Source of the DNA: Gillisia sp. Hel_I_86
GTDB taxonomy: Bacteria > Bacteroidota > Bacteroidia > Flavobacteriales > Flavobacteriaceae
DNA length: 64,000 nt
Assembly: GCF_007827275.1 (NCBI RefSeq)
Contig: NZ_VISE01000001.1
Location: forward strand, 3,658,001-3,722,000
Direction of reading: 5' to 3'
The notes under the pieces: model-generated
Databases searched by the model: none
What the model was told of the DNA's origin: nothing
What the model saw: only the letters and a program-made list of their open reading frames with translations
Translations under genes and position numbers: made by a program
Shown: positions 1 through 64,000 of the stretch, piece after piece
Layout: every line of letters begins with the position of its first letter
Numbering within the stretch: position 1 is the first letter of the stretch

Positions 1-1620
1 TCAAAGGAATTTTATGTTGCAGGAGGTGGAGTACCGCCTATTATTAATGGTATGGCCACCGCTGCCGATTGGATGTCTGCTGCATCATTTATCTCACTGG
101 CCGGGATTGTATCTTTTGGAGGGTATGATGGCTCTGTGTACTTAATGGGATGGACTGGAGGATATGTACTCTTGGCACTATTACTTGCGCCCTATTTAAG
201 GAAATTTGGAAAATTTACAGTACCAGATTTTATTGGAGATAGGTATTATTCCAATGTTGCACGTATCGTTGCTGTAATTGCGGCATTGATCGTATCATTT
301 ACGTACGTAGCGGGTCAAATGAGGGGTGTGGGCATCGTATTCTCCAGATATCTGGAAGTAGATATCGATACCGGTGTTTATATTGGTATGGCAATCGTGC
401 TTTTCTATGCCGTACTTGGAGGAATGAAAGGAATTACCTATACCCAAGTAGCACAATACTGTGTCCTTATTTTTGCATTTATGGTACCTGCGATCTTCAT
501 ATCGTTTGAAATGACGGGAAATGTTATTCCACAATTGGGGTTTGGAGCCACAGGAGAAGATGGAGTATATTTGTTGGATAAGTTGGACGGTCTACACGCA
601 GAACTTGGTTTTAGTGAATACACCACGGGAAGCAAATCCATGATAGATGTATTTGCTATAACACTGGCTTTAATGGCTGGAACAGCCGGATTACCTCATG
701 TAATTGTCCGTTTTTTCACAGTACCTAGGGTAAGGGATGCGCGCAAGTCTGCTGGTTGGGCTTTACTTTTTATTGCCATTATGTATACAACAATTCCTGC
801 CGTAGCAGTATTTGCAAGGGTCAACTTAATAGAAACAGTAAGCAATGAAAATTACGAAGAGCTTCCAGGGTGGTTTGCAAACTGGGAGAAGACAGGGCTC
901 TTGGGATTTGAGGATAAAAACAATGATGGTGTAGTTCAATATGTTGCAGATAAGGAGGTCAATGAGCTTACAATAGATCGTGATATTATGGTGCTGGCCA
1001 ATCCAGAAATAGCAAAACTACCTAATTGGGTAATTGCACTGGTAGGTGCTGGTGGACTGGCCGCGGCATTATCCACGGCTGCTGGACTCTTATTGGTAAT
1101 TGCTTCTTCTATTTCCCACGATTTATTCAAAAGGATGATAATGCCGGAAATTACTGAAAAAGGCGAGCTTATCGCTGCCCGTCTTGCTGCTGCTGTAGCA
1201 GTTGTGATTGCAGGATACTTTGGGATCAATCCACCAGGATTTGTTGCCGCAGTCGTCGCCTTGGCCTTTGGGCTTGCGGCCGCTTCCTTTTTTCCTGCCA
1301 TTGTATTGGGGATATTCGATAAACGAATGAATAAAGAAGGTGCTATTGCTGGTATGATTATAGGATTGGGGTTGATGTTGTTCTATATGTTAAAGTTTAA
1401 ATTTGGAATTTTTGATGGAGGAAAGGAAGCAGTTGATGGATTAACATCTAGCTGGTGGTTCGGGATTTCTCCAGAAGGATTTGGAACTATTGCGATGTTT
1501 GTAAACTTTGTAATATCTGTAGTCGTTTCAAGAATGACACCTGCACCACCAGAGAACGTTCAGGATATTGTAGAAAATATCAGGATACCTTCAGGCGCGG
1601 GAGAAGCTACCGGGCATTAG
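1..1620 (+). CDS. actP: Cation/acetate symporter, ActP-like SSS family (5' partial)
   Basis: This is a sodium:solute symporter that probably takes up acetate or a similar short-chain acid. The reading frame is open from the first base of the window (it begins SKEFYVAGGG), so the true start lies upstream. The motif EFYVAGGG followed by NGMATAADWMSAASFIS is characteristic of ActP/VC_2705-type transporters, and many hydrophobic helices follow. A soluble loop near bases 900-970 reads DKNNDGVVQY, which resembles an EF-hand calcium loop. The downstream symporter-kinase fusion, propionyl-CoA synthetase and acetyl-CoA synthetase support a role in acetate/propionate uptake. The family is secure; the exact substrate is inferred from context. 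Confidence 0.88.
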   Translation, partial: SKEFYVAGGGVPPIINGMATAADWMSAASFISLAGIVSFGGYDGSVYLMGWTGGYVLLALLLAPYLRKFGKFTVPDFIGDRYYSNVARIVAVIAALIVSFTYVAGQMRGVGIVFSRYLEVDIDTGVYIGMAIVLFYAVLGGMKGITYTQVAQYCVLIFAFMVPAIFISFEMTGNVIPQLGFGATGEDGVYLLDKLDGLHAELGFSEYTTGSKSMIDVFAITLALMAGTAGLPHVIVRFFTVPRVRDARKSAGWALLFIAIMYTTIPAVAVFARVNLIETVSNENYEELPGWFANWEKTGLLGFEDKNNDGVVQYVADKEVNELTIDRDIMVLANPEIAKLPNWVIALVGAGGLAAALSTAAGLLLVIASSISHDLFKRMIMPEITEKGELIAARLAAAVAVVIAGYFGINPPGFVAAVVALAFGLAAASFFPAIVLGIFDKRMNKEGAIAGMIIGLGLMLFYMLKFKFGIFDGGKEAVDGLTSSWWFGISPEGFGTIAMFVNFVISVVVSRMTPAPPENVQDIVENIRIPSGAGEATGH

Positions 1621-2125
1621 AAATAAGAGTTTATTTTAAGTTTGATTAGTTAGACAGAAATCAGCATTGCAATTTTTGCAGTGCTGATTCCTTCATTCTA
1701 AACCACATAAATTTTTATCTTAGTAAGCGTAATAGTGTACTACTATTATATTTTAATTGGTATTTGGGCATGACCGCAAGGGTCGGGCTTTACGTTTCAA
1801 TTCCTCGCACCTCCTTATAGTCAGGCTGCGGGATTTACACTGCAATCCCTCACGCAAAAAAAGTTGGAGGAATTAGATAAAATAAAAACCAACAAAAAAT
1901 GCAATTAATGAGTTCAATAATAAACCAATATGCATGCCCGTTTTTACTCATAAAATTAAAATTATGAATAAATCGTCATGCTCAACTGGTTTCAGCATCT
2001 AATATGAATAGTACTATACACTCAATTTAGACCCTGAAACTCCCGAACGGTCGGGACAGGATGACGTCCAAATTTTAAAGTATGACTGTTTACGAATATA
2101 TAATAAACCAATTAACAAAGTACTA
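1621..2125. other. Intergenic region with two kinds of repeat
   Basis: I see no gene here. Bases 1766-1855 hold a degenerate element (GGGCATGACC..GGGTCGGGCTTT, then GCGGGATTT and CAATCCCTCACGC) of a kind I recall from intergenic regions of flavobacterial genomes. Bases 1974-2066 hold two members of the hairpin family found elsewhere in this window, one with a TCATGCTCAACTGGTTTCAG core and one with a TCCCGAACGGTCGGGA core. Confidence 0.5.
1974..2066. repeat. Dispersed hairpin repeats (two units)
   Basis: Unit one (1974-1999) is an imperfect palindrome related to CGTCATGCTGAACTTGTTTC seen near 59811 and 61597. Unit two (2029-2066) starts GACCCTGAAAC and ends GGATGACG, with a TCCCGA/TCGGGA stem inside. 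Both match the repeat family at 12313, 14096, 59654 and 61597. Confidence 0.6.
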
Positions 2126-2320
2126 ATGAAGAAACGCCACGAGCAAAAACTAATCGTCCTTTCCATTGCTTTGTTTTTATTGTTCAACGTACCTTTTGTC
2201 TTAATTTTTAATTTTGAAGGAGCGGTATTTGGCATTCCTGTTTTTTACTTTTCCATATTCTCTATTTGGTTGCTTTCTATTATTATTTCAGGCATTGTGT
2301 TAAAACGACATTATGAATAA
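2126..2320 (+). CDS. Small two-helix membrane protein
   Basis: A 64-residue protein that is almost entirely hydrophobic: a basic N-terminus (MKKRHEQK) leads into two predicted transmembrane segments (about residues 9-31 and 36-58), ending in KRHYE. Its stop codon overlaps the start of the symporter-histidine kinase gene by 8 bases, so the two are probably translationally coupled. Small membrane proteins next to SSS transporters are common, and a role as an accessory subunit or stabiliser of the sensor-transporter is possible but only inferred. I do not recognise a named family. Confidence 0.7.
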   Translation: MKKRHEQKLIVLSIALFLLFNVPFVLIFNFEGAVFGIPVFYFSIFSIWLLSIIISGIVLKRHYE

Positions 2321-5003
2321 TTACGCACTCATAATTATTATTGTCGTGTATTTGGCGGTGTTATTCTATATTGCCTTTCTTGCTGAAAAAAAGAAGAAAA
2401 GCAAATGGGTAAACAATCCTTATGTGTACACCTTGTCCTTGGCCGTTTATTGTTCTGCTTGGACGTATTACGGCAGCGTTGGCATCGCGGCAAATACTGG
2501 TATTGATTTTTTGCCTATTTATTTGGGCCCTGTAATTGCTGTGCCACTATGGATTATAGTACTTAGAAAAGTTATAAGAATCTCCAGACAGAACAAAATT
2601 TCATCCATAGCAGATTTTATTTCGCTGCGCTACGGAAACAATAGATTTTTAGGCGCACTTGTTACTGTAGTTTGCCTCTTGGGCACATTGCCGTATATCT
2701 CTCTGCAACTGAAAGCCATCTCCGAAACCTTTGAAATCATGGCAGACAGCACGAGCTATACTTCAACAAATGTCCTAGATGACTCTACATTTTATGTGGC
2801 GCTACTTTTAGCCATATTTGCAACGTTCTTTGGTACGCAAAAAGCAGATGCTTCTGAAAAACACACAGGAATAATAGCTGCAGTAGCTTTTGAATCTGTA
2901 TTAAAATTAGTGTTCTTTTTGGTCATCGGGTTTTATGTAACCTTTTATTTATTTGATGGTACAACAGACATTTATAATCAAATAGCCACAGTAGACAACT
3001 TTAAAGAACTTACCAGTCTTTCAGGATTGGAAGATGGGTTTAATTGGTTTTTTATGATTGGATTGTCCTTTATGGCAATTTTTTTATTGCCAAGACAATT
3101 TCAAGTTGCAGTATTAGAAAACAATCGAGAAAAATATTTAAAAAAGGCGATTTGGTTGTTTCCGCTATATTTATTGTTGTTCAATGTGTTTGTTATTTTT
3201 ATTGCCTGGGCCGGAAAATTAACTTTTGGAGATACTGGAAATGCAGAATATTACACCCTGTTGCTACCGCTGGAAAATGGCAATTCCTTTCTTGCAACTT
3301 TAGTTTTTCTTGGTGGATTTTCTGCGGTAATTTCCATGGTTGTGGTGTCCACATTGGCATTGTCCATTATGGTAAGTAACAACCTTATTATTCCCTATGG
3401 GTTTTTAGATAAATTTATTAAAAATCAAACAGAACGTAATGCGAAGTATATTAAGAACATTCGTCGTATCTCTATTTTTACTATTATCATAATAGCTTAT
3501 TTCTTCTACATTTCTTTTTCAAAAGAATTGTCTTTGTATTCCATAGGTCTAATTTCCTTTGTGATTATTGCGCAACTAGCGCCTTCTTTTTTTATTGGGC
3601 TGTTCTGGAATCGTGGCTCGTCAAAAGGGGCAATAATTGGTATCATCATTGGTTTTTGTATTACGGTTTACACTCTGGTACTGCCTTTCACTTTGGCAGC
3701 TTATACAGGAACAGACAATTTTACCCAATATGGATTGAATGGCATTTCGGCACTTAAACCCTATGCGCTCTTTGGTATCGATTTTTTAAGTCCACCAGCC
3801 CATGCTTTTTTTTGGAGTCTGTTATTTAATTTATTTGGCTATTTAGTGTTTTCAATTATATCAAAAGGTAACTATAGAGAACGTAATTATGCCGAAATGT
3901 TTGTAGATAGCAAGAACTTTTCTGCATTACAGGACAATGCATTGGTTTGGAAGGGAGAAGCTTATGTAGCTGATATTAAAAATGTACTTGTAAGGTTTCT
4001 GGGAGAGAAAAATGCATCCAGGGCTTTAAAACTCTTTTTTACCAAATATAAATTACCATTGGATACACAATTAGCCGATGCGAGATTGATTAATTTTTCT
4101 GAAAAGTTGCTTACCGGAAGTATAGGGAGCGCTTCCGCAAAAATTTTAATAGCTGGTGTAGTAAAAGAAGAACAGATAAGTCTTATTGAAGTACTTAGAA
4201 TATTGGAAGAGTCCAAAGAGAACATTGTAAGCAATAAAATGCTTCTTGAGAAGTCAAAAGAGTTATCTCAACTGTCTTCCAAATTAAAAGATGCAAATAA
4301 GGAACTTGTGGATAAGGATAAACAAAAAGATGAGTTTTTGGATACTGTGGCCCACGAACTAAAAACGCCTATTACAGGGATCAGGGCAGCTACAGAACTT
4401 TTGATGGATGATGAAGATGATATGCCTATAGAAATTAAAAAACAGTTTCTTGCCAACATCCTTCAAGATTCAGATAGGTTAGGGCGTCTCATCAATAATA
4501 TCCTGGATTTTGAAAAGCTGGAATCGGGACGTTCAAGTTTGGATATGAACTACCTTGATATTCAGGAGACGATCAAAAAAGCTGTGGCAAACATGCAGCA
4601 TATAGCTGCTAAAAAGGGTATTACCATAGACATTAAAAATGAGCAGCGTTTCAAGTTGGATTATGATGAAGATAGGATCCTTCAGGTTTTTACCAACTTA
4701 ATTTCGAATGCTATAAAGTTTTGCAAACCTGTATCTGGAAGCATTGAGATAGATTACAAGTTAGGAAATGACGTGTTGGAAATATCCGTAAGGGATAATG
4801 GCAAGGGTATTCCAATCGAAGATATTGAGCATGTTTTTGATAAATTTTATCAATCGCAACATCAAAATACCATCAAGCCAGAAGGTAGTGGCCTAGGGCT
4901 TGCGATCACAAAACAAATTATAGAAAAACACCACGGTAAAATTTGGGTGGATAAGAAGATAAAAACAGGAGCAAAATTTGTTTTTACCTTGCCAATTAAC
5001 TAA
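2313..5003 (+). CDS. SSS transporter-histidine kinase fusion (CbrA-like sensor)
   Basis: An 896-residue hybrid. The N-terminal ~500 residues are a sodium:solute symporter core with about 13 helices (PutP-like). Residues ~520-640 form a linker in the position of the STAC domain of CbrA-type sensors. A coiled-coil stretch (~635-670) precedes the histidine kinase: H-box DTVAHELKTPITG with the phosphorylated His at about 681, N-box NLISNAIKFC, G1 VRDNGKGIP and G2 GSGLGLAITK. It is thus a membrane sensor that may couple solute binding or transport to phosphorylation of the response regulator 15 bases downstream. Neighbouring acs and prpE suggest that it responds to acetate, propionate or overall carbon status; that is inference. 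Confidence 0.9.
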   Translation: MNNYALIIIIVVYLAVLFYIAFLAEKKKKSKWVNNPYVYTLSLAVYCSAWTYYGSVGIAANTGIDFLPIYLGPVIAVPLWIIVLRKVIRISRQNKISSIADFISLRYGNNRFLGALVTVVCLLGTLPYISLQLKAISETFEIMADSTSYTSTNVLDDSTFYVALLLAIFATFFGTQKADASEKHTGIIAAVAFESVLKLVFFLVIGFYVTFYLFDGTTDIYNQIATVDNFKELTSLSGLEDGFNWFFMIGLSFMAIFLLPRQFQVAVLENNREKYLKKAIWLFPLYLLLFNVFVIFIAWAGKLTFGDTGNAEYYTLLLPLENGNSFLATLVFLGGFSAVISMVVVSTLALSIMVSNNLIIPYGFLDKFIKNQTERNAKYIKNIRRISIFTIIIIAYFFYISFSKELSLYSIGLISFVIIAQLAPSFFIGLFWNRGSSKGAIIGIIIGFCITVYTLVLPFTLAAYTGTDNFTQYGLNGISALKPYALFGIDFLSPPAHAFFWSLLFNLFGYLVFSIISKGNYRERNYAEMFVDSKNFSALQDNALVWKGEAYVADIKNVLVRFLGEKNASRALKLFFTKYKLPLDTQLADARLINFSEKLLTGSIGSASAKILIAGVVKEEQISLIEVLRILEESKENIVSNKMLLEKSKELSQLSSKLKDANKELVDKDKQKDEFLDTVAHELKTPITGIRAATELLMDDEDDMPIEIKKQFLANILQDSDRLGRLINNILDFEKLESGRSSLDMNYLDIQETIKKAVANMQHIAAKKGITIDIKNEQRFKLDYDEDRILQVFTNLISNAIKFCKPVSGSIEIDYKLGNDVLEISVRDNGKGIPIEDIEHVFDKFYQSQHQNTIKPEGSGLGLAITKQIIEKHHGKIWVDKKIKTGAKFVFTLPIN

Positions 5004-5018
5004 CTTTCACACTGATAT

Positions 5019-5384
5019 ATGAAGTATAAGATTTTAATTGTTGATGATGAGCCTAATATAGTAATGTCCTTGGAATATGCCTTTAAAAAGAAAGGTTTTG
5101 AGGTATATATAGCAAGGGATGGCGGCGAGGCAATGGAGATTTTAAAAAACAACGTTCCAGATATTGTGTTACTTGATATTATGATGCCCAATGTAGATGG
5201 ATATCAAACACTAAAACACATAAAAATCACGGCGGGCTTGGAAGCTACAAAAGTAGTTTTCTTAACCGCAAAAAATAAAGCTTCAGATATTGAAAAGGGT
5301 TTAAAACTTGGAGCAGATAAATATTTGATCAAACCTTTTTCAGTAAAAAAAATAGTTTCAGAAATTCTGGAACTTGTGGCTTAA
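5019..5384 (+). CDS. Receiver-only response regulator
   Basis: A 121-residue CheY-like protein with one receiver domain and no output domain. The acidic pocket is at residues 9-10 (VDDEP), the phosphoacceptor is Asp53 (LLDIMMPNVDG), with conserved Thr83 (FLTAKN) and Lys105 (LIKPFS). It starts 15 bases after the sensor kinase stop and is its likely partner. In the well-known CbrA/CbrB pair the regulator carries an NtrC-type output, so a bare receiver here implies signalling through protein-protein contact or a phosphorelay. All catalytic residues are intact. Confidence 0.92.
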   Translation: MKYKILIVDDEPNIVMSLEYAFKKKGFEVYIARDGGEAMEILKNNVPDIVLLDIMMPNVDGYQTLKHIKITAGLEATKVVFLTAKNKASDIEKGLKLGADKYLIKPFSVKKIVSEILELVA

Positions 5385-5457
5385 AATTAGTCTTATAAGT
5401 CTTTTTAAATATTGGTTTTGTGTGCAAACAAACGATGTTTAATTAAAATTTTAAGAC

Positions 5458-5679
5458 GTGAATTATCAAATAAAACCGCGTACATCAGATATTCTTATTG
5501 TTATCTATGTTGTACTCACTTTATTTTATAGAATAAAGTTTGAAAACGAAGCAGGCGTAACCGCATTACAATCTCTTGTAATTGGTTTATGTCTTATTGC
5601 AATGCCTTGGTCCCTTATAAAACTAAAGGTACTTAATCCCAATTGGTTCGGTCTATTTAATCTTAAAAGTTCAGGATAA
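5458..5679 (+). CDS. Small hydrophobic membrane protein (GTG start)
   Basis: A 73-residue protein with two predicted membrane helices (about residues 12-24 and 36-55). It starts with GTG at 5458; no in-frame ATG gives a better start. Its stop codon shares bases with the start of the propionyl-CoA synthetase gene (TAATG), indicating translational coupling. I do not recognise a family. Its place between the two-component genes and the acyl-CoA synthetases suggests a link with short-chain acid uptake or membrane sensing, but nothing in the sequence proves that. Confidence 0.6.
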   Translation: MNYQIKPRTSDILIVIYVVLTLFYRIKFENEAGVTALQSLVIGLCLIAMPWSLIKLKVLNPNWFGLFNLKSSG

Positions 5680-7574
5680 TGAATTATTCAGCTTTTTATA
5701 GGGAAAGTATTGACTATCCAGAACGTTTTTGGCAGGCACAAGCTAGCGAATTAGCATGGCACAAAATGCCCGGTACCATCTTGTCCAAGGACAAGTATGA
5801 CTATGATCAATGGTTTGAAGACGGCGAACTCAACTTGAGTTATTTGTGTATGGACAAACATATCAAAGATGGATTTGGGTCTCAAAATGCCATTATTTAT
5901 GACTCTCCAGTAACAAACACAAAAAAGCATATTACCTTTTATGAGCTGCACAAAGAAGTTTCTAAACTTGCTGGGGGGTTACAAAGTTTGGGGCTCAAAA
6001 AAGGAGATACAGCCATTATCTATATGCCCATGATCCCACAGGCGGTATATGCAATGTTGGCGTGCGCCAGAATTGGCGTTATTCACTCTGTGGTATTCGG
6101 TGGATTTGCCCCTCACGAACTGGCGATCCGTATAGACGATTGCAAACCCAAGGCAATTATCACGGCTTCAAATGGAATAGAAATAGAACGCGTTATTCCT
6201 TATAAACCTTTTGTAGATGAGGCTTTTGCGAAAGCGAAACACAAACCAGAGCACGTTATTGTTTTTGACAGAAACCAAGGTGTAGAAATTCCGAAGAAGG
6301 AGTATGATGTAGATTATGCCACTTTAGTGGAGGCATCCGGTTCCATTGAAGCGGTTCCAGTAACATCGCCACACCCTTCTTATATTTTGTACACCTCTGG
6401 AACTACGGGAACCCCAAAAGGAATTGTTAGAGATACGGGCGGCTATGCAACCGCTTTAAAATTTTCCATGAAATACATCTATGGTTTAGAGGAAGGAGAT
6501 ACGTTTTGGGCGGCAAGTGATGTGGGGTGGGTTGTGGGTCATAGCTATATAGTATATGGCCCGTTGTTGAATAGGAATACTACTATTTTATTTGAAGGCA
6601 AACCTATAAAAACACCAGATGCTTCTACCTTTTGGCGTGTGATTAGTGAGCATAATGTAAAAGTGATGTTTACGGCACCCACTGCTATTAGAGCTATTAA
6701 AAAGGAAGATCCAAATGGAAAGTTTCTCAAGCAATTTGATATGTCCTGTTTAAAATACCAGTTTTTGGCAGGAGAACGATGCGATGTAGCGACTTTAACT
6801 TGGACACAAGAAAAATTAAAAGTACCGGTAATCGATCATTGGTGGCAAACGGAAAGTGGTTGGCCAATGCTGGCCAATATGGTTGGTGTGCAATTACAAC
6901 CTATAAAACCTGGCTCTGCAAGTTTTCCTGTTTGTGGGTACGACATTCAAATATTAAATGAAGAAGGAAAAGAAGTTGAAGCGGGAGTTGAAGGATACGT
7001 TACGGCAAAATTACCATTACCACCAGGAACCTTAAGTAATCTATGGGGAAATCCCAAGCGTTTTAAATTAGGTTATTTGGACCACTTTCCGGGATATTAT
7101 TTTTCAGGAGATGGCGGTTATAAGGATGAAGATGGCTATGTGTTTATCACTGGACGTGTAGATGATATCATTAATGTGGCTGGACATAGGTTATCTACAG
7201 CCGAAATGGAAGAGATTGTATCCTCGCATACATCTGTTGCAGAATGTGCGGTTTTTGGCATCCATTGTGATTTAAAGGGGCAAAAGCCTTTAGGACTTAT
7301 AGTTTTAAAATCAGGTGAAGTCTCGAAAGGTGCCATTATTCAAAATGAAATCATTCAAGAAGTTCGTAAAGAGATAGGGGCGGTTGCATCCTTTAGAGAT
7401 GTACTGGTCGTTAAACGATTGCCAAAAACACGCTCTGGAAAAATCCTGCGAAAATTATTGCGCAATATCGCCGATGAATATCAATATAATACGCCGTCTA
7501 CTATTGACGATGTATCCATTATAGAAGAAATAAAATCAATATATCGAGCCCAAAATATCGGAATTCATAAATAA
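5679..7574 (+). CDS. prpE: Propionyl-CoA synthetase-like acyl-CoA ligase
   Basis: A 631-residue AMP-forming acyl-CoA synthetase. It carries the ACS N-terminal domain (FYRESIDYPERFW), the phosphate loop TSGTTGTPKGI, the nucleotide motif WWQTESGWP, the hinge region FITGRVDDIINVAGHR and the C-terminal catalytic/acetylatable lysine motif PKTRSGKILRK. The phosphate loop TSGTTGTPKG followed by RDTGG is typical of PrpE/ACSS3 enzymes, while acetyl-CoA synthetases have TSGSTGMPKG, as the next gene does. It should activate propionate (possibly other short acids) to the CoA ester in the cytoplasm. It starts one base inside the preceding gene's stop and lies 13 bases before acs. Confidence 0.88.
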   Translation: MNYSAFYRESIDYPERFWQAQASELAWHKMPGTILSKDKYDYDQWFEDGELNLSYLCMDKHIKDGFGSQNAIIYDSPVTNTKKHITFYELHKEVSKLAGGLQSLGLKKGDTAIIYMPMIPQAVYAMLACARIGVIHSVVFGGFAPHELAIRIDDCKPKAIITASNGIEIERVIPYKPFVDEAFAKAKHKPEHVIVFDRNQGVEIPKKEYDVDYATLVEASGSIEAVPVTSPHPSYILYTSGTTGTPKGIVRDTGGYATALKFSMKYIYGLEEGDTFWAASDVGWVVGHSYIVYGPLLNRNTTILFEGKPIKTPDASTFWRVISEHNVKVMFTAPTAIRAIKKEDPNGKFLKQFDMSCLKYQFLAGERCDVATLTWTQEKLKVPVIDHWWQTESGWPMLANMVGVQLQPIKPGSASFPVCGYDIQILNEEGKEVEAGVEGYVTAKLPLPPGTLSNLWGNPKRFKLGYLDHFPGYYFSGDGGYKDEDGYVFITGRVDDIINVAGHRLSTAEMEEIVSSHTSVAECAVFGIHCDLKGQKPLGLIVLKSGEVSKGAIIQNEIIQEVRKEIGAVASFRDVLVVKRLPKTRSGKILRKLLRNIADEYQYNTPSTIDDVSIIEEIKSIYRAQNIGIHK

Positions 7575-7587
7575 AAAAATATTAGTA

Positions 7588-9495
7588 ATGAGCAATTACC
7601 ATATAAAACATTTAGAAGAATATTATCAAGTATACAGGAAATCTGTCCGCTATCCTGAATCCTTCTGGGAAGAAATAGCCGAAGAACATTTTCTATGGCG
7701 CAAAAAATGGGACAAGGTTCTAAGTTGGGATTTTAAGAAACCGGAAGTAAAATGGTTTGAAGGCGCAAAATTGAATATTACCGAGAATTGCATCGATAGG
7801 CATTTAGCTACAAGAGGAGATAAAACAGCTATTTTATTTGAACCCAATGGCCCAAAGGAAACTGTGCAACATATTACCTATAAAGACTTATACCATCGTG
7901 TAAATAAGTTTGCAAATGTCTTGAAAACCAAAGGAATTAAAAAAGGGGACAGAGTTTGTATTTATCTACCCATGATTCCAGAATTGGCTGTTTCGGTATT
8001 GGCATGTGCCCGTATTGGGGCTATACATTCTGTCGTGTTTGCAGGATTTTCATCTATAGCATTAGCTACTAGAATTAATGATTCTGATTGTAAGATGGTG
8101 ATCACATCAGATGGATCCTATCGCGGTATTAAGGCCATTGATTTAAAAGGGATTGTAGATGAAGCCTTGGAAGATTGCAACTGCGTAGATACTGTTTTGG
8201 TGGCAAAGCGCATTAACACTAACATCGATATGAAGGAGGGGCGAGATGAATGGCTTCAACCTTTATTAGACGACGCTTCGGACCAACTTGTCGCAACGGT
8301 TATGGATGCTGAAGATCCTTTATTTATATTATATACTTCGGGTTCTACTGGAATGCCAAAAGGAATGGTACATACTATCGCTGGGTATATGGTTTACAGC
8401 GCCTATACTTTTAAGAATGTTTTTCAGTATAAAGAAGATGATATTTATTGGTGCACAGCAGACATTGGTTGGATAACAGGACATAGTTACATCGTTTATG
8501 GGCCATTAGCAAATGGAGCAACAACTGTTATGTTTGAAGGAATACCTAGCTACCCAGATCATGGTCGTTTTTGGGAGATTGTACAAAAACATAAAATCAC
8601 TCAATTTTACACAGCGCCAACGGCTATTAGAGCACTGGCCAAGGAAGGTGTAGAACACGTTGAAAAGTATGATTTGTCCTCCCTAAAGGTTTTGGGAACC
8701 GTTGGTGAGCCTATTAACGAAGAAGCTTGGCATTGGTATGATGACAATATTGGCAAAAAAAAATCCCCTATTATTGATACTTGGTGGCAAACTGAAACTG
8801 GAGGTGTAATGATAACCCCCATTCCTTTTTGTACGCCAACAAAACCAACATACGCAACACTTCCGTTTATCGGTGTTCAACCAGCACTCATGGATGAGAA
8901 TGGAAAAGAAATAATGGGAAATCAAGTGGATGGTCGCTTGTGTATAAAATTCCCTTGGCCTAGTATTGCGAGGACCATTTGGGGAAATCATCAACGCTAT
9001 AAAGACACCTACTTTTCAGCTATTGAAAACATGTATTTCACTGGAGATGGAGCACTTAGGGATGAAGTAGGTTATTATAGAATAACAGGACGTGTGGATG
9101 ATGTAATTATTGTTTCGGGACATAACTTGGGGACTGCACCTATAGAAGATGCAATTAATGAACATCCAGCAGTTGCAGAAAGTGCGATAGTAGGCTTCCC
9201 TCACGATGTAAAAGGAAATGCGTTGTACGGTTATGTAACCTTAAAGGAAACCGGTGAAAGTAGAATTCACGATAATTTAAGAAAGGAAATCAATCAAATT
9301 ATAACCGAACAAATAGGGCCAATCGCCAAGCTGGACAAAATTCAATTTACCAATGGATTACCAAAGACGCGCTCTGGAAAAATCATGCGCCGTATTCTTA
9401 GAAAAATAGCAAGTAAGGATACTGGTAATTTGGGGGATACAAGCACACTCTTAAACCCTGAATGTGTTCAAGATATAATGGAGAATGTCTTATAG
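7588..9495 (+). CDS. acs: Acetyl-CoA synthetase
   Basis: A 635-residue acetate-CoA ligase of normal length. Visible motifs: YTSGSTGMPKGMVHT (phosphate loop), TWWQTETGG (substrate/nucleotide pocket), YRITGRVDDVIIVSGHN (hinge) and TRSGKIMRR, with Lys598 as the conserved catalytic lysine that is acetylated in other Acs enzymes. It converts acetate, ATP and CoA to acetyl-CoA. It is the last gene of the + strand acetate/propionate run, and a strong hairpin terminator lies at 9892-9917 before the convergent catalase gene. Confidence 0.95.
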   Translation: MSNYHIKHLEEYYQVYRKSVRYPESFWEEIAEEHFLWRKKWDKVLSWDFKKPEVKWFEGAKLNITENCIDRHLATRGDKTAILFEPNGPKETVQHITYKDLYHRVNKFANVLKTKGIKKGDRVCIYLPMIPELAVSVLACARIGAIHSVVFAGFSSIALATRINDSDCKMVITSDGSYRGIKAIDLKGIVDEALEDCNCVDTVLVAKRINTNIDMKEGRDEWLQPLLDDASDQLVATVMDAEDPLFILYTSGSTGMPKGMVHTIAGYMVYSAYTFKNVFQYKEDDIYWCTADIGWITGHSYIVYGPLANGATTVMFEGIPSYPDHGRFWEIVQKHKITQFYTAPTAIRALAKEGVEHVEKYDLSSLKVLGTVGEPINEEAWHWYDDNIGKKKSPIIDTWWQTETGGVMITPIPFCTPTKPTYATLPFIGVQPALMDENGKEIMGNQVDGRLCIKFPWPSIARTIWGNHQRYKDTYFSAIENMYFTGDGALRDEVGYYRITGRVDDVIIVSGHNLGTAPIEDAINEHPAVAESAIVGFPHDVKGNALYGYVTLKETGESRIHDNLRKEINQIITEQIGPIAKLDKIQFTNGLPKTRSGKIMRRILRKIASKDTGNLGDTSTLLNPECVQDIMENVL

Positions 9496-9938
9496 GCTTT
9501 ATGGATGTTTGGGCAATAAAGTAATTGGAATATTTGATATTATTTGTATCAATCCAAGATCCATAAACGCTAAAATATATTGATGTTTACCTATGTTGTA
9601 CTCATCATGAAAGAGGGTATGTCAAATATGAATGTAACTGTTGGAAATGAAGTAGCAGGAACGATATTTGAGCTTGTAAGTTCTAGGTTGTGGATCCAAG
9701 GTTTTGAATTGTGACTCATTAAGCTATCTCGATGCGGGCATACAAGGTATTGTAATGAGGACTTGTGTTTTATGCAAAAAAGAAGGTTAAAACCGCTGCC
9801 AAAGAAATCTATTAGCCAAACTTTAGAAATCTGCTGTATGGAACCCCAATATTTACCTATTGCCCGGGTTCACCAAAATAGAAATAAAAGAAAAAACCAT
9901 CCCCTCGGATGGTTTTTAAATTTCGAAAAATTTATGAT
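9496..9938. other. Convergent intergenic region
   Basis: No convincing gene is present. A 35-codon open frame from 9608 to 9715 has no recognisable homology and no clear promoter. The only clear signal is the terminator hairpin near the right end. Confidence 0.5.
9892..9917. terminator. Bidirectional terminator between acs and katE
   Basis: A perfect 11-bp stem (AAAAACCATCC / GGATGGTTTTT) with a 4-base loop. It has A and T runs on both sides, so it can work on either strand between the two convergent genes. Confidence 0.85.
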
Positions 9939-12080
9939 TTACACCGGGATAGCATCTGTAATACTTCTTCGTTCCCAATTTCGGTGTTTCGCCATACTTT
10001 TCTTGAAGGCTTCCGGTTTGTCATTTACATGAATGGCCTTGTCCTTCATATGGTCTTTTACAAAAGAAGCTTTTAACAAGCGCTCCCCTTCTCCATCCGC
10101 GGCAATCGCCTTGCAATATTTAAAAGTTTCATTTGTGAATTTAACGAATTTAGATTGTTTCAACAGCGCATCTACCGAAGCTTTTCCGCCTGGAATATAG
10201 AGGGCATCAAAAAGCACACTTTCCGTGGTCATGATCGCAGCATCTACCTTGTGTTCTTTCTTGTCGGAATCCTTTACGGTGCCCCCATGCGGCGCAACCA
10301 CTTTTGCCATGGCTCCTTCTTTCTCTAGCATGGTTTTCATCGCTTTAAAGCTTTTGGCATCAAAACCATCTGCCACTAAAACAGCAACTTGCCGGGTAGC
10401 AATGCTATCGAATTTTGTTTTCGATTGACTTAAAGCTGGCGAAGCATCCAGATAATTTTTCTTAGGTCCCGGTTCGTGCTTTTTAGGGTCGGCATCGGCA
10501 CCAATAGCCTGATTAATTGGTTTCTCGATACTTTTAGGAATTTTCATCCCTAAACCTTCCGCTACTTTTTTGGCAAGGTCTTTATCTATTTGAGCAATAA
10601 GCCACAACATCCGCTCTTTAATATGATCTTGCTCGCATTTCCCTAACTCAAATGTATAGGCCCCTACTACGTGTTCCTGTTCCCATGGCGCTAAACTGCG
10701 GTAAAAGAGCGCAGGTTGTGAGAAGTGGTCGCTAAAGCTTTCACTGCGGGTACGGATTTTTTTAGCATCGATACGCTCCTCATACGAATGAAAAGCTCCT
10801 TCAGACATTTTTGCCAAATGCGGACAGCCTCCGGTTAACGAGTTTGGGAAATAAGCCGTTTGTCCCTTCGGGATACTGGTTTGCATGTGTCCATCCCGCT
10901 GGTTGTTGTGGATAGGCACCACCGGGCGATTGATAGGGATTTGATGAAAATTAGGAGATCCCAATCGAGAAAGTTGTGTGTCTCTATAGGAGAACAAACG
11001 ACCTTGCAAGAGTGGGTCGTTGGTAAAGTCTATTCCCGGCACTATATGGCCCGGTAAAAAGGCTACCTGCTCGGTTTCAGCAAAGAAATTTTCAGGGTTT
11101 CTGTTTAATGTCATTTTTCCAACGATAGTTACAGGAACCATTTCTTCAGGAATCAGTTTCGTTGGATCCAACAAATCGAAATCATATTTGTGCTCATCTG
11201 CTTCAGGAACTATCTGCATTCCCAATTCCCATTCTGGATATTGTCCCGCTTCAATAGCATCCCATAAATCACGACGATGGAAATCGGCATCGGCGCCATT
11301 GATCTTCACGGCTTCTTCCCAGGTAACGGAATGCACTCCCAAAACAGGTTTCCAATGAAATTTCACAAAATGGGACTCGCCTTTCTTGTTGATCAATCTA
11401 AATGTATGTATCCCAAAGCCTTCCATCATCCTTAAACTACGAGGAATGGCACGATCACTCATCAGCCAAATATGGTTATGTAAGGTTTCGGTGCTAAGGG
11501 AAACAAAATCGTAAAAAGTATCATGGGCAGACGCTGCCTGCGGGATTTCTTTATTAGGTTCGGGTTTTACCGAATGGATCAGATCTGGAAATTTCATGGC
11601 ATCTTGAATAAAGAAGATAGGCATATTATTACCCACTAAGTCCCACGTGCCTTCCTCGGTATAAAATTTAACCGCAAAACCCCGAACATCACGTGCCAAA
11701 TCTGGAGAGCCCTTAGAACCTGCAACGGTAGAAAAACGCACGAATACGGGTGTTTTTCTGTTAGTATCAGTAAAAATACCTGCCTTGGTATATTTAGACA
11801 TGTCTTTGGACAACTCAAAATAGCCATGCGCCCCACTTCCACGAGCGTGCACAATTCGTTCTGGAATTCGTTCATGATCAAAACGAGTGATTTTTTCTCG
11901 AAGCAGAAAATCTTCGAGCAAGGTTGAACCCCTTTCCCCAGCTTTTAATGAGTTGTTGGTGTCATTTACCTTAAGACCTTGATTGGTGGTCATGGTGGTA
12001 TTTTCCATTTCCCAATGATCTTTTTTTAAGTCCTCAATTTTTTTGGTGTTGGATGAAGATTGTTTGGTTTTCTTTGCCAT
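9939..12080 (-). CDS. katE: Large-subunit catalase HPII type
   Basis: A 713-residue clade II heme catalase that disproportionates hydrogen peroxide in the cytoplasm. The active-site His is His78 in RIPERIVHARGSGAHG, and the proximal heme Tyr lies in RLFSYRDTQLSRLG. The last ~150 residues form the DJ-1/PfpI-like domain typical of HPII (VAVLVADGFDAKSF and LYIPGGKAS). The N-terminal ~60-residue extension is also usual for large catalases. It appears monocistronic: a terminator follows it and a separate - strand gene lies ~525 bases upstream. Regulation may involve the palindromes at 12092-12173 just upstream of the start. Confidence 0.95.
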   Translation of the reverse strand: MAKKTKQSSSNTKKIEDLKKDHWEMENTTMTTNQGLKVNDTNNSLKAGERGSTLLEDFLLREKITRFDHERIPERIVHARGSGAHGYFELSKDMSKYTKAGIFTDTNRKTPVFVRFSTVAGSKGSPDLARDVRGFAVKFYTEEGTWDLVGNNMPIFFIQDAMKFPDLIHSVKPEPNKEIPQAASAHDTFYDFVSLSTETLHNHIWLMSDRAIPRSLRMMEGFGIHTFRLINKKGESHFVKFHWKPVLGVHSVTWEEAVKINGADADFHRRDLWDAIEAGQYPEWELGMQIVPEADEHKYDFDLLDPTKLIPEEMVPVTIVGKMTLNRNPENFFAETEQVAFLPGHIVPGIDFTNDPLLQGRLFSYRDTQLSRLGSPNFHQIPINRPVVPIHNNQRDGHMQTSIPKGQTAYFPNSLTGGCPHLAKMSEGAFHSYEERIDAKKIRTRSESFSDHFSQPALFYRSLAPWEQEHVVGAYTFELGKCEQDHIKERMLWLIAQIDKDLAKKVAEGLGMKIPKSIEKPINQAIGADADPKKHEPGPKKNYLDASPALSQSKTKFDSIATRQVAVLVADGFDAKSFKAMKTMLEKEGAMAKVVAPHGGTVKDSDKKEHKVDAAIMTTESVLFDALYIPGGKASVDALLKQSKFVKFTNETFKYCKAIAADGEGERLLKASFVKDHMKDKAIHVNDKPEAFKKSMAKHRNWERRSITDAIPV

Positions 12081-12091
12081 TTTTTTAATTT

Positions 12092-12173
12092 TAGTTGGTA
12101 TAATATTTTTGTAATTCCAATTTGGAAAGCGATTTATATGGTGTGGAATTAAAATTAAACATTATACCAACTA
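12092..12173. promoter_or_regulatory. Nested inverted repeats upstream of katE
   Basis: A perfect 13-bp inverted repeat (TAGTTGGTATAAT at 12092-12104 and ATTATACCAACTA at 12161-12173) brackets the katE upstream region. A second dyad, TTCCAATTTGGAA, sits inside it at 12115-12127. They could be operators or a leader structure. No regulator can be named from the sequence. Confidence 0.45.
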
Positions 12174-12278
12174 GAGGCAATTATTTAAGAAGTTTTTAAG
12201 TTTTTCCATAACGACTAACAGCTGACGCAAAAGAATGTCTGCTTTGTCTTGGAAACTGCTTTTAGAGATAACTTTTAA

Positions 12279-12375
12279 ATCCGTTTTTTGACCTATAGTT
12301 GTTTTGTCACCCTGTCCCGAAAGCTTTCGGGACAGAATGAAATTATTTATCATTTTATGATACTTTACGGATATA
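12279..12375. repeat. Repeat element with palindromic core (short copy)
   Basis: It begins ATCCGTTTTTTGACCTATAG and ends in TTATGATACTTTACGGATAT. The centre is a perfect 22-bp palindrome, TGTCCCGAAAG/CTTTCGGGACA, at 12313-12334. Both ends recur, in the same order and orientation, around a longer interior at 14001-14296, on the other side of the APC permease gene. Confidence 0.65.
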
Positions 12376-12605
12376 TTATAATTTTTAGAAGACTATGGAA
12401 ATGACTGGAAGGATTTTATAAATCTGGTTGCCACCAAGTAATGGTACATGGTATTGTTATTAGCAGAAGTTTTAAAGAGCTGCAGGATGGCTTCCCAATG
12501 TGCCCATATTTTCCTGTTTTCATCAAAAACAAAAAAAGTCCCTTAGCACAGTTTTATCATTGCCAGACCAGTTTTGGTGAGTTTAAAACCTATCAAGAAA
12601 AAACC

Positions 12606-13925
12606 TTACTTAGCTTCCTCTGTTTCCAATTCATTTTCTTTCCAATGTAAAAACCATTTTTCACCAACAAAAACAAGGAGTATTCCTATAACCGATACAA
12701 TGATTACAAAGACATCGGTTGTGGCCTTTATCCATAAAAAGGCGATTAGCACCACCAGATCCAGCGATAATGCCGTTAACAGAATTGCTCCATGAGCTTT
12801 TATGTCTTTTCTAAGTTTATTATAAACCCCCCAATGGATGATCATGTCCATGACCAAATAGAAAATTGCCCCAATTGAAGCAATCCGTGATAAGTCGAAG
12901 AAAATAGTTAATGTTATTGCGATAACAGCAATATATATTAACATATGTTTTTGGATGCTTCCCGTCATTCCAAAATGGCTATGAGGTATCAGTTTCATTT
13001 CGGTTAGCATACTTGTCATTCGAGAAACGGCAAAGATGCTCGCAATGACTCCAGATATGGTTGCTACTATAGCTATCCCTACCGTGAAATAAAGGCCATA
13101 ATCCCCAAATGCAGGTTTTGCTGCCTCGGCTAAAGAATAATCTTTTGCTTTTACAATTTCTGAAATAGAAAGATTGAGCCTTACTGCAAGGGCTACCAAA
13201 AAATAAACTACAGTACAAATCAATAAAGAGATAATGATGGATCTACCCACATTTTTGTGTGGGTTTGTGATTTCGCCACCGCTATTTGTAATAGTTGTAA
13301 AGCCTTTGTATGCCAATATGGATAAAGCGATAGCGCCAACATAGCTAACTACCGGATAATTATTGGTGCTAGTTGTAGAAGGGAGGATATCGTTCATAGA
13401 AATATCCGCAACCCAGATTCCTCCTATGGCGAAGATGCAAATCCCCGCTATTTTTATAATTGCCATGATCTTAGAAGTGCTACCTATAACTTTGTTCCCT
13501 AATACATTTATGGTAAATGCAACTATTAATAAAGAGACTCCCAATATTGGTACCCAGATAGAATCTTTTTTTACATCAAATAATTGCATGGTATAGGAGC
13601 CAAAGGTTCTTGCCACCAAACTCTCATTTATTATCATGGATAAAGCCATAAGAACGGAGGCTGCTGCAGTTATAGTTGTTTTACCATAGGCTTTCATTAA
13701 AATCATGGCAATCCCGCCTGATGAAGGATAAGCATTGGAAACTTTAATATAAGTGTAAGCGCTAAACCCAGATATAATGGCCCCAATAATAAAAATATAC
13801 GGAAACCATGTTCCGGACAAATCTGCCACCTGGCCTAACAATGCAAAGATTCCTGCCCCAATCATAACTCCTGTGCCAAGAGCAACGGCTCCCGTTAGGG
13901 TAATACTATTTTTTTTGTATTCCAT
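12606..13925 (-). CDS. APC superfamily amino acid permease
   Basis: A 439-residue inner-membrane transporter with about 12 hydrophobic helices. The first helix carries the unwound APC signature GTGVMIGAGIFALLG, and the segment SYVGAIALSILAYKGFTTITN matches the helix-6 region (GxxxFAY/KGF) of amino acid/polyamine/organocation permeases. The substrate cannot be told from the sequence; amino acid or amine uptake is most likely. A Bacteroidetes -7 box (TAGTTTTG on the - strand, 13979 to 13972) lies about 47 bases upstream of the ATG. It appears to be a single-gene unit flanked by two copies of a repeat element. Confidence 0.85.
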   Translation of the reverse strand: MEYKKNSITLTGAVALGTGVMIGAGIFALLGQVADLSGTWFPYIFIIGAIISGFSAYTYIKVSNAYPSSGGIAMILMKAYGKTTITAAASVLMALSMIINESLVARTFGSYTMQLFDVKKDSIWVPILGVSLLIVAFTINVLGNKVIGSTSKIMAIIKIAGICIFAIGGIWVADISMNDILPSTTSTNNYPVVSYVGAIALSILAYKGFTTITNSGGEITNPHKNVGRSIIISLLICTVVYFLVALAVRLNLSISEIVKAKDYSLAEAAKPAFGDYGLYFTVGIAIVATISGVIASIFAVSRMTSMLTEMKLIPHSHFGMTGSIQKHMLIYIAVIAITLTIFFDLSRIASIGAIFYLVMDMIIHWGVYNKLRKDIKAHGAILLTALSLDLVVLIAFLWIKATTDVFVIIVSVIGILLVFVGEKWFLHWKENELETEEAK

Positions 13926-13971
13926 TAGATAAGTATATTTTTTATATAAAAATTATTCACGTTAGTCCGCC

Positions 13972-13979
13972 CAAAACTA
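13972..13979 (-). promoter_or_regulatory. Candidate promoter -7 box for APC permease
   Basis: The - strand reads TAGTTTTG, an exact match to the Bacteroidetes TAnnTTTG box, 47 bases before the start codon. No clear -33 TTG element was found at the usual spacing. Confidence 0.5.
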
Positions 13980-14000
13980 AATAAAAAAAAATAATTGGAT

Positions 14001-14296
14001 ATCCGTTTTTGCCCTATAGTTGTTTTGTCAGCCTGAGACCTATGATAAAAATTATCTAGCGTAGGAAATTGACGTGTTTTTTATATAAGCTGATGGGATG
14101 CTGAAACAAGTTCAGCATGACGACAATTCCGCATCGTCACCCTGAACTGGTTTCAGGGTCTTGGATTCATAAATAAAAATACGTCAATGGTAATTTATTT
14201 CAGGGTCTCATGTACGGTACTGATCTTTGTATTATGAGATTCTGAAACACGTTTAGAATGATGCTATTTATCATTTTATGACACTTTACGGATATA
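14001..14296. repeat. Repeat element, long copy with inserted hairpins
   Basis: The ends match the element at 12279-12375 (ATCCGTTTTT..CCTATAGTTGTTTTGTCA and TATTTATCATTTTATGA.ACTTTACGGATAT). The interior differs: it holds a TGCTGAAACAAGTTCAGCA hairpin at 14099-14117 and a CCCTGAACTGGTTTCAGGG hairpin at 14140-14158, plus two decayed units. Confidence 0.65.
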
Positions 14297-14334
14297 TAAA
14301 AAAAATAATTCTAAAGAATTTTCGGAATAAGGTT

Positions 14335-14601
14335 TTAATAATGCTGGTAAAACAAAATAGAAATATGAATGGCCTTTGAAGAAAATCCTACTAAGGCCAT
14401 TTTATAGAATGTGATCGCATTCTTTTTGTTTTCTGATAAATTATGCTGTGTGTTATAGTTTGCCAGAGTTTCCGTTCCTGATCTAAAGTTGATAACTTGA
14501 GCTTCAGCAGTTAAAATATCATTTAATTCTAGTATGTAAATGGAAATAGTTGCCGCTAAACCTGGTTTTAGCTTTATAGCTGGATTATCGGCTTTTATCA
14601 C
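14335..14601 (-). pseudogene. Remnant of RND efflux periplasmic adaptor (HlyD/MacA-like)
   Basis: The first ~55 residues of this 88-codon frame (IKADNPAIKLKPGLAATISI, then LELNDILTAEAQVINF) resemble the C-terminal beta-barrel region of HlyD/MacA-type membrane fusion proteins of Bacteroidetes, where the usual text is close to NPDLKLKPGMTATVSIY. The remaining residues lose that resemblance, which suggests a frameshift. No N-terminal lipoyl/hairpin part and no pump gene are nearby. I read it as a decayed fragment with no function. The match is from memory of the family and should be confirmed by a protein search. Confidence 0.6.
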
Positions 14602-14687
14602 TAATCGGCTTATTTACCAGATGCTCGCATAAAAAGTGTTTTATCAATAATTACGGCTATCCAGTTATATATAAGCAATAAACCATT

Positions 14688-15572
14688 TTAATTAGGATGA
14701 ATAAATTTATTAATGTCTTCTTTATTGATTTTTGGATTTGCACCTTCGCTACCAGCAACTAAAGCACCAATGGCACAGGCATAATTGATTGCTTCTTGTG
14801 GATTATCTCCTTTAAGTAATTTACTGATTAATGTTGCTAAAAAAGAATCCCCAGCACCTACGGTATCTACGACTTCAATTTGGTAGCCGCTATTATAATA
14901 ATAAGTATCGTTATAATATAAAATAGCACCATGACGGCCTTTTGTTACACAAATAGTTTTGGTATTTGTATGTTCTGCTATAAACTTAATATTCTCCTCT
15001 AAAGAATTGGTTTTAGAATTTAAGGTTTTACCTATTTCAAAGATTTCATCATCGTTAAATTTAATAAAATCTGCTTCTTTCATTAAATGATTTAAAACTT
15101 CTGAAGTATAATAGGGCTCTCTCAAGTTTACATCAAAAATTTTATATTTAGCTAATTTTAATAGCTCATATAAAGTATGTCGTGATGTTTGGTCCCTGGC
15201 GACTAAACTTCCGAAAATAAAAGCATCTGCATTTTGAGTTGTATTTTTAGTGCTCTCGTTGATCTGAATATTATCCCAGGCTCGAGGGAATTTAATATCA
15301 TAGGAAGCCGATCCTTTCTGATTTAGCATTACTTGAACCTTTCCTGTTTTTAATTTCCCGTCAACCTGTAAATTAGTAGTATTTATTCCTTGATCTATAA
15401 TGTAGGTTTCAATCTTTTTCCCTTTTTTATCATTCCCTATCCTACTAATAATAGATACGTTATTTCCTAAAGATTGTAAACGTAAAGCAACGTTTAAGGG
15501 TGCTCCCCCTATTTTTTTTTGTGTGGGAAAAACATCCCATAGTACTTCCCCATAACAAACTATATTTTTCAT
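14688..15572 (-). CDS. PfkB-family sugar kinase, probable fructokinase
   Basis: A 294-residue ribokinase-fold kinase. The N-terminal substrate motif is GGAPLNVALRLQSLGN. The C-terminal PfkB signature VVDTVGAGDSFLATLI includes the catalytic Asp of GAGDSF and the anion hole. Length and the FPRAWDNIQI segment fit bacterial fructokinases, which phosphorylate fructose to fructose 6-phosphate. It is the last gene of the polyol operon, 12 bases after the SDR dehydrogenase, which fits a role as the step that feeds the ketose product into glycolysis. Specificity for fructose rather than another ketose is inferred. Confidence 0.82.
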   Translation of the reverse strand: MKNIVCYGEVLWDVFPTQKKIGGAPLNVALRLQSLGNNVSIISRIGNDKKGKKIETYIIDQGINTTNLQVDGKLKTGKVQVMLNQKGSASYDIKFPRAWDNIQINESTKNTTQNADAFIFGSLVARDQTSRHTLYELLKLAKYKIFDVNLREPYYTSEVLNHLMKEADFIKFNDDEIFEIGKTLNSKTNSLEENIKFIAEHTNTKTICVTKGRHGAILYYNDTYYYNSGYQIEVVDTVGAGDSFLATLISKLLKGDNPQEAINYACAIGALVAGSEGANPKINKEDINKFIHPN

Positions 15573-15584
15573 AATAATTACTAT

Positions 15585-16355
15585 TTAATAACACGTAAAT
15601 CCACCATCAATCAATACTACAGAACCAGTCATAAGACTTGAAGCAGGACTCGCTAAAAATAAGGAAGCACTAGCAACCTCTTCTGGAAATCCCATTCTTC
15701 CCATTGGTGTTCCGTCCATCCATTGATCATACATTTCTTTATCGTCTTTTATGTACTGCGTCATGGGTGTTTCAATATACGTTGGCGCTAAAGCGTTAAC
15801 ACGAATACCTTTTTTAGCCCATTCTGCTGCCAGCGATTTTGTTAGATGATGCACAGCAGCTTTGGAAGCATTATAATAGCTTTGAAATTGTGGTTTATTA
15901 ACAATAAAACCAGACATAGAACCTATGTTAACAATATTGCCTTCACCACGTTCTATCATGTATTTTGCAAACGATTTGTTACAAGCAAAAAGGCCATTTA
16001 CGTTAACATCCATTACACTTTTAAAAAGTTCTTCACTTACATCTTCGGCAGCAGTTCCAGATCTATCAATTCCTGCAGAACACACTAAAATATCGATATT
16101 CGCTTTTTCGTTTAACTCTTTTGCTATGGCTTCTACTCGATCAAAATCGGTTACGTTTATTTCAACAAAATGTGCTTCGTATCCTTTTTCTTTAAGTTTA
16201 TTAACAGCTTCTTCTCCTACTTTTACATTAAAATCTAATATATAAATAGCAGCTCCGGCTTCTGCCAAAGCTTCTGCGCAAGCATAACCAATAGATTGTC
16301 CTCCACCTGTTATTGCTGCATTTTTTCCTTTTAAATTATATCTTTCTAAGTACAT
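15585..16355 (-). CDS. SDR-family polyol/sugar dehydrogenase (galactitol dehydrogenase-like)
   Basis: A 256-residue classical short-chain dehydrogenase. The cofactor motif is TGGGQSIGYACAEALAEAGA with an acidic residue after strand 2 (ILDFN), suggesting NAD. The catalytic set is Asn in NVNG, Ser in GSMSGFIVNKPQF and Tyr-x-x-x-Lys in YYNASKAAVHHLTKSLAAEW. The segment GSMSG.IVN.PQF.S followed by NALAP.Y..T.MT closely resembles the galactitol dehydrogenase of Rhodobacter sphaeroides as I recall it. It most likely interconverts a polyol and a ketose. It sits between the epimerase and the kinase with short gaps (23 and 12 bases). Confidence 0.85.
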   Translation of the reverse strand: MYLERYNLKGKNAAITGGGQSIGYACAEALAEAGAAIYILDFNVKVGEEAVNKLKEKGYEAHFVEINVTDFDRVEAIAKELNEKANIDILVCSAGIDRSGTAAEDVSEELFKSVMDVNVNGLFACNKSFAKYMIERGEGNIVNIGSMSGFIVNKPQFQSYYNASKAAVHHLTKSLAAEWAKKGIRVNALAPTYIETPMTQYIKDDKEMYDQWMDGTPMGRMGFPEEVASASLFLASPASSLMTGSVVLIDGGFTCY

Positions 16356-16378
16356 CTTTTTAAATATTAAATATGGTG

Positions 16379-17230
16379 TTATTTCCCTAAACCGTATGCT
16401 TTCATTTTACCTTTAATAAAGGTAATTCCTTCTCTAACAAGCGTATCTCCATCTGGAGCTAATTGTCTCCAAACCCAAGTGTTCATATTATCTGTAGCAT
16501 CTACAAAACTTTCTAAAGCTGCGTAGCCTTTATAATTAATTTCACTTAAACCTTTAAAAACACCATCCCAATCTACAGTTCCTGTGCCAGGAATTCCTCT
16601 ATCATTTTCACAAAGGTGGAAGTGCATTAAATCGTCGCCTGCATTTACAGTTGCTGTGTAAAAATCTTTTTCTTCAATATTCATATGGTACGTATCCAGG
16701 TGCACTTTAATGTTATCCAAACCTATCATTTCTTTCAATTTAAGTGCTTGTGCTCCTGTATTAATTAGATAGGTTTCATATCTATTTACAGGCTCAATAC
16801 CTACATTTATATTAAGTGTAGCAGCATATTCACCAACTTCTCTTAGGGCTTCTGAGCTATAGTTCCAATCTTTTTCAGTTGGTCTATGATTCAAACTTTT
16901 TACGTGTTTTGAGTAAATAACACCAGAAAAGTTTGTAGCTCCTATTTCACTAGTTGCTTTCACACAATTTTTTAAATATTCAACTCCTTTACGTCTAATT
17001 TCTGGATCGTCGCTAGTAATATCTGTATCGTTTAACAATACTGTTGAAGTGCAAGCCTCAATTCCAACTTCTTGCAATCTTTTAGAAACCGCTTTGGTAT
17101 CAAAAGATTCTAAAGTCATTAATGGTAATTCAATAAAATCCAAGCCTAAGCTTTTAACTCTATCAATTAAATCTAGTGTGTCGTTGCTCCATTCTGAGCA
17201 CCAAGCGTATGCGTGAATTCCTAATTTCAT
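16379..17230 (-). CDS. Ketose 3-epimerase-like TIM-barrel isomerase
   Basis: A 283-residue sugar isomerase/epimerase of the AP endonuclease-2-like TIM-barrel fold. The order GIEPVNRYETYLINT, HLDTYHMNIEE, HFHLCENDRGIPGTG, ALESFVD supplies the four metal ligands (Glu, Asp, His, Glu) of the D-tagatose/D-psicose 3-epimerase family. The NMNTWVWRQLA tail also fits. It probably inverts C3 of a ketose, for example psicose to fructose. Context (polyol dehydrogenases before and a fructokinase after) supports that role. The exact sugar is not determined. Confidence 0.85.
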   Translation of the reverse strand: MKLGIHAYAWCSEWSNDTLDLIDRVKSLGLDFIELPLMTLESFDTKAVSKRLQEVGIEACTSTVLLNDTDITSDDPEIRRKGVEYLKNCVKATSEIGATNFSGVIYSKHVKSLNHRPTEKDWNYSSEALREVGEYAATLNINVGIEPVNRYETYLINTGAQALKLKEMIGLDNIKVHLDTYHMNIEEKDFYTATVNAGDDLMHFHLCENDRGIPGTGTVDWDGVFKGLSEINYKGYAALESFVDATDNMNTWVWRQLAPDGDTLVREGITFIKGKMKAYGLGK

Positions 17231-17319
17231 GTGTTTATATTTATTATTATTTAATGGTCACATGCTGTTCGCTATTAATCATCTCGTTGGGCGATAATGC
17301 TTTTAACATGCTCGTTTCA

Positions 17320-18816
17320 TCAGTATGTTTTTTTGAATGTATTATTTATAGTTATTAAATTTGTTTCTATGTTGTTATTTGTTATGCTTTTATAAGCGTT
17401 TACAAATGCTTCAGAAAATTGTTTATTATGTTTTATTGCTCCAAAAACAGTATCTATTTCCAAAAAGGCAATAGGATTATGTATTGCTTCTTTTGCTTTT
17501 TCGGTTAACTGTGATTTTAAAGCATCTTTAATGTTTAAAGCTTCTCCATTTTCGTTGGTTCCTAAACTATAAATGGCCCAAGCTGCTGTTACAAATGCAG
17601 CTAATTGTATGGATCCATTATTTTTTAATTGGGAATGAATAGTTGGTAAAATAAAAATTGGAAATTTTGCTGAAGTTTCCGAACAAATACGATCAATTTG
17701 ATCTTTAATATTTATATTTCCGAAGCGCTCTAATAACGTCTGCTTATAATCCTTAAGATTGATGCCTTCTAAATCCCCTAGAGTTGAAGTGACTTCCACA
17801 TCCATATAATTATTTAAAAAAGCTCTGATATTTCGATTATTTACTGCTTCGTCTATCGTAGAATATCCTAATAATGCTCCAAGAATTCCCAATACAGAAT
17901 GTCCGGCATTTAGCAAGCTGAGTTTCATCTTTTCGTAAGGGGCTACATTCTCTACAAATTGTACTCCTACAGTTTCCCAAGCTGGTCTACCTTCAATAAA
18001 ATCATCTTCAATAACCCACTGTTTAAAAGGCTCGCAAACTACTGGCCAGGCATCCTCTATTCCAGAGGTTTCTTTTAAATTGGAAATATCGCTTGGAGTA
18101 GTTACAGGGGTAATTCTATCTACCATGGCATTTGGAAAAGTCACGTTAGATTCTATCCATTGTACAAGATCAGGTTCTGCAGTTTGAACATAGCTAAGAA
18201 GCATTTTTTTAGTCATATGTCCATTTCCTTGAATATTGTCGCAGGATTGGATGGTACAACCTTTTAAACCCCTTTCTTTTCTAAGTTTTAAAGCTTGGGT
18301 TAAATATCCAAATATGGTTTTTGGGGACTGGGGATTCTTTAAATCATGCTGAATTAATGGGTTGCCAAAATCGAATTGTTTTGTGGCTTCATTATAGTTA
18401 TAGCCACCTTCTGTGATCGTTAATGTTATAATTTTAACCTCTGGACTTGCCATTTTTTCAATCACTTTTATTGGATCTTCTGGAGCAAACAAACACTCTA
18501 CTATAGAACCAATTACTCGTTTGGTGTGTGAACCATCTAATTCTTTAACAATTAAGGTATATAAACCGTCTTGTTCTTTTAAGATATTATATATTTTAGT
18601 ATCAAAATCCAACAGTGCCACCCCACAAATTCCCCAATCTGTAACCGATGGATCATGTAACAGCTGGTCTGTATAAAAGGCTTCATGTGCTCTATGAAAA
18701 CCACCAATACCAACATGTACAATCCCTGTTTTAAGTTTAGACCTATCGTATTGTGGTATAGAAATTCTTTCAGAAATGTTCGAAAGATTTTTATTGTTTA
18801 GTTTATAATTTTTCAT
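17320..18816 (-). CDS. Mannitol dehydrogenase-family polyol dehydrogenase
   Basis: A 498-residue long-chain polyol dehydrogenase (mannitol 2-dehydrogenase/fructuronate reductase group). The Rossmann motif is VHVGIGGFHRAHEAFYTDQL. The catalytic segment KMKLSLLNAGHSVLGILG contains the Lys..Asn..His set of this family, and the substrate-binding segment DRITPVTTPSD is also conserved. It should oxidise a sugar alcohol to a ketose with NAD. It follows the ABC permease by 15 bases, so transport and the first catabolic step are probably co-expressed. The substrate (mannitol, arabinitol, altritol and others are possible) cannot be fixed from the sequence. Confidence 0.87.
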   Translation of the reverse strand: MKNYKLNNKNLSNISERISIPQYDRSKLKTGIVHVGIGGFHRAHEAFYTDQLLHDPSVTDWGICGVALLDFDTKIYNILKEQDGLYTLIVKELDGSHTKRVIGSIVECLFAPEDPIKVIEKMASPEVKIITLTITEGGYNYNEATKQFDFGNPLIQHDLKNPQSPKTIFGYLTQALKLRKERGLKGCTIQSCDNIQGNGHMTKKMLLSYVQTAEPDLVQWIESNVTFPNAMVDRITPVTTPSDISNLKETSGIEDAWPVVCEPFKQWVIEDDFIEGRPAWETVGVQFVENVAPYEKMKLSLLNAGHSVLGILGALLGYSTIDEAVNNRNIRAFLNNYMDVEVTSTLGDLEGINLKDYKQTLLERFGNINIKDQIDRICSETSAKFPIFILPTIHSQLKNNGSIQLAAFVTAAWAIYSLGTNENGEALNIKDALKSQLTEKAKEAIHNPIAFLEIDTVFGAIKHNKQFSEAFVNAYKSITNNNIETNLITINNTFKKTY

Positions 18817-18831
18817 TGAAGTATTTTATGA

Positions 18832-19800
18832 TTATTTACTTTCAAACCTTTGAAGAAGAACTGCAAATATGATGATAACACCTTTTACTACTTGTTGTGG
18901 ATAAGAGGGTACATTCAATAGATTTAATATGTTTCCTATCAATCCTAAAATAAGAACACCCATAAGCGTATTTATTGCTGTTCCTTTCCCACCATTTAAA
19001 CTTGCCCCACCTATCACTACGGCGGCAATGGCATCTAACTCCCAAGCCATTCCCATATTTGGGGAACCTAAGTTGGTTCTTGATGCTACAATTATTGCTG
19101 CAGTTGCAGCTAAAGCACCGGAAATAGCATAGACCAAAAACTTGTATTTGTTTACTTTTATTCCCGATAACCGTGAAGCTTCTTCATTACTTCCAATAGC
19201 GATTATTAATCTTCCGAAGACGTTATATCGTAGCATGACCATTGTCATGATTACAATAATAAAAAACACAATTGCAATATTTGGAATCCCTAAAGTTGAA
19301 TTATTGGCAAAATTGGACATGAATTCTCCTCCTGGAGTTTTAAAGGTAATAGGAGATCCCTTGGAATAAATAAAACCTAAACCTCGTGCAATAGTCATTA
19401 AAGCTAATGTGGCTACAAAAGGCGCCATTTTTTGATAGGCAACGAGATACCCAGAGACGCTTCCCAAACTAAAGCCAATTATTATAGTAAGTAAAATAGC
19501 AACTGGTAGGATTACCATATTTACCAAAAGAGCAAAGGTTACAGCGAGCAATGCAACCATGGATCCTACAGATAAATCTATACCCCCGGTTAGAATCACG
19601 ATTAACATACCAATGCTAATAATACCCAAACCGGAGACTTGTTTTAATAAATTTGAAAGGTTTACGGAAGTTAGAAAGACATCAGAAATTACTGCTGAAA
19701 ATATTACCAGTACAATAAAAATAAATATAGTATTATACTTTATTAAGAACTTAAGGATTCCACCAGGACTACTAAGTTGTTGTTTTAAGGTTAAAGCCAT
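18832..19800 (-). CDS. Sugar ABC transporter permease (RbsC-like)
   Basis: A 322-residue inner-membrane permease of the ribose/xylose/galactose type with 8-10 hydrophobic helices. Conserved text includes GIISIGMLIVILTGGIDLSVGS near the N-terminal third and AAVVIGGASLNGGKGT (the EAA-like coupling loop of this family) near the C-terminus. It pairs with the ATPase 21 bases upstream and the lipoprotein binding protein before that. As a monosaccharide or polyol importer it is notable because Bacteroidetes usually take up sugars by SusCD plus MFS transporters. Confidence 0.9.
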   Translation of the reverse strand: MALTLKQQLSSPGGILKFLIKYNTIFIFIVLVIFSAVISDVFLTSVNLSNLLKQVSGLGIISIGMLIVILTGGIDLSVGSMVALLAVTFALLVNMVILPVAILLTIIIGFSLGSVSGYLVAYQKMAPFVATLALMTIARGLGFIYSKGSPITFKTPGGEFMSNFANNSTLGIPNIAIVFFIIVIMTMVMLRYNVFGRLIIAIGSNEEASRLSGIKVNKYKFLVYAISGALAATAAIIVASRTNLGSPNMGMAWELDAIAAVVIGGASLNGGKGTAINTLMGVLILGLIGNILNLLNVPSYPQQVVKGVIIIFAVLLQRFESK

Positions 19801-19821
19801 AACGTGATTTTTAAATTTATT

Positions 19822-21339
19822 TTATTGTTTTAAAGGTTCCCCAATAGAGTACCGCAATATATTTTCTTCGGAAAATTGATCTTTTTGTAACTCTCCATAA
19901 AAAGTTCCTTTGTGCATCACAAGAATACGATCTGAAACCCCCATTATCTCGGGCATATCTGAAGATATTACCACTACTCCAACACCTTTTTTAGCCACTT
20001 CATTGATCAACTTATAAATTTCAATTTTAGCTCCTACATCTACCCCTCTGGTTGGCTCATCAATAAAAATAACCTTACTATCTATGCTTAACCATTTTGC
20101 TAAAGCTACTTTTTGCTGATTTCCACCACTTAGGTTTTTAACATTGATCTCAGAATTTGGGGTCTTAATATTTAACTTTTCAATTAAACCCAAAACTTTT
20201 TTGTACTCGTTATCTACATTGATGAACCCCAGTTTGCTGGATATAGAATCGAAATTGGTAACACTGATGTTGCGTCTTATGGATAAAGGCAAAAACACGC
20301 CTTCTTCTTTCCTGTCCTCAGAAACAAACCCAATTTGATGACCCGCAGCATCTACCGGGGATTTCGTTTTAATTTCTTTACCATTTAAGATTAGAGTTCC
20401 AGACTTCTTTTTATCTGCACCAAAAATAAGCTTTGCAGTTTCTGTTCTTCCGCTTCCTCCCAAACCAGCGATCCCTAAAACCTCTCCTGGCCTTACCGAA
20501 AATGAAACATCATGTACTAAAGTGTTTTTGGCCGTGAGATTTTTAACTTCTAAAATAGGAACTTCGCCAATTTGAATATCTCTCGTGGGAAATAGATCTT
20601 TTAACTCTCTTCCTATCATCAAACGTATTACCCCATCTTTGTTTGTGTCTGAAACAGCCATGCTTCCAGTATCTGCTCCATCTCTAAGCACGGTTACAGA
20701 GTCTGCTATTTTAAAAATTTCATCTAGGTGATGCGAGATATAGATTATAGAGATGCCTTTCTCTTTCAACTTAAAAAGGTTCTCGAATAATTTTTTAATG
20801 TCTGTAGGATCAAAAACGGTAGTTGGCTCATCTAAAACCAAAACTTTAGTGTCTTCAGATAATGCTTTTGCTATTTCCACAACTTGCTTTTGAACAATAC
20901 TTAGGCTTCTTACTTTGGCTGAGGCGTCAATTTTAAAACCTAAAGAATCAATTAATTCTTGTGCATCTTTAGTGATTTTTTTCCAATTCATCCAAAATTT
21001 TCTCGAACCTAATTTGTGTAAATAAATATTCTCTGCAACAGATAGATCGTTTACCAATGATAATTCTTGATACACCACACTAATACCCAAAACCTGACCC
21101 TCATGTGGGTCTTTAGGATTGATTTCTTTTCCATTTAGAACTATTTTCCCGGAATCTTTTGGATGTACACCACTTAATATTTTTATTAGAGTAGATTTTC
21201 CGGCGCCATTTTCGCCAAGTAACGCGTGAATTTCTCCAGGCTTTACTTTTAGATTTACATTTTCGAGCACCTTTACCACACCAAAACATTTGGATATTCC
21301 TGTCATTTCAACTCTATATTCACTTTCCGAAGTCTTCAT
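19822..21339 (-). CDS. Sugar ABC transporter ATPase, two nucleotide-binding domains (RbsA-like)
   Basis: A 505-residue duplicated ABC ATPase. Domain 1 has Walker A GENGAGKSTL, a degenerate signature LSIVQKQVVEIAKAL and Walker B VLVLDEPTTVF. Domain 2 has a degenerate Walker A GLGGSGRTE, signature LSGGNQQKVALAKW and Walker B VIFIDEPTRGVDVGAK. This alternation of good and degenerate sites is normal for RbsA/XylG/MglA proteins. It energises the import of the sugar bound by the lipoprotein encoded just upstream. Confidence 0.94.
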   Translation of the reverse strand: MKTSESEYRVEMTGISKCFGVVKVLENVNLKVKPGEIHALLGENGAGKSTLIKILSGVHPKDSGKIVLNGKEINPKDPHEGQVLGISVVYQELSLVNDLSVAENIYLHKLGSRKFWMNWKKITKDAQELIDSLGFKIDASAKVRSLSIVQKQVVEIAKALSEDTKVLVLDEPTTVFDPTDIKKLFENLFKLKEKGISIIYISHHLDEIFKIADSVTVLRDGADTGSMAVSDTNKDGVIRLMIGRELKDLFPTRDIQIGEVPILEVKNLTAKNTLVHDVSFSVRPGEVLGIAGLGGSGRTETAKLIFGADKKKSGTLILNGKEIKTKSPVDAAGHQIGFVSEDRKEEGVFLPLSIRRNISVTNFDSISSKLGFINVDNEYKKVLGLIEKLNIKTPNSEINVKNLSGGNQQKVALAKWLSIDSKVIFIDEPTRGVDVGAKIEIYKLINEVAKKGVGVVVISSDMPEIMGVSDRILVMHKGTFYGELQKDQFSEENILRYSIGEPLKQ

Positions 21340-21357
21340 ATCAATGAAATTTAGAGA

Positions 21358-22422
21358 TTAAAACAATGCTTTAGGATCGTAATATTTTGCGGCATTCTCT
21401 TTTGTAATTAATAAAGGTGCTGTAAAGGATGTTTTAGCAAAATCCCTTTTCCCATTCATATATTGTACAGCATATTCTACTGCGTTTTTACCAATCTGCA
21501 CAGGACTGTTCATAGCAGTACATCCATAAAAATCGGTTTCCATAATATATTTTATGGCTTCTTTTTGTCCATCGGCTGCTGCAACAATTAAGATATCGTC
21601 TGTTTTTCCAGCTTGCTCAATCGCTTTAATTGCACCTAATACACAAACATCGGACTCGGTAATTACCACATTTATATTTGGATGAGCTACCAAAATATCT
21701 TCCATAGCTTTTAAACCTCCGGCATAAGACCATTCAGTGTAAGCCTGAGTTTTTACATTTAAGTTGATTTTACCTTGTGTTCTTAATTGCTCTTCTGTTA
21801 TCCCTTGTAATAAACCCTGTTTACGAGTCAAACCTACTGGGTTTCCTGCATTGCCGCTTAACAAAGCGATGTTCATTTCATTATCACCCATTTTTCTAAC
21901 CAACCACTCCCCTGCCAGTGCGCCATTTGCCAAATTGTTGGATTGCACTGTAGTGACATACTCTGCTGAAGGATCTATAGAGCTATCTATAATGAAAACC
22001 GGAATTCCGGCATCTTTAGCAATTTTGGTAACACCAACCAGCGCATCTGGATCTTTAGGATTTAATAATAAAACGTCAACGCCTTTGGTGATTAAATCTT
22101 CAACAGCAGCTATTTGTTTAGTGATATCGTCTTGTCCATCTGCAGATAAAAATATCATTCCATTTTTTTCTGTTTTAGACTTTATACTTTGAAGCAGGGC
22201 TTGATAGTAAGGTGCGTTTAAAGAAGGCGTACAATAGCCAATTTTTTTACCGGTAAGATCTATATCACTTTGAACTATGTCTCCGGAATCTTCTGCACTA
22301 TTTACTGTTGCCTTTGTAGTATTGGTTTCTTCTACACAACTGGACAAATTAAAAGTTAATGCAATTACCAGTATTGGTAGATACATACTCTTTAAAACGG
22401 TTTTTAAATTTTGAGTCTTCAT
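21358..22422 (-). CDS. Sugar-binding lipoprotein of ABC importer (RbsB-like)
   Basis: A 354-residue periplasmic-binding-protein type I. The N-terminus is a lipoprotein signal with lipobox LSSC at about residues 26-29, followed by an acidic linker. The mature part starts IGYCTPSLNAPYYQALLQ, the usual RbsB-like strand 1, and shows the hinge motifs VDVLLLNPKD and NINVVITESDVCVLGAI. It would be anchored in a membrane facing the periplasm and deliver a sugar or polyol to the permease. The ATPase begins 18 bases after its stop. Confidence 0.9.
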   Translation of the reverse strand: MKTQNLKTVLKSMYLPILVIALTFNLSSCVEETNTTKATVNSAEDSGDIVQSDIDLTGKKIGYCTPSLNAPYYQALLQSIKSKTEKNGMIFLSADGQDDITKQIAAVEDLITKGVDVLLLNPKDPDALVGVTKIAKDAGIPVFIIDSSIDPSAEYVTTVQSNNLANGALAGEWLVRKMGDNEMNIALLSGNAGNPVGLTRKQGLLQGITEEQLRTQGKINLNVKTQAYTEWSYAGGLKAMEDILVAHPNINVVITESDVCVLGAIKAIEQAGKTDDILIVAAADGQKEAIKYIMETDFYGCTAMNSPVQIGKNAVEYAVQYMNGKRDFAKTSFTAPLLITKENAAKYYDPKALF

Positions 22423-22460
22423 AATTGTTGGTATTGATTAAATTTATTCGGTATTATTTT

Positions 22461-23267
22461 TTAAAATAAAGTAATATCTAATTGTAGCACTGTTTTTTCC
22501 TTTTCAGGATTCCACATTGCAGTTACATCTACTGGTAATACATAACTTTTTATGGAAATCTTTTTATTAAAGGTAGCACCTACATTAATAATATTTCCTG
22601 TCCCTTCTGTATAAAAAGTTTTATCTGTAATAAAAGACCATGCACCACCGGCAAAAAGTGATAGACTAGAATCTTCGTTCTTCCAGACTTTACTGCTAAC
22701 TTCAAAATAATGAGTCCAAGAATCTTTCAAGGTGCCATCATCTTGCACTTCATAATCTCCAGACCCACCGCCAACAATTGTGGCGAGATATAATAAGGTA
22801 TGGGGAAATATATTATATCCAAAATTTACATCTACAAAATTATAGCCTTGAGTTTTATCATAGCTCCAATACTTTAATTTATCGCCTCTTTCTTCTACTC
22901 CAGTATAATTATTGTGCGATACTGCCTCGATGAAAAACTTATCAGAAAAACGATATAGGGAATAAATTGAAAACTCTTGGTAATAAGCGCTTTCTTTTTC
23001 TCCGGTATTTATATTTTCAATATCTGTGGCAGAAAAACTGGCACCTCCCCAAACACCAAATGTGAATTTCTTATTTCGGGAGTTATATTCTATGGTGGTA
23101 GCGATCATGGTCCCAGGATGAACTACAAATCCATGCCATAGGTGCATATTTTTTAAATGAGCTCCAACACTAAAGGGCTTATAATTTTCAACCTGTTTCT
23201 CTTCTTGTGCTGAAATCATATTACATGTAAAAAAAAGTAAAATGTAGAGCGATTTATAACTTCTCAT
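22461..23267 (-). CDS. Predicted outer-membrane beta-barrel protein
   Basis: A 268-residue protein with a cleavable signal peptide (cut after MISAQ, near residue 21). The mature part is rich in alternating aromatic/hydrophobic strands such as FTFGVWGGASFS, FSIYSLYRFSDKFFIEAVS and VDVNFGYNIFPHTLLYLATI, and it ends in a strand with a terminal Phe (LQLDITLF), as barrels inserted by BamA do. It is the first gene of the polyol operon, so it may serve as the outer-membrane pore for the ABC importer's substrate. I do not recognise a named family. Confidence 0.7.
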   Translation of the reverse strand: MRSYKSLYILLFFTCNMISAQEEKQVENYKPFSVGAHLKNMHLWHGFVVHPGTMIATTIEYNSRNKKFTFGVWGGASFSATDIENINTGEKESAYYQEFSIYSLYRFSDKFFIEAVSHNNYTGVEERGDKLKYWSYDKTQGYNFVDVNFGYNIFPHTLLYLATIVGGGSGDYEVQDDGTLKDSWTHYFEVSSKVWKNEDSSLSLFAGGAWSFITDKTFYTEGTGNIINVGATFNKKISIKSYVLPVDVTAMWNPEKEKTVLQLDITLF

Positions 23268-23337
23268 ATTTGAATTTTTTTTGACAGGGATTTCGTTTGA
23301 TTTTCCATTTATTTAAGATTATCGCGAATAAATTATA

Positions 23338-23354
23338 AACGTCCTAAATACGTT
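23338..23354. promoter_or_regulatory. Candidate operator 1 of the NrtR-type regulator
   Basis: AACGT-CCTAAAT-ACGTT is a perfect 5-bp dyad with a 7-base spacer (6 bp if one outer base on each side is counted). It lies just downstream of the - strand -7 box at 23369-23362, where a bound repressor would cover the start of transcription. Confidence 0.55.
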
Positions 23355-23361
23355 TGTTTTT

Positions 23362-23369
23362 CAAATATA
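23362..23369 (-). promoter_or_regulatory. Candidate promoter -7 box of the polyol operon
   Basis: The - strand reads TATATTTG, an exact TAnnTTTG match, about 95 bases before the first gene of the operon. No good -33 TTG was found. Confidence 0.5.
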
Positions 23370-23485
23370 TTATAAAAATATTTAAAAAATGTGTTAAAAT
23401 TGATATAAATGTAATTTTAACTATTATAATCTACCAACTAGATAATTAATTATGCTATTATTTACCGTAATATATTTTTTGTTAT

Positions 23486-23502
23486 AATGTATTAATGACG
23501 TT
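23486..23502. promoter_or_regulatory. Candidate operator 2 of the NrtR-type regulator
   Basis: AATGT-ATTAATG-ACGTT has the same geometry as operator 1. Read on the - strand it shares AAACGTC.T.AATAC.TT with operator 1. It lies about 42 bases upstream of the regulator's own -7 box. Confidence 0.5.
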
Positions 23503-23543
23503 TAATAAATTTATGTATATTAGCTGTAATTAAAGCAAACACC

Positions 23544-23551
23544 TATTTTTG
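23544..23551 (+). promoter_or_regulatory. Promoter -7 box of the regulator gene
   Basis: TATTTTTG followed by CA is a classic flavobacterial -7 box. It overlaps the in-frame TTG at 23549, which rules that codon out as the start and supports the ATG at 23567. Confidence 0.65.
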
Positions 23552-23566
23552 CAATTAAATTCACTT

Positions 23567-24304
23567 ATGGAAGCTAAAGAAATATTAAATATATCTGTGG
23601 ATTGTGTGGTTTTTGGATATGATATAAATACTAAACAATTAAATGTTTTATTGATAAAACGTTTCTTGGAATCCAAGGATACAAAGGAAATTTTAGTTGA
23701 TGATTATGTTTTGACTGGTTTCCATGTTTATGAAAATGAAACCTTGGATGAATCTGCTTCTCGAGTTTTAAAAGAACTAACAGGTTTGACCAATATCTAT
23801 CAGAAACAATTTAAAGCCTTTGGTAGTCCGGATAGATTGTTGAATGAAAAGGATCTAATTTGGATTAAGAATAGAAAATTTAGTGCAAGAACAATCACCA
23901 TCGCTTACTACTTTTTACTAAAAACCGATAGTGTTGATATAAAAAACAACAAATATCAGGCAAAGTGGTTCCCGGTTGAAGAATTGCCAGAACTAGGGTT
24001 TGATCATAAAGAAATAATATTGGAAGCGCATGAGGACCTAAAAACCAAATGTCTCTCTGAACCTATAATTTTCGAATTGTTACCAGATAAATTTACAATA
24101 AATGACGTCCAGGATTTATATATTTCTATTTTGGGAATAGAAATAGATAACCGCAACTTCAGGAGGAAATTAATAAATAAAAAATATATTATTCCATTAG
24201 ATGAAAAACAAGTTGGCGTTTCAAAAAAACCAGCTCAATTATATATGTTTAGTAAAGATGTTTATGAAAAGATGTTTCAAAAGAATTACTTGATTAGCAT
24301 TTAA
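23567..24304 (+). CDS. NrtR-family Nudix-like transcriptional regulator
   Basis: A 245-residue protein from the ATG at 23567. The N-terminal ~145 residues form a Nudix fold (VDCVVFGYDINTKQLNVLLI, then LDESASRVLKELTGL at the Nudix-box position). The box lacks the full catalytic REXXEE, as in non-hydrolysing regulators. Residues ~165-245 form the winged-helix part (FTINDVQDLYISILG, NFRRKLINKKYI). Members of this family in Bacteroidetes control sugar catabolism, for example arabinose use by AraR. It faces the polyol operon head to head and two matching dyads lie between them, so it is probably the local sugar-responsive repressor. Confidence 0.85.
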   Translation: MEAKEILNISVDCVVFGYDINTKQLNVLLIKRFLESKDTKEILVDDYVLTGFHVYENETLDESASRVLKELTGLTNIYQKQFKAFGSPDRLLNEKDLIWIKNRKFSARTITIAYYFLLKTDSVDIKNNKYQAKWFPVEELPELGFDHKEIILEAHEDLKTKCLSEPIIFELLPDKFTINDVQDLYISILGIEIDNRNFRRKLINKKYIIPLDEKQVGVSKKPAQLYMFSKDVYEKMFQKNYLISI

Positions 24305-24424
24305 TCATCACTATTTTTTGTGCACATTGGTATAAAGATTTTCAAAATATAACATCGTTTTGAAAGTAGAATAGAAATTATTTAAAAAAACACTATCTCA
24401 CTAAGTGTGTAAGTTTAAAATAAC

Positions 24425-24606
24425 AAGGGTTGGATTTTAAAAAGTCCAACCCTTTTTTCATAGACCGTTAGGAACTGATTTAAGATTATACCCCAATTCC
24501 TGATGGGCATTGACTATTTTTGGGTTGCTTCCCGCACAACCAAATATACTGATTCCATCACAGCGTCGTCTGTTGGGAAAGATAATTTGTTTAAAGTCCT
24601 ATACTT
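24425..24606 (-). pseudogene. C-terminal relic of an IS256-type transposase
   Basis: Read on the - strand from 24606, the frame gives KYRTLNKLSFPTDDAVMESV, then YLVVREATQK, a TAG stop (24516-24514), then SMPIRNWGIILNQFLTV. This matches the conserved end of IS256-family transposases, where the usual text is SFPTDDAV.K..YLA....KKWT.PI.NWG..L.QF. The TAG stands where a Trp (TGG) is expected. The N-terminal catalytic domain is absent. The relic abuts the stop codon of the broken DsrE gene at 24605-24607. It has no independent function. Confidence 0.75.
24427..24458. terminator. Terminator hairpin after the NrtR-type regulator
   Basis: An 8-bp stem GGGTTGGA/TCCAACCC with an internal TTTT/AAAA pair, followed by six T on the + strand. 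It also overlaps the tail of the transposase relic. Confidence 0.7.
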
Positions 24607-25008
24607 AAATAACCCCTCTTTTGAAGTTGAAAATCATGTAGCCATTGTCCACAACTTCCAGCTCATGTGGGATATCTTCTTTGTTTACTTTGAATTTTTT
24701 TAAAGATAAACCACATACTACAATTTTTACATGAGCTTTTTCTGCTTTTCTATAAAGCTTTTCATCATTTCTTTGTCAGTAAGGTCCTCTACAGTTTTTC
24801 CGCAGATGATCGCCTGGAAATCGCCAAAACTCTTTCCATCTTCTTCTGCCAGAGCCTCCGCCGTTAAAATAATGGGTTGAAGTTGAGGGATTTTTTTTGT
24901 AAGTACAACATAATTATGTGAATGGTACCCTTGTTTAGAGGTTTGAGCATTTGCAGTATTAGCAAATGTTAGTGCTAGGATAGTTAAACCTAAAATTAGC
25001 TTTTTCAT
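24605..25008 (-). pseudogene. DsrE-family protein with a one-base frameshift
   Basis: The first frame (25008-24727) encodes a signal peptide (MKKLILGLTILALTFANTAN, then AQ) and a DsrE-like start ending at MMKSFIEKQKKLM. One base is missing in the A run at 24749-24746. If it is restored, the text continues FIEKAEKAHVKIVVCGLSLK, then KFKVNKEDIPHELEVVDNG, and stops at 24607-24605. VVCGLSLKKF is the hallmark Cys region of exported DsrE/F proteins, which probably handle sulfur transfer. The product is either lost or the base is a sequencing error. The IS256 relic begins at the restored stop codon. Confidence 0.75.
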
Positions 25009-25073
25009 AGTTATTGTTTTTGAAATGTTTGCATATCGTTTAATCCCTTAAATCCGCAAGCCATTGTTAATAA

Positions 25074-25123
25074 GAAAGTGGAAAAGTCAATGAAGACAAT
25101 GCTCCAGAAACTTTTCCACTTTC
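25074..25123. repeat. 14-bp inverted repeat inside the IS left end
   Basis: GAAAGTGGAAAAGT at 25074-25087 is matched perfectly by ACTTTTCCACTTTC at 25110-25123 with a 22-base spacer. A second hairpin, TTTTCACC/GGTGAAAA, follows at 25129-25150. Confidence 0.6.
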
Positions 25124-25180
25124 AATTATTTTCACCTATTTGGGTGAAAACATCCTTGCAGATGAGATGTACATATTCAC

Positions 25181-26439
25181 AGGAAAACATACAATCTTTT
25201 GGCGGAATAAATTTCGCCGATAAAATCCTACGCAACACCGGTATCCATGATCACATGGGAAAAACCCTTGGCAACAGGGGTATCACGACCACTTAAGGTT
25301 ACAGCGACCTTTTTCGCTCCTACCTCTCAATGGTGCTCTGCGGGGGGAATGTGCCGAAGACATCACCGAGCACCTAGCCAGGGAACTGTCATCTTTAAAG
25401 GGCTTCCCCGCCTTCTGCCGATACCCTGTTGCGCATGCAAAAAGAATTGGCCACCGAAAAGGAAACTTTTATTTCCAATTCGGGCACACAGCACGAGTTC
25501 AGTACCAACAAAAAGATGAACCAATTCATGCTGGGCCTGCTGTTGAAGACCGGGCAATTGTCGCCAAAGCACGATGGCCACGTTCTTGATTACGACAACC
25601 AGTTCATCCCCACCGGCAAATACGACTTGAAACGTAGCTATAAGAAAGGAGATGGCTACTTTCCCCGGATTGCGTCCATGGGAAACCTGCCCGTGTACAT
25701 CGAGGGGTGCAACGGCAATAGCAATGTTAAGTACAAACAGGACCAAACCCCGCAAAGAACCTTCGAGGTTTTAGAAGAGGGCAAGATCAAGATAGCACAC
25801 GGGCGCATGGACTGTGGCTCTTTTACCAAAGACGTTGTGTCCGTTCTGGAGGCCAACACTTCCTTTTTCTATGTGCGGGCACAACGCTGCACCAACCTGC
25901 ACGAGATCGTAGCAGGCATCCATCATTGGCAAACCCGGGAAATAGGCCATAAGGAATACCAGCTGGCCTCTATCGAATACGCCCCCTTTGGTGGGCGAAA
26001 GGCCTACCGCTATGTGATAAGCCGCGAGAAAAAGACAAACGCACAGGGCAATCTATTCACGGGCAACGACTTTACCTCCAGGGCCATGATGACCAACAAC
26101 CGGGAGATGACAGACTTGGAGGTGATCAATTTTTACAACGACAGGGGCAACAGCGAACGCTTGTTCGACGAGATGAACAATGACTTCCTTTGGAAAAAAA
26201 TGCCCTTCTCGTTCTTGCAGGAAAACACGGTGTTTTTGATCATGATGGGGATCTGCCGAAACCTGTACCACTTCCTCACCGGGTTCATCAGTAAAAAACT
26301 GGATTTTATAAAACCAAATTACCGGTTGAAGAAGTTCATCTTCCGTTTTATGGCCGTGCCTGCAAAATGGATCAAAAGGGGGCGTCAATGGATACTCAAA
26401 CCCTTCACAAACAGGGAATACCACCCCTTGCTAGAGTGA
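25181..26439 (+). pseudogene. IS1380-family transposase, frameshifted
   Basis: The intact C-terminal part (25429-26439, 336 codons) shows DDE transposase text: IAHGRMDCGSFTKDVVSVLE with the catalytic Asp, and YNDRGNSERLFDEMNNDF with the catalytic Glu region. Upstream coding text continues in pieces. QSFGGINFADKILRNTG and MGKTLGNRG are followed by a TAA at 25294, then YSDLFRSYLSMVLCGG in the same frame, then CAEDITEHLARELSSLKGF in another frame, then ADTLLRMQKEL back in the first. So there is one in-frame stop and two shifts, and the enzyme should be inactive. Confidence 0.8.
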
Positions 26440-26888
26440 CTGAAAACAGATTTCCACCACCTAGAGGAATGGCTTGCTCTTTAGTTAAATACCATCAATT
26501 GATAATCAAATACTTATAAAAAAAGGTACATACGGTCTTTCGGCATAGAACTAGAGGTTCTCGAGAACGTTTAAAATTTTAAAGAAGGACAAAAAACCAT
26601 GGGCCAAAATCCCAAGGGGGAGAAAAAATAAGCTGGATCTCCCCCCCTCCAAACCTAAAAAAACCGTATTTTTCACACCAAATTTTTAACCTGCGGATTT
26701 ATGGAGATACTATTCTTAATTCTCTCCAAAAAAACAATCAAGGCCTCCGGGAAGCCCCTTAGACAATTACGGGCAGACCTCAGGGAGATTAAAACCTCTA
26801 TGAGGAATTAAATCCTTCGGCAGTAAACTCCATTTAAACGAAGTCCATGACTTCCAGTACCCACCCGTAAAATATTTCAACTAATAGG
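26440..26888. other. IS right flank with hairpin, no gene
   Basis: It contains a palindrome GTTCTCGAGAAC (26557-26568), a GGGGGAGA/TCTCCCCC hairpin (26616-26645) and the IS right end (26690-26703). A 36-codon frame starts at 26701 (MEILFLILSKKTIK) and has no recognisable homology; it may be a scrap of another element. Confidence 0.45.
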
Positions 26889-29027
26889 TTATTTGGGATA
26901 ATTTTTATCATAAGGCGGCGTAAGGGCCGGTTTATCTTTCCTTGGTTTATCTTCAAGAAACACGCCTTCAAAGGTAGGTGCATTGTCCATACGATCACCT
27001 AGCATCCAATGGGTTTTCGGAATTCCATACCATTTTAATAAAGTGGCCGCGAATGAAGTGGAATCAAAAGGAATATCGCCAGCAGCCCTGAAAACTGTGT
27101 TTTTTTTAATCCAAGGGGAAACCAAGATGGCAGGGACCCTAGGTCCCAATATATCATACTTAAAACCATCTACTTTATCATTCGGCCAAGGTTTTTGAGC
27201 ATAAGGCGGACTCACATGATCATAGATTCCCCCATTTTTAGAAAAAGTGACCACTAATAAAGTATCTTCCCAGTGTGGCCCAGATTGTATGGCCTCGTAT
27301 ATTTCGTTAAGCGCTACTTCCGCTGGGATTATATCGGCTCCCGGATGATAGGAAGTTGTGCCGTTTGGTGCGATCCAGACCGGTTCTAAAAAGCTAAAAG
27401 CCGGCAGGTCTCCATTTTTTGCTTGGATTTTGAAATTTTCAACAGTATCAAGATGGTTTTTGGGATTATTGTCAATACTGGGAACCTGCCCTTCCAGATA
27501 TAAATGGTAAGTAAAGGGATAGCCATCCCATTCAATGGCATTATAAATTTTCCAATTACTTATCCCATGGCTCCATAGTACTTTCCAAATTGATTGACGA
27601 TGCGGGAATTTGGCCCAGTATGCATAAGGATTTCCACCTTCCCATGTACCTAGCCGGTTTAGCGCCGATCCTGTTACCGCAAAGGCTCGGTTAATATCGG
27701 TTCCGCCCGGTACCGAACTAAACCATTCATCGCTAATCGCATAATTTTTTGCGAGTCCGTTTAAAACAGGTACCTGTTCTGGGCTGAAGCTTAGCATTAC
27801 TTCGTGGTTGGCATTATTGCGCACAAAACCTCCCATATCTGGTGTTGCTTTACCGGGATAACCGGGTTTCCTTTCATAGAACATTTGCTCTAATCCATCT
27901 GCATTATTGTGAAAAGGATCCTGAAGTTGATCTGACAATACAATTTTGTCACTCAATTTCCCTTCATTGAACTTACTTTGGTGAACTTTTTTTTCACCAT
28001 CTAGATTATAATACTTGCTATTAGCACCGTTGAATTCCCCTTCTTTTCCAACGAAAACAATTTCATTCTGATTTTTCCCGTAAAGCCAGCCACATATATT
28101 ATCAAAAGATCGGCTTTCAACCATATAATGCACGATATGCTTTATTTTAGTGCGCATATAGCCGATACTGCCTTTTTCAGGTGGGGTTTCAGGGGATTGT
28201 GTTTTGGTTGAAAGGCTCAACAATGAAGCACTGCCCGCCATTTCTTGTGGAAGCTTTCCTTTTTTTACCAAATTATCCAAGGGTTTTTCTGAAGTAGGCT
28301 TAAAATCCCACAAGCTATAGGAAAGATCTCCAGAATGCCAGCACAGTAGCTTTCCATCAATCGCAACAATTTGATGATCTTTGGTGACCCCTTGCCATTC
28401 CCCTTTCCAAACTTCCGGGATAGAAAGTGGCGTTGGGTTTTGTGGATCAAAGCTCCAAATACGAAAAGTCCCATCGGGTAAGCGGTCCAGCACATAATTT
28501 CCTATAGGGATCAATTCATGTCCTGCCTGAATGGAAGGAAATGCTCCTTGGGAAGTATAAGGAGCAGGAAGAGGATCTGAACTTTTTGGGTTCAGAAAAT
28601 TAGGATCAAAATTGAACAGCTCATAAGTGCCACGCCCTTCCCCTCCCACAAAAAACAATAAAAAATTGCCCATTGGAATAAGGTTTACTTCCTTTTGCTC
28701 ATCTGGATTGTTGGAATAATGGTTTCTATATCCCCAGAACTTATTGATTTGCCAGGAACCTTCCTGTACAGATGTTCCCCCTAAAGGATCATTGCTCTTC
28801 ACATCAAATTCATATAAGCGGTACGGGAAAGACTTTTTCTCATTTTTAGCTTCGCTTGGTCCCCATTCCAGTATATAGCCACCAATACTAATCAAACTGT
28901 GAGAAGATTTAATTACTGCTTTGTTATCCACCGGAACCTTGGTGAATAAAATGTCTTTTTTTAGATCGAATTTCCATAACCCATACTTATCCTGGGATTG
29001 GAACCTGTTAATTAGATAAATGCCCAT
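26889..29027 (-). CDS. Phospholipase C/phosphoesterase-family protein with repeat N-terminus, probably catalytically inactive
   Basis: A 712-residue protein without a signal peptide. Residues ~1-270 hold four degenerate repeats of the form L(I)PxGxxLL...Y.L(W)xFD (for example LIPIGNYVLDRLPDGTFRIW), suggesting a beta-propeller or similar. Residues ~295-690 belong to the phosphoesterase family PF04185 (phospholipase C/AcpA). The expected ENRSFD is ESRSFDN (Glu304-Ser305), and the expected YDEHGGxYDH is FSKNGGIYDH (Ser596-Lys597), so the predicted metal ligands Asn, Asp and Glu are replaced. The fold should be kept but phosphatase/lipase activity lost. It is divergent from the glutathione/DNase II cluster and next to IS debris. 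Confidence 0.8.
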   Translation of the reverse strand: MGIYLINRFQSQDKYGLWKFDLKKDILFTKVPVDNKAVIKSSHSLISIGGYILEWGPSEAKNEKKSFPYRLYEFDVKSNDPLGGTSVQEGSWQINKFWGYRNHYSNNPDEQKEVNLIPMGNFLLFFVGGEGRGTYELFNFDPNFLNPKSSDPLPAPYTSQGAFPSIQAGHELIPIGNYVLDRLPDGTFRIWSFDPQNPTPLSIPEVWKGEWQGVTKDHQIVAIDGKLLCWHSGDLSYSLWDFKPTSEKPLDNLVKKGKLPQEMAGSASLLSLSTKTQSPETPPEKGSIGYMRTKIKHIVHYMVESRSFDNICGWLYGKNQNEIVFVGKEGEFNGANSKYYNLDGEKKVHQSKFNEGKLSDKIVLSDQLQDPFHNNADGLEQMFYERKPGYPGKATPDMGGFVRNNANHEVMLSFSPEQVPVLNGLAKNYAISDEWFSSVPGGTDINRAFAVTGSALNRLGTWEGGNPYAYWAKFPHRQSIWKVLWSHGISNWKIYNAIEWDGYPFTYHLYLEGQVPSIDNNPKNHLDTVENFKIQAKNGDLPAFSFLEPVWIAPNGTTSYHPGADIIPAEVALNEIYEAIQSGPHWEDTLLVVTFSKNGGIYDHVSPPYAQKPWPNDKVDGFKYDILGPRVPAILVSPWIKKNTVFRAAGDIPFDSTSFAATLLKWYGIPKTHWMLGDRMDNAPTFEGVFLEDKPRKDKPALTPPYDKNYPK

Positions 29028-29410
29028 ATATTAATAATGTTTTTGATATTCAGCTTACATAAATGCAAGTTCGAGGGGGGAGATACAATAAAACTCTAGT
29101 CGTGGGGATGGAGTTAGATTATGTTAAATATAATATAAACTTTTATTAATTGCCCTGATAATATTTGTTAATTAAACCCTATATTTGAATGGATTTATCT
29201 GAAGATAAGTTAATTATGAAGCCTGATCTAAAACATGAAATGGATTGGCATCCATGTAAATCTATCCCCACTTTTTTTTAGCGCTTTTAAAAAAGGCAAT
29301 TATAGCAGGCTCTTGTTTAGCTCTGCCCTTTTAGAATAGCAAAACCCCATAAATAAATTACTTGCTCATTTGTTTAAAAACATATTATAGAAAATCAATT
29401 ATTAAAGTAG
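29028..29410. other. Divergent promoter region of the accessory cluster
   Basis: No gene is seen. A TATATTTG box at 29180-29187 matches the Bacteroidetes -7 consensus on the + strand and could serve the seven-gene cluster with a ~220-base leader. No - strand box was found for the divergent gene. Confidence 0.45.
29180..29187 (+). promoter_or_regulatory. Candidate -7 box of the accessory operon
   Basis: TATATTTG is an exact TAnnTTTG match upstream of the first cluster gene. No TTG at the usual -33 spacing was found, so this is tentative. Confidence 0.4.
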
Positions 29411-30964
29411 ATGTTCAATTATTTTGGGTACGGTTCTAATATCAATTTAATTTCCCTCAATGCAAAGGGGGTTAAACCTCTATGTTCTGAAAAGGCTGTG
29501 TTAAAAGGCTGGAGATTAAAATTCAACGTAGAACACTGGTTTCGCCATGAAGGTGGGGTAGGAAATATAGAACCTGGAAATGCTGAAGATTTTGTGGAAG
29601 GCGTCCTCCATAAATGTGAAGACGAACACCTAGGGCATCTGGATTTAATGGAATCCTACGGAATAGGTTACACCCGAACTGAAGTAGAAGTAAAAACAAG
29701 CAATGCTGTTAAAAAAGCAATAACGTACATTGGCTTGGCGGATTATATAGATAACGAGTGCCTTCCCACAAGCCGGTATTTAAATATTATCATTGCCGGG
29801 GCTACAGAAGCAAAACTAAGTCCAACTTATCTTCAAAAACTGCGGTCGCAGCCTGTAAAAAGGATTGGAAATTATCCGGAATTCAGGCATCCGGCAACTA
29901 AAACTGCTGTATTTACTAAAGCCTCCCTAAATTCCAATAAAAACCTTACCGCTTTAGGTAGCGCTGTTTTTAACATGGAAAATTGCCGACCCAAATTGCG
30001 TTGTTTAATAGATTTGTTCGGCGGAAAGGATATGACCCTGTTCCATATAAAAAGGCACGATTCCAGTACTGGAAAGGAAAGCTTGGATGATTACCTCAGC
30101 GGAAATATTTCTGATGCTGCCAAAAATTACCTCAACACTTACTTGCACGAATATCAAAAAGAATTTGAATATATTGGGCGATACCTGTTCGATGAAGAAA
30201 TATCCCGCTCTACAAAAACTATTAATCAATCAATTAAATTCACAAATATGAAGAATTATCACGATGCCATGCCACATGGTGAAATCAAGGAAATATTTAA
30301 GGATGTGTTTTTTGTCTCTGGAACCATGAAAAATGAATTTTTCGGCTCTATGTGGCAATTCAGTAGAAATATGACGGTGATTCGGGAAGACGGAAAGCTA
30401 AGCCTCATTAACACAGTAAGATTAAGCGAAGAAGGCCTGGCGGCTTTAGAAAAACTTGGCAGCATTGTAAATGTGGTGAGATTAGGGGATATGCACGGTG
30501 TGGACGATCCCTTTTATCTGGACAGGTACAACACTACATATTGGACGATTCCGGGGATGCGGGTGCCAGAGGGTGTAAAACCAGACAAGGAACTAAAAGA
30601 AGATGGGGAAATGCCTTTTAACAATGCTTCTTTTTTTGAATTTAAAACCACCAAAAGACCCGAGGGCATCATACGCCTAGATCGTGAAGGTGGGATCATG
30701 ATCGCCTGCGACTCCTTACAAAACTGGACAGAACCAGACCAGTTTTTTGATAAAGGAACGGTGGAAACCATGACAAAAATGGACTTTTTTGTGCGGGCCA
30801 ACCTAGGATTGGCATGGTTACATGAAAGTGAGCCAAAGCCTGTTGATTTTGAAAATCTTAAAAAAATCCCTTTTGAACATGCATTATGTGGTCATGGGTA
30901 TCCTCTTGTAAACAATGCGGCAAAACAATACCATACCACCTTTAAACGAATGTTTAACGTTTGA
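29411..30964 (+). CDS. Gamma-glutamylcyclotransferase-metallo-beta-lactamase-like fusion
   Basis: A 517-residue two-domain protein. Residues 1-~150 are a gamma-glutamylcyclotransferase (AIG2/GGCT) fold: YFGYGSN at 4-10 and the likely catalytic Glu81 in LDLMESYGIGYTRTEV. Such enzymes release 5-oxoproline from gamma-glutamyl peptides such as glutathione. Residues ~285-517 resemble an atypical metallo-beta-lactamase-like domain (DVFFVSGTMKNEFF, VVRLGDMHGVDDPFYLDRY, LIR-type strands, ALCGHGYPLVNNA) without the HxHxDH metal motif. It is the first gene of a seven-gene run that also encodes both glutathione synthesis enzymes, and it starts 9 bases before the giant kinase/cyclase gene. The second domain assignment is tentative. 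Confidence 0.75.
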   Translation: MFNYFGYGSNINLISLNAKGVKPLCSEKAVLKGWRLKFNVEHWFRHEGGVGNIEPGNAEDFVEGVLHKCEDEHLGHLDLMESYGIGYTRTEVEVKTSNAVKKAITYIGLADYIDNECLPTSRYLNIIIAGATEAKLSPTYLQKLRSQPVKRIGNYPEFRHPATKTAVFTKASLNSNKNLTALGSAVFNMENCRPKLRCLIDLFGGKDMTLFHIKRHDSSTGKESLDDYLSGNISDAAKNYLNTYLHEYQKEFEYIGRYLFDEEISRSTKTINQSIKFTNMKNYHDAMPHGEIKEIFKDVFFVSGTMKNEFFGSMWQFSRNMTVIREDGKLSLINTVRLSEEGLAALEKLGSIVNVVRLGDMHGVDDPFYLDRYNTTYWTIPGMRVPEGVKPDKELKEDGEMPFNNASFFEFKTTKRPEGIIRLDREGGIMIACDSLQNWTEPDQFFDKGTVETMTKMDFFVRANLGLAWLHESEPKPVDFENLKKIPFEHALCGHGYPLVNNAAKQYHTTFKRMFNV

Positions 30965-30973
30965 TCTATTTAT

Positions 30974-33900
30974 ATGGAGAATGTTGCACTAAGTAAATCA
31001 TTATCAATTTCGGGATTTGTGCTGGAGCAGTTGCTTTTTGATTCCCCTCCGCACCTTATTTACAGGGCTAAAAGAAAAATGGACGATCGTGAGGTGATTA
31101 TAAAAACCCTCAAGGATAAATTCCCAACAAGGGAAAATTTGGCCAGCCTCCAAAGGGAATACAGAATTGCCTCCAAACTTGATCTTGAAGGAACCATAAC
31201 TGTTTACAGTCTTGAAAAGCTTGAAAATGGCAATCCGGCGATTGTTATGGAGCGCTTTGGGATCTCTTTATATGAATACACGAAATCTTTTGCCAATAAA
31301 ACAATTCCTGTTACAAATTTCATTTCCATTGCTATTCCCCTTGTAAAAATCCTAGGGCAAGTACACGATTATAGCGTGATTCATAAAGACATAGTTCCCA
31401 GGAATATTTTGATAGATCCAAAAACCAAAAATCTTCGCATCACAGATTTTAGTGTTTCTTCTGAATTATCACGGGAACACCAAGGGAATATTCTTTCCAA
31501 CCGGATAGAAGGCTCCCTTGCCTATATGTCCCCAGAGCAAACAGGAAGGATCAATCGGGATATCGATTATCGAACAGATTACTATTCCTTGGGGATCCTG
31601 TGCTATGAATTGTTAACTGGTCAATTGCCTTTTCAAGGTGAAGATGCACTAGAATGGGTTCACAACCATATTAGCAAACAACCCAAACAGCCACATGAAG
31701 TAAACCCAAAAATCCCCTCCCAGCTTTCAAAAATTGTATTGAAGCTCATAGCTAAAAATGCAGAAGACCGCTATCAAAGCAGTTTTGGTATTATTAGTGA
31801 TTTGGAGGAATGCAGCGAAAAAATCCATAGCGGTTTATTCGATTTCAATTTTGAATTGGGACAGAGCGATATTTCACCGCAGTTCCAGATACCACAAAAA
31901 CTTTATGGCCGTGAAAAGGAATTGGAAAAACTTTCTTCCTATTTTGAAAAGGTGCTGCTGGGGTCGTTGGAATTTTGCCTGGTTTCCGGTTATTCGGGGG
32001 TAGGGAAATCGGTTTTGGTACAGGAATTAGGACGTTCCATCGTTCAGGAAAAGGGATACCTAATTCAGGGAAAATTTGAGCAATTTAGGCAAAATGCTGC
32101 CTACACTGCGCTGGCAAATGCATTTCGGGATTTGATCAATCAAATTCTAGGGGAACCTGCAAATAGGTTACAGCATTGGAAAAAAAACCTCCTAAAAGTA
32201 CTCGGCAATAACGGACAACTAATGGTTGATCTTGTGCCGGAGCTGGAATTGATTATCGGTCCACAGAAACCGCTAGGCAAGCTTCCTCCTACCAAGGCGC
32301 AAAATCGTTTTACAATGGTTTTCACAAGTTTCCTAAAGGTATTTACCAAGAAAGAACATCCCCTAGTGATTTTTCTGGATGATTTGCAATGGAGCGATGT
32401 ACCAACCCTAAACCTTATCAGTAAATTAATGGCATTGCAGGACCTGGGCCATCTTTTCCTTATAGGGGCATACAGGGACAATGAAGTAGATACCACACAT
32501 CCGTTACTCCTTACATTAGGGGAAATAGAAAATTATAGATATGTAGAACGTATTTCACTAGCGCCATTGAAAAAAAATGCGGTTGTCCAAATTATTAAGG
32601 ACACGCTACACTGCCATGAAGAAAATTCTCGCAAGTTGGGAAAGATTTTATTCGAAAAGACAGGGGGAAATCCCTTTTTTACAATTGAATTGCTCAAAAA
32701 TTTACATGAACGAGAGGTGATTTCATTCAATTCCAGCAATGGCTGTTGGGATTGGGATATAAATAAAATAAAAGAGGTTGGCCACAGTGATAATGTGATC
32801 GATTTTCTTGTTATAGGCTTTAAAATGCTACCGGGGCTCACTCAGCAGGCACTTAAAATGGCAGCATGTATTGGTGCAAGCTTCGATTTAAAGACCTTGT
32901 CCATTATTATGGAACAATCTATGGAAACTACTGCTTCCGATCTATACGAAGCACTAAAATCAAATAGTATCGTTCCACTGGACGAATCTTATAAATTTAT
33001 AGGGATGGATTCATATTCGGTAGATCCTTCTTTCAATCTATTAGGTCCAGATAGCCTAAACCCCACGTATAAATTTCAGCATGACCGCTTGCAACAAGCA
33101 GCCTATAGCATGATTTCCTTGGATAAAAGAAAAGCAGTGCACCTTTCTATTGGCAGGTTGATTTTAAAACACAAAGGGGAAAAGGAAATTGGCGATAGCC
33201 TCCTGCAAATAGTTGACCACCTTAATGAGGGGCGGGCCCTGCTTACCACGGCGAAGGAAAAAACAAGGCTTGCCTCCCTAAACCTTGAGGCCGGGATAAA
33301 AGCTAAAAGTTCTTCAGCCTATGGGGCTTCGCTCGAATATTTAAAAGTTGGATATGAACTGCTTGATGATATTGGCTGGCACAAGAATTTTGATCTCTGC
33401 TGGAAACTCAGTCTGGAAATCCAACAGTGCTATTATTTAACCGGGGAATGGGAAATCGCCGATAAATGGATAGATTTAATGCTGAAAAATGCCAAAACCG
33501 ATCTCCAAAAAGGAACGGTACTTTCGGCAAGGACCAGACAGTATGCCACAATCGGCAAGATGAAAGAATCTATTGTTGCAGCTTATGAGGGGCTTTCTAT
33601 CCTAGGCTTTGACTTTTTGAACAATCCAACCCAAACCAATATAGAAGAAGAAGTACAGCAAATAAAAGAGCAATTAAACGGAAGGGAAATTGCCTCGCTC
33701 ACCCGCCTACCAATCATGAGCGACGAAAAAGCCAAAAATGCCAATAAGTTGCTCATGGAAATTTTTCCTGCGGCATTTTTATCGGGCAGTGGGGTGATGT
33801 TCCCATACCTTGTTCTTAAATCGGTGAATATTGCCCTAAAATTTGGCAATAGCCCGGAATCTGCGTTTGCGTATGCGGGCTACGGAATGATTTTATGTGG

Positions 33901-36367
33901 GTATTTTAATGATACCGCCAAAGGATACAGATATGGCAAACTGGGGGTGGACTTAATAGAACAATTTGAAGATATTTCGCTTAAATCCCGGGTTATGTAT
34001 GTTTACACCATGTTTGTGCACCACTGGAGCAATCACTGGTCTACCATGACCCCTTGGTTTCACAAAGGTATTGAGGCCGGGTACCAATCTGGTGACCTTC
34101 TGTATTTGGCTTACAGCGCTCAAGATTGTATTATCTGGGATCCCAAACTAGACTTGGAAACTGCTTCCCGGGAACAACGCAAGTTCTTGATGATAGTAAA
34201 GGAATGTGATTACCAGGATAGTTATGACTCTGGAACGCTTTTCCTACAGATGCAGCTTAATTTTCAAGGACTTACCAAGGAAAAATTCAGTCTTTCCAAC
34301 GAAGATTTTGATGAAACCTTCTGTGTGGAAGGAATGCTGGAACGAAAGTTTATGACGGGAATTTCAAATTATAATATTTATAAATCTGAAATTCATTTGC
34401 TTTATAACGATCCTGAAGGTGCTTATAAATATGTTCAAGAGCAGGATAAAATGATGGCTTCTGTAATGGCTTTGCCGCAAGTGGTTCGGTTTCACATAGT
34501 ATCCTTTTTGGTGCGCTCGTCCTTATATGCAAAATCTTCTGAAAAAGAAAAGGAAGTTTTAATGGCAAAGATGAAGGAAAGTTTGGCGAATATCAGTTTA
34601 TGGTCCAAACAATGCGAAGCTAATTTCGAACACCTCCGTTTACTAATGGAAGCTGAAATGGCCGGAATTTCAGGGGATTTGAATAAAACCTTACAATATT
34701 ATGAGGCCTCTATAGCAATGGCCGGAAAGCACCATTTTACCCGCGATGCAGCCATGGCAAATGAAAGGACTGCACTTCTATTGATCAATCTTGGAATTCC
34801 AAAGGCTGCCGAAGGCTATCTCCAAGCCGCCTATTATTTGTTTTACCGCTGGGGCGCCCATCGAAAAGGTTCTCAATTACTGGAAGATTACGCAGAAATT
34901 TTAAACACGGCAATTGCTGTTCCAGGAAATGCTCCCAAACGCAACCATAATGCCCCTCCCTTGAAAGCGAACAGCTTTGGTATAGAGCAAATAGATATGA
35001 AATCGGTATTTAAAGCTTCCCAGATAATTTCAGGGGAATTGGTTCTGGAAAAACTACTTGAAGCCACGCTACAGTTATTAGTTGAAAATTCCGGGGCCGG
35101 GAAAGGTATCCTACTGGAACGGCAGAACGGTAAAAATTTAGTCCTTGCCATGATTGATTTCAACAAAACAAAGAAACCAGTAAAAAACAGCCAGATCAAG
35201 GATACTGGTAACCTTGACATTCCTCATACCCTTATCAACACCGCCTTCAGAACGAATGAAAGTATTGTACTGGATAATGCTTCGGCGATAAACCCGTATT
35301 CTTCAGATCCTTATATAAAATCGGCTAAACCATTATCCATTCTATGTGTGCCATTACCTACCCGTGGAGGGCAAATATTAGCGGTATATTTGGAGAACAA
35401 CCTAACACGCAGTGTATTTACAGAAGATAGGGTGAACCTTATCAAGTTGCTTACGGGCCAGGCCAGTATTTCCATTGAGAACGCTAAAATTTATGAGGCA
35501 CAGCAAACCTTGCTTAAGGCACAGCAAAGATTTGTTCCTATTCAGTTCTTAAAGAAACTCGGGCATGAAGACATAGCCAATGTGAAGCTTGGCGAATCGG
35601 TTTCTATGGAAATGAGCGTTTTGTTCTCAGACCTTAGGGATTTTACACCCTTGGTAGAGCAATTATCACCCCAGGAAGTAATTGAATTATTGAATAAATA
35701 TTTTTCAGAAATTGGACTTTCCATAGCAGCATCGGGAGGGTTTATAGATTCTTATGCCGGGGATGAAGTAATGGCACTTTTTGCCATTCCACCGCAACAA
35801 GCAGTAAGAGCTGGTATTAAAATGTACGGGGCATTAAAAAAATTCAATAAAAATTCTGGATTAAACCTTAAAATGGGCATTGGCATGAACACGGGCCCAC
35901 TTGTGTTGGGAACCATGGGTGGTGCCGGCAGGATGCAGTGCTCGGTATTAGGGGATACCGTAAACCTGGCTTCCAGAATAGAGCAACTTACCAAGTTTTA
36001 TGGAGCACGGTTTTTAATTGGGGAAAACACCTTTCTAAATATAGATAGAAAAGAGGATTTTTCGCTTAGGCTTATAGATCGGGTAGCGGTGAAAGGAAAA
36101 GGAAAAGCAGTTAGGCTATATGAAGTTTTGGATGTTGAAAGCAAGAAGGCAAGGTTGCAAAAAGAGGCTTCTGTAAAGCCACTCGAACTCGGGATGCAGG
36201 CCTATTATAATCAAGAATTTGGAGAGGCATTTAAAATATTTAATGAGGGAAGCCTAAACAATCCAGTGGATAGGGTTTTTGCCATTTTTAAGGAGCGCTC
36301 AAATAATTACAGGAGCAATCCCCCGGGTGCCAATTGGCAGGGATTTGATATATTTACCAGTAAATAA
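30974..36367 (+). CDS. Ser/Thr kinase-AAA ATPase-GAF-class III cyclase sensor
   Basis: A 1797-residue cytoplasmic signalling protein. (a) Residues ~10-285: Ser/Thr kinase fold with Lys44, HKD at 137-139 and DFS at 158-160 in place of HRD and DFG. (b) ~300-700: AAA/STAND ATPase with Walker A GYSGVGKS (339-346) and Walker B VIFLDDLQWSD. (c) ~740-1290: helical TPR-like region. (d) ~1310-1500: GAF domain. (e) ~1535-1715: class III nucleotide cyclase with metal Asp1553 (FSDLRDF) and Asp1597 (YAGDEVM) and VLGDTVNLASR. The base-selecting Lys of adenylate cyclases appears to be Ser1593. It may sense a small ligand and make a cyclic nucleotide controlling this cluster. Confidence 0.88.
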   Translation: MENVALSKSLSISGFVLEQLLFDSPPHLIYRAKRKMDDREVIIKTLKDKFPTRENLASLQREYRIASKLDLEGTITVYSLEKLENGNPAIVMERFGISLYEYTKSFANKTIPVTNFISIAIPLVKILGQVHDYSVIHKDIVPRNILIDPKTKNLRITDFSVSSELSREHQGNILSNRIEGSLAYMSPEQTGRINRDIDYRTDYYSLGILCYELLTGQLPFQGEDALEWVHNHISKQPKQPHEVNPKIPSQLSKIVLKLIAKNAEDRYQSSFGIISDLEECSEKIHSGLFDFNFELGQSDISPQFQIPQKLYGREKELEKLSSYFEKVLLGSLEFCLVSGYSGVGKSVLVQELGRSIVQEKGYLIQGKFEQFRQNAAYTALANAFRDLINQILGEPANRLQHWKKNLLKVLGNNGQLMVDLVPELELIIGPQKPLGKLPPTKAQNRFTMVFTSFLKVFTKKEHPLVIFLDDLQWSDVPTLNLISKLMALQDLGHLFLIGAYRDNEVDTTHPLLLTLGEIENYRYVERISLAPLKKNAVVQIIKDTLHCHEENSRKLGKILFEKTGGNPFFTIELLKNLHEREVISFNSSNGCWDWDINKIKEVGHSDNVIDFLVIGFKMLPGLTQQALKMAACIGASFDLKTLSIIMEQSMETTASDLYEALKSNSIVPLDESYKFIGMDSYSVDPSFNLLGPDSLNPTYKFQHDRLQQAAYSMISLDKRKAVHLSIGRLILKHKGEKEIGDSLLQIVDHLNEGRALLTTAKEKTRLASLNLEAGIKAKSSSAYGASLEYLKVGYELLDDIGWHKNFDLCWKLSLEIQQCYYLTGEWEIADKWIDLMLKNAKTDLQKGTVLSARTRQYATIGKMKESIVAAYEGLSILGFDFLNNPTQTNIEEEVQQIKEQLNGREIASLTRLPIMSDEKAKNANKLLMEIFPAAFLSGSGVMFPYLVLKSVNIALKFGNSPESAFAYAGYGMILCGYFNDTAKGYRYGKLGVDLIEQFEDISLKSRVMYVYTMFVHHWSNHWSTMTPWFHKGIEAGYQSGDLLYLAYSAQDCIIWDPKLDLETASREQRKFLMIVKECDYQDSYDSGTLFLQMQLNFQGLTKEKFSLSNEDFDETFCVEGMLERKFMTGISNYNIYKSEIHLLYNDPEGAYKYVQEQDKMMASVMALPQVVRFHIVSFLVRSSLYAKSSEKEKEVLMAKMKESLANISLWSKQCEANFEHLRLLMEAEMAGISGDLNKTLQYYEASIAMAGKHHFTRDAAMANERTALLLINLGIPKAAEGYLQAAYYLFYRWGAHRKGSQLLEDYAEILNTAIAVPGNAPKRNHNAPPLKANSFGIEQIDMKSVFKASQIISGELVLEKLLEATLQLLVENSGAGKGILLERQNGKNLVLAMIDFNKTKKPVKNSQIKDTGNLDIPHTLINTAFRTNESIVLDNASAINPYSSDPYIKSAKPLSILCVPLPTRGGQILAVYLENNLTRSVFTEDRVNLIKLLTGQASISIENAKIYEAQQTLLKAQQRFVPIQFLKKLGHEDIANVKLGESVSMEMSVLFSDLRDFTPLVEQLSPQEVIELLNKYFSEIGLSIAASGGFIDSYAGDEVMALFAIPPQQAVRAGIKMYGALKKFNKNSGLNLKMGIGMNTGPLVLGTMGGAGRMQCSVLGDTVNLASRIEQLTKFYGARFLIGENTFLNIDRKEDFSLRLIDRVAVKGKGKAVRLYEVLDVESKKARLQKEASVKPLELGMQAYYNQEFGEAFKIFNEGSLNNPVDRVFAIFKERSNNYRSNPPGANWQGFDIFTSK

Positions 36368-36489
36368 CTGAAATTCAACTAATAAAAATATTTTGCGCCT
36401 TCTTTTTCATACCTTAAGGCGGCGCTTTAAATACAAAAAGTTCCAACTCCCCTCCCCCACAACGATTTTAATTCTAATCCGTCTTTAAT

Positions 36490-37446
36490 ATGAATTCAGT
36501 GAGAATAGGTTTTGTGATAGACCCTATTGCGTTTATAAATCCAAAAAAAGATACAAGCCTAGCAATTATGTTAGAAGCCCAGGCCAGGGGATGGACTGTT
36601 TTTTATATGGAACTGAAGCATCTGTATCTGGAAGATGGGAATGCAAAAGCCATAATGCATGCGATTAGCCTAAGTGATGATCCTAAAAACTGGTTTAAAA
36701 TAACCGGAACCGAAACTGGAAACCTGGGCACATTAGACCTTTTGTTCATGCGAAAAGACCCGCCTTTTGATACCGAATATATCATTGCCACCTATATTCT
36801 GGAAAAAGCTGAAGAACAGGGCGCCATGGTCATTAACAAACCGCAGGGGTTAAGGGATGCCAACGAAAAAATATTTACTTCTTGGTTTCCCCAATGCTGT
36901 CCACCAGCACTTCTAACCCGGTCTGGGGACGCAATCAGGGATTTTTTAAAAAAACACCAAAAAATTGTAATAAAACCCACAGGTAAAATGGGTGGTAAAT
37001 CCATCTTCGTTTTGATGAATGGTGATCCCAATGTGAATGTGATTATAGAAGAAGTTTCTAAAAACGGCAAAGAATATGTACAGGTCCAGAAGTATATCCC
37101 AGAAATTTCCAAAACCGGGGATAAAAGGATTTTATTGATAAATGGGATACCAGTGGAATATGGCCTTGCCAGGTTTCCTTCAAAAAATGATCACCGTGGA
37201 AATTTAGCTGCCGGAGCTACCGGAAAAGGATTTGAATTATCCAAGAATGACCGGTGGATCTGTTCGCAAATCGCACCTAGCCTAGTAAAAAAAGGACTCC
37301 TGTTCGTGGGCATCGATGTGATTGGGGATTATTTAACCGAAATTAACGTGACCAGTCCCACCTGCATTCGGGAAATAGATAAGGAATTCGATATAAATAT
37401 CGCTTCCCGCCTATTGGACCTTTTACATAAAAACTCAAGTAAATGA
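36490..37446 (+). CDS. gshB: Glutathione synthetase
   Basis: A 318-residue ATP-grasp enzyme of the bacterial GshB family, which joins gamma-glutamylcysteine and glycine. Visible family text: KKDTSLAIMLEAQARGWTVF (N-terminal substrate domain), FMRKDPPFDTEYI, KPTGKMGGKSIF (ATP loop; usual text KPLDGMGGxSIF), GDKRILLINGIPV, HRGNLAAGATG and EINVTSPTCIREI (metal ligands). All key segments are present at normal length. It overlaps the DNase II-like gene by 4 bases (ATGA). Glutathione genes are not universal in Flavobacteria, so its place in this accessory cluster is noteworthy. Confidence 0.92.
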   Translation: MNSVRIGFVIDPIAFINPKKDTSLAIMLEAQARGWTVFYMELKHLYLEDGNAKAIMHAISLSDDPKNWFKITGTETGNLGTLDLLFMRKDPPFDTEYIIATYILEKAEEQGAMVINKPQGLRDANEKIFTSWFPQCCPPALLTRSGDAIRDFLKKHQKIVIKPTGKMGGKSIFVLMNGDPNVNVIIEEVSKNGKEYVQVQKYIPEISKTGDKRILLINGIPVEYGLARFPSKNDHRGNLAAGATGKGFELSKNDRWICSQIAPSLVKKGLLFVGIDVIGDYLTEINVTSPTCIREIDKEFDINIASRLLDLLHKNSSK

Positions 37447-38513
37447 TAGCACCGCTAAACAATCAAGAAAACAAACCCATCGACTGGTGGTTTATATATA
37501 AACTGCCTATGAATACAGGGCCGAAAAAAGATACTACTGGTTTCGAGTTTTTGTACTGTGATTCAACTTCCAAACAGGGGCTTTCTCTGTCGCCGGTTTC
37601 TTTGGACCACGAACAATCTGCCCTGGCACTCACCTTAAATCAAATATTTTCAGGGGAACCAGATGTAGGCTATGTACTTTGGAATGACGAAATTCCACCT
37701 ACTGCATCGGTTATAAAACCCAAAAACAATGAAGGAAAAGGACATAGCAAAGGGGTTTTAGCATTTTCCAAAAAAAACAATTGCGGGTTTTATTTACTTC
37801 ATTCCACTCCCAGATTTCCTGCGGAAGGGATTGTAGAATTACCAGAAGATGAAAAAAGGTTTGGACAAACCTATATATGCTTTTCACTTAAAGATTACGC
37901 TGAAGCGAATAAACTTGCAAGCGTGCTTTTGCTGCAAAATGAAGCTCAGGTGTATGCAAAGCATTTGCCCGAAGTTGGAACTGAAGAAGCAATCTTTAAA
38001 CTGGCCAATAACAATAAGTTTGAAACCCCAGTAGCTCCTTCGATATTAAATTTGAAAACAATTAGTGGTTTTGAATTTACCCATATTGCTAAAAACAAAC
38101 ATTGGAGCGAACCTGTGAAACCTGCAACCATAGGAAAGGATTTTTGGAAAGACCTGGTAGGCCCAAGCCTGAAATGCAATCTGGATGTTGAGACCTGGAG
38201 GCGCGGACTGGTATTTGGGGATATAGATCCAGACAAAAAAGAAAATACCAAAGATGATGTGGATATAGATTTGACCATAATTGGCTTACCGGGCTATAAC
38301 TGGGCCTACACCAAAGATCACGCTAAATGGGGAATATCTGTAAAAATTGAAGAATCCCATATCATTGTTTCTGACCTTAACCGCCAGCTCAGCCAATGCA
38401 AGCGTGGCGGTGGCGCGGTGGTTTTTAACCATCCTGGCTTATGGAAATCATTAGACGCTATTCAGGTTACAGAAAAGAATCTTGAAACCAATCCTCATAT
38501 AGACAAATCTTAA
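37443..38513 (+). CDS. DNase II-family protein
   Basis: A 356-residue homologue of the acid endonuclease DNase II of animals. Family text: DWWFIYKLPMNTG near the N-terminus, the first HxK motif H101-S-K103 in GHSKGVLAF, the conserved HSTPRFP (His120), FGQTYICFS, the second HxK motif H293-A-K295 in DHAKWGISV, and CKRGGGAVVFN. All predicted catalytic and conserved residues are kept. The animal enzymes cut double-stranded DNA without metal at acid pH and are secreted; this protein has no signal peptide. It may have another phosphodiesterase substrate. It is coupled by a 4-base overlap to gshB and lies 6 bases before the glutamate-cysteine ligase gene. Confidence 0.82.
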   Translation: MIAPLNNQENKPIDWWFIYKLPMNTGPKKDTTGFEFLYCDSTSKQGLSLSPVSLDHEQSALALTLNQIFSGEPDVGYVLWNDEIPPTASVIKPKNNEGKGHSKGVLAFSKKNNCGFYLLHSTPRFPAEGIVELPEDEKRFGQTYICFSLKDYAEANKLASVLLLQNEAQVYAKHLPEVGTEEAIFKLANNNKFETPVAPSILNLKTISGFEFTHIAKNKHWSEPVKPATIGKDFWKDLVGPSLKCNLDVETWRRGLVFGDIDPDKKENTKDDVDIDLTIIGLPGYNWAYTKDHAKWGISVKIEESHIIVSDLNRQLSQCKRGGGAVVFNHPGLWKSLDAIQVTEKNLETNPHIDKS

Positions 38514-38519
38514 AGGAGG

Positions 38520-39896
38520 ATGATGACCGTAAAACCACTAACCCGGGATGTATGTAGAAAATATTTGGAAGGCCTCATTTTTGGCTCTTCCAGTTTTCCA
38601 AACCCTGAAATCCCGGGAAAAAAAATTGGACTAATGGGAATAGAACTGGAGGTCTTTCCATATAAAATTTCCAATGGGAAAATTAAGGGGGTTAAGTGTG
38701 AAGGGGATAAGGATAATCTTAGGAATATTCTTATAAAAGTTTCAGAAGAATTTGGCGGCAATGCAATTTATGAAGATGAGGAGAAGGAAAACCATCTGCT
38801 TAAAAAAATTGAATTTCCCAATGGCGATAATTTTCAATTTGAGCCGGGATGCCAGATTGAGATATGTATCAATCCCTGCAAAAACCTTAGTGAGCTAGAG
38901 TCTAGGATTATTTTCCTACAATCCCTTCTATTAAAAATAACCAGCGAATATGGAATTCATTTTGCCCAACATGGAACCAATCCCTGGTTTGGGACCGAGG
39001 AAATAGGATTACAAATTCCTAAGCAACGGTACCTGAATTTGCAAAACTATCTTGATAAAATTAGTCCGTTTGGTAGAAAGATGATGCGTTTAACAGGCTC
39101 ACTACAAGTTAACCTGGATTTAGGCCGGGACGAAGAAACCCGCATAAAACGGATTGTCACGGCAAACCTGCTAAGCCCTATCGCAACCGCTATTTTTTCA
39201 AACTCCCCTATTACTGCGGGTAAGAAAAATGGCTTTAAATCATTTCGAAGTTATATTTGGCAACAACTCGACCCTAAAAGGACAGGTCTCCTTCCCTTGG
39301 AAGGAGTTATTAAATCTTGGAAAAAAGAAGAAGTTGTAGAAGCATATTTAAATTTCTCACTTAACGCACCGCTAATTTATGTACAGAAAAAACCTGAAAT
39401 CAGCTTAGCTTCAGAATATACTTTTAACTACTGGTTGGATCATCCAATACATAATCATGTCCCGGATATTACCGATTTCGATAATCATTTGTCTTTGCTT
39501 TTTCCGGAAGTACGTTTAAGGAAGTATCTGGAAATTCGTTCTGTGGATGCACCTCCAAAAGAGTGGCAAATGATTCCTGTATATTTTTACACAGGGCTTT
39601 TATATAACAATTCGCACCTGGATAAAACACTCGATTTATTAATTCCGAAGCAAAGAATAATTGAAAAACTGCTGGTAGAATCTGCAAGCGGATTTAAAAA
39701 TGATAATTTATACCTTCTTGCAAAAGAAATAATGCAGCTGGCTATTGAAGCGTTTTCAGGATTACCTCCAAATTTTAAATATGAAAATCAGGTTGAAATA
39801 ATGATTTCCTTCTATAAAAAATATACCTCCAAAAGAAGATGTTTTGCAGACGATTCCATTCAGTTGTTTAATAAAAATAATAAGCTAACTTATTGA
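38520..39896 (+). CDS. gshA: Glutamate-cysteine ligase, GCS2 family
   Basis: A 458-residue ligase of the GCS2 (plant/alphaproteobacterial GshA and EgtA) group, which makes gamma-glutamylcysteine. Motifs: MGIELEVFPY, FEPGCQIEICINPCKNL (usual FEPGGQIELS), MMRLTGSLQVNLDLG (usual TCTVQVNLD) and RKYLEIRSVDAPP. The Cys in place of Gly in FEPGGQ and Ser-Leu instead of Cys-Thr/Ser in the VQVNLD segment could alter substrate preference, so another amine acceptor is possible. A good AAAGGAGG ribosome site precedes the tandem ATGATG start. Together with gshB it completes a glutathione pathway. Confidence 0.85.
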   Translation: MMTVKPLTRDVCRKYLEGLIFGSSSFPNPEIPGKKIGLMGIELEVFPYKISNGKIKGVKCEGDKDNLRNILIKVSEEFGGNAIYEDEEKENHLLKKIEFPNGDNFQFEPGCQIEICINPCKNLSELESRIIFLQSLLLKITSEYGIHFAQHGTNPWFGTEEIGLQIPKQRYLNLQNYLDKISPFGRKMMRLTGSLQVNLDLGRDEETRIKRIVTANLLSPIATAIFSNSPITAGKKNGFKSFRSYIWQQLDPKRTGLLPLEGVIKSWKKEEVVEAYLNFSLNAPLIYVQKKPEISLASEYTFNYWLDHPIHNHVPDITDFDNHLSLLFPEVRLRKYLEIRSVDAPPKEWQMIPVYFYTGLLYNNSHLDKTLDLLIPKQRIIEKLLVESASGFKNDNLYLLAKEIMQLAIEAFSGLPPNFKYENQVEIMISFYKKYTSKRRCFADDSIQLFNKNNKLTY

Positions 39897-39948
39897 TTTA
39901 AAGCGCTATATTGTATATCGCTTACTTTTTAACTTTAAAATACTTTCA

Positions 39949-40701
39949 ATGGATCAAAATACCCTTTTACAAAAAGTTTTGGACAACGTAAAATCTTCAA
40001 AGAAACTGCCCATAGTGGTTTTTGATCTAGATGATACCTTGTTTTCCACAGCCCGAAGAAATTTAACCATAATTCAGAATTTTAGCTGTGATCAGGGAGG
40101 GGCATATCCAGATTTTGCGCAGATCGCTTCCAAATTAAAACTTGAAGATATGAACTGGAGCGTTACCACGGCTCTGGAAAAAGCGGGTTTATCTTCCACT
40201 AGTGCATCCATAAAACCTTTTATAGGGTACTGGGGTTCCACCTTTTTTACGAATGGGTATGATGCGTTGGACCTTCCAAATCCGGGAGCCGTAGATTTTG
40301 CAAATGCCTGCCATGATGCAGGTGCGCTCTTATATTACCTTACCGGGAGGGCGGTTGGGGATCGCGGTTTAAATAACGGCATGGGTCAGGGCACCACCCT
40401 TGCATTAACCAATCGCGGATTCCCATTTTGGCGGGGACGTTGTGAACTAAACCTCAAAACAAATCCAAAAGAGCAGGATTTCGAATACAAGGCCCGAGCC
40501 TTGACCGATATAAAATCATTACAAGGAAATGTAGTGGCTACTTTTGATAATGAACCTTCCAACTGCGCCATGTTTTACCAGCATTTCCCAGATGCACTTA
40601 ACTTTTGGGTAAAAACCACCTGGAACCCACTGGACAAATCCCCTACCGATACGCTCTACACAATTTCTGATTTTTCACGAACCACAAAACAAAAACAATA
40701 A
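39949..40701 (+). CDS. HAD-superfamily hydrolase
   Basis: A 250-residue protein with all four haloacid dehalogenase motifs: I, VFDLDDTLF with nucleophile Asp26 and Asp28; II, YYLTGR with Thr132; III, Lys181 in FEYKARAL; IV, ATFDNEPSN with Asp200. The long segment between motifs I and II (~100 residues) forms a cap. DNEP in motif IV is typical of acid-phosphatase-like HADs. Substrate unknown. It lies one base before the next gene and 52 bases after gshA, so it belongs to the same operon. Confidence 0.83.
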   Translation: MDQNTLLQKVLDNVKSSKKLPIVVFDLDDTLFSTARRNLTIIQNFSCDQGGAYPDFAQIASKLKLEDMNWSVTTALEKAGLSSTSASIKPFIGYWGSTFFTNGYDALDLPNPGAVDFANACHDAGALLYYLTGRAVGDRGLNNGMGQGTTLALTNRGFPFWRGRCELNLKTNPKEQDFEYKARALTDIKSLQGNVVATFDNEPSNCAMFYQHFPDALNFWVKTTWNPLDKSPTDTLYTISDFSRTTKQKQ

Positions 40702-40702
40702 A

Positions 40703-42010
40703 ATGGCTTCAATAGAATATACTTTGGGTTTTGCAAAACAGTTGGGAGAATTATTCCCACCTGCAAAATATGCAAATGCAAATTTGAATTTTAAAACTTT
40801 AGAAGATGTAATTGAACATTACACTAAAAATTCACTTGCTGCAGATGGGATCGCGGCATCTAAAGTGGAGGTAACACTTAAAGAAAACCAGTATAAAATT
40901 CATATTGATGGCGCAGCCGAAAATGAGGTGCTTCAAAAATTTTCTGAAAGGCATATCCAAGTATTCAGTAAAGATTATGCGCAAAAAGCCGTCCGAGGAA
41001 TGGAGCTTTTAAAAGAAATGGGGGTTTGGAACCCTATGGAAGGGTATCATGTAAACCGAAACCCTGGCGATGGGGAATCTAAATGGAAGTTGTTTCCACC
41101 TTTAGGCCTGAATATTATCGGTCAAAAAGGAATGCTTTTGATGCATTACCCGCCTTGGGCAGTATTGCAGGCTGGAACTTTTGATAATGCGATGACGATG
41201 CAGCGCTGGAGCAGGATTTTAAGTCACGCTGGTGTAGATAAAAAAGACTTGGGAAAGTATAAAACCTTTATCGATGTGAATCCTATCGCGGCTCCAGGTT
41301 CTGGGGAAAGTGAGTATCCCAATGATTATTTCCCAATCATGATGGCTTCCGGATTTTTTGACGGCCCTCAGGATCGGGATTATATCAAATCCATGCTGGA
41401 ACTTTTTCTAAATCCGCCAGACCTTTCGAGCAATAGCAAGCATACATTGCCCTTATTAATTTGTGGTTCGCCACTCTACGATCCGCAAGCGCCGGGCTGG
41501 TTTAAGGTAGCTTATAAAGATATCCTTCCCCAGGATGAAAATGGAATTCCGCAGGTAAATGTATTGCAGGTTGGGAAATTTAAAATCAGGCCCAATTCTA
41601 AAAAAGAAACACCCTACCTAATTGGAAACCATATGATAGCTGCTGGGGTAACAGGTAGATGTACCAAGGATCCTTCCAAAATTCCAGATATGAGGCAATA
41701 TGAAGCGCAAGACCTGGTAGCTGCAACCTTTTTAAAGCTCTATGCAGATACCCCAGATTTAGATCCTAAAACAGCCAAAGAACGAGCCTGTATGCGCTGG
41801 TTTGGAAATAAAGCAGGAGAAGGAGCACCGCAACCAAAAGATAAGACCGATGCCGAGACTATTTGCGCCCTAGCACAAATGGACTTGTTTTTTGATCCCA
41901 CGCCAATACCCCATCCTAAATACACATTTGAAGAAGCTGTAAAACGTTGTAAAGAAGCAAGCCAGAAAAACAATCCCTGTGCAGATAATATCAAACCCGC
42001 AAATCGGTAG
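40703..42010 (+). CDS. Uncharacterised protein of the glutathione/DNase II cluster
   Basis: A 435-residue soluble protein that I do not recognise. It has no signal peptide or membrane helix. Distinctive segments are GLNIIGQKGMLLMHYPPWAV, FIDVNPIAAPGSGESEYPND, PLLICGSPLYDPQAPGWF and NHMIAAGVTGRCT. Several conserved-looking His, Cys and acidic residues suggest an enzyme. The last ~60 residues (TAKERACMRWFG onwards) contain three Cys. It starts one base after the HAD gene and is the last gene of the run. No function is proposed. Confidence 0.75.
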   Translation: MASIEYTLGFAKQLGELFPPAKYANANLNFKTLEDVIEHYTKNSLAADGIAASKVEVTLKENQYKIHIDGAAENEVLQKFSERHIQVFSKDYAQKAVRGMELLKEMGVWNPMEGYHVNRNPGDGESKWKLFPPLGLNIIGQKGMLLMHYPPWAVLQAGTFDNAMTMQRWSRILSHAGVDKKDLGKYKTFIDVNPIAAPGSGESEYPNDYFPIMMASGFFDGPQDRDYIKSMLELFLNPPDLSSNSKHTLPLLICGSPLYDPQAPGWFKVAYKDILPQDENGIPQVNVLQVGKFKIRPNSKKETPYLIGNHMIAAGVTGRCTKDPSKIPDMRQYEAQDLVAATFLKLYADTPDLDPKTAKERACMRWFGNKAGEGAPQPKDKTDAETICALAQMDLFFDPTPIPHPKYTFEEAVKRCKEASQKNNPCADNIKPANR

Positions 42011-42194
42011 TTATTCTATATAATTTAAAAGGGAAATACGGGAATTTTCTGGATTTCAATTTTCTATAGGCTGGTATTCGAAGAGTTACACCCTCATTTC
42101 GCTCTTAAAAATTTGGACATACAAAGACATTCAAAAAATTAGGATTTTTTGAAATTGAAAATTTAACCCTGAAAATCCTCTTCAGAATCAATAC

Positions 42195-42374
42195 TTAAGA
42201 GTGGTCTACTGGCTTAAAAGAAATTTGAGAAGACGAAGCATCCTGTGGCACTTGTATCTCTACTTTATTAGATTCATACTCGGCATTGGCATCACTTCTG
42301 GATTTCATCCAACTAATAAGCACCAAAGAAGCTACAACGGCAACTGCGATAATTCTAAGTAATTCATTTTTCAT
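42195..42374 (-). CDS. Small single-pass membrane protein (59 aa)
   Basis: A 59-residue protein starting MKNELLRIIAVAVVASLVLI, that is, one N-terminal transmembrane helix (about residues 5-21), followed by a short acidic/polar tail (EYESNKVEIQVPQ, SFKPVDHS) probably facing the periplasm. It is supported by an exact TAnnTTTG promoter box (TAGATTTG on the - strand, 42402 to 42395) 21 bases upstream of the ATG and by codon use like that of its neighbours. Function unknown. Confidence 0.6.
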   Translation of the reverse strand: MKNELLRIIAVAVVASLVLISWMKSRSDANAEYESNKVEIQVPQDASSSQISFKPVDHS

Positions 42375-42394
42375 ATTTGTTAATTTATTGGTTA

Positions 42395-42402
42395 CAAATC
42401 TA
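42395..42402 (-). promoter_or_regulatory. Promoter -7 box of the 59-aa gene
   Basis: The - strand reads TAGATTTG, matching TAnnTTTG, with a leader of about 15 bases before the start codon. Confidence 0.5.
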
Positions 42403-42865
42403 TAGCCATTAACAAAATATAATCGGTAGGATAAATACAGTAATTTTAAAGTAAACCTGAGGGCATCAGCAATAAAAACAGTTCTTATTGCTTGATAATC
42501 AAATATATAAAAATTATTTTAGATTCCAACCAATACGGCAATCGATTATTCCATAAATTGAAGATTGTGAATAAGTTCTAGGCCAGAATAGCTTAATATT
42601 GTATTCAGAACAAAAAATTTCCCTTCTCAAATATTCCTTCTTTCAGTAATAGCAAGTAGCACAAAGGTATTATTTAGACATTTGGTGCTCATTCAAATAA
42701 AATTCACAGCACATAAATTAAGGTAAGGTTATTAACAAAATATGAGTATTCTTTAGCAAGTGTACATATATTTATTCTAATGGCACCAAAGTTATCATTC
42801 ATTTCAATAAGAGTTGTAAACCTAGCTTTGTTTCCCCTAATCCTATGAACTCAATAATTTGGTTG

Positions 42866-42873
42866 TACTTTTG
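42866..42873 (+). promoter_or_regulatory. Promoter -7 box of the DEAD-like gene
   Basis: TACTTTTG followed by CA matches the flavobacterial -7 box, about 50 bases upstream of the ATG at 42924. Confidence 0.6.
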
Positions 42874-42923
42874 CACAAATAAAAACTACTGAAATTTCTT
42901 CAGCCAGTACAAATTATAAGCGC

Positions 42924-43553
42924 ATGCCATTTAAAAAACTAAACACACCTTTAAAAGAAGCCCTTGAACGTCTAGAAATTGAAACTCCTACCCCATTTCA
43001 GAAAAAAAGTATTTCAAAAATAAAGAGTGGTGCTAATTTTTATGGAATCGCTCCAGAAGGTGCAGGTAAGACAACTGCCATGATTATAAGTACCATTCAA
43101 AAACTTAAGTCTGAAGCTTATATGGATGCTCCCAGGGCATTGATCTACGTGAAGGACAAAGAATCGGCTTTGGAATTGGAACAAAAATTCAAAGCGTTCA
43201 CAAGATATATGGACCTCAGGATTTACTGCGCCTACGATGAGCAAAATATAGATCATCAAAAAGATGACATTTATGCTGGTGTAGATATTGTGATCGCCAC
43301 TCCAAGCAGGATAAATAAATTATTTTCCATTACTGGTATTCATTTAGGGGAATTACAATTATTAATCTTAGAGGATGCTGAAATTTTGGTGAAGCGCAGC
43401 TTTAATCATGATATCTACAGAATAACCCAAAGTATTAATAAATGCCAGTATTTGGTGTTTGCCGAAAGTTGGGATGCCCGGTTAGAAAAGTTACAAGATA
43501 CATTTATGACCAATGCAGTAACGACGGTTACAATGAAAGGCAGCACCATTTAA
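42924..43553 (+). CDS. Single-domain, degenerate DEAD-box helicase-like protein
   Basis: A 209-residue protein equal to only the first RecA-like domain of a DEAD-box RNA helicase. A Q-motif-like start (FKKLNTPLKEAL, TPTPFQKKSI) precedes Walker A APEGAGKTTA. The DEAD box is LEDAE and the SAT motif is FAESW; the second helicase domain is missing. Its own promoter and complete start suggest a real short gene, not a truncation. It may bind nucleotide or RNA without unwinding, or partner with another protein. I recall similar one-domain proteins in other Flavobacteria but cannot verify that here. Confidence 0.8.
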   Translation: MPFKKLNTPLKEALERLEIETPTPFQKKSISKIKSGANFYGIAPEGAGKTTAMIISTIQKLKSEAYMDAPRALIYVKDKESALELEQKFKAFTRYMDLRIYCAYDEQNIDHQKDDIYAGVDIVIATPSRINKLFSITGIHLGELQLLILEDAEILVKRSFNHDIYRITQSINKCQYLVFAESWDARLEKLQDTFMTNAVTTVTMKGSTI

Positions 43554-44044
43554 AGTTTTACGCACAGAATACTGGTACATTATGACTGTGGACATCTCCA
43601 AATGTGTAAACTACAGAAATTTGATTATGGGATTTTAGAGTATGAAACTGAGTCCTGCGTTTGCGCTATTATTTAAATCGACAAAACTTCTCAGCATAGT
43701 GTGCGTTTTTCTACAGCAGCATCTACACCTTCTTTGGATAAATGTGTGAATACACTTTGAATTAAAGCGAATATTTATATGACAAAAAACATAATTATCC
43801 TTTGGGTTCAAACATTAATTGGAACCTGATTTGGTTACCGCCATATTTCAGTTTTAACTATCACAATACTTCTAAATTGGTTTTTCAAACAAAAAAGAAA
43901 GAAAAATACGCTGTTTTTTGTAATCCAAGAAAAGTTTTTCGTCGTATATCTTATATCATACCCAAAGAACTATAATCAAATAATTATAAATCGTATGTTC
44001 ATAAACCTTTTAGTTCTTTACAATACGAAAATTAATTTCTATTT
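43554..44044. other. Intergenic region upstream of pstS
   Basis: No gene is supported. A - strand stretch around 43690-43770 reads like coding text (VFTHLSKEGVDAAVEKR) but is interrupted by stops and is not recognised. The pst promoter and any Pho-like operator must lie here, but I could not identify them. Confidence 0.4.
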
Positions 44045-44881
44045 ATGAAAAGTGCCCCTATCTTATTTGCTTTTTTAATATGTATCATTTTTACTTCTTG
44101 CCAAACAAAAGAAGCTGTAAATATTGCTGGTAGTACGTCTGTACTGCCTATTATTTCTATCGCGGCAGAAGAATTCAGAAAAAACAATCCAGAACTCACT
44201 ATTATTGTAAATGGGGGAGGATCTGGAGTGGGCGTGAATCAGTTAGGGGAAGGAAAAATAAATATAGGAATGGTTTCCAGAGACATTACTCAAGAGGAGA
44301 TCAGTGCTTATCCAAATATTAACTTTAATCCAATCTCTATAGGGAAAGATGCTGTAGTTCCTGTTATTTCTTCTGAAATATATAACTATGGGATTACTTC
44401 ACTTACCTTAGAACAAATAGCTAAAATCTATCGAGGGGAAGTTAGAAATTGGAACAAGCTAGGAGGACCAGACAAAGAAATACTTGTAATAGACAAGGAA
44501 GCTTCCAGAGGGACCAGACATGTCTTTATGGAAATTGTTTTAGGTGATAAGGAAGCAATTGCAGCCGGAACAGATCTTGTACTTGGTTCGAATAATGAAG
44601 AACAAACGGCTATAGTGCAAAGTGATGCAGCAATTGGAATGCTATCCAATGCTTGGCTAAATGAAGATGTAAAAGGCCTAAATATTAAAATGTTGGACGG
44701 AACCATAATAGAGCCAACTTTAAATAATATAATCAATAATAAATTTCCTATCACAAGAGATCTATTAATTGTTACAAATGGAAAACCAGCAGGTGCTGTT
44801 AAGTATTTTATTGAGTACCTTTTGAGTTCTGAAGGACAAAAAATTGTGGAAGAAGCTGGCTATGTTGGGATCAACCAATAA
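44045..44881 (+). CDS. pstS: Phosphate-binding lipoprotein
   Basis: A 278-residue periplasmic phosphate-binding protein. The lipoprotein signal ends in the lipobox FTSC (Cys about residue 19). The phosphate-binding loop is IAGSTSVLPI. GGGSGVGVNQLGEG, VSRDIT and the later ASRGTRHVF also match PstS. It is anchored to the inner or outer membrane and delivers phosphate to PstCAB. Its 3' end overlaps pstC, which signals tight coupling. Expression is probably induced by phosphate starvation, but no operator was identified. Confidence 0.93.
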   Translation: MKSAPILFAFLICIIFTSCQTKEAVNIAGSTSVLPIISIAAEEFRKNNPELTIIVNGGGSGVGVNQLGEGKINIGMVSRDITQEEISAYPNINFNPISIGKDAVVPVISSEIYNYGITSLTLEQIAKIYRGEVRNWNKLGGPDKEILVIDKEASRGTRHVFMEIVLGDKEAIAAGTDLVLGSNNEEQTAIVQSDAAIGMLSNAWLNEDVKGLNIKMLDGTIIEPTLNNIINNKFPITRDLLIVTNGKPAGAVKYFIEYLLSSEGQKIVEEAGYVGINQ

Positions 44882-45734
44882 GATCGGAAAATATTATGTT
44901 TATGGAAGTACTTTAATTAGTGCTTTTGTGGTATGCTTAATCTTTACAATACTGCTTATAAATAGCTGGGATGCCATTACCACAATTGGTTTAGAATTAC
45001 TTGGTCTCCAGTGGAATCCCGCAATCGGCGAATTTGGTATTATTCCCATGATATTTGGAACTTTGGTTGTCACCTTTATTTCACTTATAATAGCAGTACC
45101 CTTAGGGATTTATACAGCTGTTTTTACTAGCGAAATTTTACCTTCTAAATATAGATTTGTTGTCAAGTCGCTATTAGAACTATTGGCAGGGATTCCATCG
45201 ATTATTTTTGGCCTAATTGGAATTGCATTTTTCAGTATTTGGATTCAGGATATTTTCGATTTACAAACCGGTAGAACTATTCTTACTGCAGGAATACTAT
45301 TATCAATAATGATCCTTCCTACCATGATCACACTAACAGATGATGCTTTTCATAATATTCCCGATAAATACCGGGAAACGGCTAAAGGTCTTGGATTGTA
45401 TAAATTTGAGATTATAAAAGAAATATTGCTCCCTATAGCAAAACCGGATCTTAAAGGAGCTGTTCTTTTGGCTTTTGGAAGAGCACTTGGAGAAACAATG
45501 GCTGTAATGCTTGTTATTGGAAGTATAGATAGAATCCCTGATCCTATCTATAATTGGCTGTCTCCAGGGCAAACAATTACTTCTAAACTAGGAAGGGAGA
45601 TCGCTGAAACCTCTTTTGGTTCGGTGCATTTTAGTGCCATGATCTTTATGGGTTTATTGCTATTTATGTTGGTTCTTATACTTACCATACTATCTCAGAA
45701 TTCTTTAAAATCAACCGGACGATTGTATGAATAG
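44862..45734 (+). CDS. pstC: Phosphate ABC transporter permease PstC
   Basis: A 290-residue inner-membrane permease with six predicted helices and the EAA loop KYRETAKGLGLYKFEIIKEI followed by LPIAKPDLKGA. I chose the ATG at 44862; an in-frame TTG at 44844 would add six residues but gives a longer overlap with pstS (38 instead of 20 bases). GIPSIIFGLIGI is the conserved helix typical of PstC/PstA. It overlaps pstA by 8 bases. Confidence 0.92.
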   Translation: MLGSTNKIGKYYVYGSTLISAFVVCLIFTILLINSWDAITTIGLELLGLQWNPAIGEFGIIPMIFGTLVVTFISLIIAVPLGIYTAVFTSEILPSKYRFVVKSLLELLAGIPSIIFGLIGIAFFSIWIQDIFDLQTGRTILTAGILLSIMILPTMITLTDDAFHNIPDKYRETAKGLGLYKFEIIKEILLPIAKPDLKGAVLLAFGRALGETMAVMLVIGSIDRIPDPIYNWLSPGQTITSKLGREIAETSFGSVHFSAMIFMGLLLFMLVLILTILSQNSLKSTGRLYE

Positions 45735-46575
45735 AAAATTGCGAAATAAACTGTTTTATGCATCCGTAGGCCTCTCGGTAGTTTTATGCAGCCTTATTCT
45801 TTCTTTTCTATTCGGTATTATAATTTGGAACGGGTTGCCAGCAATTTCATTGGATTTCATAACGAATTCTTCTACTGAATTTGGAGCATCGGGAGGGATT
45901 GTCTATCAGATCTTCGGAAGTATTCTTCTAATTATTTTCGCTGCTTTAATTTGTTTGCCAATTGCATTGGGAACTGCTATTTATAAAAGTGAATATTTGA
46001 GGAATGAAACATTGCACAAAGTAATCAATACGCTCATCTATAGTTTAAATGGTATTCCTTCAGTTATTTTTGGAATCTTCGGACTTATATTTTTTGTGAA
46101 TCTATTAAATATGGGAATTTCTTGGTTTGTAGGTTCCATCATCTTATCAATGATGATCCTTCCAACAGTAACATTATCCACTTATCAATCCTTGAATAGT
46201 ATTCCTACCGTTTACCGGGAAAGTTCTTCAGCATTAGGTCTTAATAAATGGCAAGTAATTGCACAGGTGATTTTACCACAAGGCTTTAGTGGTGCTGTTA
46301 CAGGCTTATTAATTGGGATTGCTCGGGCAATTGGTGAAACTGCACCTATCATGTTTATAGCCACAGCATTCTCGGGTGTGGAATTACCAAGTTCTTTTTT
46401 AGAGCCCGTATCTACCTTACCCACTCATATTTTGGCCCTTGCACAACAAGCTACAAATCCCGCAGCATTACAAAATGCTTGGGGGGCAAGTTTAGTTTTG
46501 GTCATACTTGTAATAATTTTTAGTATCTCGGCACTTTTTATTAGATTAAGACATCAAACCATATCAAAAAGATAA
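45727..46575 (+). CDS. pstA: Phosphate ABC transporter permease PstA
   Basis: A 282-residue permease with six helices. The conserved GIPSVIFGIFGLIFFV helix and the coupling loop VYRESSSALGLNKWQVI, then LPQGFSGAVTG, mark it as PstA. IGETAPIMFIATAF is also typical. It forms the heterodimeric channel with PstC. Its stop shares bases with the pstB start (TAATG). Confidence 0.93.
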   Translation: MNRKLRNKLFYASVGLSVVLCSLILSFLFGIIIWNGLPAISLDFITNSSTEFGASGGIVYQIFGSILLIIFAALICLPIALGTAIYKSEYLRNETLHKVINTLIYSLNGIPSVIFGIFGLIFFVNLLNMGISWFVGSIILSMMILPTVTLSTYQSLNSIPTVYRESSSALGLNKWQVIAQVILPQGFSGAVTGLLIGIARAIGETAPIMFIATAFSGVELPSSFLEPVSTLPTHILALAQQATNPAALQNAWGASLVLVILVIIFSISALFIRLRHQTISKR

Positions 46576-47393
46576 TGGCAGAAAAAGCACTAAACCAGAA
46601 TTTATCGGTAGTTGGAAAAACGCAGAAAGAAATCATTGAAATTAAGAATTTCCAGGTATGGATCAATGAAAACCATATTTTAGATAACATAGATCTTTCT
46701 ATTCCAAAAAATGAGATTACTTGTATTATCGGGCCTTCAGGAAGTGGAAAATCTACACTTATAAGAAGTATAAATAGAATTAATGACGAAGTTTCCGGAA
46801 TAGACACACAGGGTGAGATCCTTTTCAACGGACTATCCATCAATGAGAAAGATATAGACGTAGCACAATTAAGGACTAAAATAGGGATGGTGTTTCAAAA
46901 ACCCTGTATTTTTCCAAAATCCATAAAAGAAAATGTGCTCTTTGGAATCCAACACATAAAAAAACTCAGCAAGCTTGAAAAGTTGCAAATTGCTGAAGAA
47001 AATTTAAAAGCTGTATCGCTTTGGAAAGAGGTCGCACATAGATTAAATGATAAAGCTATATCGTTATCTGTTGGGCAGCAACAACGCTTATGTATTGCAA
47101 GAACATTAGCTATAAAACCAGAAGTTATTTTACTGGATGAGCCTACTTCTTCATTAGACCCGGTATCTACAAGAGCTATCGAAGACATGATGGTGGAATT
47201 GAAAGAAGATTACACAATTGTATTTGTTACTCATAATATTCAACAAGCAAAAAGGATCGCAGATAATATAGTATTTATTTGTGATGGAAAATTGATAGAA
47301 CAAGGTCCAGCATCCAAGCTTTTTTCCTGTCCTGCTAATATTCAAACAAAAACCTATTTAACCGATGAATATTGTGAATGCCAACAATGCTAG
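46575..47393 (+). CDS. pstB: Phosphate ABC transporter ATPase
   Basis: A 272-residue ABC ATPase. Walker A GPSGSGKSTL, Q-loop MVFQKPCIFPKSI, signature LSVGQQQRLCIARTL, Walker B VILLDEPTSSLDP and the H-loop VTHNIQQAKR are intact. The N-terminus has a ~20-residue extension before the first strand. The C-terminus ends in CECQQC, an unusual Cys-rich tail that could bind metal. phoU, which often follows pstB, is absent here; a GNAT remnant follows instead. Confidence 0.94.
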   Translation: MAEKALNQNLSVVGKTQKEIIEIKNFQVWINENHILDNIDLSIPKNEITCIIGPSGSGKSTLIRSINRINDEVSGIDTQGEILFNGLSINEKDIDVAQLRTKIGMVFQKPCIFPKSIKENVLFGIQHIKKLSKLEKLQIAEENLKAVSLWKEVAHRLNDKAISLSVGQQQRLCIARTLAIKPEVILLDEPTSSLDPVSTRAIEDMMVELKEDYTIVFVTHNIQQAKRIADNIVFICDGKLIEQGPASKLFSCPANIQTKTYLTDEYCECQQC

Positions 47394-47395
47394 CT

Positions 47396-47939
47396 TATGA
47401 GTAAATTTTAAAAATGAGATCCTTTTAGAGAATAATAGTGTCCTATTAAGATCTTTGAAAAAAGAAGGTATTTCCCTTCTAAAAGTATTTTCCCTGAATG
47501 AACCAGAACTTTGGAAGTATTCATTAACTCCGGCTGATGGTTTGGAAAATCTGAAGAATTATATAGATCGAGCATTGAAAGAAAAAGAACTAAAAACTTC
47601 GTATCCTTTTGTTGTATTGGATAAGCGCACAAACAAAATTGCAGGATCAACCCGTTTTTACGACTATAGAAAAGCTCATTGCACCATCCAATTAGGATAT
47701 ACTTGGTATGGAAAAGAGTTTCAGGGTACAGGTTTAAATAAAAATTGTAAGTTTCTTTTACTTCAATGCGCTTTCGAAACAATGAAACTAGAGCGTGTGG
47801 AATATAGCGCTGATGCCAAAAATGCTAAAAGTATTGGCTGTGTAAAACAAGGCATTCTCCGTAGTAATTGTACCGCTCCAAAAGGTCGCAGAGATAGTAT
47901 GGTACTTATATTTTACGAGAAGAGCGGTTTTCAAAATAA
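47396..47939 (+). pseudogene. GNAT acetyltransferase (RimJ/RimL-like) with two frameshifts
   Basis: Coding text typical of a GNAT N-acetyltransferase runs from about 47401 (VNFKNEILLENNSVLLRSLK) through FVVLDKRTNKIAGSTRFYD, LGYTWYGKEFQGTGLNKNCK (acetyl-CoA loop) and APKGRRDSMV. The frame has no start codon: the only nearby ATG (47396) is out of frame, so about one base is missing near 47400. At the other end a shift near 47903 replaces the expected ending (YILREERFSK, stop at 47937-47939) with a tail derived from repeat DNA, running to 48096. It is either decaying or mis-sequenced. Confidence 0.65.
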
Positions 47940-47992
47940 CAAAATTCTTGAAACCGCCTATCCTCCGGAGCAAGCCGTAGGGGTATTTCGCT

Positions 47993-48008
47993 CCCCGATA
48001 TATCGGGG
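47993..48008. repeat. Perfect 16-bp palindrome
   Basis: CCCCGATATATCGGGG lies in repeat-like DNA after the GNAT remnant (about 47960-48060). Confidence 0.55.
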
Positions 48009-48113
48009 TCATTTTGGGTGCAGGGACCAAAAACCGAAATTTTATATTTTGCCTCCCCAGAAGCTGCCGAAAAAGGCAGTTCCGACCTTTCCTTAAGAGA
48101 GGTAAATAGAAAA

Positions 48114-48143
48114 CCCCGAGGCAGAGCCGTCGGGGAATTTTTA
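48114..48143. terminator. Terminator between GNAT remnant and LTD nuclease gene
   Basis: A CCCCGA/TCGGGG stem (48114-48119 with 48130-48135) is followed by AATTTTTA on the + strand. It lies between convergent genes. A smaller CTGCC/GGCAG hairpin is at 48064-48077. Confidence 0.65.
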
Positions 48144-48145
48144 GA

Positions 48146-51100
48146 TTACATCTTGATCACTTTAACATAAGAGATCTGTCCAAAACTATTTTTCACCTCA
48201 ACAATGTAAAGTCCGGATACGTAGGAATTCATATTTAAAGAATAAGTCACCTCTCCTTTTTTCACTAAAACCTTATCAGTTTTAATAACATTTCCTCCAA
48301 GATCATAAACGGTTAAATACGACTGACCATTTTTAAAATTCTTAAGAGTAATCGTGGTTTCATCAACTACTGGGTTAGGTACTGCGTTTAAAGAAACTTC
48401 ACTTCCTTTACAAGTTCCCATAACTGCTCCTTTTCTAAGCATTGCAGGAACTGCATTTTTAGAGACAAAAATACTATTTCCATTTTGGCAAATCTGTACC
48501 ATGTTTGGATTGTTTTTAGCAGATGTTTCTTCATCCTTTAAGATCATCCTTACTGAAACCGGGAAATGATCTGAAGCTGTGGTAGTATATTCACTATCAT
48601 AATATTCGTAATGCACCCTAGCACTACCATCCACAAAATTATCGGACAATTCTGTGGTTACCATGATGTGATCTATCATATTTTCCCTAAAGGCATACGA
48701 TCTAAATCCTTGTTCGCTTAAAATAGCGGTTAAAATGTTATAATTTTTAGTGTCATTTCCATAAACTTGATAGGTAGATTCCGTAGAATTAACGCCATCT
48801 GCGACGGTTACATCCACATCGTCATTATAATCACCAAGGATCATTACATTCTTGTCTGAATAATACATGTCCAAAGAATCCTTCAATATGCCCACATCAT
48901 ATTTTCGCATATCATAGCGGGATTGAGAATTGGTACTACCATTGGCTCTTGCGTGCAATCCTACAAAATTGATGTTTTTTGTCTGTCCATTCAAATTCAC
49001 ATCGGCTTCCATCATAAATGGTAATCTTCCACTCGCATAAAATCTATCGGCGCTTTCAGGATAATCTGCAAGTAAAGATCCATCCCCATCATAATAGGGG
49101 TGTACAGATGTAAACATTGCTCTAGTAGATTTTACTGAAACCACATCGGTTCTATAAATAAATCCAATTTTTTGTCCTCCGGGAGAATCGGGATATGAGG
49201 TAGCATTGGAAAGTACATAATCATAACCTTCCATTTCAGAAACCATTTGTCCAAACAACACATCATCAGCGATCTCTTCAACGCCAATAATATCGGCATC
49301 TAGATCCAATAAAATCGTTTTCACTTTGTTTTTCTGAATTTCATCTGAATTAGGATTATTGTAAACAGGAGTATTAGCTTCATCACCAAACCATTCAATA
49401 TTCCAAGTAACCACATCTAAAGTAAGGTCCTTGGAAATAGACGAATCTACGCCCGTATTATCATAAGTTCCTGCACATGGAAAATCTTCCACGGTTCTGG
49501 GAATAATATTAAAATAAACATCTGCCGCAATACCTGTTATTTGAGCACAGCTCGCAGGAATCGCTTTTCCAACAAAAGTAGAGGTCTGCGCATCTATCCT
49601 AAAAACCCCAGCACCGCTGGAATCTGAAATATCATAGTTCCCACCTCCAAAAATCAAGTTTCCAACAACATCTTCAGAAAAAGTGATATCAGTTATCGTA
49701 ACCAACTCATCTGGATGCTGGGATAATTCAGCAAGCGTGATTTTTAAAGGTATAGTTGGATTAGTGGCTTGCCCCTCAAAATCTACCCTACTAACCGGAC
49801 TAATTTCAACCTGGCCATTATAGGTGATCTTCTTTCCTGTTATTGTAAGGGAATCTCCAATATTAAAATTATCCCTTCCATGAACCAACTGATCAAAAAT
49901 AGCCATTGCCCCTGTTTCATCTTGAATGTAAGCAGGACCGCCAAATTGATCTGAAACAGTTAAGGTTCCCGTAATTGTAACAGTCTCATTATCTGCTTTC
50001 GTCCTTGCTTCAGCAATTGCCAATAATTCTGTTTGAGGTGCAAGTGCACCATTTTCGGTTCCGGGAGTAGGATTTGCCGCAACATAAGTTATTGTGTTTC
50101 TAACGCCACCTTCGCCATTTGGGATTCTTTGCAAAGATTCATCTGCCTGACTTCCATTTGCATTTTCGTCTGCTTGCAACTGCCCTTCATTTAAAAGAAC
50201 GATCAATTCTTCATCTTGGGGATCACCCGTTCCATAGACCAGGGCATCTACCAAATTCTCTGTGGTCACCAAAGTTCCGCTGGGAAAATTCGTAACAATA
50301 TCCTGATATACTGCTACGGCATCTGCTCCATTTTGAAAGGTATTGCTGGCAACGATCATATTTACATTTTCAACATCGGTATTCCCCATTACAAAATACC
50401 CTTCAGCATTTGTAACCTGCCCTGCAAGATCGTAAGCTCCATAACTTTTATCGCCATTACCATTATAGGTAACCACAATAAAACCATCTAAAGGAGTGTT
50501 CCCTTTACCACCATCATACAGTTCTAAAAATTCCTTTGAATCGCTTCCAGGAGTATCTGAATCTAATTCATTGATCACCAAATTAACCGGCTCTGTAATA
50601 TTTGTATTAGCTTTTCCAGGGGTTGGTAGGGCTTGAACAAAAGTTCCGGTATTTCTTAATCCGCCTGAACCATTTATATAACGTTGAGAAGAATGTGCAT
50701 CTTTATCGCCCATTCCATCTTCGTTTATTTGGGGTTGACCTTCATTTAACAACACCAATAATTCTGCATCGTCACCATCATTGGTATCATATACAAAGGC
50801 ATCAAGTAAATTATCTATAGTTACTGAAGTGTTATTTGGAAAATTAGAGGCACTTGCTTCGTATAAAGCAACCGCATCTGCACCATTTTGAAGTCCATTG
50901 CTTGGAATAACAATCCCAACATTTTCCACAGCCGCATTTCCTATTACAAAATACCCATTCGCATCTGTAGAAAAACCTGTAAGATCAATAGTTCTATAAC
51001 TTAAATCGTTAGAACCGTTGAAGAAAACCAAGACTTTACCGTCCAAAGAAGAATTTCCTACACCCCCATCATATAATTCAATAAATTCCAAAACATCTGT

Positions 51101-51733
51101 TCCTGGAGTATCTGCATCTACTTCGTTGATCACGATAGTTGGGGACACAATTTCCCCACCAAAATCCTGACCGTTATTTACAGCATCGTAAGTACTTGGA
51201 GCAGATTCCTGCCACGTAAAATCTTGATATTTTTGCCCACTTCCAGATAATTGTAACGAATTACCTACTGGGGAAGTTCCAGATTCACTAACGCCTATGT
51301 CTTCACTTGTAAGTCCATTTGCAATTCCTGAGGTTGCGATAAGAACACCTTCATAACTTAAAAATTGTATAATCTCATTTAGATTATTTACCAAGGCAAA
51401 ACCATCTGATGATCCATTTTGCAATCCCGAAATAGAAAAGAATATAGCCCCGTAACCTCCTTGCAATTCGGGGATAATACCAGACAACACCGTAGTTCCT
51501 GAGGTTCCTCCCCCGTTTCCATTGTATTCAACAACAGTCCATCCCGTAAGATCTGTTCCCACAGGTCCGGCAATTTCGATGCCTTCACCCACATCACTCC
51601 CATTGTTATCGTAATGAATTTCATTTACAAAAACCTCTTGAGCGACTCCTGTGGCACTAAAAAGAATTAGGATTATAAAAAATAATCCGAAAGGTAATTT
51701 TTGTTTCATTTTTCGCATTTTAAGTTTCCGCAA
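48146..51733 (-). CDS. Secreted lamin-tail-domain/EEP nuclease-like T9SS protein
   Basis: A 1195-residue exported protein. A signal peptide (~residues 1-32, ending TGVAQE) is followed by three lamin-tail domains: VFVNEIHYDNNGSDVGEGIE, IVINEVDADTPGTDVLEFIE and LVINELDSDTPGSDSKEFLE. The last two are near-duplicates of ~185 residues. Then come an OB-like domain (TITGTLTVSDQFGGPAYIQD) and an endonuclease/exonuclease/phosphatase domain: VTWNIEWFG, IIGVEEI, MILGDYND and SDHFPV. The C-terminal ~75 residues are a T9SS sorting domain (AVPNPVVDETTITLKNF, ISYVKVIKM). It is probably a cell-surface or secreted nuclease. A TACATTTG promoter box lies at 51820-51813. Confidence 0.9.
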   Translation of the reverse strand: MRKLKMRKMKQKLPFGLFFIILILFSATGVAQEVFVNEIHYDNNGSDVGEGIEIAGPVGTDLTGWTVVEYNGNGGGTSGTTVLSGIIPELQGGYGAIFFSISGLQNGSSDGFALVNNLNEIIQFLSYEGVLIATSGIANGLTSEDIGVSESGTSPVGNSLQLSGSGQKYQDFTWQESAPSTYDAVNNGQDFGGEIVSPTIVINEVDADTPGTDVLEFIELYDGGVGNSSLDGKVLVFFNGSNDLSYRTIDLTGFSTDANGYFVIGNAAVENVGIVIPSNGLQNGADAVALYEASASNFPNNTSVTIDNLLDAFVYDTNDGDDAELLVLLNEGQPQINEDGMGDKDAHSSQRYINGSGGLRNTGTFVQALPTPGKANTNITEPVNLVINELDSDTPGSDSKEFLELYDGGKGNTPLDGFIVVTYNGNGDKSYGAYDLAGQVTNAEGYFVMGNTDVENVNMIVASNTFQNGADAVAVYQDIVTNFPSGTLVTTENLVDALVYGTGDPQDEELIVLLNEGQLQADENANGSQADESLQRIPNGEGGVRNTITYVAANPTPGTENGALAPQTELLAIAEARTKADNETVTITGTLTVSDQFGGPAYIQDETGAMAIFDQLVHGRDNFNIGDSLTITGKKITYNGQVEISPVSRVDFEGQATNPTIPLKITLAELSQHPDELVTITDITFSEDVVGNLIFGGGNYDISDSSGAGVFRIDAQTSTFVGKAIPASCAQITGIAADVYFNIIPRTVEDFPCAGTYDNTGVDSSISKDLTLDVVTWNIEWFGDEANTPVYNNPNSDEIQKNKVKTILLDLDADIIGVEEIADDVLFGQMVSEMEGYDYVLSNATSYPDSPGGQKIGFIYRTDVVSVKSTRAMFTSVHPYYDGDGSLLADYPESADRFYASGRLPFMMEADVNLNGQTKNINFVGLHARANGSTNSQSRYDMRKYDVGILKDSLDMYYSDKNVMILGDYNDDVDVTVADGVNSTESTYQVYGNDTKNYNILTAILSEQGFRSYAFRENMIDHIMVTTELSDNFVDGSARVHYEYYDSEYTTTASDHFPVSVRMILKDEETSAKNNPNMVQICQNGNSIFVSKNAVPAMLRKGAVMGTCKGSEVSLNAVPNPVVDETTITLKNFKNGQSYLTVYDLGGNVIKTDKVLVKKGEVTYSLNMNSYVSGLYIVEVKNSFGQISYVKVIKM

Positions 51734-51812
51734 TTTCGCTCATTTTCAGCTATTTCACATTATGAATTTATTAACAACTTATTAACGCGATGTAAAATAT
51801 TGTAACAAAATT

Positions 51813-51820
51813 CAAATGTA
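51813..51820 (-). promoter_or_regulatory. Candidate -7 box for the LTD nuclease gene
   Basis: The - strand reads TACATTTG, matching TAnnTTTG, about 80 bases before the start codon. Confidence 0.45.
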
Positions 51821-51901
51821 GATGGGATTTGATCTACTATGGTCTAACATTTGATAATCCTGTAGGTCTGGTTCGTGTAAATTAAAACAAACCCTATTTT
51901 G

Positions 51902-53779
51902 ATGAAGAAATTAATATATTCCATAGCACTTATAAGTGTGGCATTTGGTTGTAAATCACCTCAAACAATTAATAAAACAACCACAGATAGAACGGTTGTA
52001 AACCTAGATTTGTTAAATATTAAAGACGACAAAGTAAAGGTTACCGTAGATCCTGAGAAATTTACCACTCAAGTTGTCACCTTTCATATTCCTAAAACAG
52101 TTCCTGGCACCTATTCCATTAATAACTACGGAAGGTTGATAGAGAATTTTAAGGCGATAGATTATTTAGGAGCAGAACTATTGGTGGTTAAAACTGATGA
52201 TAATACCTGGAAAATTGAAAATGCATCCAATTTAGATAAAATCACCTATCTGGTAAATGACTCTTTTGATATTGATGGTGAAAAAGGAGTTTTCTCTCCT
52301 GCTGGAACCAATATTGAGAGAGATGCCAATATTCTTTTGAACCTTCATGGCTTTGTGGGCTATTTTGATGGATTAAAGGAAAAACCATATCAGTTGATCA
52401 TAAATAGGCCAAATACCTTATATGGTAGCACTTCCCTTAAATTAGCAGAGAATGTTGATCTGGAAAAAACCCCAAATTCCAAAAAGGATATCTATTTAGC
52501 ACAACGTTATTTTGATGTAGTTGACAATCCTATTATGTATTCTAGACCGGATACCACCTATGTTAATGTGGAAGGGATCAAAGTTCTAATATCTGTTTAT
52601 TCACCAAACAAGGTACATAATGCCAAAAGCATCAAGCCACAAATTGAAACTATGATCGCAGCTCAAAAGCGGTTCTTAGGGAAAATAGACAATACAGCCA
52701 ATTACTCTATTTTATTGTATTTGGCAGATCCTGCAAAGTTGGACGCTAAAGGTTTTGGAGCTTTAGAGCACCACAGCTCCACTGTGGTGATCCTTCCAGA
52801 AACAATGCCATTGGAAACTTTGAACGGCGCAATGAAGGATGTGGTATCACATGAATTCTTTCATATCCTTACCCCTTTAAACGTTCATGCAGAAGAGATT
52901 CATTATTTTGATTATAACGCTCCTAAAATGTCTCAACATTTATGGATGTATGAAGGAGTTACAGAATATTTCGCCAATTTATTCCAAGTAAACCAAGACC
53001 TCATAGCTAATCAAGGTTTTTACAAAAGAATATCCTCACAAATAGAAGCTTCTAAAAACTATAATGATAGCTTGTCATTTACTTATATGAGTAAAAATGT
53101 GTTGGAGGAGCCTTATAAAGATGAATATTATAATGTGTACCAAAAAGGGGCATTAATAGGAATGGCATTGGACCTTAGGCTTAGGGAACTGAGTAAGGGT
53201 GAAATGGGGGTTTTGGATCTCATGAAAAAATTAAGTGAAAAATACGGAAAGAACACTCCTTTTAAAGATGATCAATTAATTCCTACAATAGTTTCCTTAA
53301 CCTACCCAGAAATAAAGACTTTTTTTGATACGTATATTACCGGAAGTACTCCAATTCCTTACGATCAATTTTTAGCAAACGTTGGGGTTGCATTAGCTAC
53401 AGAAGAAACTCCTACTTCTTACTTTTTAAATGGGCAAGTACCTTACATTGATGGAAATCCTGAAAACATGGAATTATTTTTTAGAAAAGGGATTACTTTG
53501 AATTCTTTTTTAAAGGAATTAGGCGTGAAAAATGGAGATGTTATTAAGGAGGTGAATGGAACTGCATATACGATCCAGAACGTTTACGACTTGGTTATGG
53601 AATCTCAGTCATGGACCGAAGGAGATGAGGTATCCATGAGGTTGGAACGAAATGATGAGGAAATCATGCTAAGCGGGAAAATTACTCTTCCTACCACCAA
53701 GAAGACCACTATAAAAGAAATGGATCTTCCAGCAACTGATGCACGAGTGAAATTAAGAACAGCCTGGTTGAAAAATTAA
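51902..53779 (+). CDS. M61-family metallopeptidase lipoprotein with PDZ domain
   Basis: A 625-residue peptidase of the glycyl aminopeptidase (M61) family. I start it at the ATG at 51902; the TTG one codon earlier adds nothing. The lipobox AFGC is near residue 17. The zinc motif is HEFFH at 317-321 (VVSHEFFHILTPLNVHAEEI), followed by the downstream Glu region MYEGVTEYFANLFQ. The C-terminal ~100 residues form a PDZ domain (GVKNGDVIKEVNGTAY). It probably acts in the periplasm on short peptides. Confidence 0.92.
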   Translation: MKKLIYSIALISVAFGCKSPQTINKTTTDRTVVNLDLLNIKDDKVKVTVDPEKFTTQVVTFHIPKTVPGTYSINNYGRLIENFKAIDYLGAELLVVKTDDNTWKIENASNLDKITYLVNDSFDIDGEKGVFSPAGTNIERDANILLNLHGFVGYFDGLKEKPYQLIINRPNTLYGSTSLKLAENVDLEKTPNSKKDIYLAQRYFDVVDNPIMYSRPDTTYVNVEGIKVLISVYSPNKVHNAKSIKPQIETMIAAQKRFLGKIDNTANYSILLYLADPAKLDAKGFGALEHHSSTVVILPETMPLETLNGAMKDVVSHEFFHILTPLNVHAEEIHYFDYNAPKMSQHLWMYEGVTEYFANLFQVNQDLIANQGFYKRISSQIEASKNYNDSLSFTYMSKNVLEEPYKDEYYNVYQKGALIGMALDLRLRELSKGEMGVLDLMKKLSEKYGKNTPFKDDQLIPTIVSLTYPEIKTFFDTYITGSTPIPYDQFLANVGVALATEETPTSYFLNGQVPYIDGNPENMELFFRKGITLNSFLKELGVKNGDVIKEVNGTAYTIQNVYDLVMESQSWTEGDEVSMRLERNDEEIMLSGKITLPTTKKTTIKEMDLPATDARVKLRTAWLKN

Positions 53780-54017
53780 AGGCCAATAAAAAGATGTATA
53801 AGGGGTTGTTTAACCAGAAAAATAATTGTCCTGAATTTCTTTCAGCTCGATACATTGATTCTGATTGAACAACCTCTTTTTCTTTCACGCTATTTTTAAT
53901 GTCCTGCAACTTGCTTTCACAGGAATTCAAAAATTTCGAACACAAATGACAGTTATAATATTATTATTGAACTCCTATTTGTAAATTCGTTGCTATTAAA
54001 AACTCAATTTCGCAGCA

Positions 54018-56018
54018 ATGGATATACCAATCCTTAAGGATATAGTAATAATTTTAGGGCTTTCTATTTTTATAATTCTTTTATTTCAGAAGATTAAAGT
54101 TCCATCATTATTAGGTTTTTTGCTAGCGGGAATTATTGCCGGGCCTTACGCCTTCAATTTAATAAGCTCTCAGCATGAAGTAGAGTTGCTTTCTGAAATT
54201 GGTATAATTTTCCTGTTATTTATTATTGGAATTGAACTCTCCTTGAAGGGCTTGGCTGCAATTAAAAAAACCATCATTATTGGTGGTGGAATTCAAGTTG
54301 GTGGTACTATTCTATTAACGGCATTTTTGGCAAACATTGTCGGGATACCATTAAATACAGCTGTTTTTATTGGTTTTCTTTTCTCCTTGAGCAGTACAGC
54401 AATAGTTTTAAAAACTTTACAAGAAAAAGGAGAAGTTACTTCCCCACATGGTAGAATTACGGTCGCAATATTGATCTTTCAGGATATTGTAGTGGTTCCC
54501 ATGATGTTATTGACCCCGTTGCTAACGGGCCAAGATGAAAATATTTGGGGCACATTGGGTATTCTCGCTATAAAAATAATTGGAGTGCTCATTGTTATTT
54601 ACCTCCTGGCCATTTATATTGTTCCACGGATTTTTGAAGTAGTTGTAAAATCCAAAAATCGCGAGTTGTTCATTTTAACCACGATTGTGTTTTGCTTTTC
54701 GGTGGCTTGGCTAACTTCTGCCATTGGGCTTTCATTGGCCTTAGGAGCATTTTTCGCTGGCTTGATTATTTCTGAATCAGATTACAGTCACCAGGCTACA
54801 GCGAATGTGTTACCGTTCCGGGAAATTTTTATCAGTTTCTTTTTTATCTCCGTTGGGTCGTTATTGGATCTTAACTTCTTCTTTAATAATTTAATAAATG
54901 TTCTACTCCTTGTAGCAGGCGTAATCTTATTAAAAATGCTGATTATATTGGTCACAGCAGTGACCTTGAGATATCCTGCCCGTACCATGTTTCTAACGAT
55001 GTTCTCAATTTTCCAGGTGGGAGAATTCTCGTTGTTGTTATCTACGGTGGGATTGGAAAGTGGTTTATTACCATCGAACATTTATCAATACTTTTTAGCT
55101 ATTTCCATAATTACCATGGCGCTCACGCCATTTATAATGAACTATGCTCCAAATATGACTTATTTCATGTTGAAAATTCCAATTCCTAAAAAAATTAGGC
55201 AGCGTTTACATAGTTATCATAATCTTCAACTGCAAGCACATTCCAATATTAAAGAGCTCAAAGACCATTTAATAATTATTGGTTATGGAATCAATGGAAA
55301 AAACATATCCAAAGTGGCTAAAAGCGCTAACATTCCCCATGTGATTGTAGATCTGGAACAAGATGCTTTTCAGCAGGCAAAAAAAAATAATGAAACTATT
55401 GTTTTTGGAGATGCTACCAATCCTGTTATACTAAAACATGTTCATGTGCAAGAAGCACGAGTGGTTGTTATTGCCATTTCCGATCCCGATGCGACAAAAA
55501 AGATCATCAATGAAGTTCGAAGTCTTTCCCAAACGGCATATATTATTGTTAGGACAAGATATGTGAAAGAAATTGCCGAAAACATTAGATTGGGTGCAGA
55601 TGATGTAATTCCAGAGGAATTTGAGACCTCTATAGAAATTTTTAGTAGGGTTTTAAGGAAATACCTTATTCCACATGATGAAATTATGGAATTTATAAAT
55701 AATGTGCGATCTTCAGATTATGAAATGTTAACAACATTAAAAGCTGGACCCCATACTCCCTCTTACCAGCATTTAAATATCCCTAATAAAGAAATAGTTA
55801 CTTTAAGCGTGCAGCAAGGAGCAAATGCGGTGGTAGAAAAGACCATTATGGACTCCGGAATAAGCAAGAATTATGGAGTAACCGTATTGGCCATTAAAAG
55901 AAACAATCATTACATCACAGATATTACCCCAGATGCCGTTATAAAAAGGGGCGATCTACTCTATCTTTTTGGCGCACCTTCCAATATCAACAATCTCAAT
56001 AAGGTACTTTCCGTGTAA
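54018..56018 (+). CDS. CPA2-family cation:proton antiporter with RCK domains
   Basis: A 666-residue KefB/KefC-type protein. The first ~380 residues contain about 12 helices with the CPA2 text FLLFIIGIELSLKGL and FSLSSTAIVLKTLQEKG (core helix), and the transport-site segment LIFQDIVVVP. Residues ~415-530 form a TrkA-N/RCK domain with nucleotide motif IIIGYGINGKNISKVA, and ~570-660 a TrkA-C domain. It should exchange K+ or Na+ for protons at the inner membrane under nucleotide control. KefC proteins in Enterobacteria are gated by glutathione; whether this one responds to the glutathione made by the nearby cluster is unknown. Confidence 0.92.
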   Translation: MDIPILKDIVIILGLSIFIILLFQKIKVPSLLGFLLAGIIAGPYAFNLISSQHEVELLSEIGIIFLLFIIGIELSLKGLAAIKKTIIIGGGIQVGGTILLTAFLANIVGIPLNTAVFIGFLFSLSSTAIVLKTLQEKGEVTSPHGRITVAILIFQDIVVVPMMLLTPLLTGQDENIWGTLGILAIKIIGVLIVIYLLAIYIVPRIFEVVVKSKNRELFILTTIVFCFSVAWLTSAIGLSLALGAFFAGLIISESDYSHQATANVLPFREIFISFFFISVGSLLDLNFFFNNLINVLLLVAGVILLKMLIILVTAVTLRYPARTMFLTMFSIFQVGEFSLLLSTVGLESGLLPSNIYQYFLAISIITMALTPFIMNYAPNMTYFMLKIPIPKKIRQRLHSYHNLQLQAHSNIKELKDHLIIIGYGINGKNISKVAKSANIPHVIVDLEQDAFQQAKKNNETIVFGDATNPVILKHVHVQEARVVVIAISDPDATKKIINEVRSLSQTAYIIVRTRYVKEIAENIRLGADDVIPEEFETSIEIFSRVLRKYLIPHDEIMEFINNVRSSDYEMLTTLKAGPHTPSYQHLNIPNKEIVTLSVQQGANAVVEKTIMDSGISKNYGVTVLAIKRNNHYITDITPDAVIKRGDLLYLFGAPSNINNLNKVLSV

Positions 56019-56331
56019 TTCCAATAATCAATAAAACCTTATTCCTTATTGTCCGTACATGTTCCAGTGGTTACTTTTGACCAGACAATTTTAGGTTGTT
56101 CGTCATGCAGTGACCATAGTGGGAATTATTTCTGTATCCCAGAAAGTGTAGAGGAGACCCTTAAACTTCCAAAACGCCGGGACAGGCTTACAACATGTTC
56201 AGGTAATTTACTTAATTAAAAACCTTCTTTATCGAATTAATGTTAACGTATGTTGAAGTTTTAATGAATGCTATTGCTGGTAACCTATTAAAAAGATATA
56301 TTTAAACCTTCAACAAAACCCAACTAGGACT
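56019..56331. other. Intergenic region with decayed repeats
   Basis: TTATTGTCCG..TTCCAGTGGTTACTTT at about 56043-56078 resembles TTATTGTCCGG..GCCAGTCTTACTTT near 61541-61572. A decayed CGTCATGC unit and an AACGCCGGGACAGG unit of the hairpin family follow. No gene is present. Confidence 0.5.
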
Positions 56332-58002
56332 ATGTCTATACTACCCGAAAACCTTCAGCGCTATCAAAAATTCATGGTATTTATGCTGAAATATTGGAAC
56401 AGTGATCTCTTCACTAAAACCGCTTCCACAGCCTTAAATGATGACGATCAAGATGAAAATCTATCTGCAGTATATGATCAATCCCCCGAAGAACTAGTTG
56501 AAGACCTTAAGAACATGGGGCCTACTTATATTAAGTTAGGTCAACTTTTATCTACAAGGCCAGATCTTTTGCCAGATCCATATTTACAGGCCTTGGCCAG
56601 TCTACAAGATGATGTGCCGCCCATAGAATATAGTGTGGTTCAAGAAATTGTGGAAGAAGAGATTGGAACCAAGATTTCCAAAGCTTTTAGCTCTTTTGAT
56701 GAAGGACCCTTGGCCAGCGCCTCTATTGGGCAGGTACACAAAGTCACCCTGCGTTCAGGAAAGCCGGTTGCCGTTAAAATTCGGCGGCCGGGAATTCGTA
56801 AACAATTCTTGGCAGATTTGGATACGTTGAAAGAAATGGCAGATTTTGCTGTTAAACATACAGAAGTTGCTAAAAAATATGCTTTTGACAATGTCCTGGC
56901 TGAATTAAGACATATCCTGTTACAGGAGCTCGATTATAACCGTGAGGCACAAAATCTAATAACCCTTGGAGCAAATCTGAAAGAGTTTAAAAGTCTAATT
57001 GTACCTCAACCTGTTTTAGATTATTCTTCCTCTAAGGTGCTCACAATGGACTTCATTCAGGGAAAAAAGATCACCTCGATCTCTCCCATGAAAAAGCTGG
57101 AAAACAACTTGGGCCCCTTGGTAGATGAGTTGGTGGAAGCATATTTAAAACAAATTATCACCGATGGGTTTGTTCATGCCGATCCACATCCGGGAAATAT
57201 CCATATCACCAGTCAAAACCAGATTGCCTTAATAGATCTGGGGATGGTCGCGAAATTCACTCCCAATATTCAGGAAAAATTACTTCAGCTCCTCATTGCT
57301 TTAAGTCAAGAAGATGGAGAGGCAGCTGCAGATGTGCTTCTAAACATGAGTGAACTTACCGATCTATCTGATGTAAAAACTTTTCGTCGAGCCATTAATC
57401 AGATAATTATGGATAGCCATGTTAATACGGCTAAAGATATGGAGACAGGAAGGCTTTTAATTCAGATGAATCGAATCGCTGCAGATAATGGGATCTTGAT
57501 TTGCGTGGAAGTAAATATTCTAGGGAAGATCTTTCTAAACATGGATCAGATCATTGCTGTTTTAGATCCTGAGTTCGATCTTAAGGAAGCTATCAAAAAG
57601 CACGTACACAAGATGATGCGTTCCAAGATGTACAAGGAATTAAAGCCTGAGAACTTATTTTCAGTAGCCTTGGAAACCAAAAAACTAGCAGAGAATCTTC
57701 CGGAACGATTAAATAAAATTTCTGAAAACCTTGCCAACAATGAATTCAAAGTAAAAGTAGATGCCATAGATGAGCAACGTTTTACCGATGGATTTCAGAA
57801 AGTAGCCAACAGAATTACCTTAGGTCTTATCATTGCGGCCATGATTGTGGGCGCGGCCATGTTAATGCGGGTACCTTCCGCTTTTATCATTTTTGGATAT
57901 CCCGGACTTGCTATCATATTTTTTATGATCGCAGCACTTGGTGGACTATTCTTGAGCTATATTATTATTTTTAAAGATGAAGGCTTTAAATTCAAAAAAT
58001 AA
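56332..58002 (+). CDS. ABC1/UbiB-family atypical kinase
   Basis: A 556-residue AarF/UbiB/COQ8-like protein. The signature KxGQ segment is YIKLGQLLSTRPDLLP, followed by ASIGQVHKVTLRSGKPVAVK (Ala-rich loop and Lys), HADPHPGNIHI (catalytic loop) and ALIDLGMVAKF (metal Asp). Two C-terminal membrane helices (about residues 500-550) anchor it. Related proteins support quinone biosynthesis or lipid homeostasis through ATPase activity. Single gene, about 45 bases before the S10 peptidase gene. Confidence 0.92.
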   Translation: MSILPENLQRYQKFMVFMLKYWNSDLFTKTASTALNDDDQDENLSAVYDQSPEELVEDLKNMGPTYIKLGQLLSTRPDLLPDPYLQALASLQDDVPPIEYSVVQEIVEEEIGTKISKAFSSFDEGPLASASIGQVHKVTLRSGKPVAVKIRRPGIRKQFLADLDTLKEMADFAVKHTEVAKKYAFDNVLAELRHILLQELDYNREAQNLITLGANLKEFKSLIVPQPVLDYSSSKVLTMDFIQGKKITSISPMKKLENNLGPLVDELVEAYLKQIITDGFVHADPHPGNIHITSQNQIALIDLGMVAKFTPNIQEKLLQLLIALSQEDGEAAADVLLNMSELTDLSDVKTFRRAINQIIMDSHVNTAKDMETGRLLIQMNRIAADNGILICVEVNILGKIFLNMDQIIAVLDPEFDLKEAIKKHVHKMMRSKMYKELKPENLFSVALETKKLAENLPERLNKISENLANNEFKVKVDAIDEQRFTDGFQKVANRITLGLIIAAMIVGAAMLMRVPSAFIIFGYPGLAIIFFMIAALGGLFLSYIIIFKDEGFKFKK

Positions 58003-58046
58003 TTACCTTGAAATCATCTAATTAGCTTCAACTTAAATCACAGTTT

Positions 58047-59540
58047 ATGAAATTTATTACCCTATTAATTCTCTCCTTAATATCTCTTACCGCATTTTCT
58101 CAACAAGTTAAATTGCCAGTGGATACCATGGTTGTTTCCAAGCATTCGGCAACTATAAATGGAAAGAACATCAACTATACCGCTCAAACAGGAACGCAGC
58201 CTGTTTGGAACGAAAAAGGGATCCCTGTTGCGAGTTTGTTTTACACCTATTATAAACGAGATGACATTAAAAATACAGAAAACAGACCTTTGGTAATTTC
58301 CTTTAATGGAGGTCCAGGATCTGCATCTGTTTGGATGCATCTTGCTTATACAGGACCAAGAATTTTAAAAATAGATGATGAAGGTTTCCCGGTGCAGCCT
58401 TACGGGGTGAAGGAAAATCCATATTCAATTTTAGATGTTGCAGATATCGTGTATGTTAATCCTGTAAATACCGGTTATTCCAGATTGATAGATCCTGAAG
58501 AGAACAAAACAGATAGAAAAGATTTCTTTGGAGTTCAAGCTGATATAAAATATCTGGCAGAATGGTTGAATACCTTTGTAACCAGAAAAAATAGATGGTT
58601 ATCTCCAAAATATCTAATTGGGGAAAGCTATGGAACTACAAGAGTTTCCGGGTTAGCCTTAGAGTTACAGAACAGTCATTGGATGTATTTAAATGGGGTG
58701 ATTTTAGTTTCACCTACTGAAATTGGGATAGAGCGTGATGGACCTGTAGAGGTCGCTAACAGACTTCCGTATTTCGCTGCAGCTGCATGGTATCACAAAA
58801 AATTGCCTGCAGCGCTCCAAAATAAAGATCTGGATGAAGTGTTACCAGAAGTGGAAAATTATGCTATTAATACTTTGTTACCGGTATTGGTAAAAGGCGG
58901 ATTTATCGAAGAACCAAAAAAGAAAGAAATTGCTGCTAAAATGTCCAGCTATTCAGGGATCCCGGAAAAGGTGTTTTTACAAAATAACCTTGCGGTTCCT
59001 TTTCGCTATTTTTGGAAGGAGCTCATGAGGGAAGATGGCGGATTTACAGTTGGCCGTTTGGATTCCAGATATCTGGGAATGGATAGCAAAGTTGCCGGCG
59101 ATTCCCCGGATTATAACGCAGAATTAACTTCTTGGTTACACTCCTTTACTCCTGCAATTAATTACTACCTACAACAGGAATTGAATTTTAAAACAGATAT
59201 AAAATACAACATGTTTGGCCCTGTGCACCCTTGGGATAGAAGTGGCGATAACAGTGGGGAGGATTTAAGACAAGCAATGGCACAAAATCCTAATTTAGAT
59301 GTACTCATCCAATCCGGGTATTTTGATGGTGCTACCACCTATTTTAACGCGAAATATTCTATGTGGCAATTAGACCCTAGCGGAAAAATGCAAGACAGAT
59401 TGAGCTTCAAAGGATATAGAAGCGGACATATGATGTATTTAAGAAGTGAAGATCTTAAAAATGCCAATAATGATATTAGGGACTTTATTTTAAATTCATT
59501 GCCGAAAGATGGGGAGCCTGCCAAGTATTTGGTTAAATAG
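58047..59540 (+). CDS. S10-family serine carboxypeptidase
   Basis: A 497-residue exported peptidase. The signal peptide MKFITLLILSLISLTAFSQ is cleaved near residue 19. The oxyanion segment ISFNGGPGSASVWMHLAYTG and the nucleophile Ser194 in LIGESYGTTR are present. The Asp of the triad is in QSGYFDGATTY and the His in GYRSGHMMYL. It should remove C-terminal residues from peptides in the periplasm. Length and order agree with bacterial S10 peptidases. Confidence 0.92.
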   Translation: MKFITLLILSLISLTAFSQQVKLPVDTMVVSKHSATINGKNINYTAQTGTQPVWNEKGIPVASLFYTYYKRDDIKNTENRPLVISFNGGPGSASVWMHLAYTGPRILKIDDEGFPVQPYGVKENPYSILDVADIVYVNPVNTGYSRLIDPEENKTDRKDFFGVQADIKYLAEWLNTFVTRKNRWLSPKYLIGESYGTTRVSGLALELQNSHWMYLNGVILVSPTEIGIERDGPVEVANRLPYFAAAAWYHKKLPAALQNKDLDEVLPEVENYAINTLLPVLVKGGFIEEPKKKEIAAKMSSYSGIPEKVFLQNNLAVPFRYFWKELMREDGGFTVGRLDSRYLGMDSKVAGDSPDYNAELTSWLHSFTPAINYYLQQELNFKTDIKYNMFGPVHPWDRSGDNSGEDLRQAMAQNPNLDVLIQSGYFDGATTYFNAKYSMWQLDPSGKMQDRLSFKGYRSGHMMYLRSEDLKNANNDIRDFILNSLPKDGEPAKYLVK

Positions 59541-59653
59541 GCTGAAGATGAGAGAGTGAGGAGTGAAGTGTTACCGGAATTAGAGATAAGCATTACCTTC
59601 TAAAGTTTTATTTATTTTGGATTATAGAGTATAAAATTCCTGGATCATGAGTC

Positions 59654-59833
59654 TGTCATTCCGACGGCAGGAGGAATCTCTTTTAGATAAAAGACCGCTT
59701 CACTCCTAGATAAAAGACTAGGGATTATTTCAGCATTTCTATTATTCAAAAGAAGACCCTGAAACGAGTTCAGGGTGACGATGTTCGATTATAGAATTCC
59801 CGTCATGCTGAACTTGTTTCAGCATCTCTGTTA
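59654..59833. repeat. 180-bp direct repeat, copy 1
   Basis: It starts TGTCATTCCGACGGCAGGAG and ends CAGCATCTCTGTTA. By eye it differs from copy 2 at only two bases. It contains one CCCTGAAACGAGTTCAGGG hairpin and one TGCTGAACTTGTTTCAGCA hairpin, plus CTTTTAGATAAAAG and CTAGATAAAAGACTAG palindromes. Confidence 0.9.
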
Positions 59834-59980
59834 TTCGGGAAAAGACCCTGAAACGAGTTCAGGGTGACGATATCCTATAACCGTCATGAGTTTATCGATT
59901 GCTATCAGAATTGTTTCAGCATCCCTGCTAATCGGGAGAAGACCCTGAAACGAGTTACCATTGACGTATTTTGAATACTT
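59834..59980. repeat. Spacer with two further hairpin units
   Basis: It contains a complete CCCTGAAACGAGTTCAGGGTG unit and a decayed one (CCCTGAAACGAGTTACCATTG), plus a diverged CGTCATGAG..GTTTCAGCATC unit. Confidence 0.7.
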
Positions 59981-60160
59981 TGTCATCCCGACGGCAGGAG
60001 GAATCTCTTTTAGATAAAAGACCGCTTCGCTCCTAGATAAAAGACTAGGGATTATTTCAGCATTTCTATTATTCAAAAGAAGACCCTGAAACGAGTTCAG
60101 GGTGACGATGTTCGATTATAGAATTCCCGTCATGCTGAACTTGTTTCAGCATCTCTGTTA
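59981..60160. repeat. 180-bp direct repeat, copy 2
   Basis: A second copy of 59654-59833, offset by 327 bases, with C for T near 59988 and G for A in CTTCGCTCC. It is followed by a decayed TCCCGAAATTTCAGGATAGG unit. Confidence 0.9.
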
Positions 60161-60229
60161 ATCGAAAAAGCCCGTTAAACTCCCGAAATTTCAGGATAGG
60201 ATGACATTATGATTAGAAGCATTACTTGT

Positions 60230-61525
60230 TTAGCTTAAAAGAAATGATTTAAGTTCCTTGTAATCTTTTATAAGAATGGCCTTCTTTTCTTTATCCATAA
60301 CAGCTTGGATAGAAGCAGGGATTTCTAGTTTCTCTCCTATAGCTTTTTCCACAGTTTCCAAAAATTTTACGGGATGGGCAGTTTCCAAAAATACACCCAT
60401 ATAATCGAGATTTGTGGCCAAGAACTTTTGAAGTCCCAAATATCCAACCGCACCATGCGGATCCAGTACATAATTGGCCTCTTTAAAAACCTTTCTCATA
60501 GTGTTTTCCGTTTCCAGATCTGTAAAACTATAAGAGGATAATTTTTCCTTAAGTCCTGTGAATGTTTGTTGAAATAATTCCTGCACTCTTATAAAATTAC
60601 TTGGGTTCCCCACATCCATAGCATTGGAAATGGTCTGCACACTTGGTTTAGGCTCAAATTTTTCAGAAGCAAGATATCTGTCTACAACATTATTTGCATT
60701 GCTGGATGCCACAAAGTGATGGATAGAAAGCCCCATTTTAGCAGCCAACATTCCGGCACAAATATTCCCGAAGTTTCCACTAGGAACAGAAAATACCACT
60801 TTTTTATTATTTAGTTGTAATTGCTGAACTGCTATAAAATAATAAAACATTTGCGGTAACCATCTTGCAACATTTATGGAATTAGCAGAAGTAAGCTGCC
60901 TTTTATCTTGAATCTCAGCATCCAAAAAGGCTCTTTTCACCATATCCTGGCAATCATCAAAAGCACCATCAACTTCCAAAGCAACTATATTCTGCCCCAG
61001 GGTAGTAAGTTGTTTTTCCTGAATCTCACTCACCTTACCTTTTGGGTAAAGGATAACAACATCGATCCCTTCTACCCCTAAAAACCCATTTGCAACTGCT
61101 CCGCCGGTATCCCCTGAAGTTGCTACCAATACTGTAATTTTTCCTAAGTTGCCTTTTTTGATAAAATAACCTAAGCATCCCGCCATAAACCTGGCACCCA
61201 CATCTTTGAAGGCCTTGGTTGGGCCATGAAAAAGCTCTAAAACCTGAATGTTTTTTTCAACAGGAATAACAGGAAAATCAAAATCGAGGGTGTGTTCTAT
61301 AATGCCTAGTAATTCCTGTTCGGGAATCTCATCACCAATATAATCTTTAATTACAGTATGAGCTATTTCGCTTTTTGATAGTGAATGTAGTTCCTCAAAA
61401 AAAGATACAGGTAACCGGGCTATTTCTTCAGGAAAATATAAACCTTTATCTGGAGCCAATCCTTTTATTACTGCATTTTCAAATGTAGAGCGGTGATCCC
61501 TATTATTTAAACTAAAATATTTCAT
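60230..61525 (-). CDS. thrC: Threonine synthase
   Basis: A 431-residue PLP enzyme that converts O-phosphohomoserine to threonine. The PLP lysine is Lys107 in LFHGPTKAFKDVGARF. The phosphate-binding text ATSGDTGGAVANGF and the NSINVARWLPQ and VPSGNFGNICAG segments are also conserved. It is the last gene of thrA-thrB-thrC. A 166-base gap with two hairpin repeats separates it from thrB, so its expression may differ from that of the upstream genes. Confidence 0.96.
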   Translation of the reverse strand: MKYFSLNNRDHRSTFENAVIKGLAPDKGLYFPEEIARLPVSFFEELHSLSKSEIAHTVIKDYIGDEIPEQELLGIIEHTLDFDFPVIPVEKNIQVLELFHGPTKAFKDVGARFMAGCLGYFIKKGNLGKITVLVATSGDTGGAVANGFLGVEGIDVVILYPKGKVSEIQEKQLTTLGQNIVALEVDGAFDDCQDMVKRAFLDAEIQDKRQLTSANSINVARWLPQMFYYFIAVQQLQLNNKKVVFSVPSGNFGNICAGMLAAKMGLSIHHFVASSNANNVVDRYLASEKFEPKPSVQTISNAMDVGNPSNFIRVQELFQQTFTGLKEKLSSYSFTDLETENTMRKVFKEANYVLDPHGAVGYLGLQKFLATNLDYMGVFLETAHPVKFLETVEKAIGEKLEIPASIQAVMDKEKKAILIKDYKELKSFLLS

Positions 61526-61596
61526 TTTTAATATTATTTATTTATTGTCCGGTTTTGTGCCAGTCTTACTTTAAACTTGTTTAATTCCGGTTATTC

Positions 61597-61663
61597 TTCA
61601 TGCTGAACTTGTTTCAGCATCCCGTTAGTTTAAAGTAGACCCTGAAACAAGTTCAGGGTGACG
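61597..61663. repeat. Hairpin repeat pair inside the thr operon
   Basis: TGCTGAACTTGTTTCAGCA (61600-61618) and CCCTGAAACAAGTTCAGGG (61640-61658) stand in opposite orientation between thrB and thrC. Each can form a 7-bp stem. Confidence 0.75.
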
Positions 61664-61691
61664 AAAAATGGGTGTATTTATTAAAAACATC

Positions 61692-62615
61692 TTATTCGAG
61701 TATTCTTATTCCTGCTTCATTTATCGCTGAGTGATGCAAATCAAATTCGATTCCCTTATCCTGATAAAATAACTGCATTTCCTTCTTAACCTTTGCTGTT
61801 ATAGCATCTCCTTTGCACATTGCAAAGATGGATGGACCGGAACCTGAGATCCCAAACCCTAAAGCCCCATTTTCCAATGCAATAGTTTTAAGTTTTTCAA
61901 AATAAGGAATAAGTATAGATCGCATTGGTTCTATGATCTTATCCTGAAGGCTTCTGCCTATCAATTCATAATCTTCCGTATACAAACCACTTACAAAGGC
62001 TGCTAGATTTCCCCATTGTCCAATTGCATCTTTCAATTGAACTTGCTGTTTTATTACCGCTCTGGAGTCTTTTGTCTTCAATTCTATTAACGGGTGCAAA
62101 ATGACAAATCTTAATTCGGGGGGAGAGGGCAAAGACAGCACTTCTAATGGGTGGTAACTTTTAACCAAACTAAAGCCGCCCATTAAAGCGGGAGCCACAT
62201 TATCTGCATGGGCGTTGCCGCTTGCAAGACGCTCTCCCTCCATTGCGAATACTATAAGTTCTTTAGAATTGAAAGGTTCTCCCAAAAGTTTGTTAACGGC
62301 AAATACTGCACCGGCCGAACTTGCTGCGCTACTTCCAATCCCACTTCCGGCTTTTATGTTTTTATCTATTTCAATATCGAAACCTTGGGTAGAACCCAAA
62401 GCTTCCAGGATCGCCATTATCGCCACTGTTGCCACATTGTTTGCTGCTTCTAATGGCAAATCCTGACCTGTAATCCTAAGTATTCTTAATTTATTGAGAT
62501 TATTCTTTTTCAAGATCATCTGGTCTCCAATAGTATCCAAGCAACAGCCTAGAACATCAAATCCACAAGAAAGGTTTGCGACAGTAGCAGGAGCAAAAAT
62601 TTTAATTTCTTCCAT
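61692..62615 (-). CDS. thrB: Homoserine kinase
   Basis: A 307-residue GHMP-family kinase that phosphorylates homoserine. The N-terminal text FAPATVANLSCGFDVLG, the ATP loop KAGSGIGSSAASSAGAV and the C-terminal GFGISGSGPSIFAM segment are all conserved. It starts two bases after the thrA stop, so it is co-transcribed and probably co-translated with it. Confidence 0.96.
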   Translation of the reverse strand: MEEIKIFAPATVANLSCGFDVLGCCLDTIGDQMILKKNNLNKLRILRITGQDLPLEAANNVATVAIMAILEALGSTQGFDIEIDKNIKAGSGIGSSAASSAGAVFAVNKLLGEPFNSKELIVFAMEGERLASGNAHADNVAPALMGGFSLVKSYHPLEVLSLPSPPELRFVILHPLIELKTKDSRAVIKQQVQLKDAIGQWGNLAAFVSGLYTEDYELIGRSLQDKIIEPMRSILIPYFEKLKTIALENGALGFGISGSGPSIFAMCKGDAITAKVKKEMQLFYQDKGIEFDLHHSAINEAGIRILE

Positions 62616-62617
62616 AT

Positions 62618-64000
62618 CTATTTCTTACCTATTCTTATAATATCTGCAAAAATCCCGGAAGCTGTTACTTCTGCCCCGGCTCCGGCACCTTTCACTATAA
62701 GCGGTTGTTCGCTATATCTGTTGGTATAAAATAGCACGATATTATCGCTACCACTTAGATTAAAAAAGGGATGTTCTGGCCCCACTTCCTGTAAGCCTAC
62801 CTTGGCATGGCCGTTATCCAGTTGTGCAACATATTTTAATTGTTTGTTGTTTTCTGAAGCATTTTTATACATTTCCTTGAACTGGGGTTCATCCTTTTTT
62901 AATACCTCAAAGAATTCTTCATTGGTAGTTGTTTTCAAACTAGCTTCAGTTAAAAAACTATCGTTTTCTATCTCGGTAAGTTCTAATTCCAAACCGCTTT
63001 CCCTCGCAAGGATCAATATTTTCCTGGAAACATCTATCCCGCTTAAGTCTATTTTTGGATCAGGCTCGGTATACCCTTCCTTCATAGCTGCTTCCACTGT
63101 TTTAAAAAATGGTTCTTCAGCATTATAGGTATTGAAAACAAAATTTAAACTTCCAGAAAGAACGGCCTGTATTTTATGTACACTATCACCAGATGCCATA
63201 AGGTTCTTCAACGTATCTATAATTGGCAAACCTGCCCCCACATTGGTTTCGTATAAAAAAGAAGCCCCATATTCCCTGGAGAGATCTTGCAGTTTTTGAT
63301 AATTTACAAATTCATCTGCACAAGCGATCTTGTTGCAGGTGACTACAGATATAGAATTTGCCAAATATTGTTTATACCAGTCTGCGATCTCCGGGCTTGC
63401 TGTATTATCAACAAAGATGCTGTTGCGTAAATTGAGATCTTTAACCCTTTCGAAGAAATCTTCTTTAGATGCGGTTTGTCCCTTTTCGAGTTCGTTCTGC
63501 CAGTTATTTAAATCTATTCCGTCTTCAGCAAATAACATTTTTCTGGAATTGGAAATTCCAAGGATACGGATCTTAAGCCTCAGCTTTTCCAACAGATATC
63601 CTTCTTGTTGCTTCAATTGTTCTATTAATTTACCTCCTACATTTCCAACTCCGGTGATAAATAAATTTAGTTCTTTAGAAGGGACCTCAAAAAACTGTTC
63701 ATGCAAGGTGTTTAAGGCCTTTTTAACGTCCTTCTTGGCTATTACAGCAGAGATATTCCTCTCTGACGATCCTTGTGCAATTGCCCTAATATTAATGTTG
63801 TTATTACCCAGCGCGCTAAACATTTTCCCACTTAACCCATGATGGCTTTTCATTCTATCTCCTACCAAGGCTATAATTGCGACATTATCTTCTACCTCTA
63901 CCGGTTTGATCTTGAAGTTTTGAATCTCAACTTCAAACATCTCATTTATTGCATCCTTTGCTCGTATTGCCTCCTCATTTTTTACAGCTATACAAATACT
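62618..64000 (-). CDS. thrA: Bifunctional aspartokinase/homoserine dehydrogenase (5' partial)
   Basis: The C-terminal ~460 residues of a ThrA-type enzyme; the open frame continues past the window edge (SICIAVKNEEAI at the edge), so the aspartokinase domain lies outside. In the window are an ACT regulatory domain (VEDNVAIIALVGDRMKSHHG, NINIRAIAQGSSERNISAVI) and the homoserine dehydrogenase: NAD motif FITGVGNVGGKLIEQL, and the catalytic region YTEPDPKIDLSGIDVSRKIL. It catalyses the first and third steps from aspartate to threonine. Feedback control by threonine through the ACT domains is known for the family. Confidence 0.95.
   Translation of the reverse strand, partial: SICIAVKNEEAIRAKDAINEMFEVEIQNFKIKPVEVEDNVAIIALVGDRMKSHHGLSGKMFSALGNNNINIRAIAQGSSERNISAVIAKKDVKKALNTLHEQFFEVPSKELNLFITGVGNVGGKLIEQLKQQEGYLLEKLRLKIRILGISNSRKMLFAEDGIDLNNWQNELEKGQTASKEDFFERVKDLNLRNSIFVDNTASPEIADWYKQYLANSISVVTCNKIACADEFVNYQKLQDLSREYGASFLYETNVGAGLPIIDTLKNLMASGDSVHKIQAVLSGSLNFVFNTYNAEEPFFKTVEAAMKEGYTEPDPKIDLSGIDVSRKILILARESGLELELTEIENDSFLTEASLKTTTNEEFFEVLKKDEPQFKEMYKNASENNKQLKYVAQLDNGHAKVGLQEVGPEHPFFNLSGSDNIVLFYTNRYSEQPLIVKGAGAGAEVTASGIFADIIRIGKK

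Follow-up and report, generated by a model that had tools for sequence, protein, structure and literature searches.

The block at positions 26889-42010 of the window (the whole 64,000 nt stretch of DNA analysed, from Gillisia sp. Hel_I_86, GCF_007827275.1, contig NZ_VISE01000001.1, positions 3,658,001-3,722,000, forward strand) raises the question of whether glutathione ligases, a GGCT protein, a DNase II, a PLC-like protein and a kinase/cyclase sensor belong to one system and, if so, what that system is for. When ORF coordinates were recomputed from the window sequence, eight ORFs were found in the block (Table 1), and the eight genes, their coordinates and the intergenic gaps of the seven + strand genes at 29411-42010 (9, 122, -4, 6, 52 and 1 bases) were all as given in the original prediction. 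The PLC-like gene had been placed correctly but was described as facing the operon, and it is in fact divergent from it. The IS debris proposed at the left border is real, and consists of a partial DDE transposase. The stretch separating the PLC-like gene from the GGCT gene was compared in five systems and gave no conserved promoter motif, promoter and terminator signals in the scan were no richer than in shuffled sequence, and no long hydrophobic stretch was detected in the window proteins by a crude scan.

Table 1. Features of the block and its left border (window coordinates)
Feature	Position	Strand	Evidence
Partial DDE transposase, left border, outside module	25429-26439	+	PF13701, profile positions 221-412 of 435
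PLC-like protein, ES/SK-type variant	26889-29027	-	PF04185
GGCT-MBLx fusion	29411-30964	+	PF13772/PF06094
GGCT domain, fusion residues 1-265	29411-30205	+	YGSN loop, Glu81 kept; human GGCT E 1e-13
Metallo-beta-lactamase-fold domain (MBLx), fusion residues 277-517	30239-30964	+	
Sensor, 1797 aa: Pkinase, AAA_16, TPR-like (weak match), GAF, Guanylate_cyc	30974-36367	+	Pfam
GshB glutathione synthase	36490-37446	+	NF003573, TIGR01380 over cut-off
DNase II, optional part	37443-38513	+	PF03265 E 4e-71; 5i3e/5unb E 5e-59
GCS2-type glutamate-cysteine ligase	38520-39896	+	PF04107 E 9e-39
HAD-like, acid phosphatase-like protein, optional part	39949-40701	+	PF03767 E 1.5e-4, below cut-off
U435, 435 aa, no named family, UDG-like fold (predicted)	40703-42010	+	Four invariant Cys

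Core genes, optional genes and mobility

Genome and contig scans recovered 18 relatives of the block in Bacteroidota, Alpha- and Gammaproteobacteria and Gemmatimonadota, and these together with the window make up the 19 systems compared. The contig scan relied on six exact peptide patterns, all taken from a single query, and its 16 loci are therefore a minimum. Across the 19 systems, five components, namely the PLC-like protein, GGCT, MBLx, the sensor and U435, were kept together as a core in different phyla, while gene orders and flanks varied among them. The PLC-like gene had a strong match in all 18 U435 genomes searched (the PLC-like and GGCT counts leave out L007), with two copies in one genome and a gene split over contigs in one; in G398, the locus carries no more than a fragment, and the complete gene lies on another, small contig.

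U435 was present in three of 395 sampled Bacteroidota genomes, the window's included, and MBLx was found in the same three (Fisher p 1e-7). In a sample of 289 Alphaproteobacteria genomes, U435 was confined to the centre genome, and G452 carried a distant U435 relative with a signal-peptide-like start. The pairwise identities of GshB, GCS2, GGCT and MBLx follow those of the sensor (r 0.94-0.96, raw values uncorrected for host phylogeny). That the block is one real system, as had been proposed, is strongly supported: the core recurs in 18 other genomes, which have few flanking genes in common, and the outcome that would have counted against the proposal, genes rarely occurring together elsewhere, does not hold for the core. 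Among the papers listed, judged by titles and the opening parts of abstracts, none describes such a system.

DNase II and the HAD-like protein are found in the same six systems and are absent from the other 13 of the 19, and G202 has a DNase II outside the module. As both proteins are optional, a DNase II-centred reading is unsupported; DNase II was rejected as the module centre and is not supported as a necessary part. The window DNase II retains His101 and His293, which we take to be the active-site residues, and no hydrophobic leader was seen in the crude scan.

The module is probably horizontally mobile. It is present in two of 16 congeners and in one congener it is at a different genomic location, which is better evidence for mobility than the IS debris. 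When the flanks of the relatives were clustered against each other, clusters lacking any module gene reached four systems at most, and those of greatest spread include common ABC ATPases. Pfam annotation covered ten proteins from the flanks or from outlying positions.

Properties of the module proteins

GshB exceeded both equivalog cut-offs in NCBIfam (NF003573, 415 bits with a cut-off of 272; TIGR01380, 406 bits with a cut-off of 299). GCS2 scored 134 bits with PF04107 (cut-off 21) and was below the NCBIfam equivalog cut-offs for plant GCL (167.8 of 463 bits) and EgtA (157.9 of 370.8 bits). Both genes are inside the module in 15 of the 19 systems, and in the gemmatimonadal module they are arranged differently. 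The four systems that lack them are the four proteobacterial ones, and these genomes contain a strong GshB and a glutamate-cysteine ligase on other contigs. As the ligases are missing solely where the host encodes glutathione synthesis elsewhere, the pattern suggests that the module consumes glutathione. It also favours the earlier proposal that a gamma-glutamyl thiol is central, but not the further claim that a DNase II-fold enzyme depends on it, as that enzyme is in only six systems.

The YGSN loop and the catalytic Glu were invariant in 14 of 14 aligned rows and line up with those of human GGCT, and Glu81 presumably acts in GGCT catalysis. The GGCT fusion noted previously exists in the window alone. 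Wherever the two were both seen in another system (17 of 17), MBLx is a separate gene encoding approximately 238 aa, and the metallo-beta-lactamase fold of this C-terminal half had been overlooked. Though MBLx was assigned to the metallo-beta-lactamase superfamily by its fold, HxHxDH is replaced by G[DG][ML]HGxDDxFY in 15 of 15 rows, nothing was found in Pfam at E 10, and a PDB sequence search was without result.

An active-site survey of the sensor found that the cyclase metal Asps and the Walker A and B motifs are kept in all 19 proteins and that the kinase catalytic Asp is lost in six. The cyclase motif is IDSY in 16 systems and IDKF in three, and we take these residues to be the class III cyclase substrate positions. 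The TPR-like region gave a weak match to TPR_CHK1 in the Pfam search.

The PLC-like protein of the window retains E304, H373, T443 and H561, four of the seven NPC4 catalytic residues, and has S305, S596 and K597 in place of NPC4 N24, D299 and E300. Two classes were found, with eight proteins of the EN/DE type, nine of the ES/SK type and none mixed; this count leaves out L046 and L027 (cut before the second motif), L009 and L010 (short fragments) and the non-module protein of G202. The original term PLC-like pseudoenzyme suits the protein of the window but covers one class of the two, as eight relatives keep EN/DE. That two catalytic motifs have changed together makes this phosphoesterase a clean example of an enzyme that may have been repurposed. 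Separately, W-FD repeats with a propeller-like look were seen by eye in the N-terminal 290 aa or so.

U435 had no match in Pfam, NCBIfam, PADLOC or PDB sequences, and together with three paralogues it had none in Pfam at E 10. The description of the last gene as an unknown protein thus holds for named families but missed a UDG-like fold: residues 84-353, approximately, are predicted to adopt the alpha/beta fold of the UDG superfamily. Foldseek alone gave no E value below 1e-3. Cys 320, 388, 416 and 426 are invariant in 17 of 17 proteins. So is H310, a candidate for the motif 2 His of the UDG superfamily, and HPS is found in the three paralogues.

Possible functions

Our preferred reading, adopted tentatively, is that the module is self-contained, mobile and cytosolic, and that it responds to a cue by using up glutathione on one particular substrate. 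The AAA/TPR/GAF part of the sensor would bind a stress ligand or a damaged molecule and the cyclase would produce a cyclic nucleotide, with the kinase domain perhaps a scaffold in several lineages. Glutathione would be made by GCS2 and GshB, and it or its conjugate would be processed by GGCT and MBLx. The partner of U435, with its UDG-like fold, and of the phosphoesterase may resemble a nucleotide or a nucleic acid, and one branch probably gained DNase II and the HAD phosphatase in addition. Most probably the module would serve to respond when nucleotides or nucleic acids suffer electrophile or redox damage.

Anti-phage defence is an unlikely alternative, in which the AAA/TPR sensor would detect infection, the cyclase would signal, and U435, DNase II and the phosphoesterase would attack phage nucleic acid, with glutathione chemistry as an auxiliary. 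The patchy, mobile distribution among congeners and Bacteroidota, the retention of both active-site His in the optional DNase II, and a UDG-like fold as in Brig1 (excerpt of PMC11078745) are consistent with it. However, PADLOC gave no matches for the seven window proteins besides the sensor, and the 25 sensor matches listed, of 41 families, were all to kinase or cyclase domains (e.g. PycC, E 5e-18). No recognised effector or system set of the known anti-phage systems in PADLOC, Pycsar included, was found among the matches listed for the eight proteins. U435 was not found in 72,556 plasmid records, DNase II is missing from 13 of 19 systems, and we know of no place for glutathione synthesis or GGCT in known defence systems.

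It is rather doubtful that the module belongs to a small-molecule pathway, where glutathione would supply the sulfur of a metabolite that is secreted or used in signalling, the conjugate would be trimmed by GGCT and MBLx, and U435 and the phosphoesterase would build or modify a nucleoside-like part. Ligase genes and gamma-glutamyl removal do occur together here, and glutathione is paired with GGCT in fungal gliotoxin clusters. A metabolic enzyme is beside the module at three loci (a PLP decarboxylase in Winogradskyella, an aminotransferase between U435 and the sensor in a gammaproteobacterium and an FAD monooxygenase in Planktomarina), but these neighbours are not common to the loci, and no flank cluster that lacks module genes is in more than four systems.

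Still less probable is that the glutathione genes are passengers, the core acting on another gamma-glutamyl compound and GCS2/GshB having been added in the bacteroidotal branch. GGCT-family enzymes act on several substrates and the core is without the ligases in four systems; however, all four hosts have the glutathione pathway at other places in the genome, and the gemmatimonadal module also has GshB and GCS2.

A mobile kit for thiol-dependent base repair or nucleotide sanitation is improbable. Here, U435 would use glutathione to remove or trap electrophile-modified bases in nucleotides or nucleic acid, as a UDG-fold enzyme that no longer relies on the usual motif 1 chemistry and has an added four-Cys site. 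The module itself would make glutathione where the host is without it, GGCT and MBLx would recycle the glutathione adduct, and the whole would be controlled by the cyclase sensor, whose kinase-GAF layout is that of stress sensors in fungi. Finally, a chance neighbourhood of unrelated accessory genes, suggested by the partial transposase and by flanks that vary by genome, is ruled out for practical purposes because the conserved core recurs across phyla with differing flanks and orders, and two rare genes co-occur perfectly in 395 genomes.

The block is a rare but conserved multi-gene system across three phyla, with two core families (U435 and MBLx) that have no Pfam match. It provides a defined gene set in which a UDG-like protein, a cyclase sensor and the role of a thiol pathway that is mobile can be tested jointly. 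The module can bring its own glutathione synthesis into lineages for which bacillithiol genes in place of glutathione synthesis are reported (excerpt of PMC6282198).

Comparison with known systems

The PLC-like protein shares PF04185, the nucleophile Thr and two His with NPC4 (8hav) but differs in the S, S and K substitutions of its class, an extra N-terminal region and a crude scan that detected no hydrophobic leader. The window DNase II aligns with the bacterial DNase II 5i3e/5unb over 334 residues with both active-site His kept but, unlike it, sits within a glutathione/cyclase module. MBLx differs from the metallo-hydrolase 2p97 (AVA_3068) and the glyoxalase II GloB in being without the HxHxDH motif.

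U435 resembles the UDG superfamily (family 4, UdgX and Brig1) in its predicted fold but has no sequence-profile link to it: hhalign probabilities were 0.1-0.2 against 27 PF03167 proteins (those of 30 that carry UDG motif strings) and 0.1-0.7 for unrelated controls. Motif 1 is not recognisable, U435 is extended at both its N and C termini, and the four Cys are presumably at positions other than those of UDG family 4. For Brig1, a UDG-superfamily phage-defence glycosylase, the best structural match is a Sulfolobus tokodaii UDG (excerpt of PMC11078745), as it also is for U435.

Compared with the TOMM kinase/cyclase fusion (TIGR03903), the sensor scored 111.6 bits, best over the AAA region, with a cut-off of 705.75. 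HstK of cyanobacteria and Mak2/Mak3/Chk1 of fungi are kinase-GAF-histidine kinases (excerpt of PMC5383687), and the sensor resembles them in its GAF domain, in the Ser/Thr kinase at its N terminus and in the weak TPR_CHK1 match. Unlike them, it has lost the kinase Asp in six of 19 systems, and it has a class III cyclase as output where they have a histidine kinase.

Composition and recurrence of the module

The module (eight genes, 26889-42010) is a real, recurrent and rare system. ORF calling on the window returned its eight ORFs with the strands and spacings first described. A species-wide scan of 84,980 species genomes, with U435 (the 435 aa product of the last gene) as the query, yielded at least 16 loci in Bacteroidota, Alphaproteobacteria, Gammaproteobacteria and Gemmatimonadota, and a sample of 395 Bacteroidota genomes added 2 more. 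The 16 scan loci, these 2 and the window make up the 19 systems compared. The core thus recurs in other genomes, which strongly supports the original inference that the genes form one system.

With >80 % coverage required, U435 and the sensor were present in 19/19 systems, GGCT and MBLx (the metallo-beta-lactamase-fold part, fused to GGCT in the window only) each in 18/19, and the PLC-like gene in 17/19. The shortfalls reflect the L007 locus, which is cut by the fetched flank, and the L006 locus, where the PLC gene is divided over contigs. A separate whole-genome search, leaving out the genome of L007, found the PLC-like gene in 18/18 genomes. GshB and GCS2 lie inside the module in 15 of the 19 systems, and DNase II and HAD in six each, the identical six. 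When MBLx was searched alone, 3/395 Bacteroidota genomes were found, the same three as for U435 and including the window genome (Fisher p 1e-7). Core membership is well supported. In Proteobacteria the five core genes stay adjacent despite altered order and orientation, and no non-module gene cluster in the fetched flanks was common to more than four of the 19 systems.

The DNase II of the window shares 53-79 % identity with four other module copies in the alignment and 37 % with the non-module copy of G202, a genome of the window's family; both active-site His are invariant across the 6 aligned rows. Two of the three short U435 relatives (see table) lie within the module, where GGCT or the sensor is their neighbour, and the third, from an alphaproteobacterial-class sample genome, has a signal-peptide-like start. 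Glycine-rich repeat-like proteins were seen in Ruegeria and Winogradskyella loci.

Features of the window and of loci fetched from relatives (L-numbers)
Feature	Position	Strand	Remarks
Truncated DDE transposase	window 25429-26439		Left border, 450 bp from module; PF13701, second half only
Shorter U435 relative, HPS motif	L026:7129-8151	-	
Shorter U435 relative, HPS motif	L017:5472-6575	-	
Shorter U435 relative, HPS motif	L031:1156-2226	+	
Glycine-rich repeat-like protein, ~575-590 aa	L015:18382-20109		Adjoins GGCT-MBLx; no Pfam match
Glycine-rich repeat-like protein, ~575-590 aa	L033:14530-16296		Adjoins GGCT-MBLx
DNase II of G194	L025:11833-12903		One in-frame TAG; adjacent HAD, GCS2 and U435 open
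DNase II of G202 with different 508 aa PF04185-like phosphoesterase	L029:7418-10036		Rest of module absent
Second glutathione synthetase-like gene of window genome (NF009110)	L103:1602-5427		Flanked by a 621 aa protein and a gene desuccinylase-like by eye

Mobility

The module is mobile, as had been proposed from the IS debris on its left. The window genome is a single contig of 4.2 Mb, in which the module adjoins an ABC operon of the phosphate type and a short DEAD-box gene. U435 occurs in 2/16 genomes of the genus. No module genes were present around the DEAD gene in eight congener regions, five of which keep the DEAD and transporter genes together. In one of the eight congeners, G701, a single contig carries the module at 513 kb and the DEAD gene far from it, at 2.23 Mb. 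The module has a G+C content of 40.0 %, higher than that of its two flanks (36.4 % and 36.8 %), and the partial transposase stands at the left border.

Glutathione genes

The module links glutathione genes with a cyclase sensor and two nameless families. Dependence on glutathione is suggested; the substrate and purpose of the module we infer. Window GshB exceeds two NCBIfam equivalog cut-offs, and the best GshB match is the module copy in all 14 non-proteobacterial genomes searched. For each of the 4 proteobacterial genomes, the best GshB is on a contig other than the module's. A strong GCS2-type ligase, also unlinked, is encoded in three of them, and the fourth has a PF04262-type GshA (E 3e-168, the sole match among 18) that is unlinked too. 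The GGCT YGSN loop and catalytic Glu are kept in 14/14 aligned rows, and human GGCT can be aligned with module GGCT. A survey of complete genomes (PMC6282198) reports gshA-B from eukaryotes, Cyanobacteria, Proteobacteria and a single actinobacterium; for Bacteroidetes it lists bacillithiol genes. An additional GshB-like protein in three flavobacterial genomes (NF009110 in the window genome and Winogradskyella, the latter also exceeding the NF003573 cut-off) and a PF04262 match in one Bacteroides control genome count against a strict reading.

PLC-like protein and sensor compared with known proteins

The NPC4 catalytic residues, as listed in PMC9837106, are E23, N24, H79, T158, H264, D299 and E300. 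Mapped by eye through alignment, four are retained in the window PLC-like protein (E304, H373, T443, H561), whereas the other three are S305, S596 and K597. Among module PLC-like proteins, 8 have EN with DE, 9 have ES with SK and none is mixed (2 more are cut before the second motif); Winogradskyella has one of each class. Because the SK class is conserved, it looks repurposed rather than decayed.

In the sensor, all 19 systems retain the Walker motifs and the two metal Asp of the cyclase; the kinase DFG Asp is present in 16/19 and the kinase catalytic Asp in 13/19, one of the six changes being to Glu. The three alphaproteobacterial sensors (L015, L016 and L018) have a degenerate kinase lacking both the catalytic and the DFG Asp, a different linker and a different, canonical-looking cyclase (IDKF/YTIIG). 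This pattern of residues suggests that selection maintains the cyclic-nucleotide output, and that some lineages can do without kinase activity. A Ser/Thr kinase with GAF, as in the module sensor layout, is described for fission yeast Mak2/Mak3, which are reported in oxidative stress signalling, with a double mutant that is not peroxide-sensitive (PMC5383687); HstK of Anabaena is instead reported to be linked to nitrogen source (PMC2176072).
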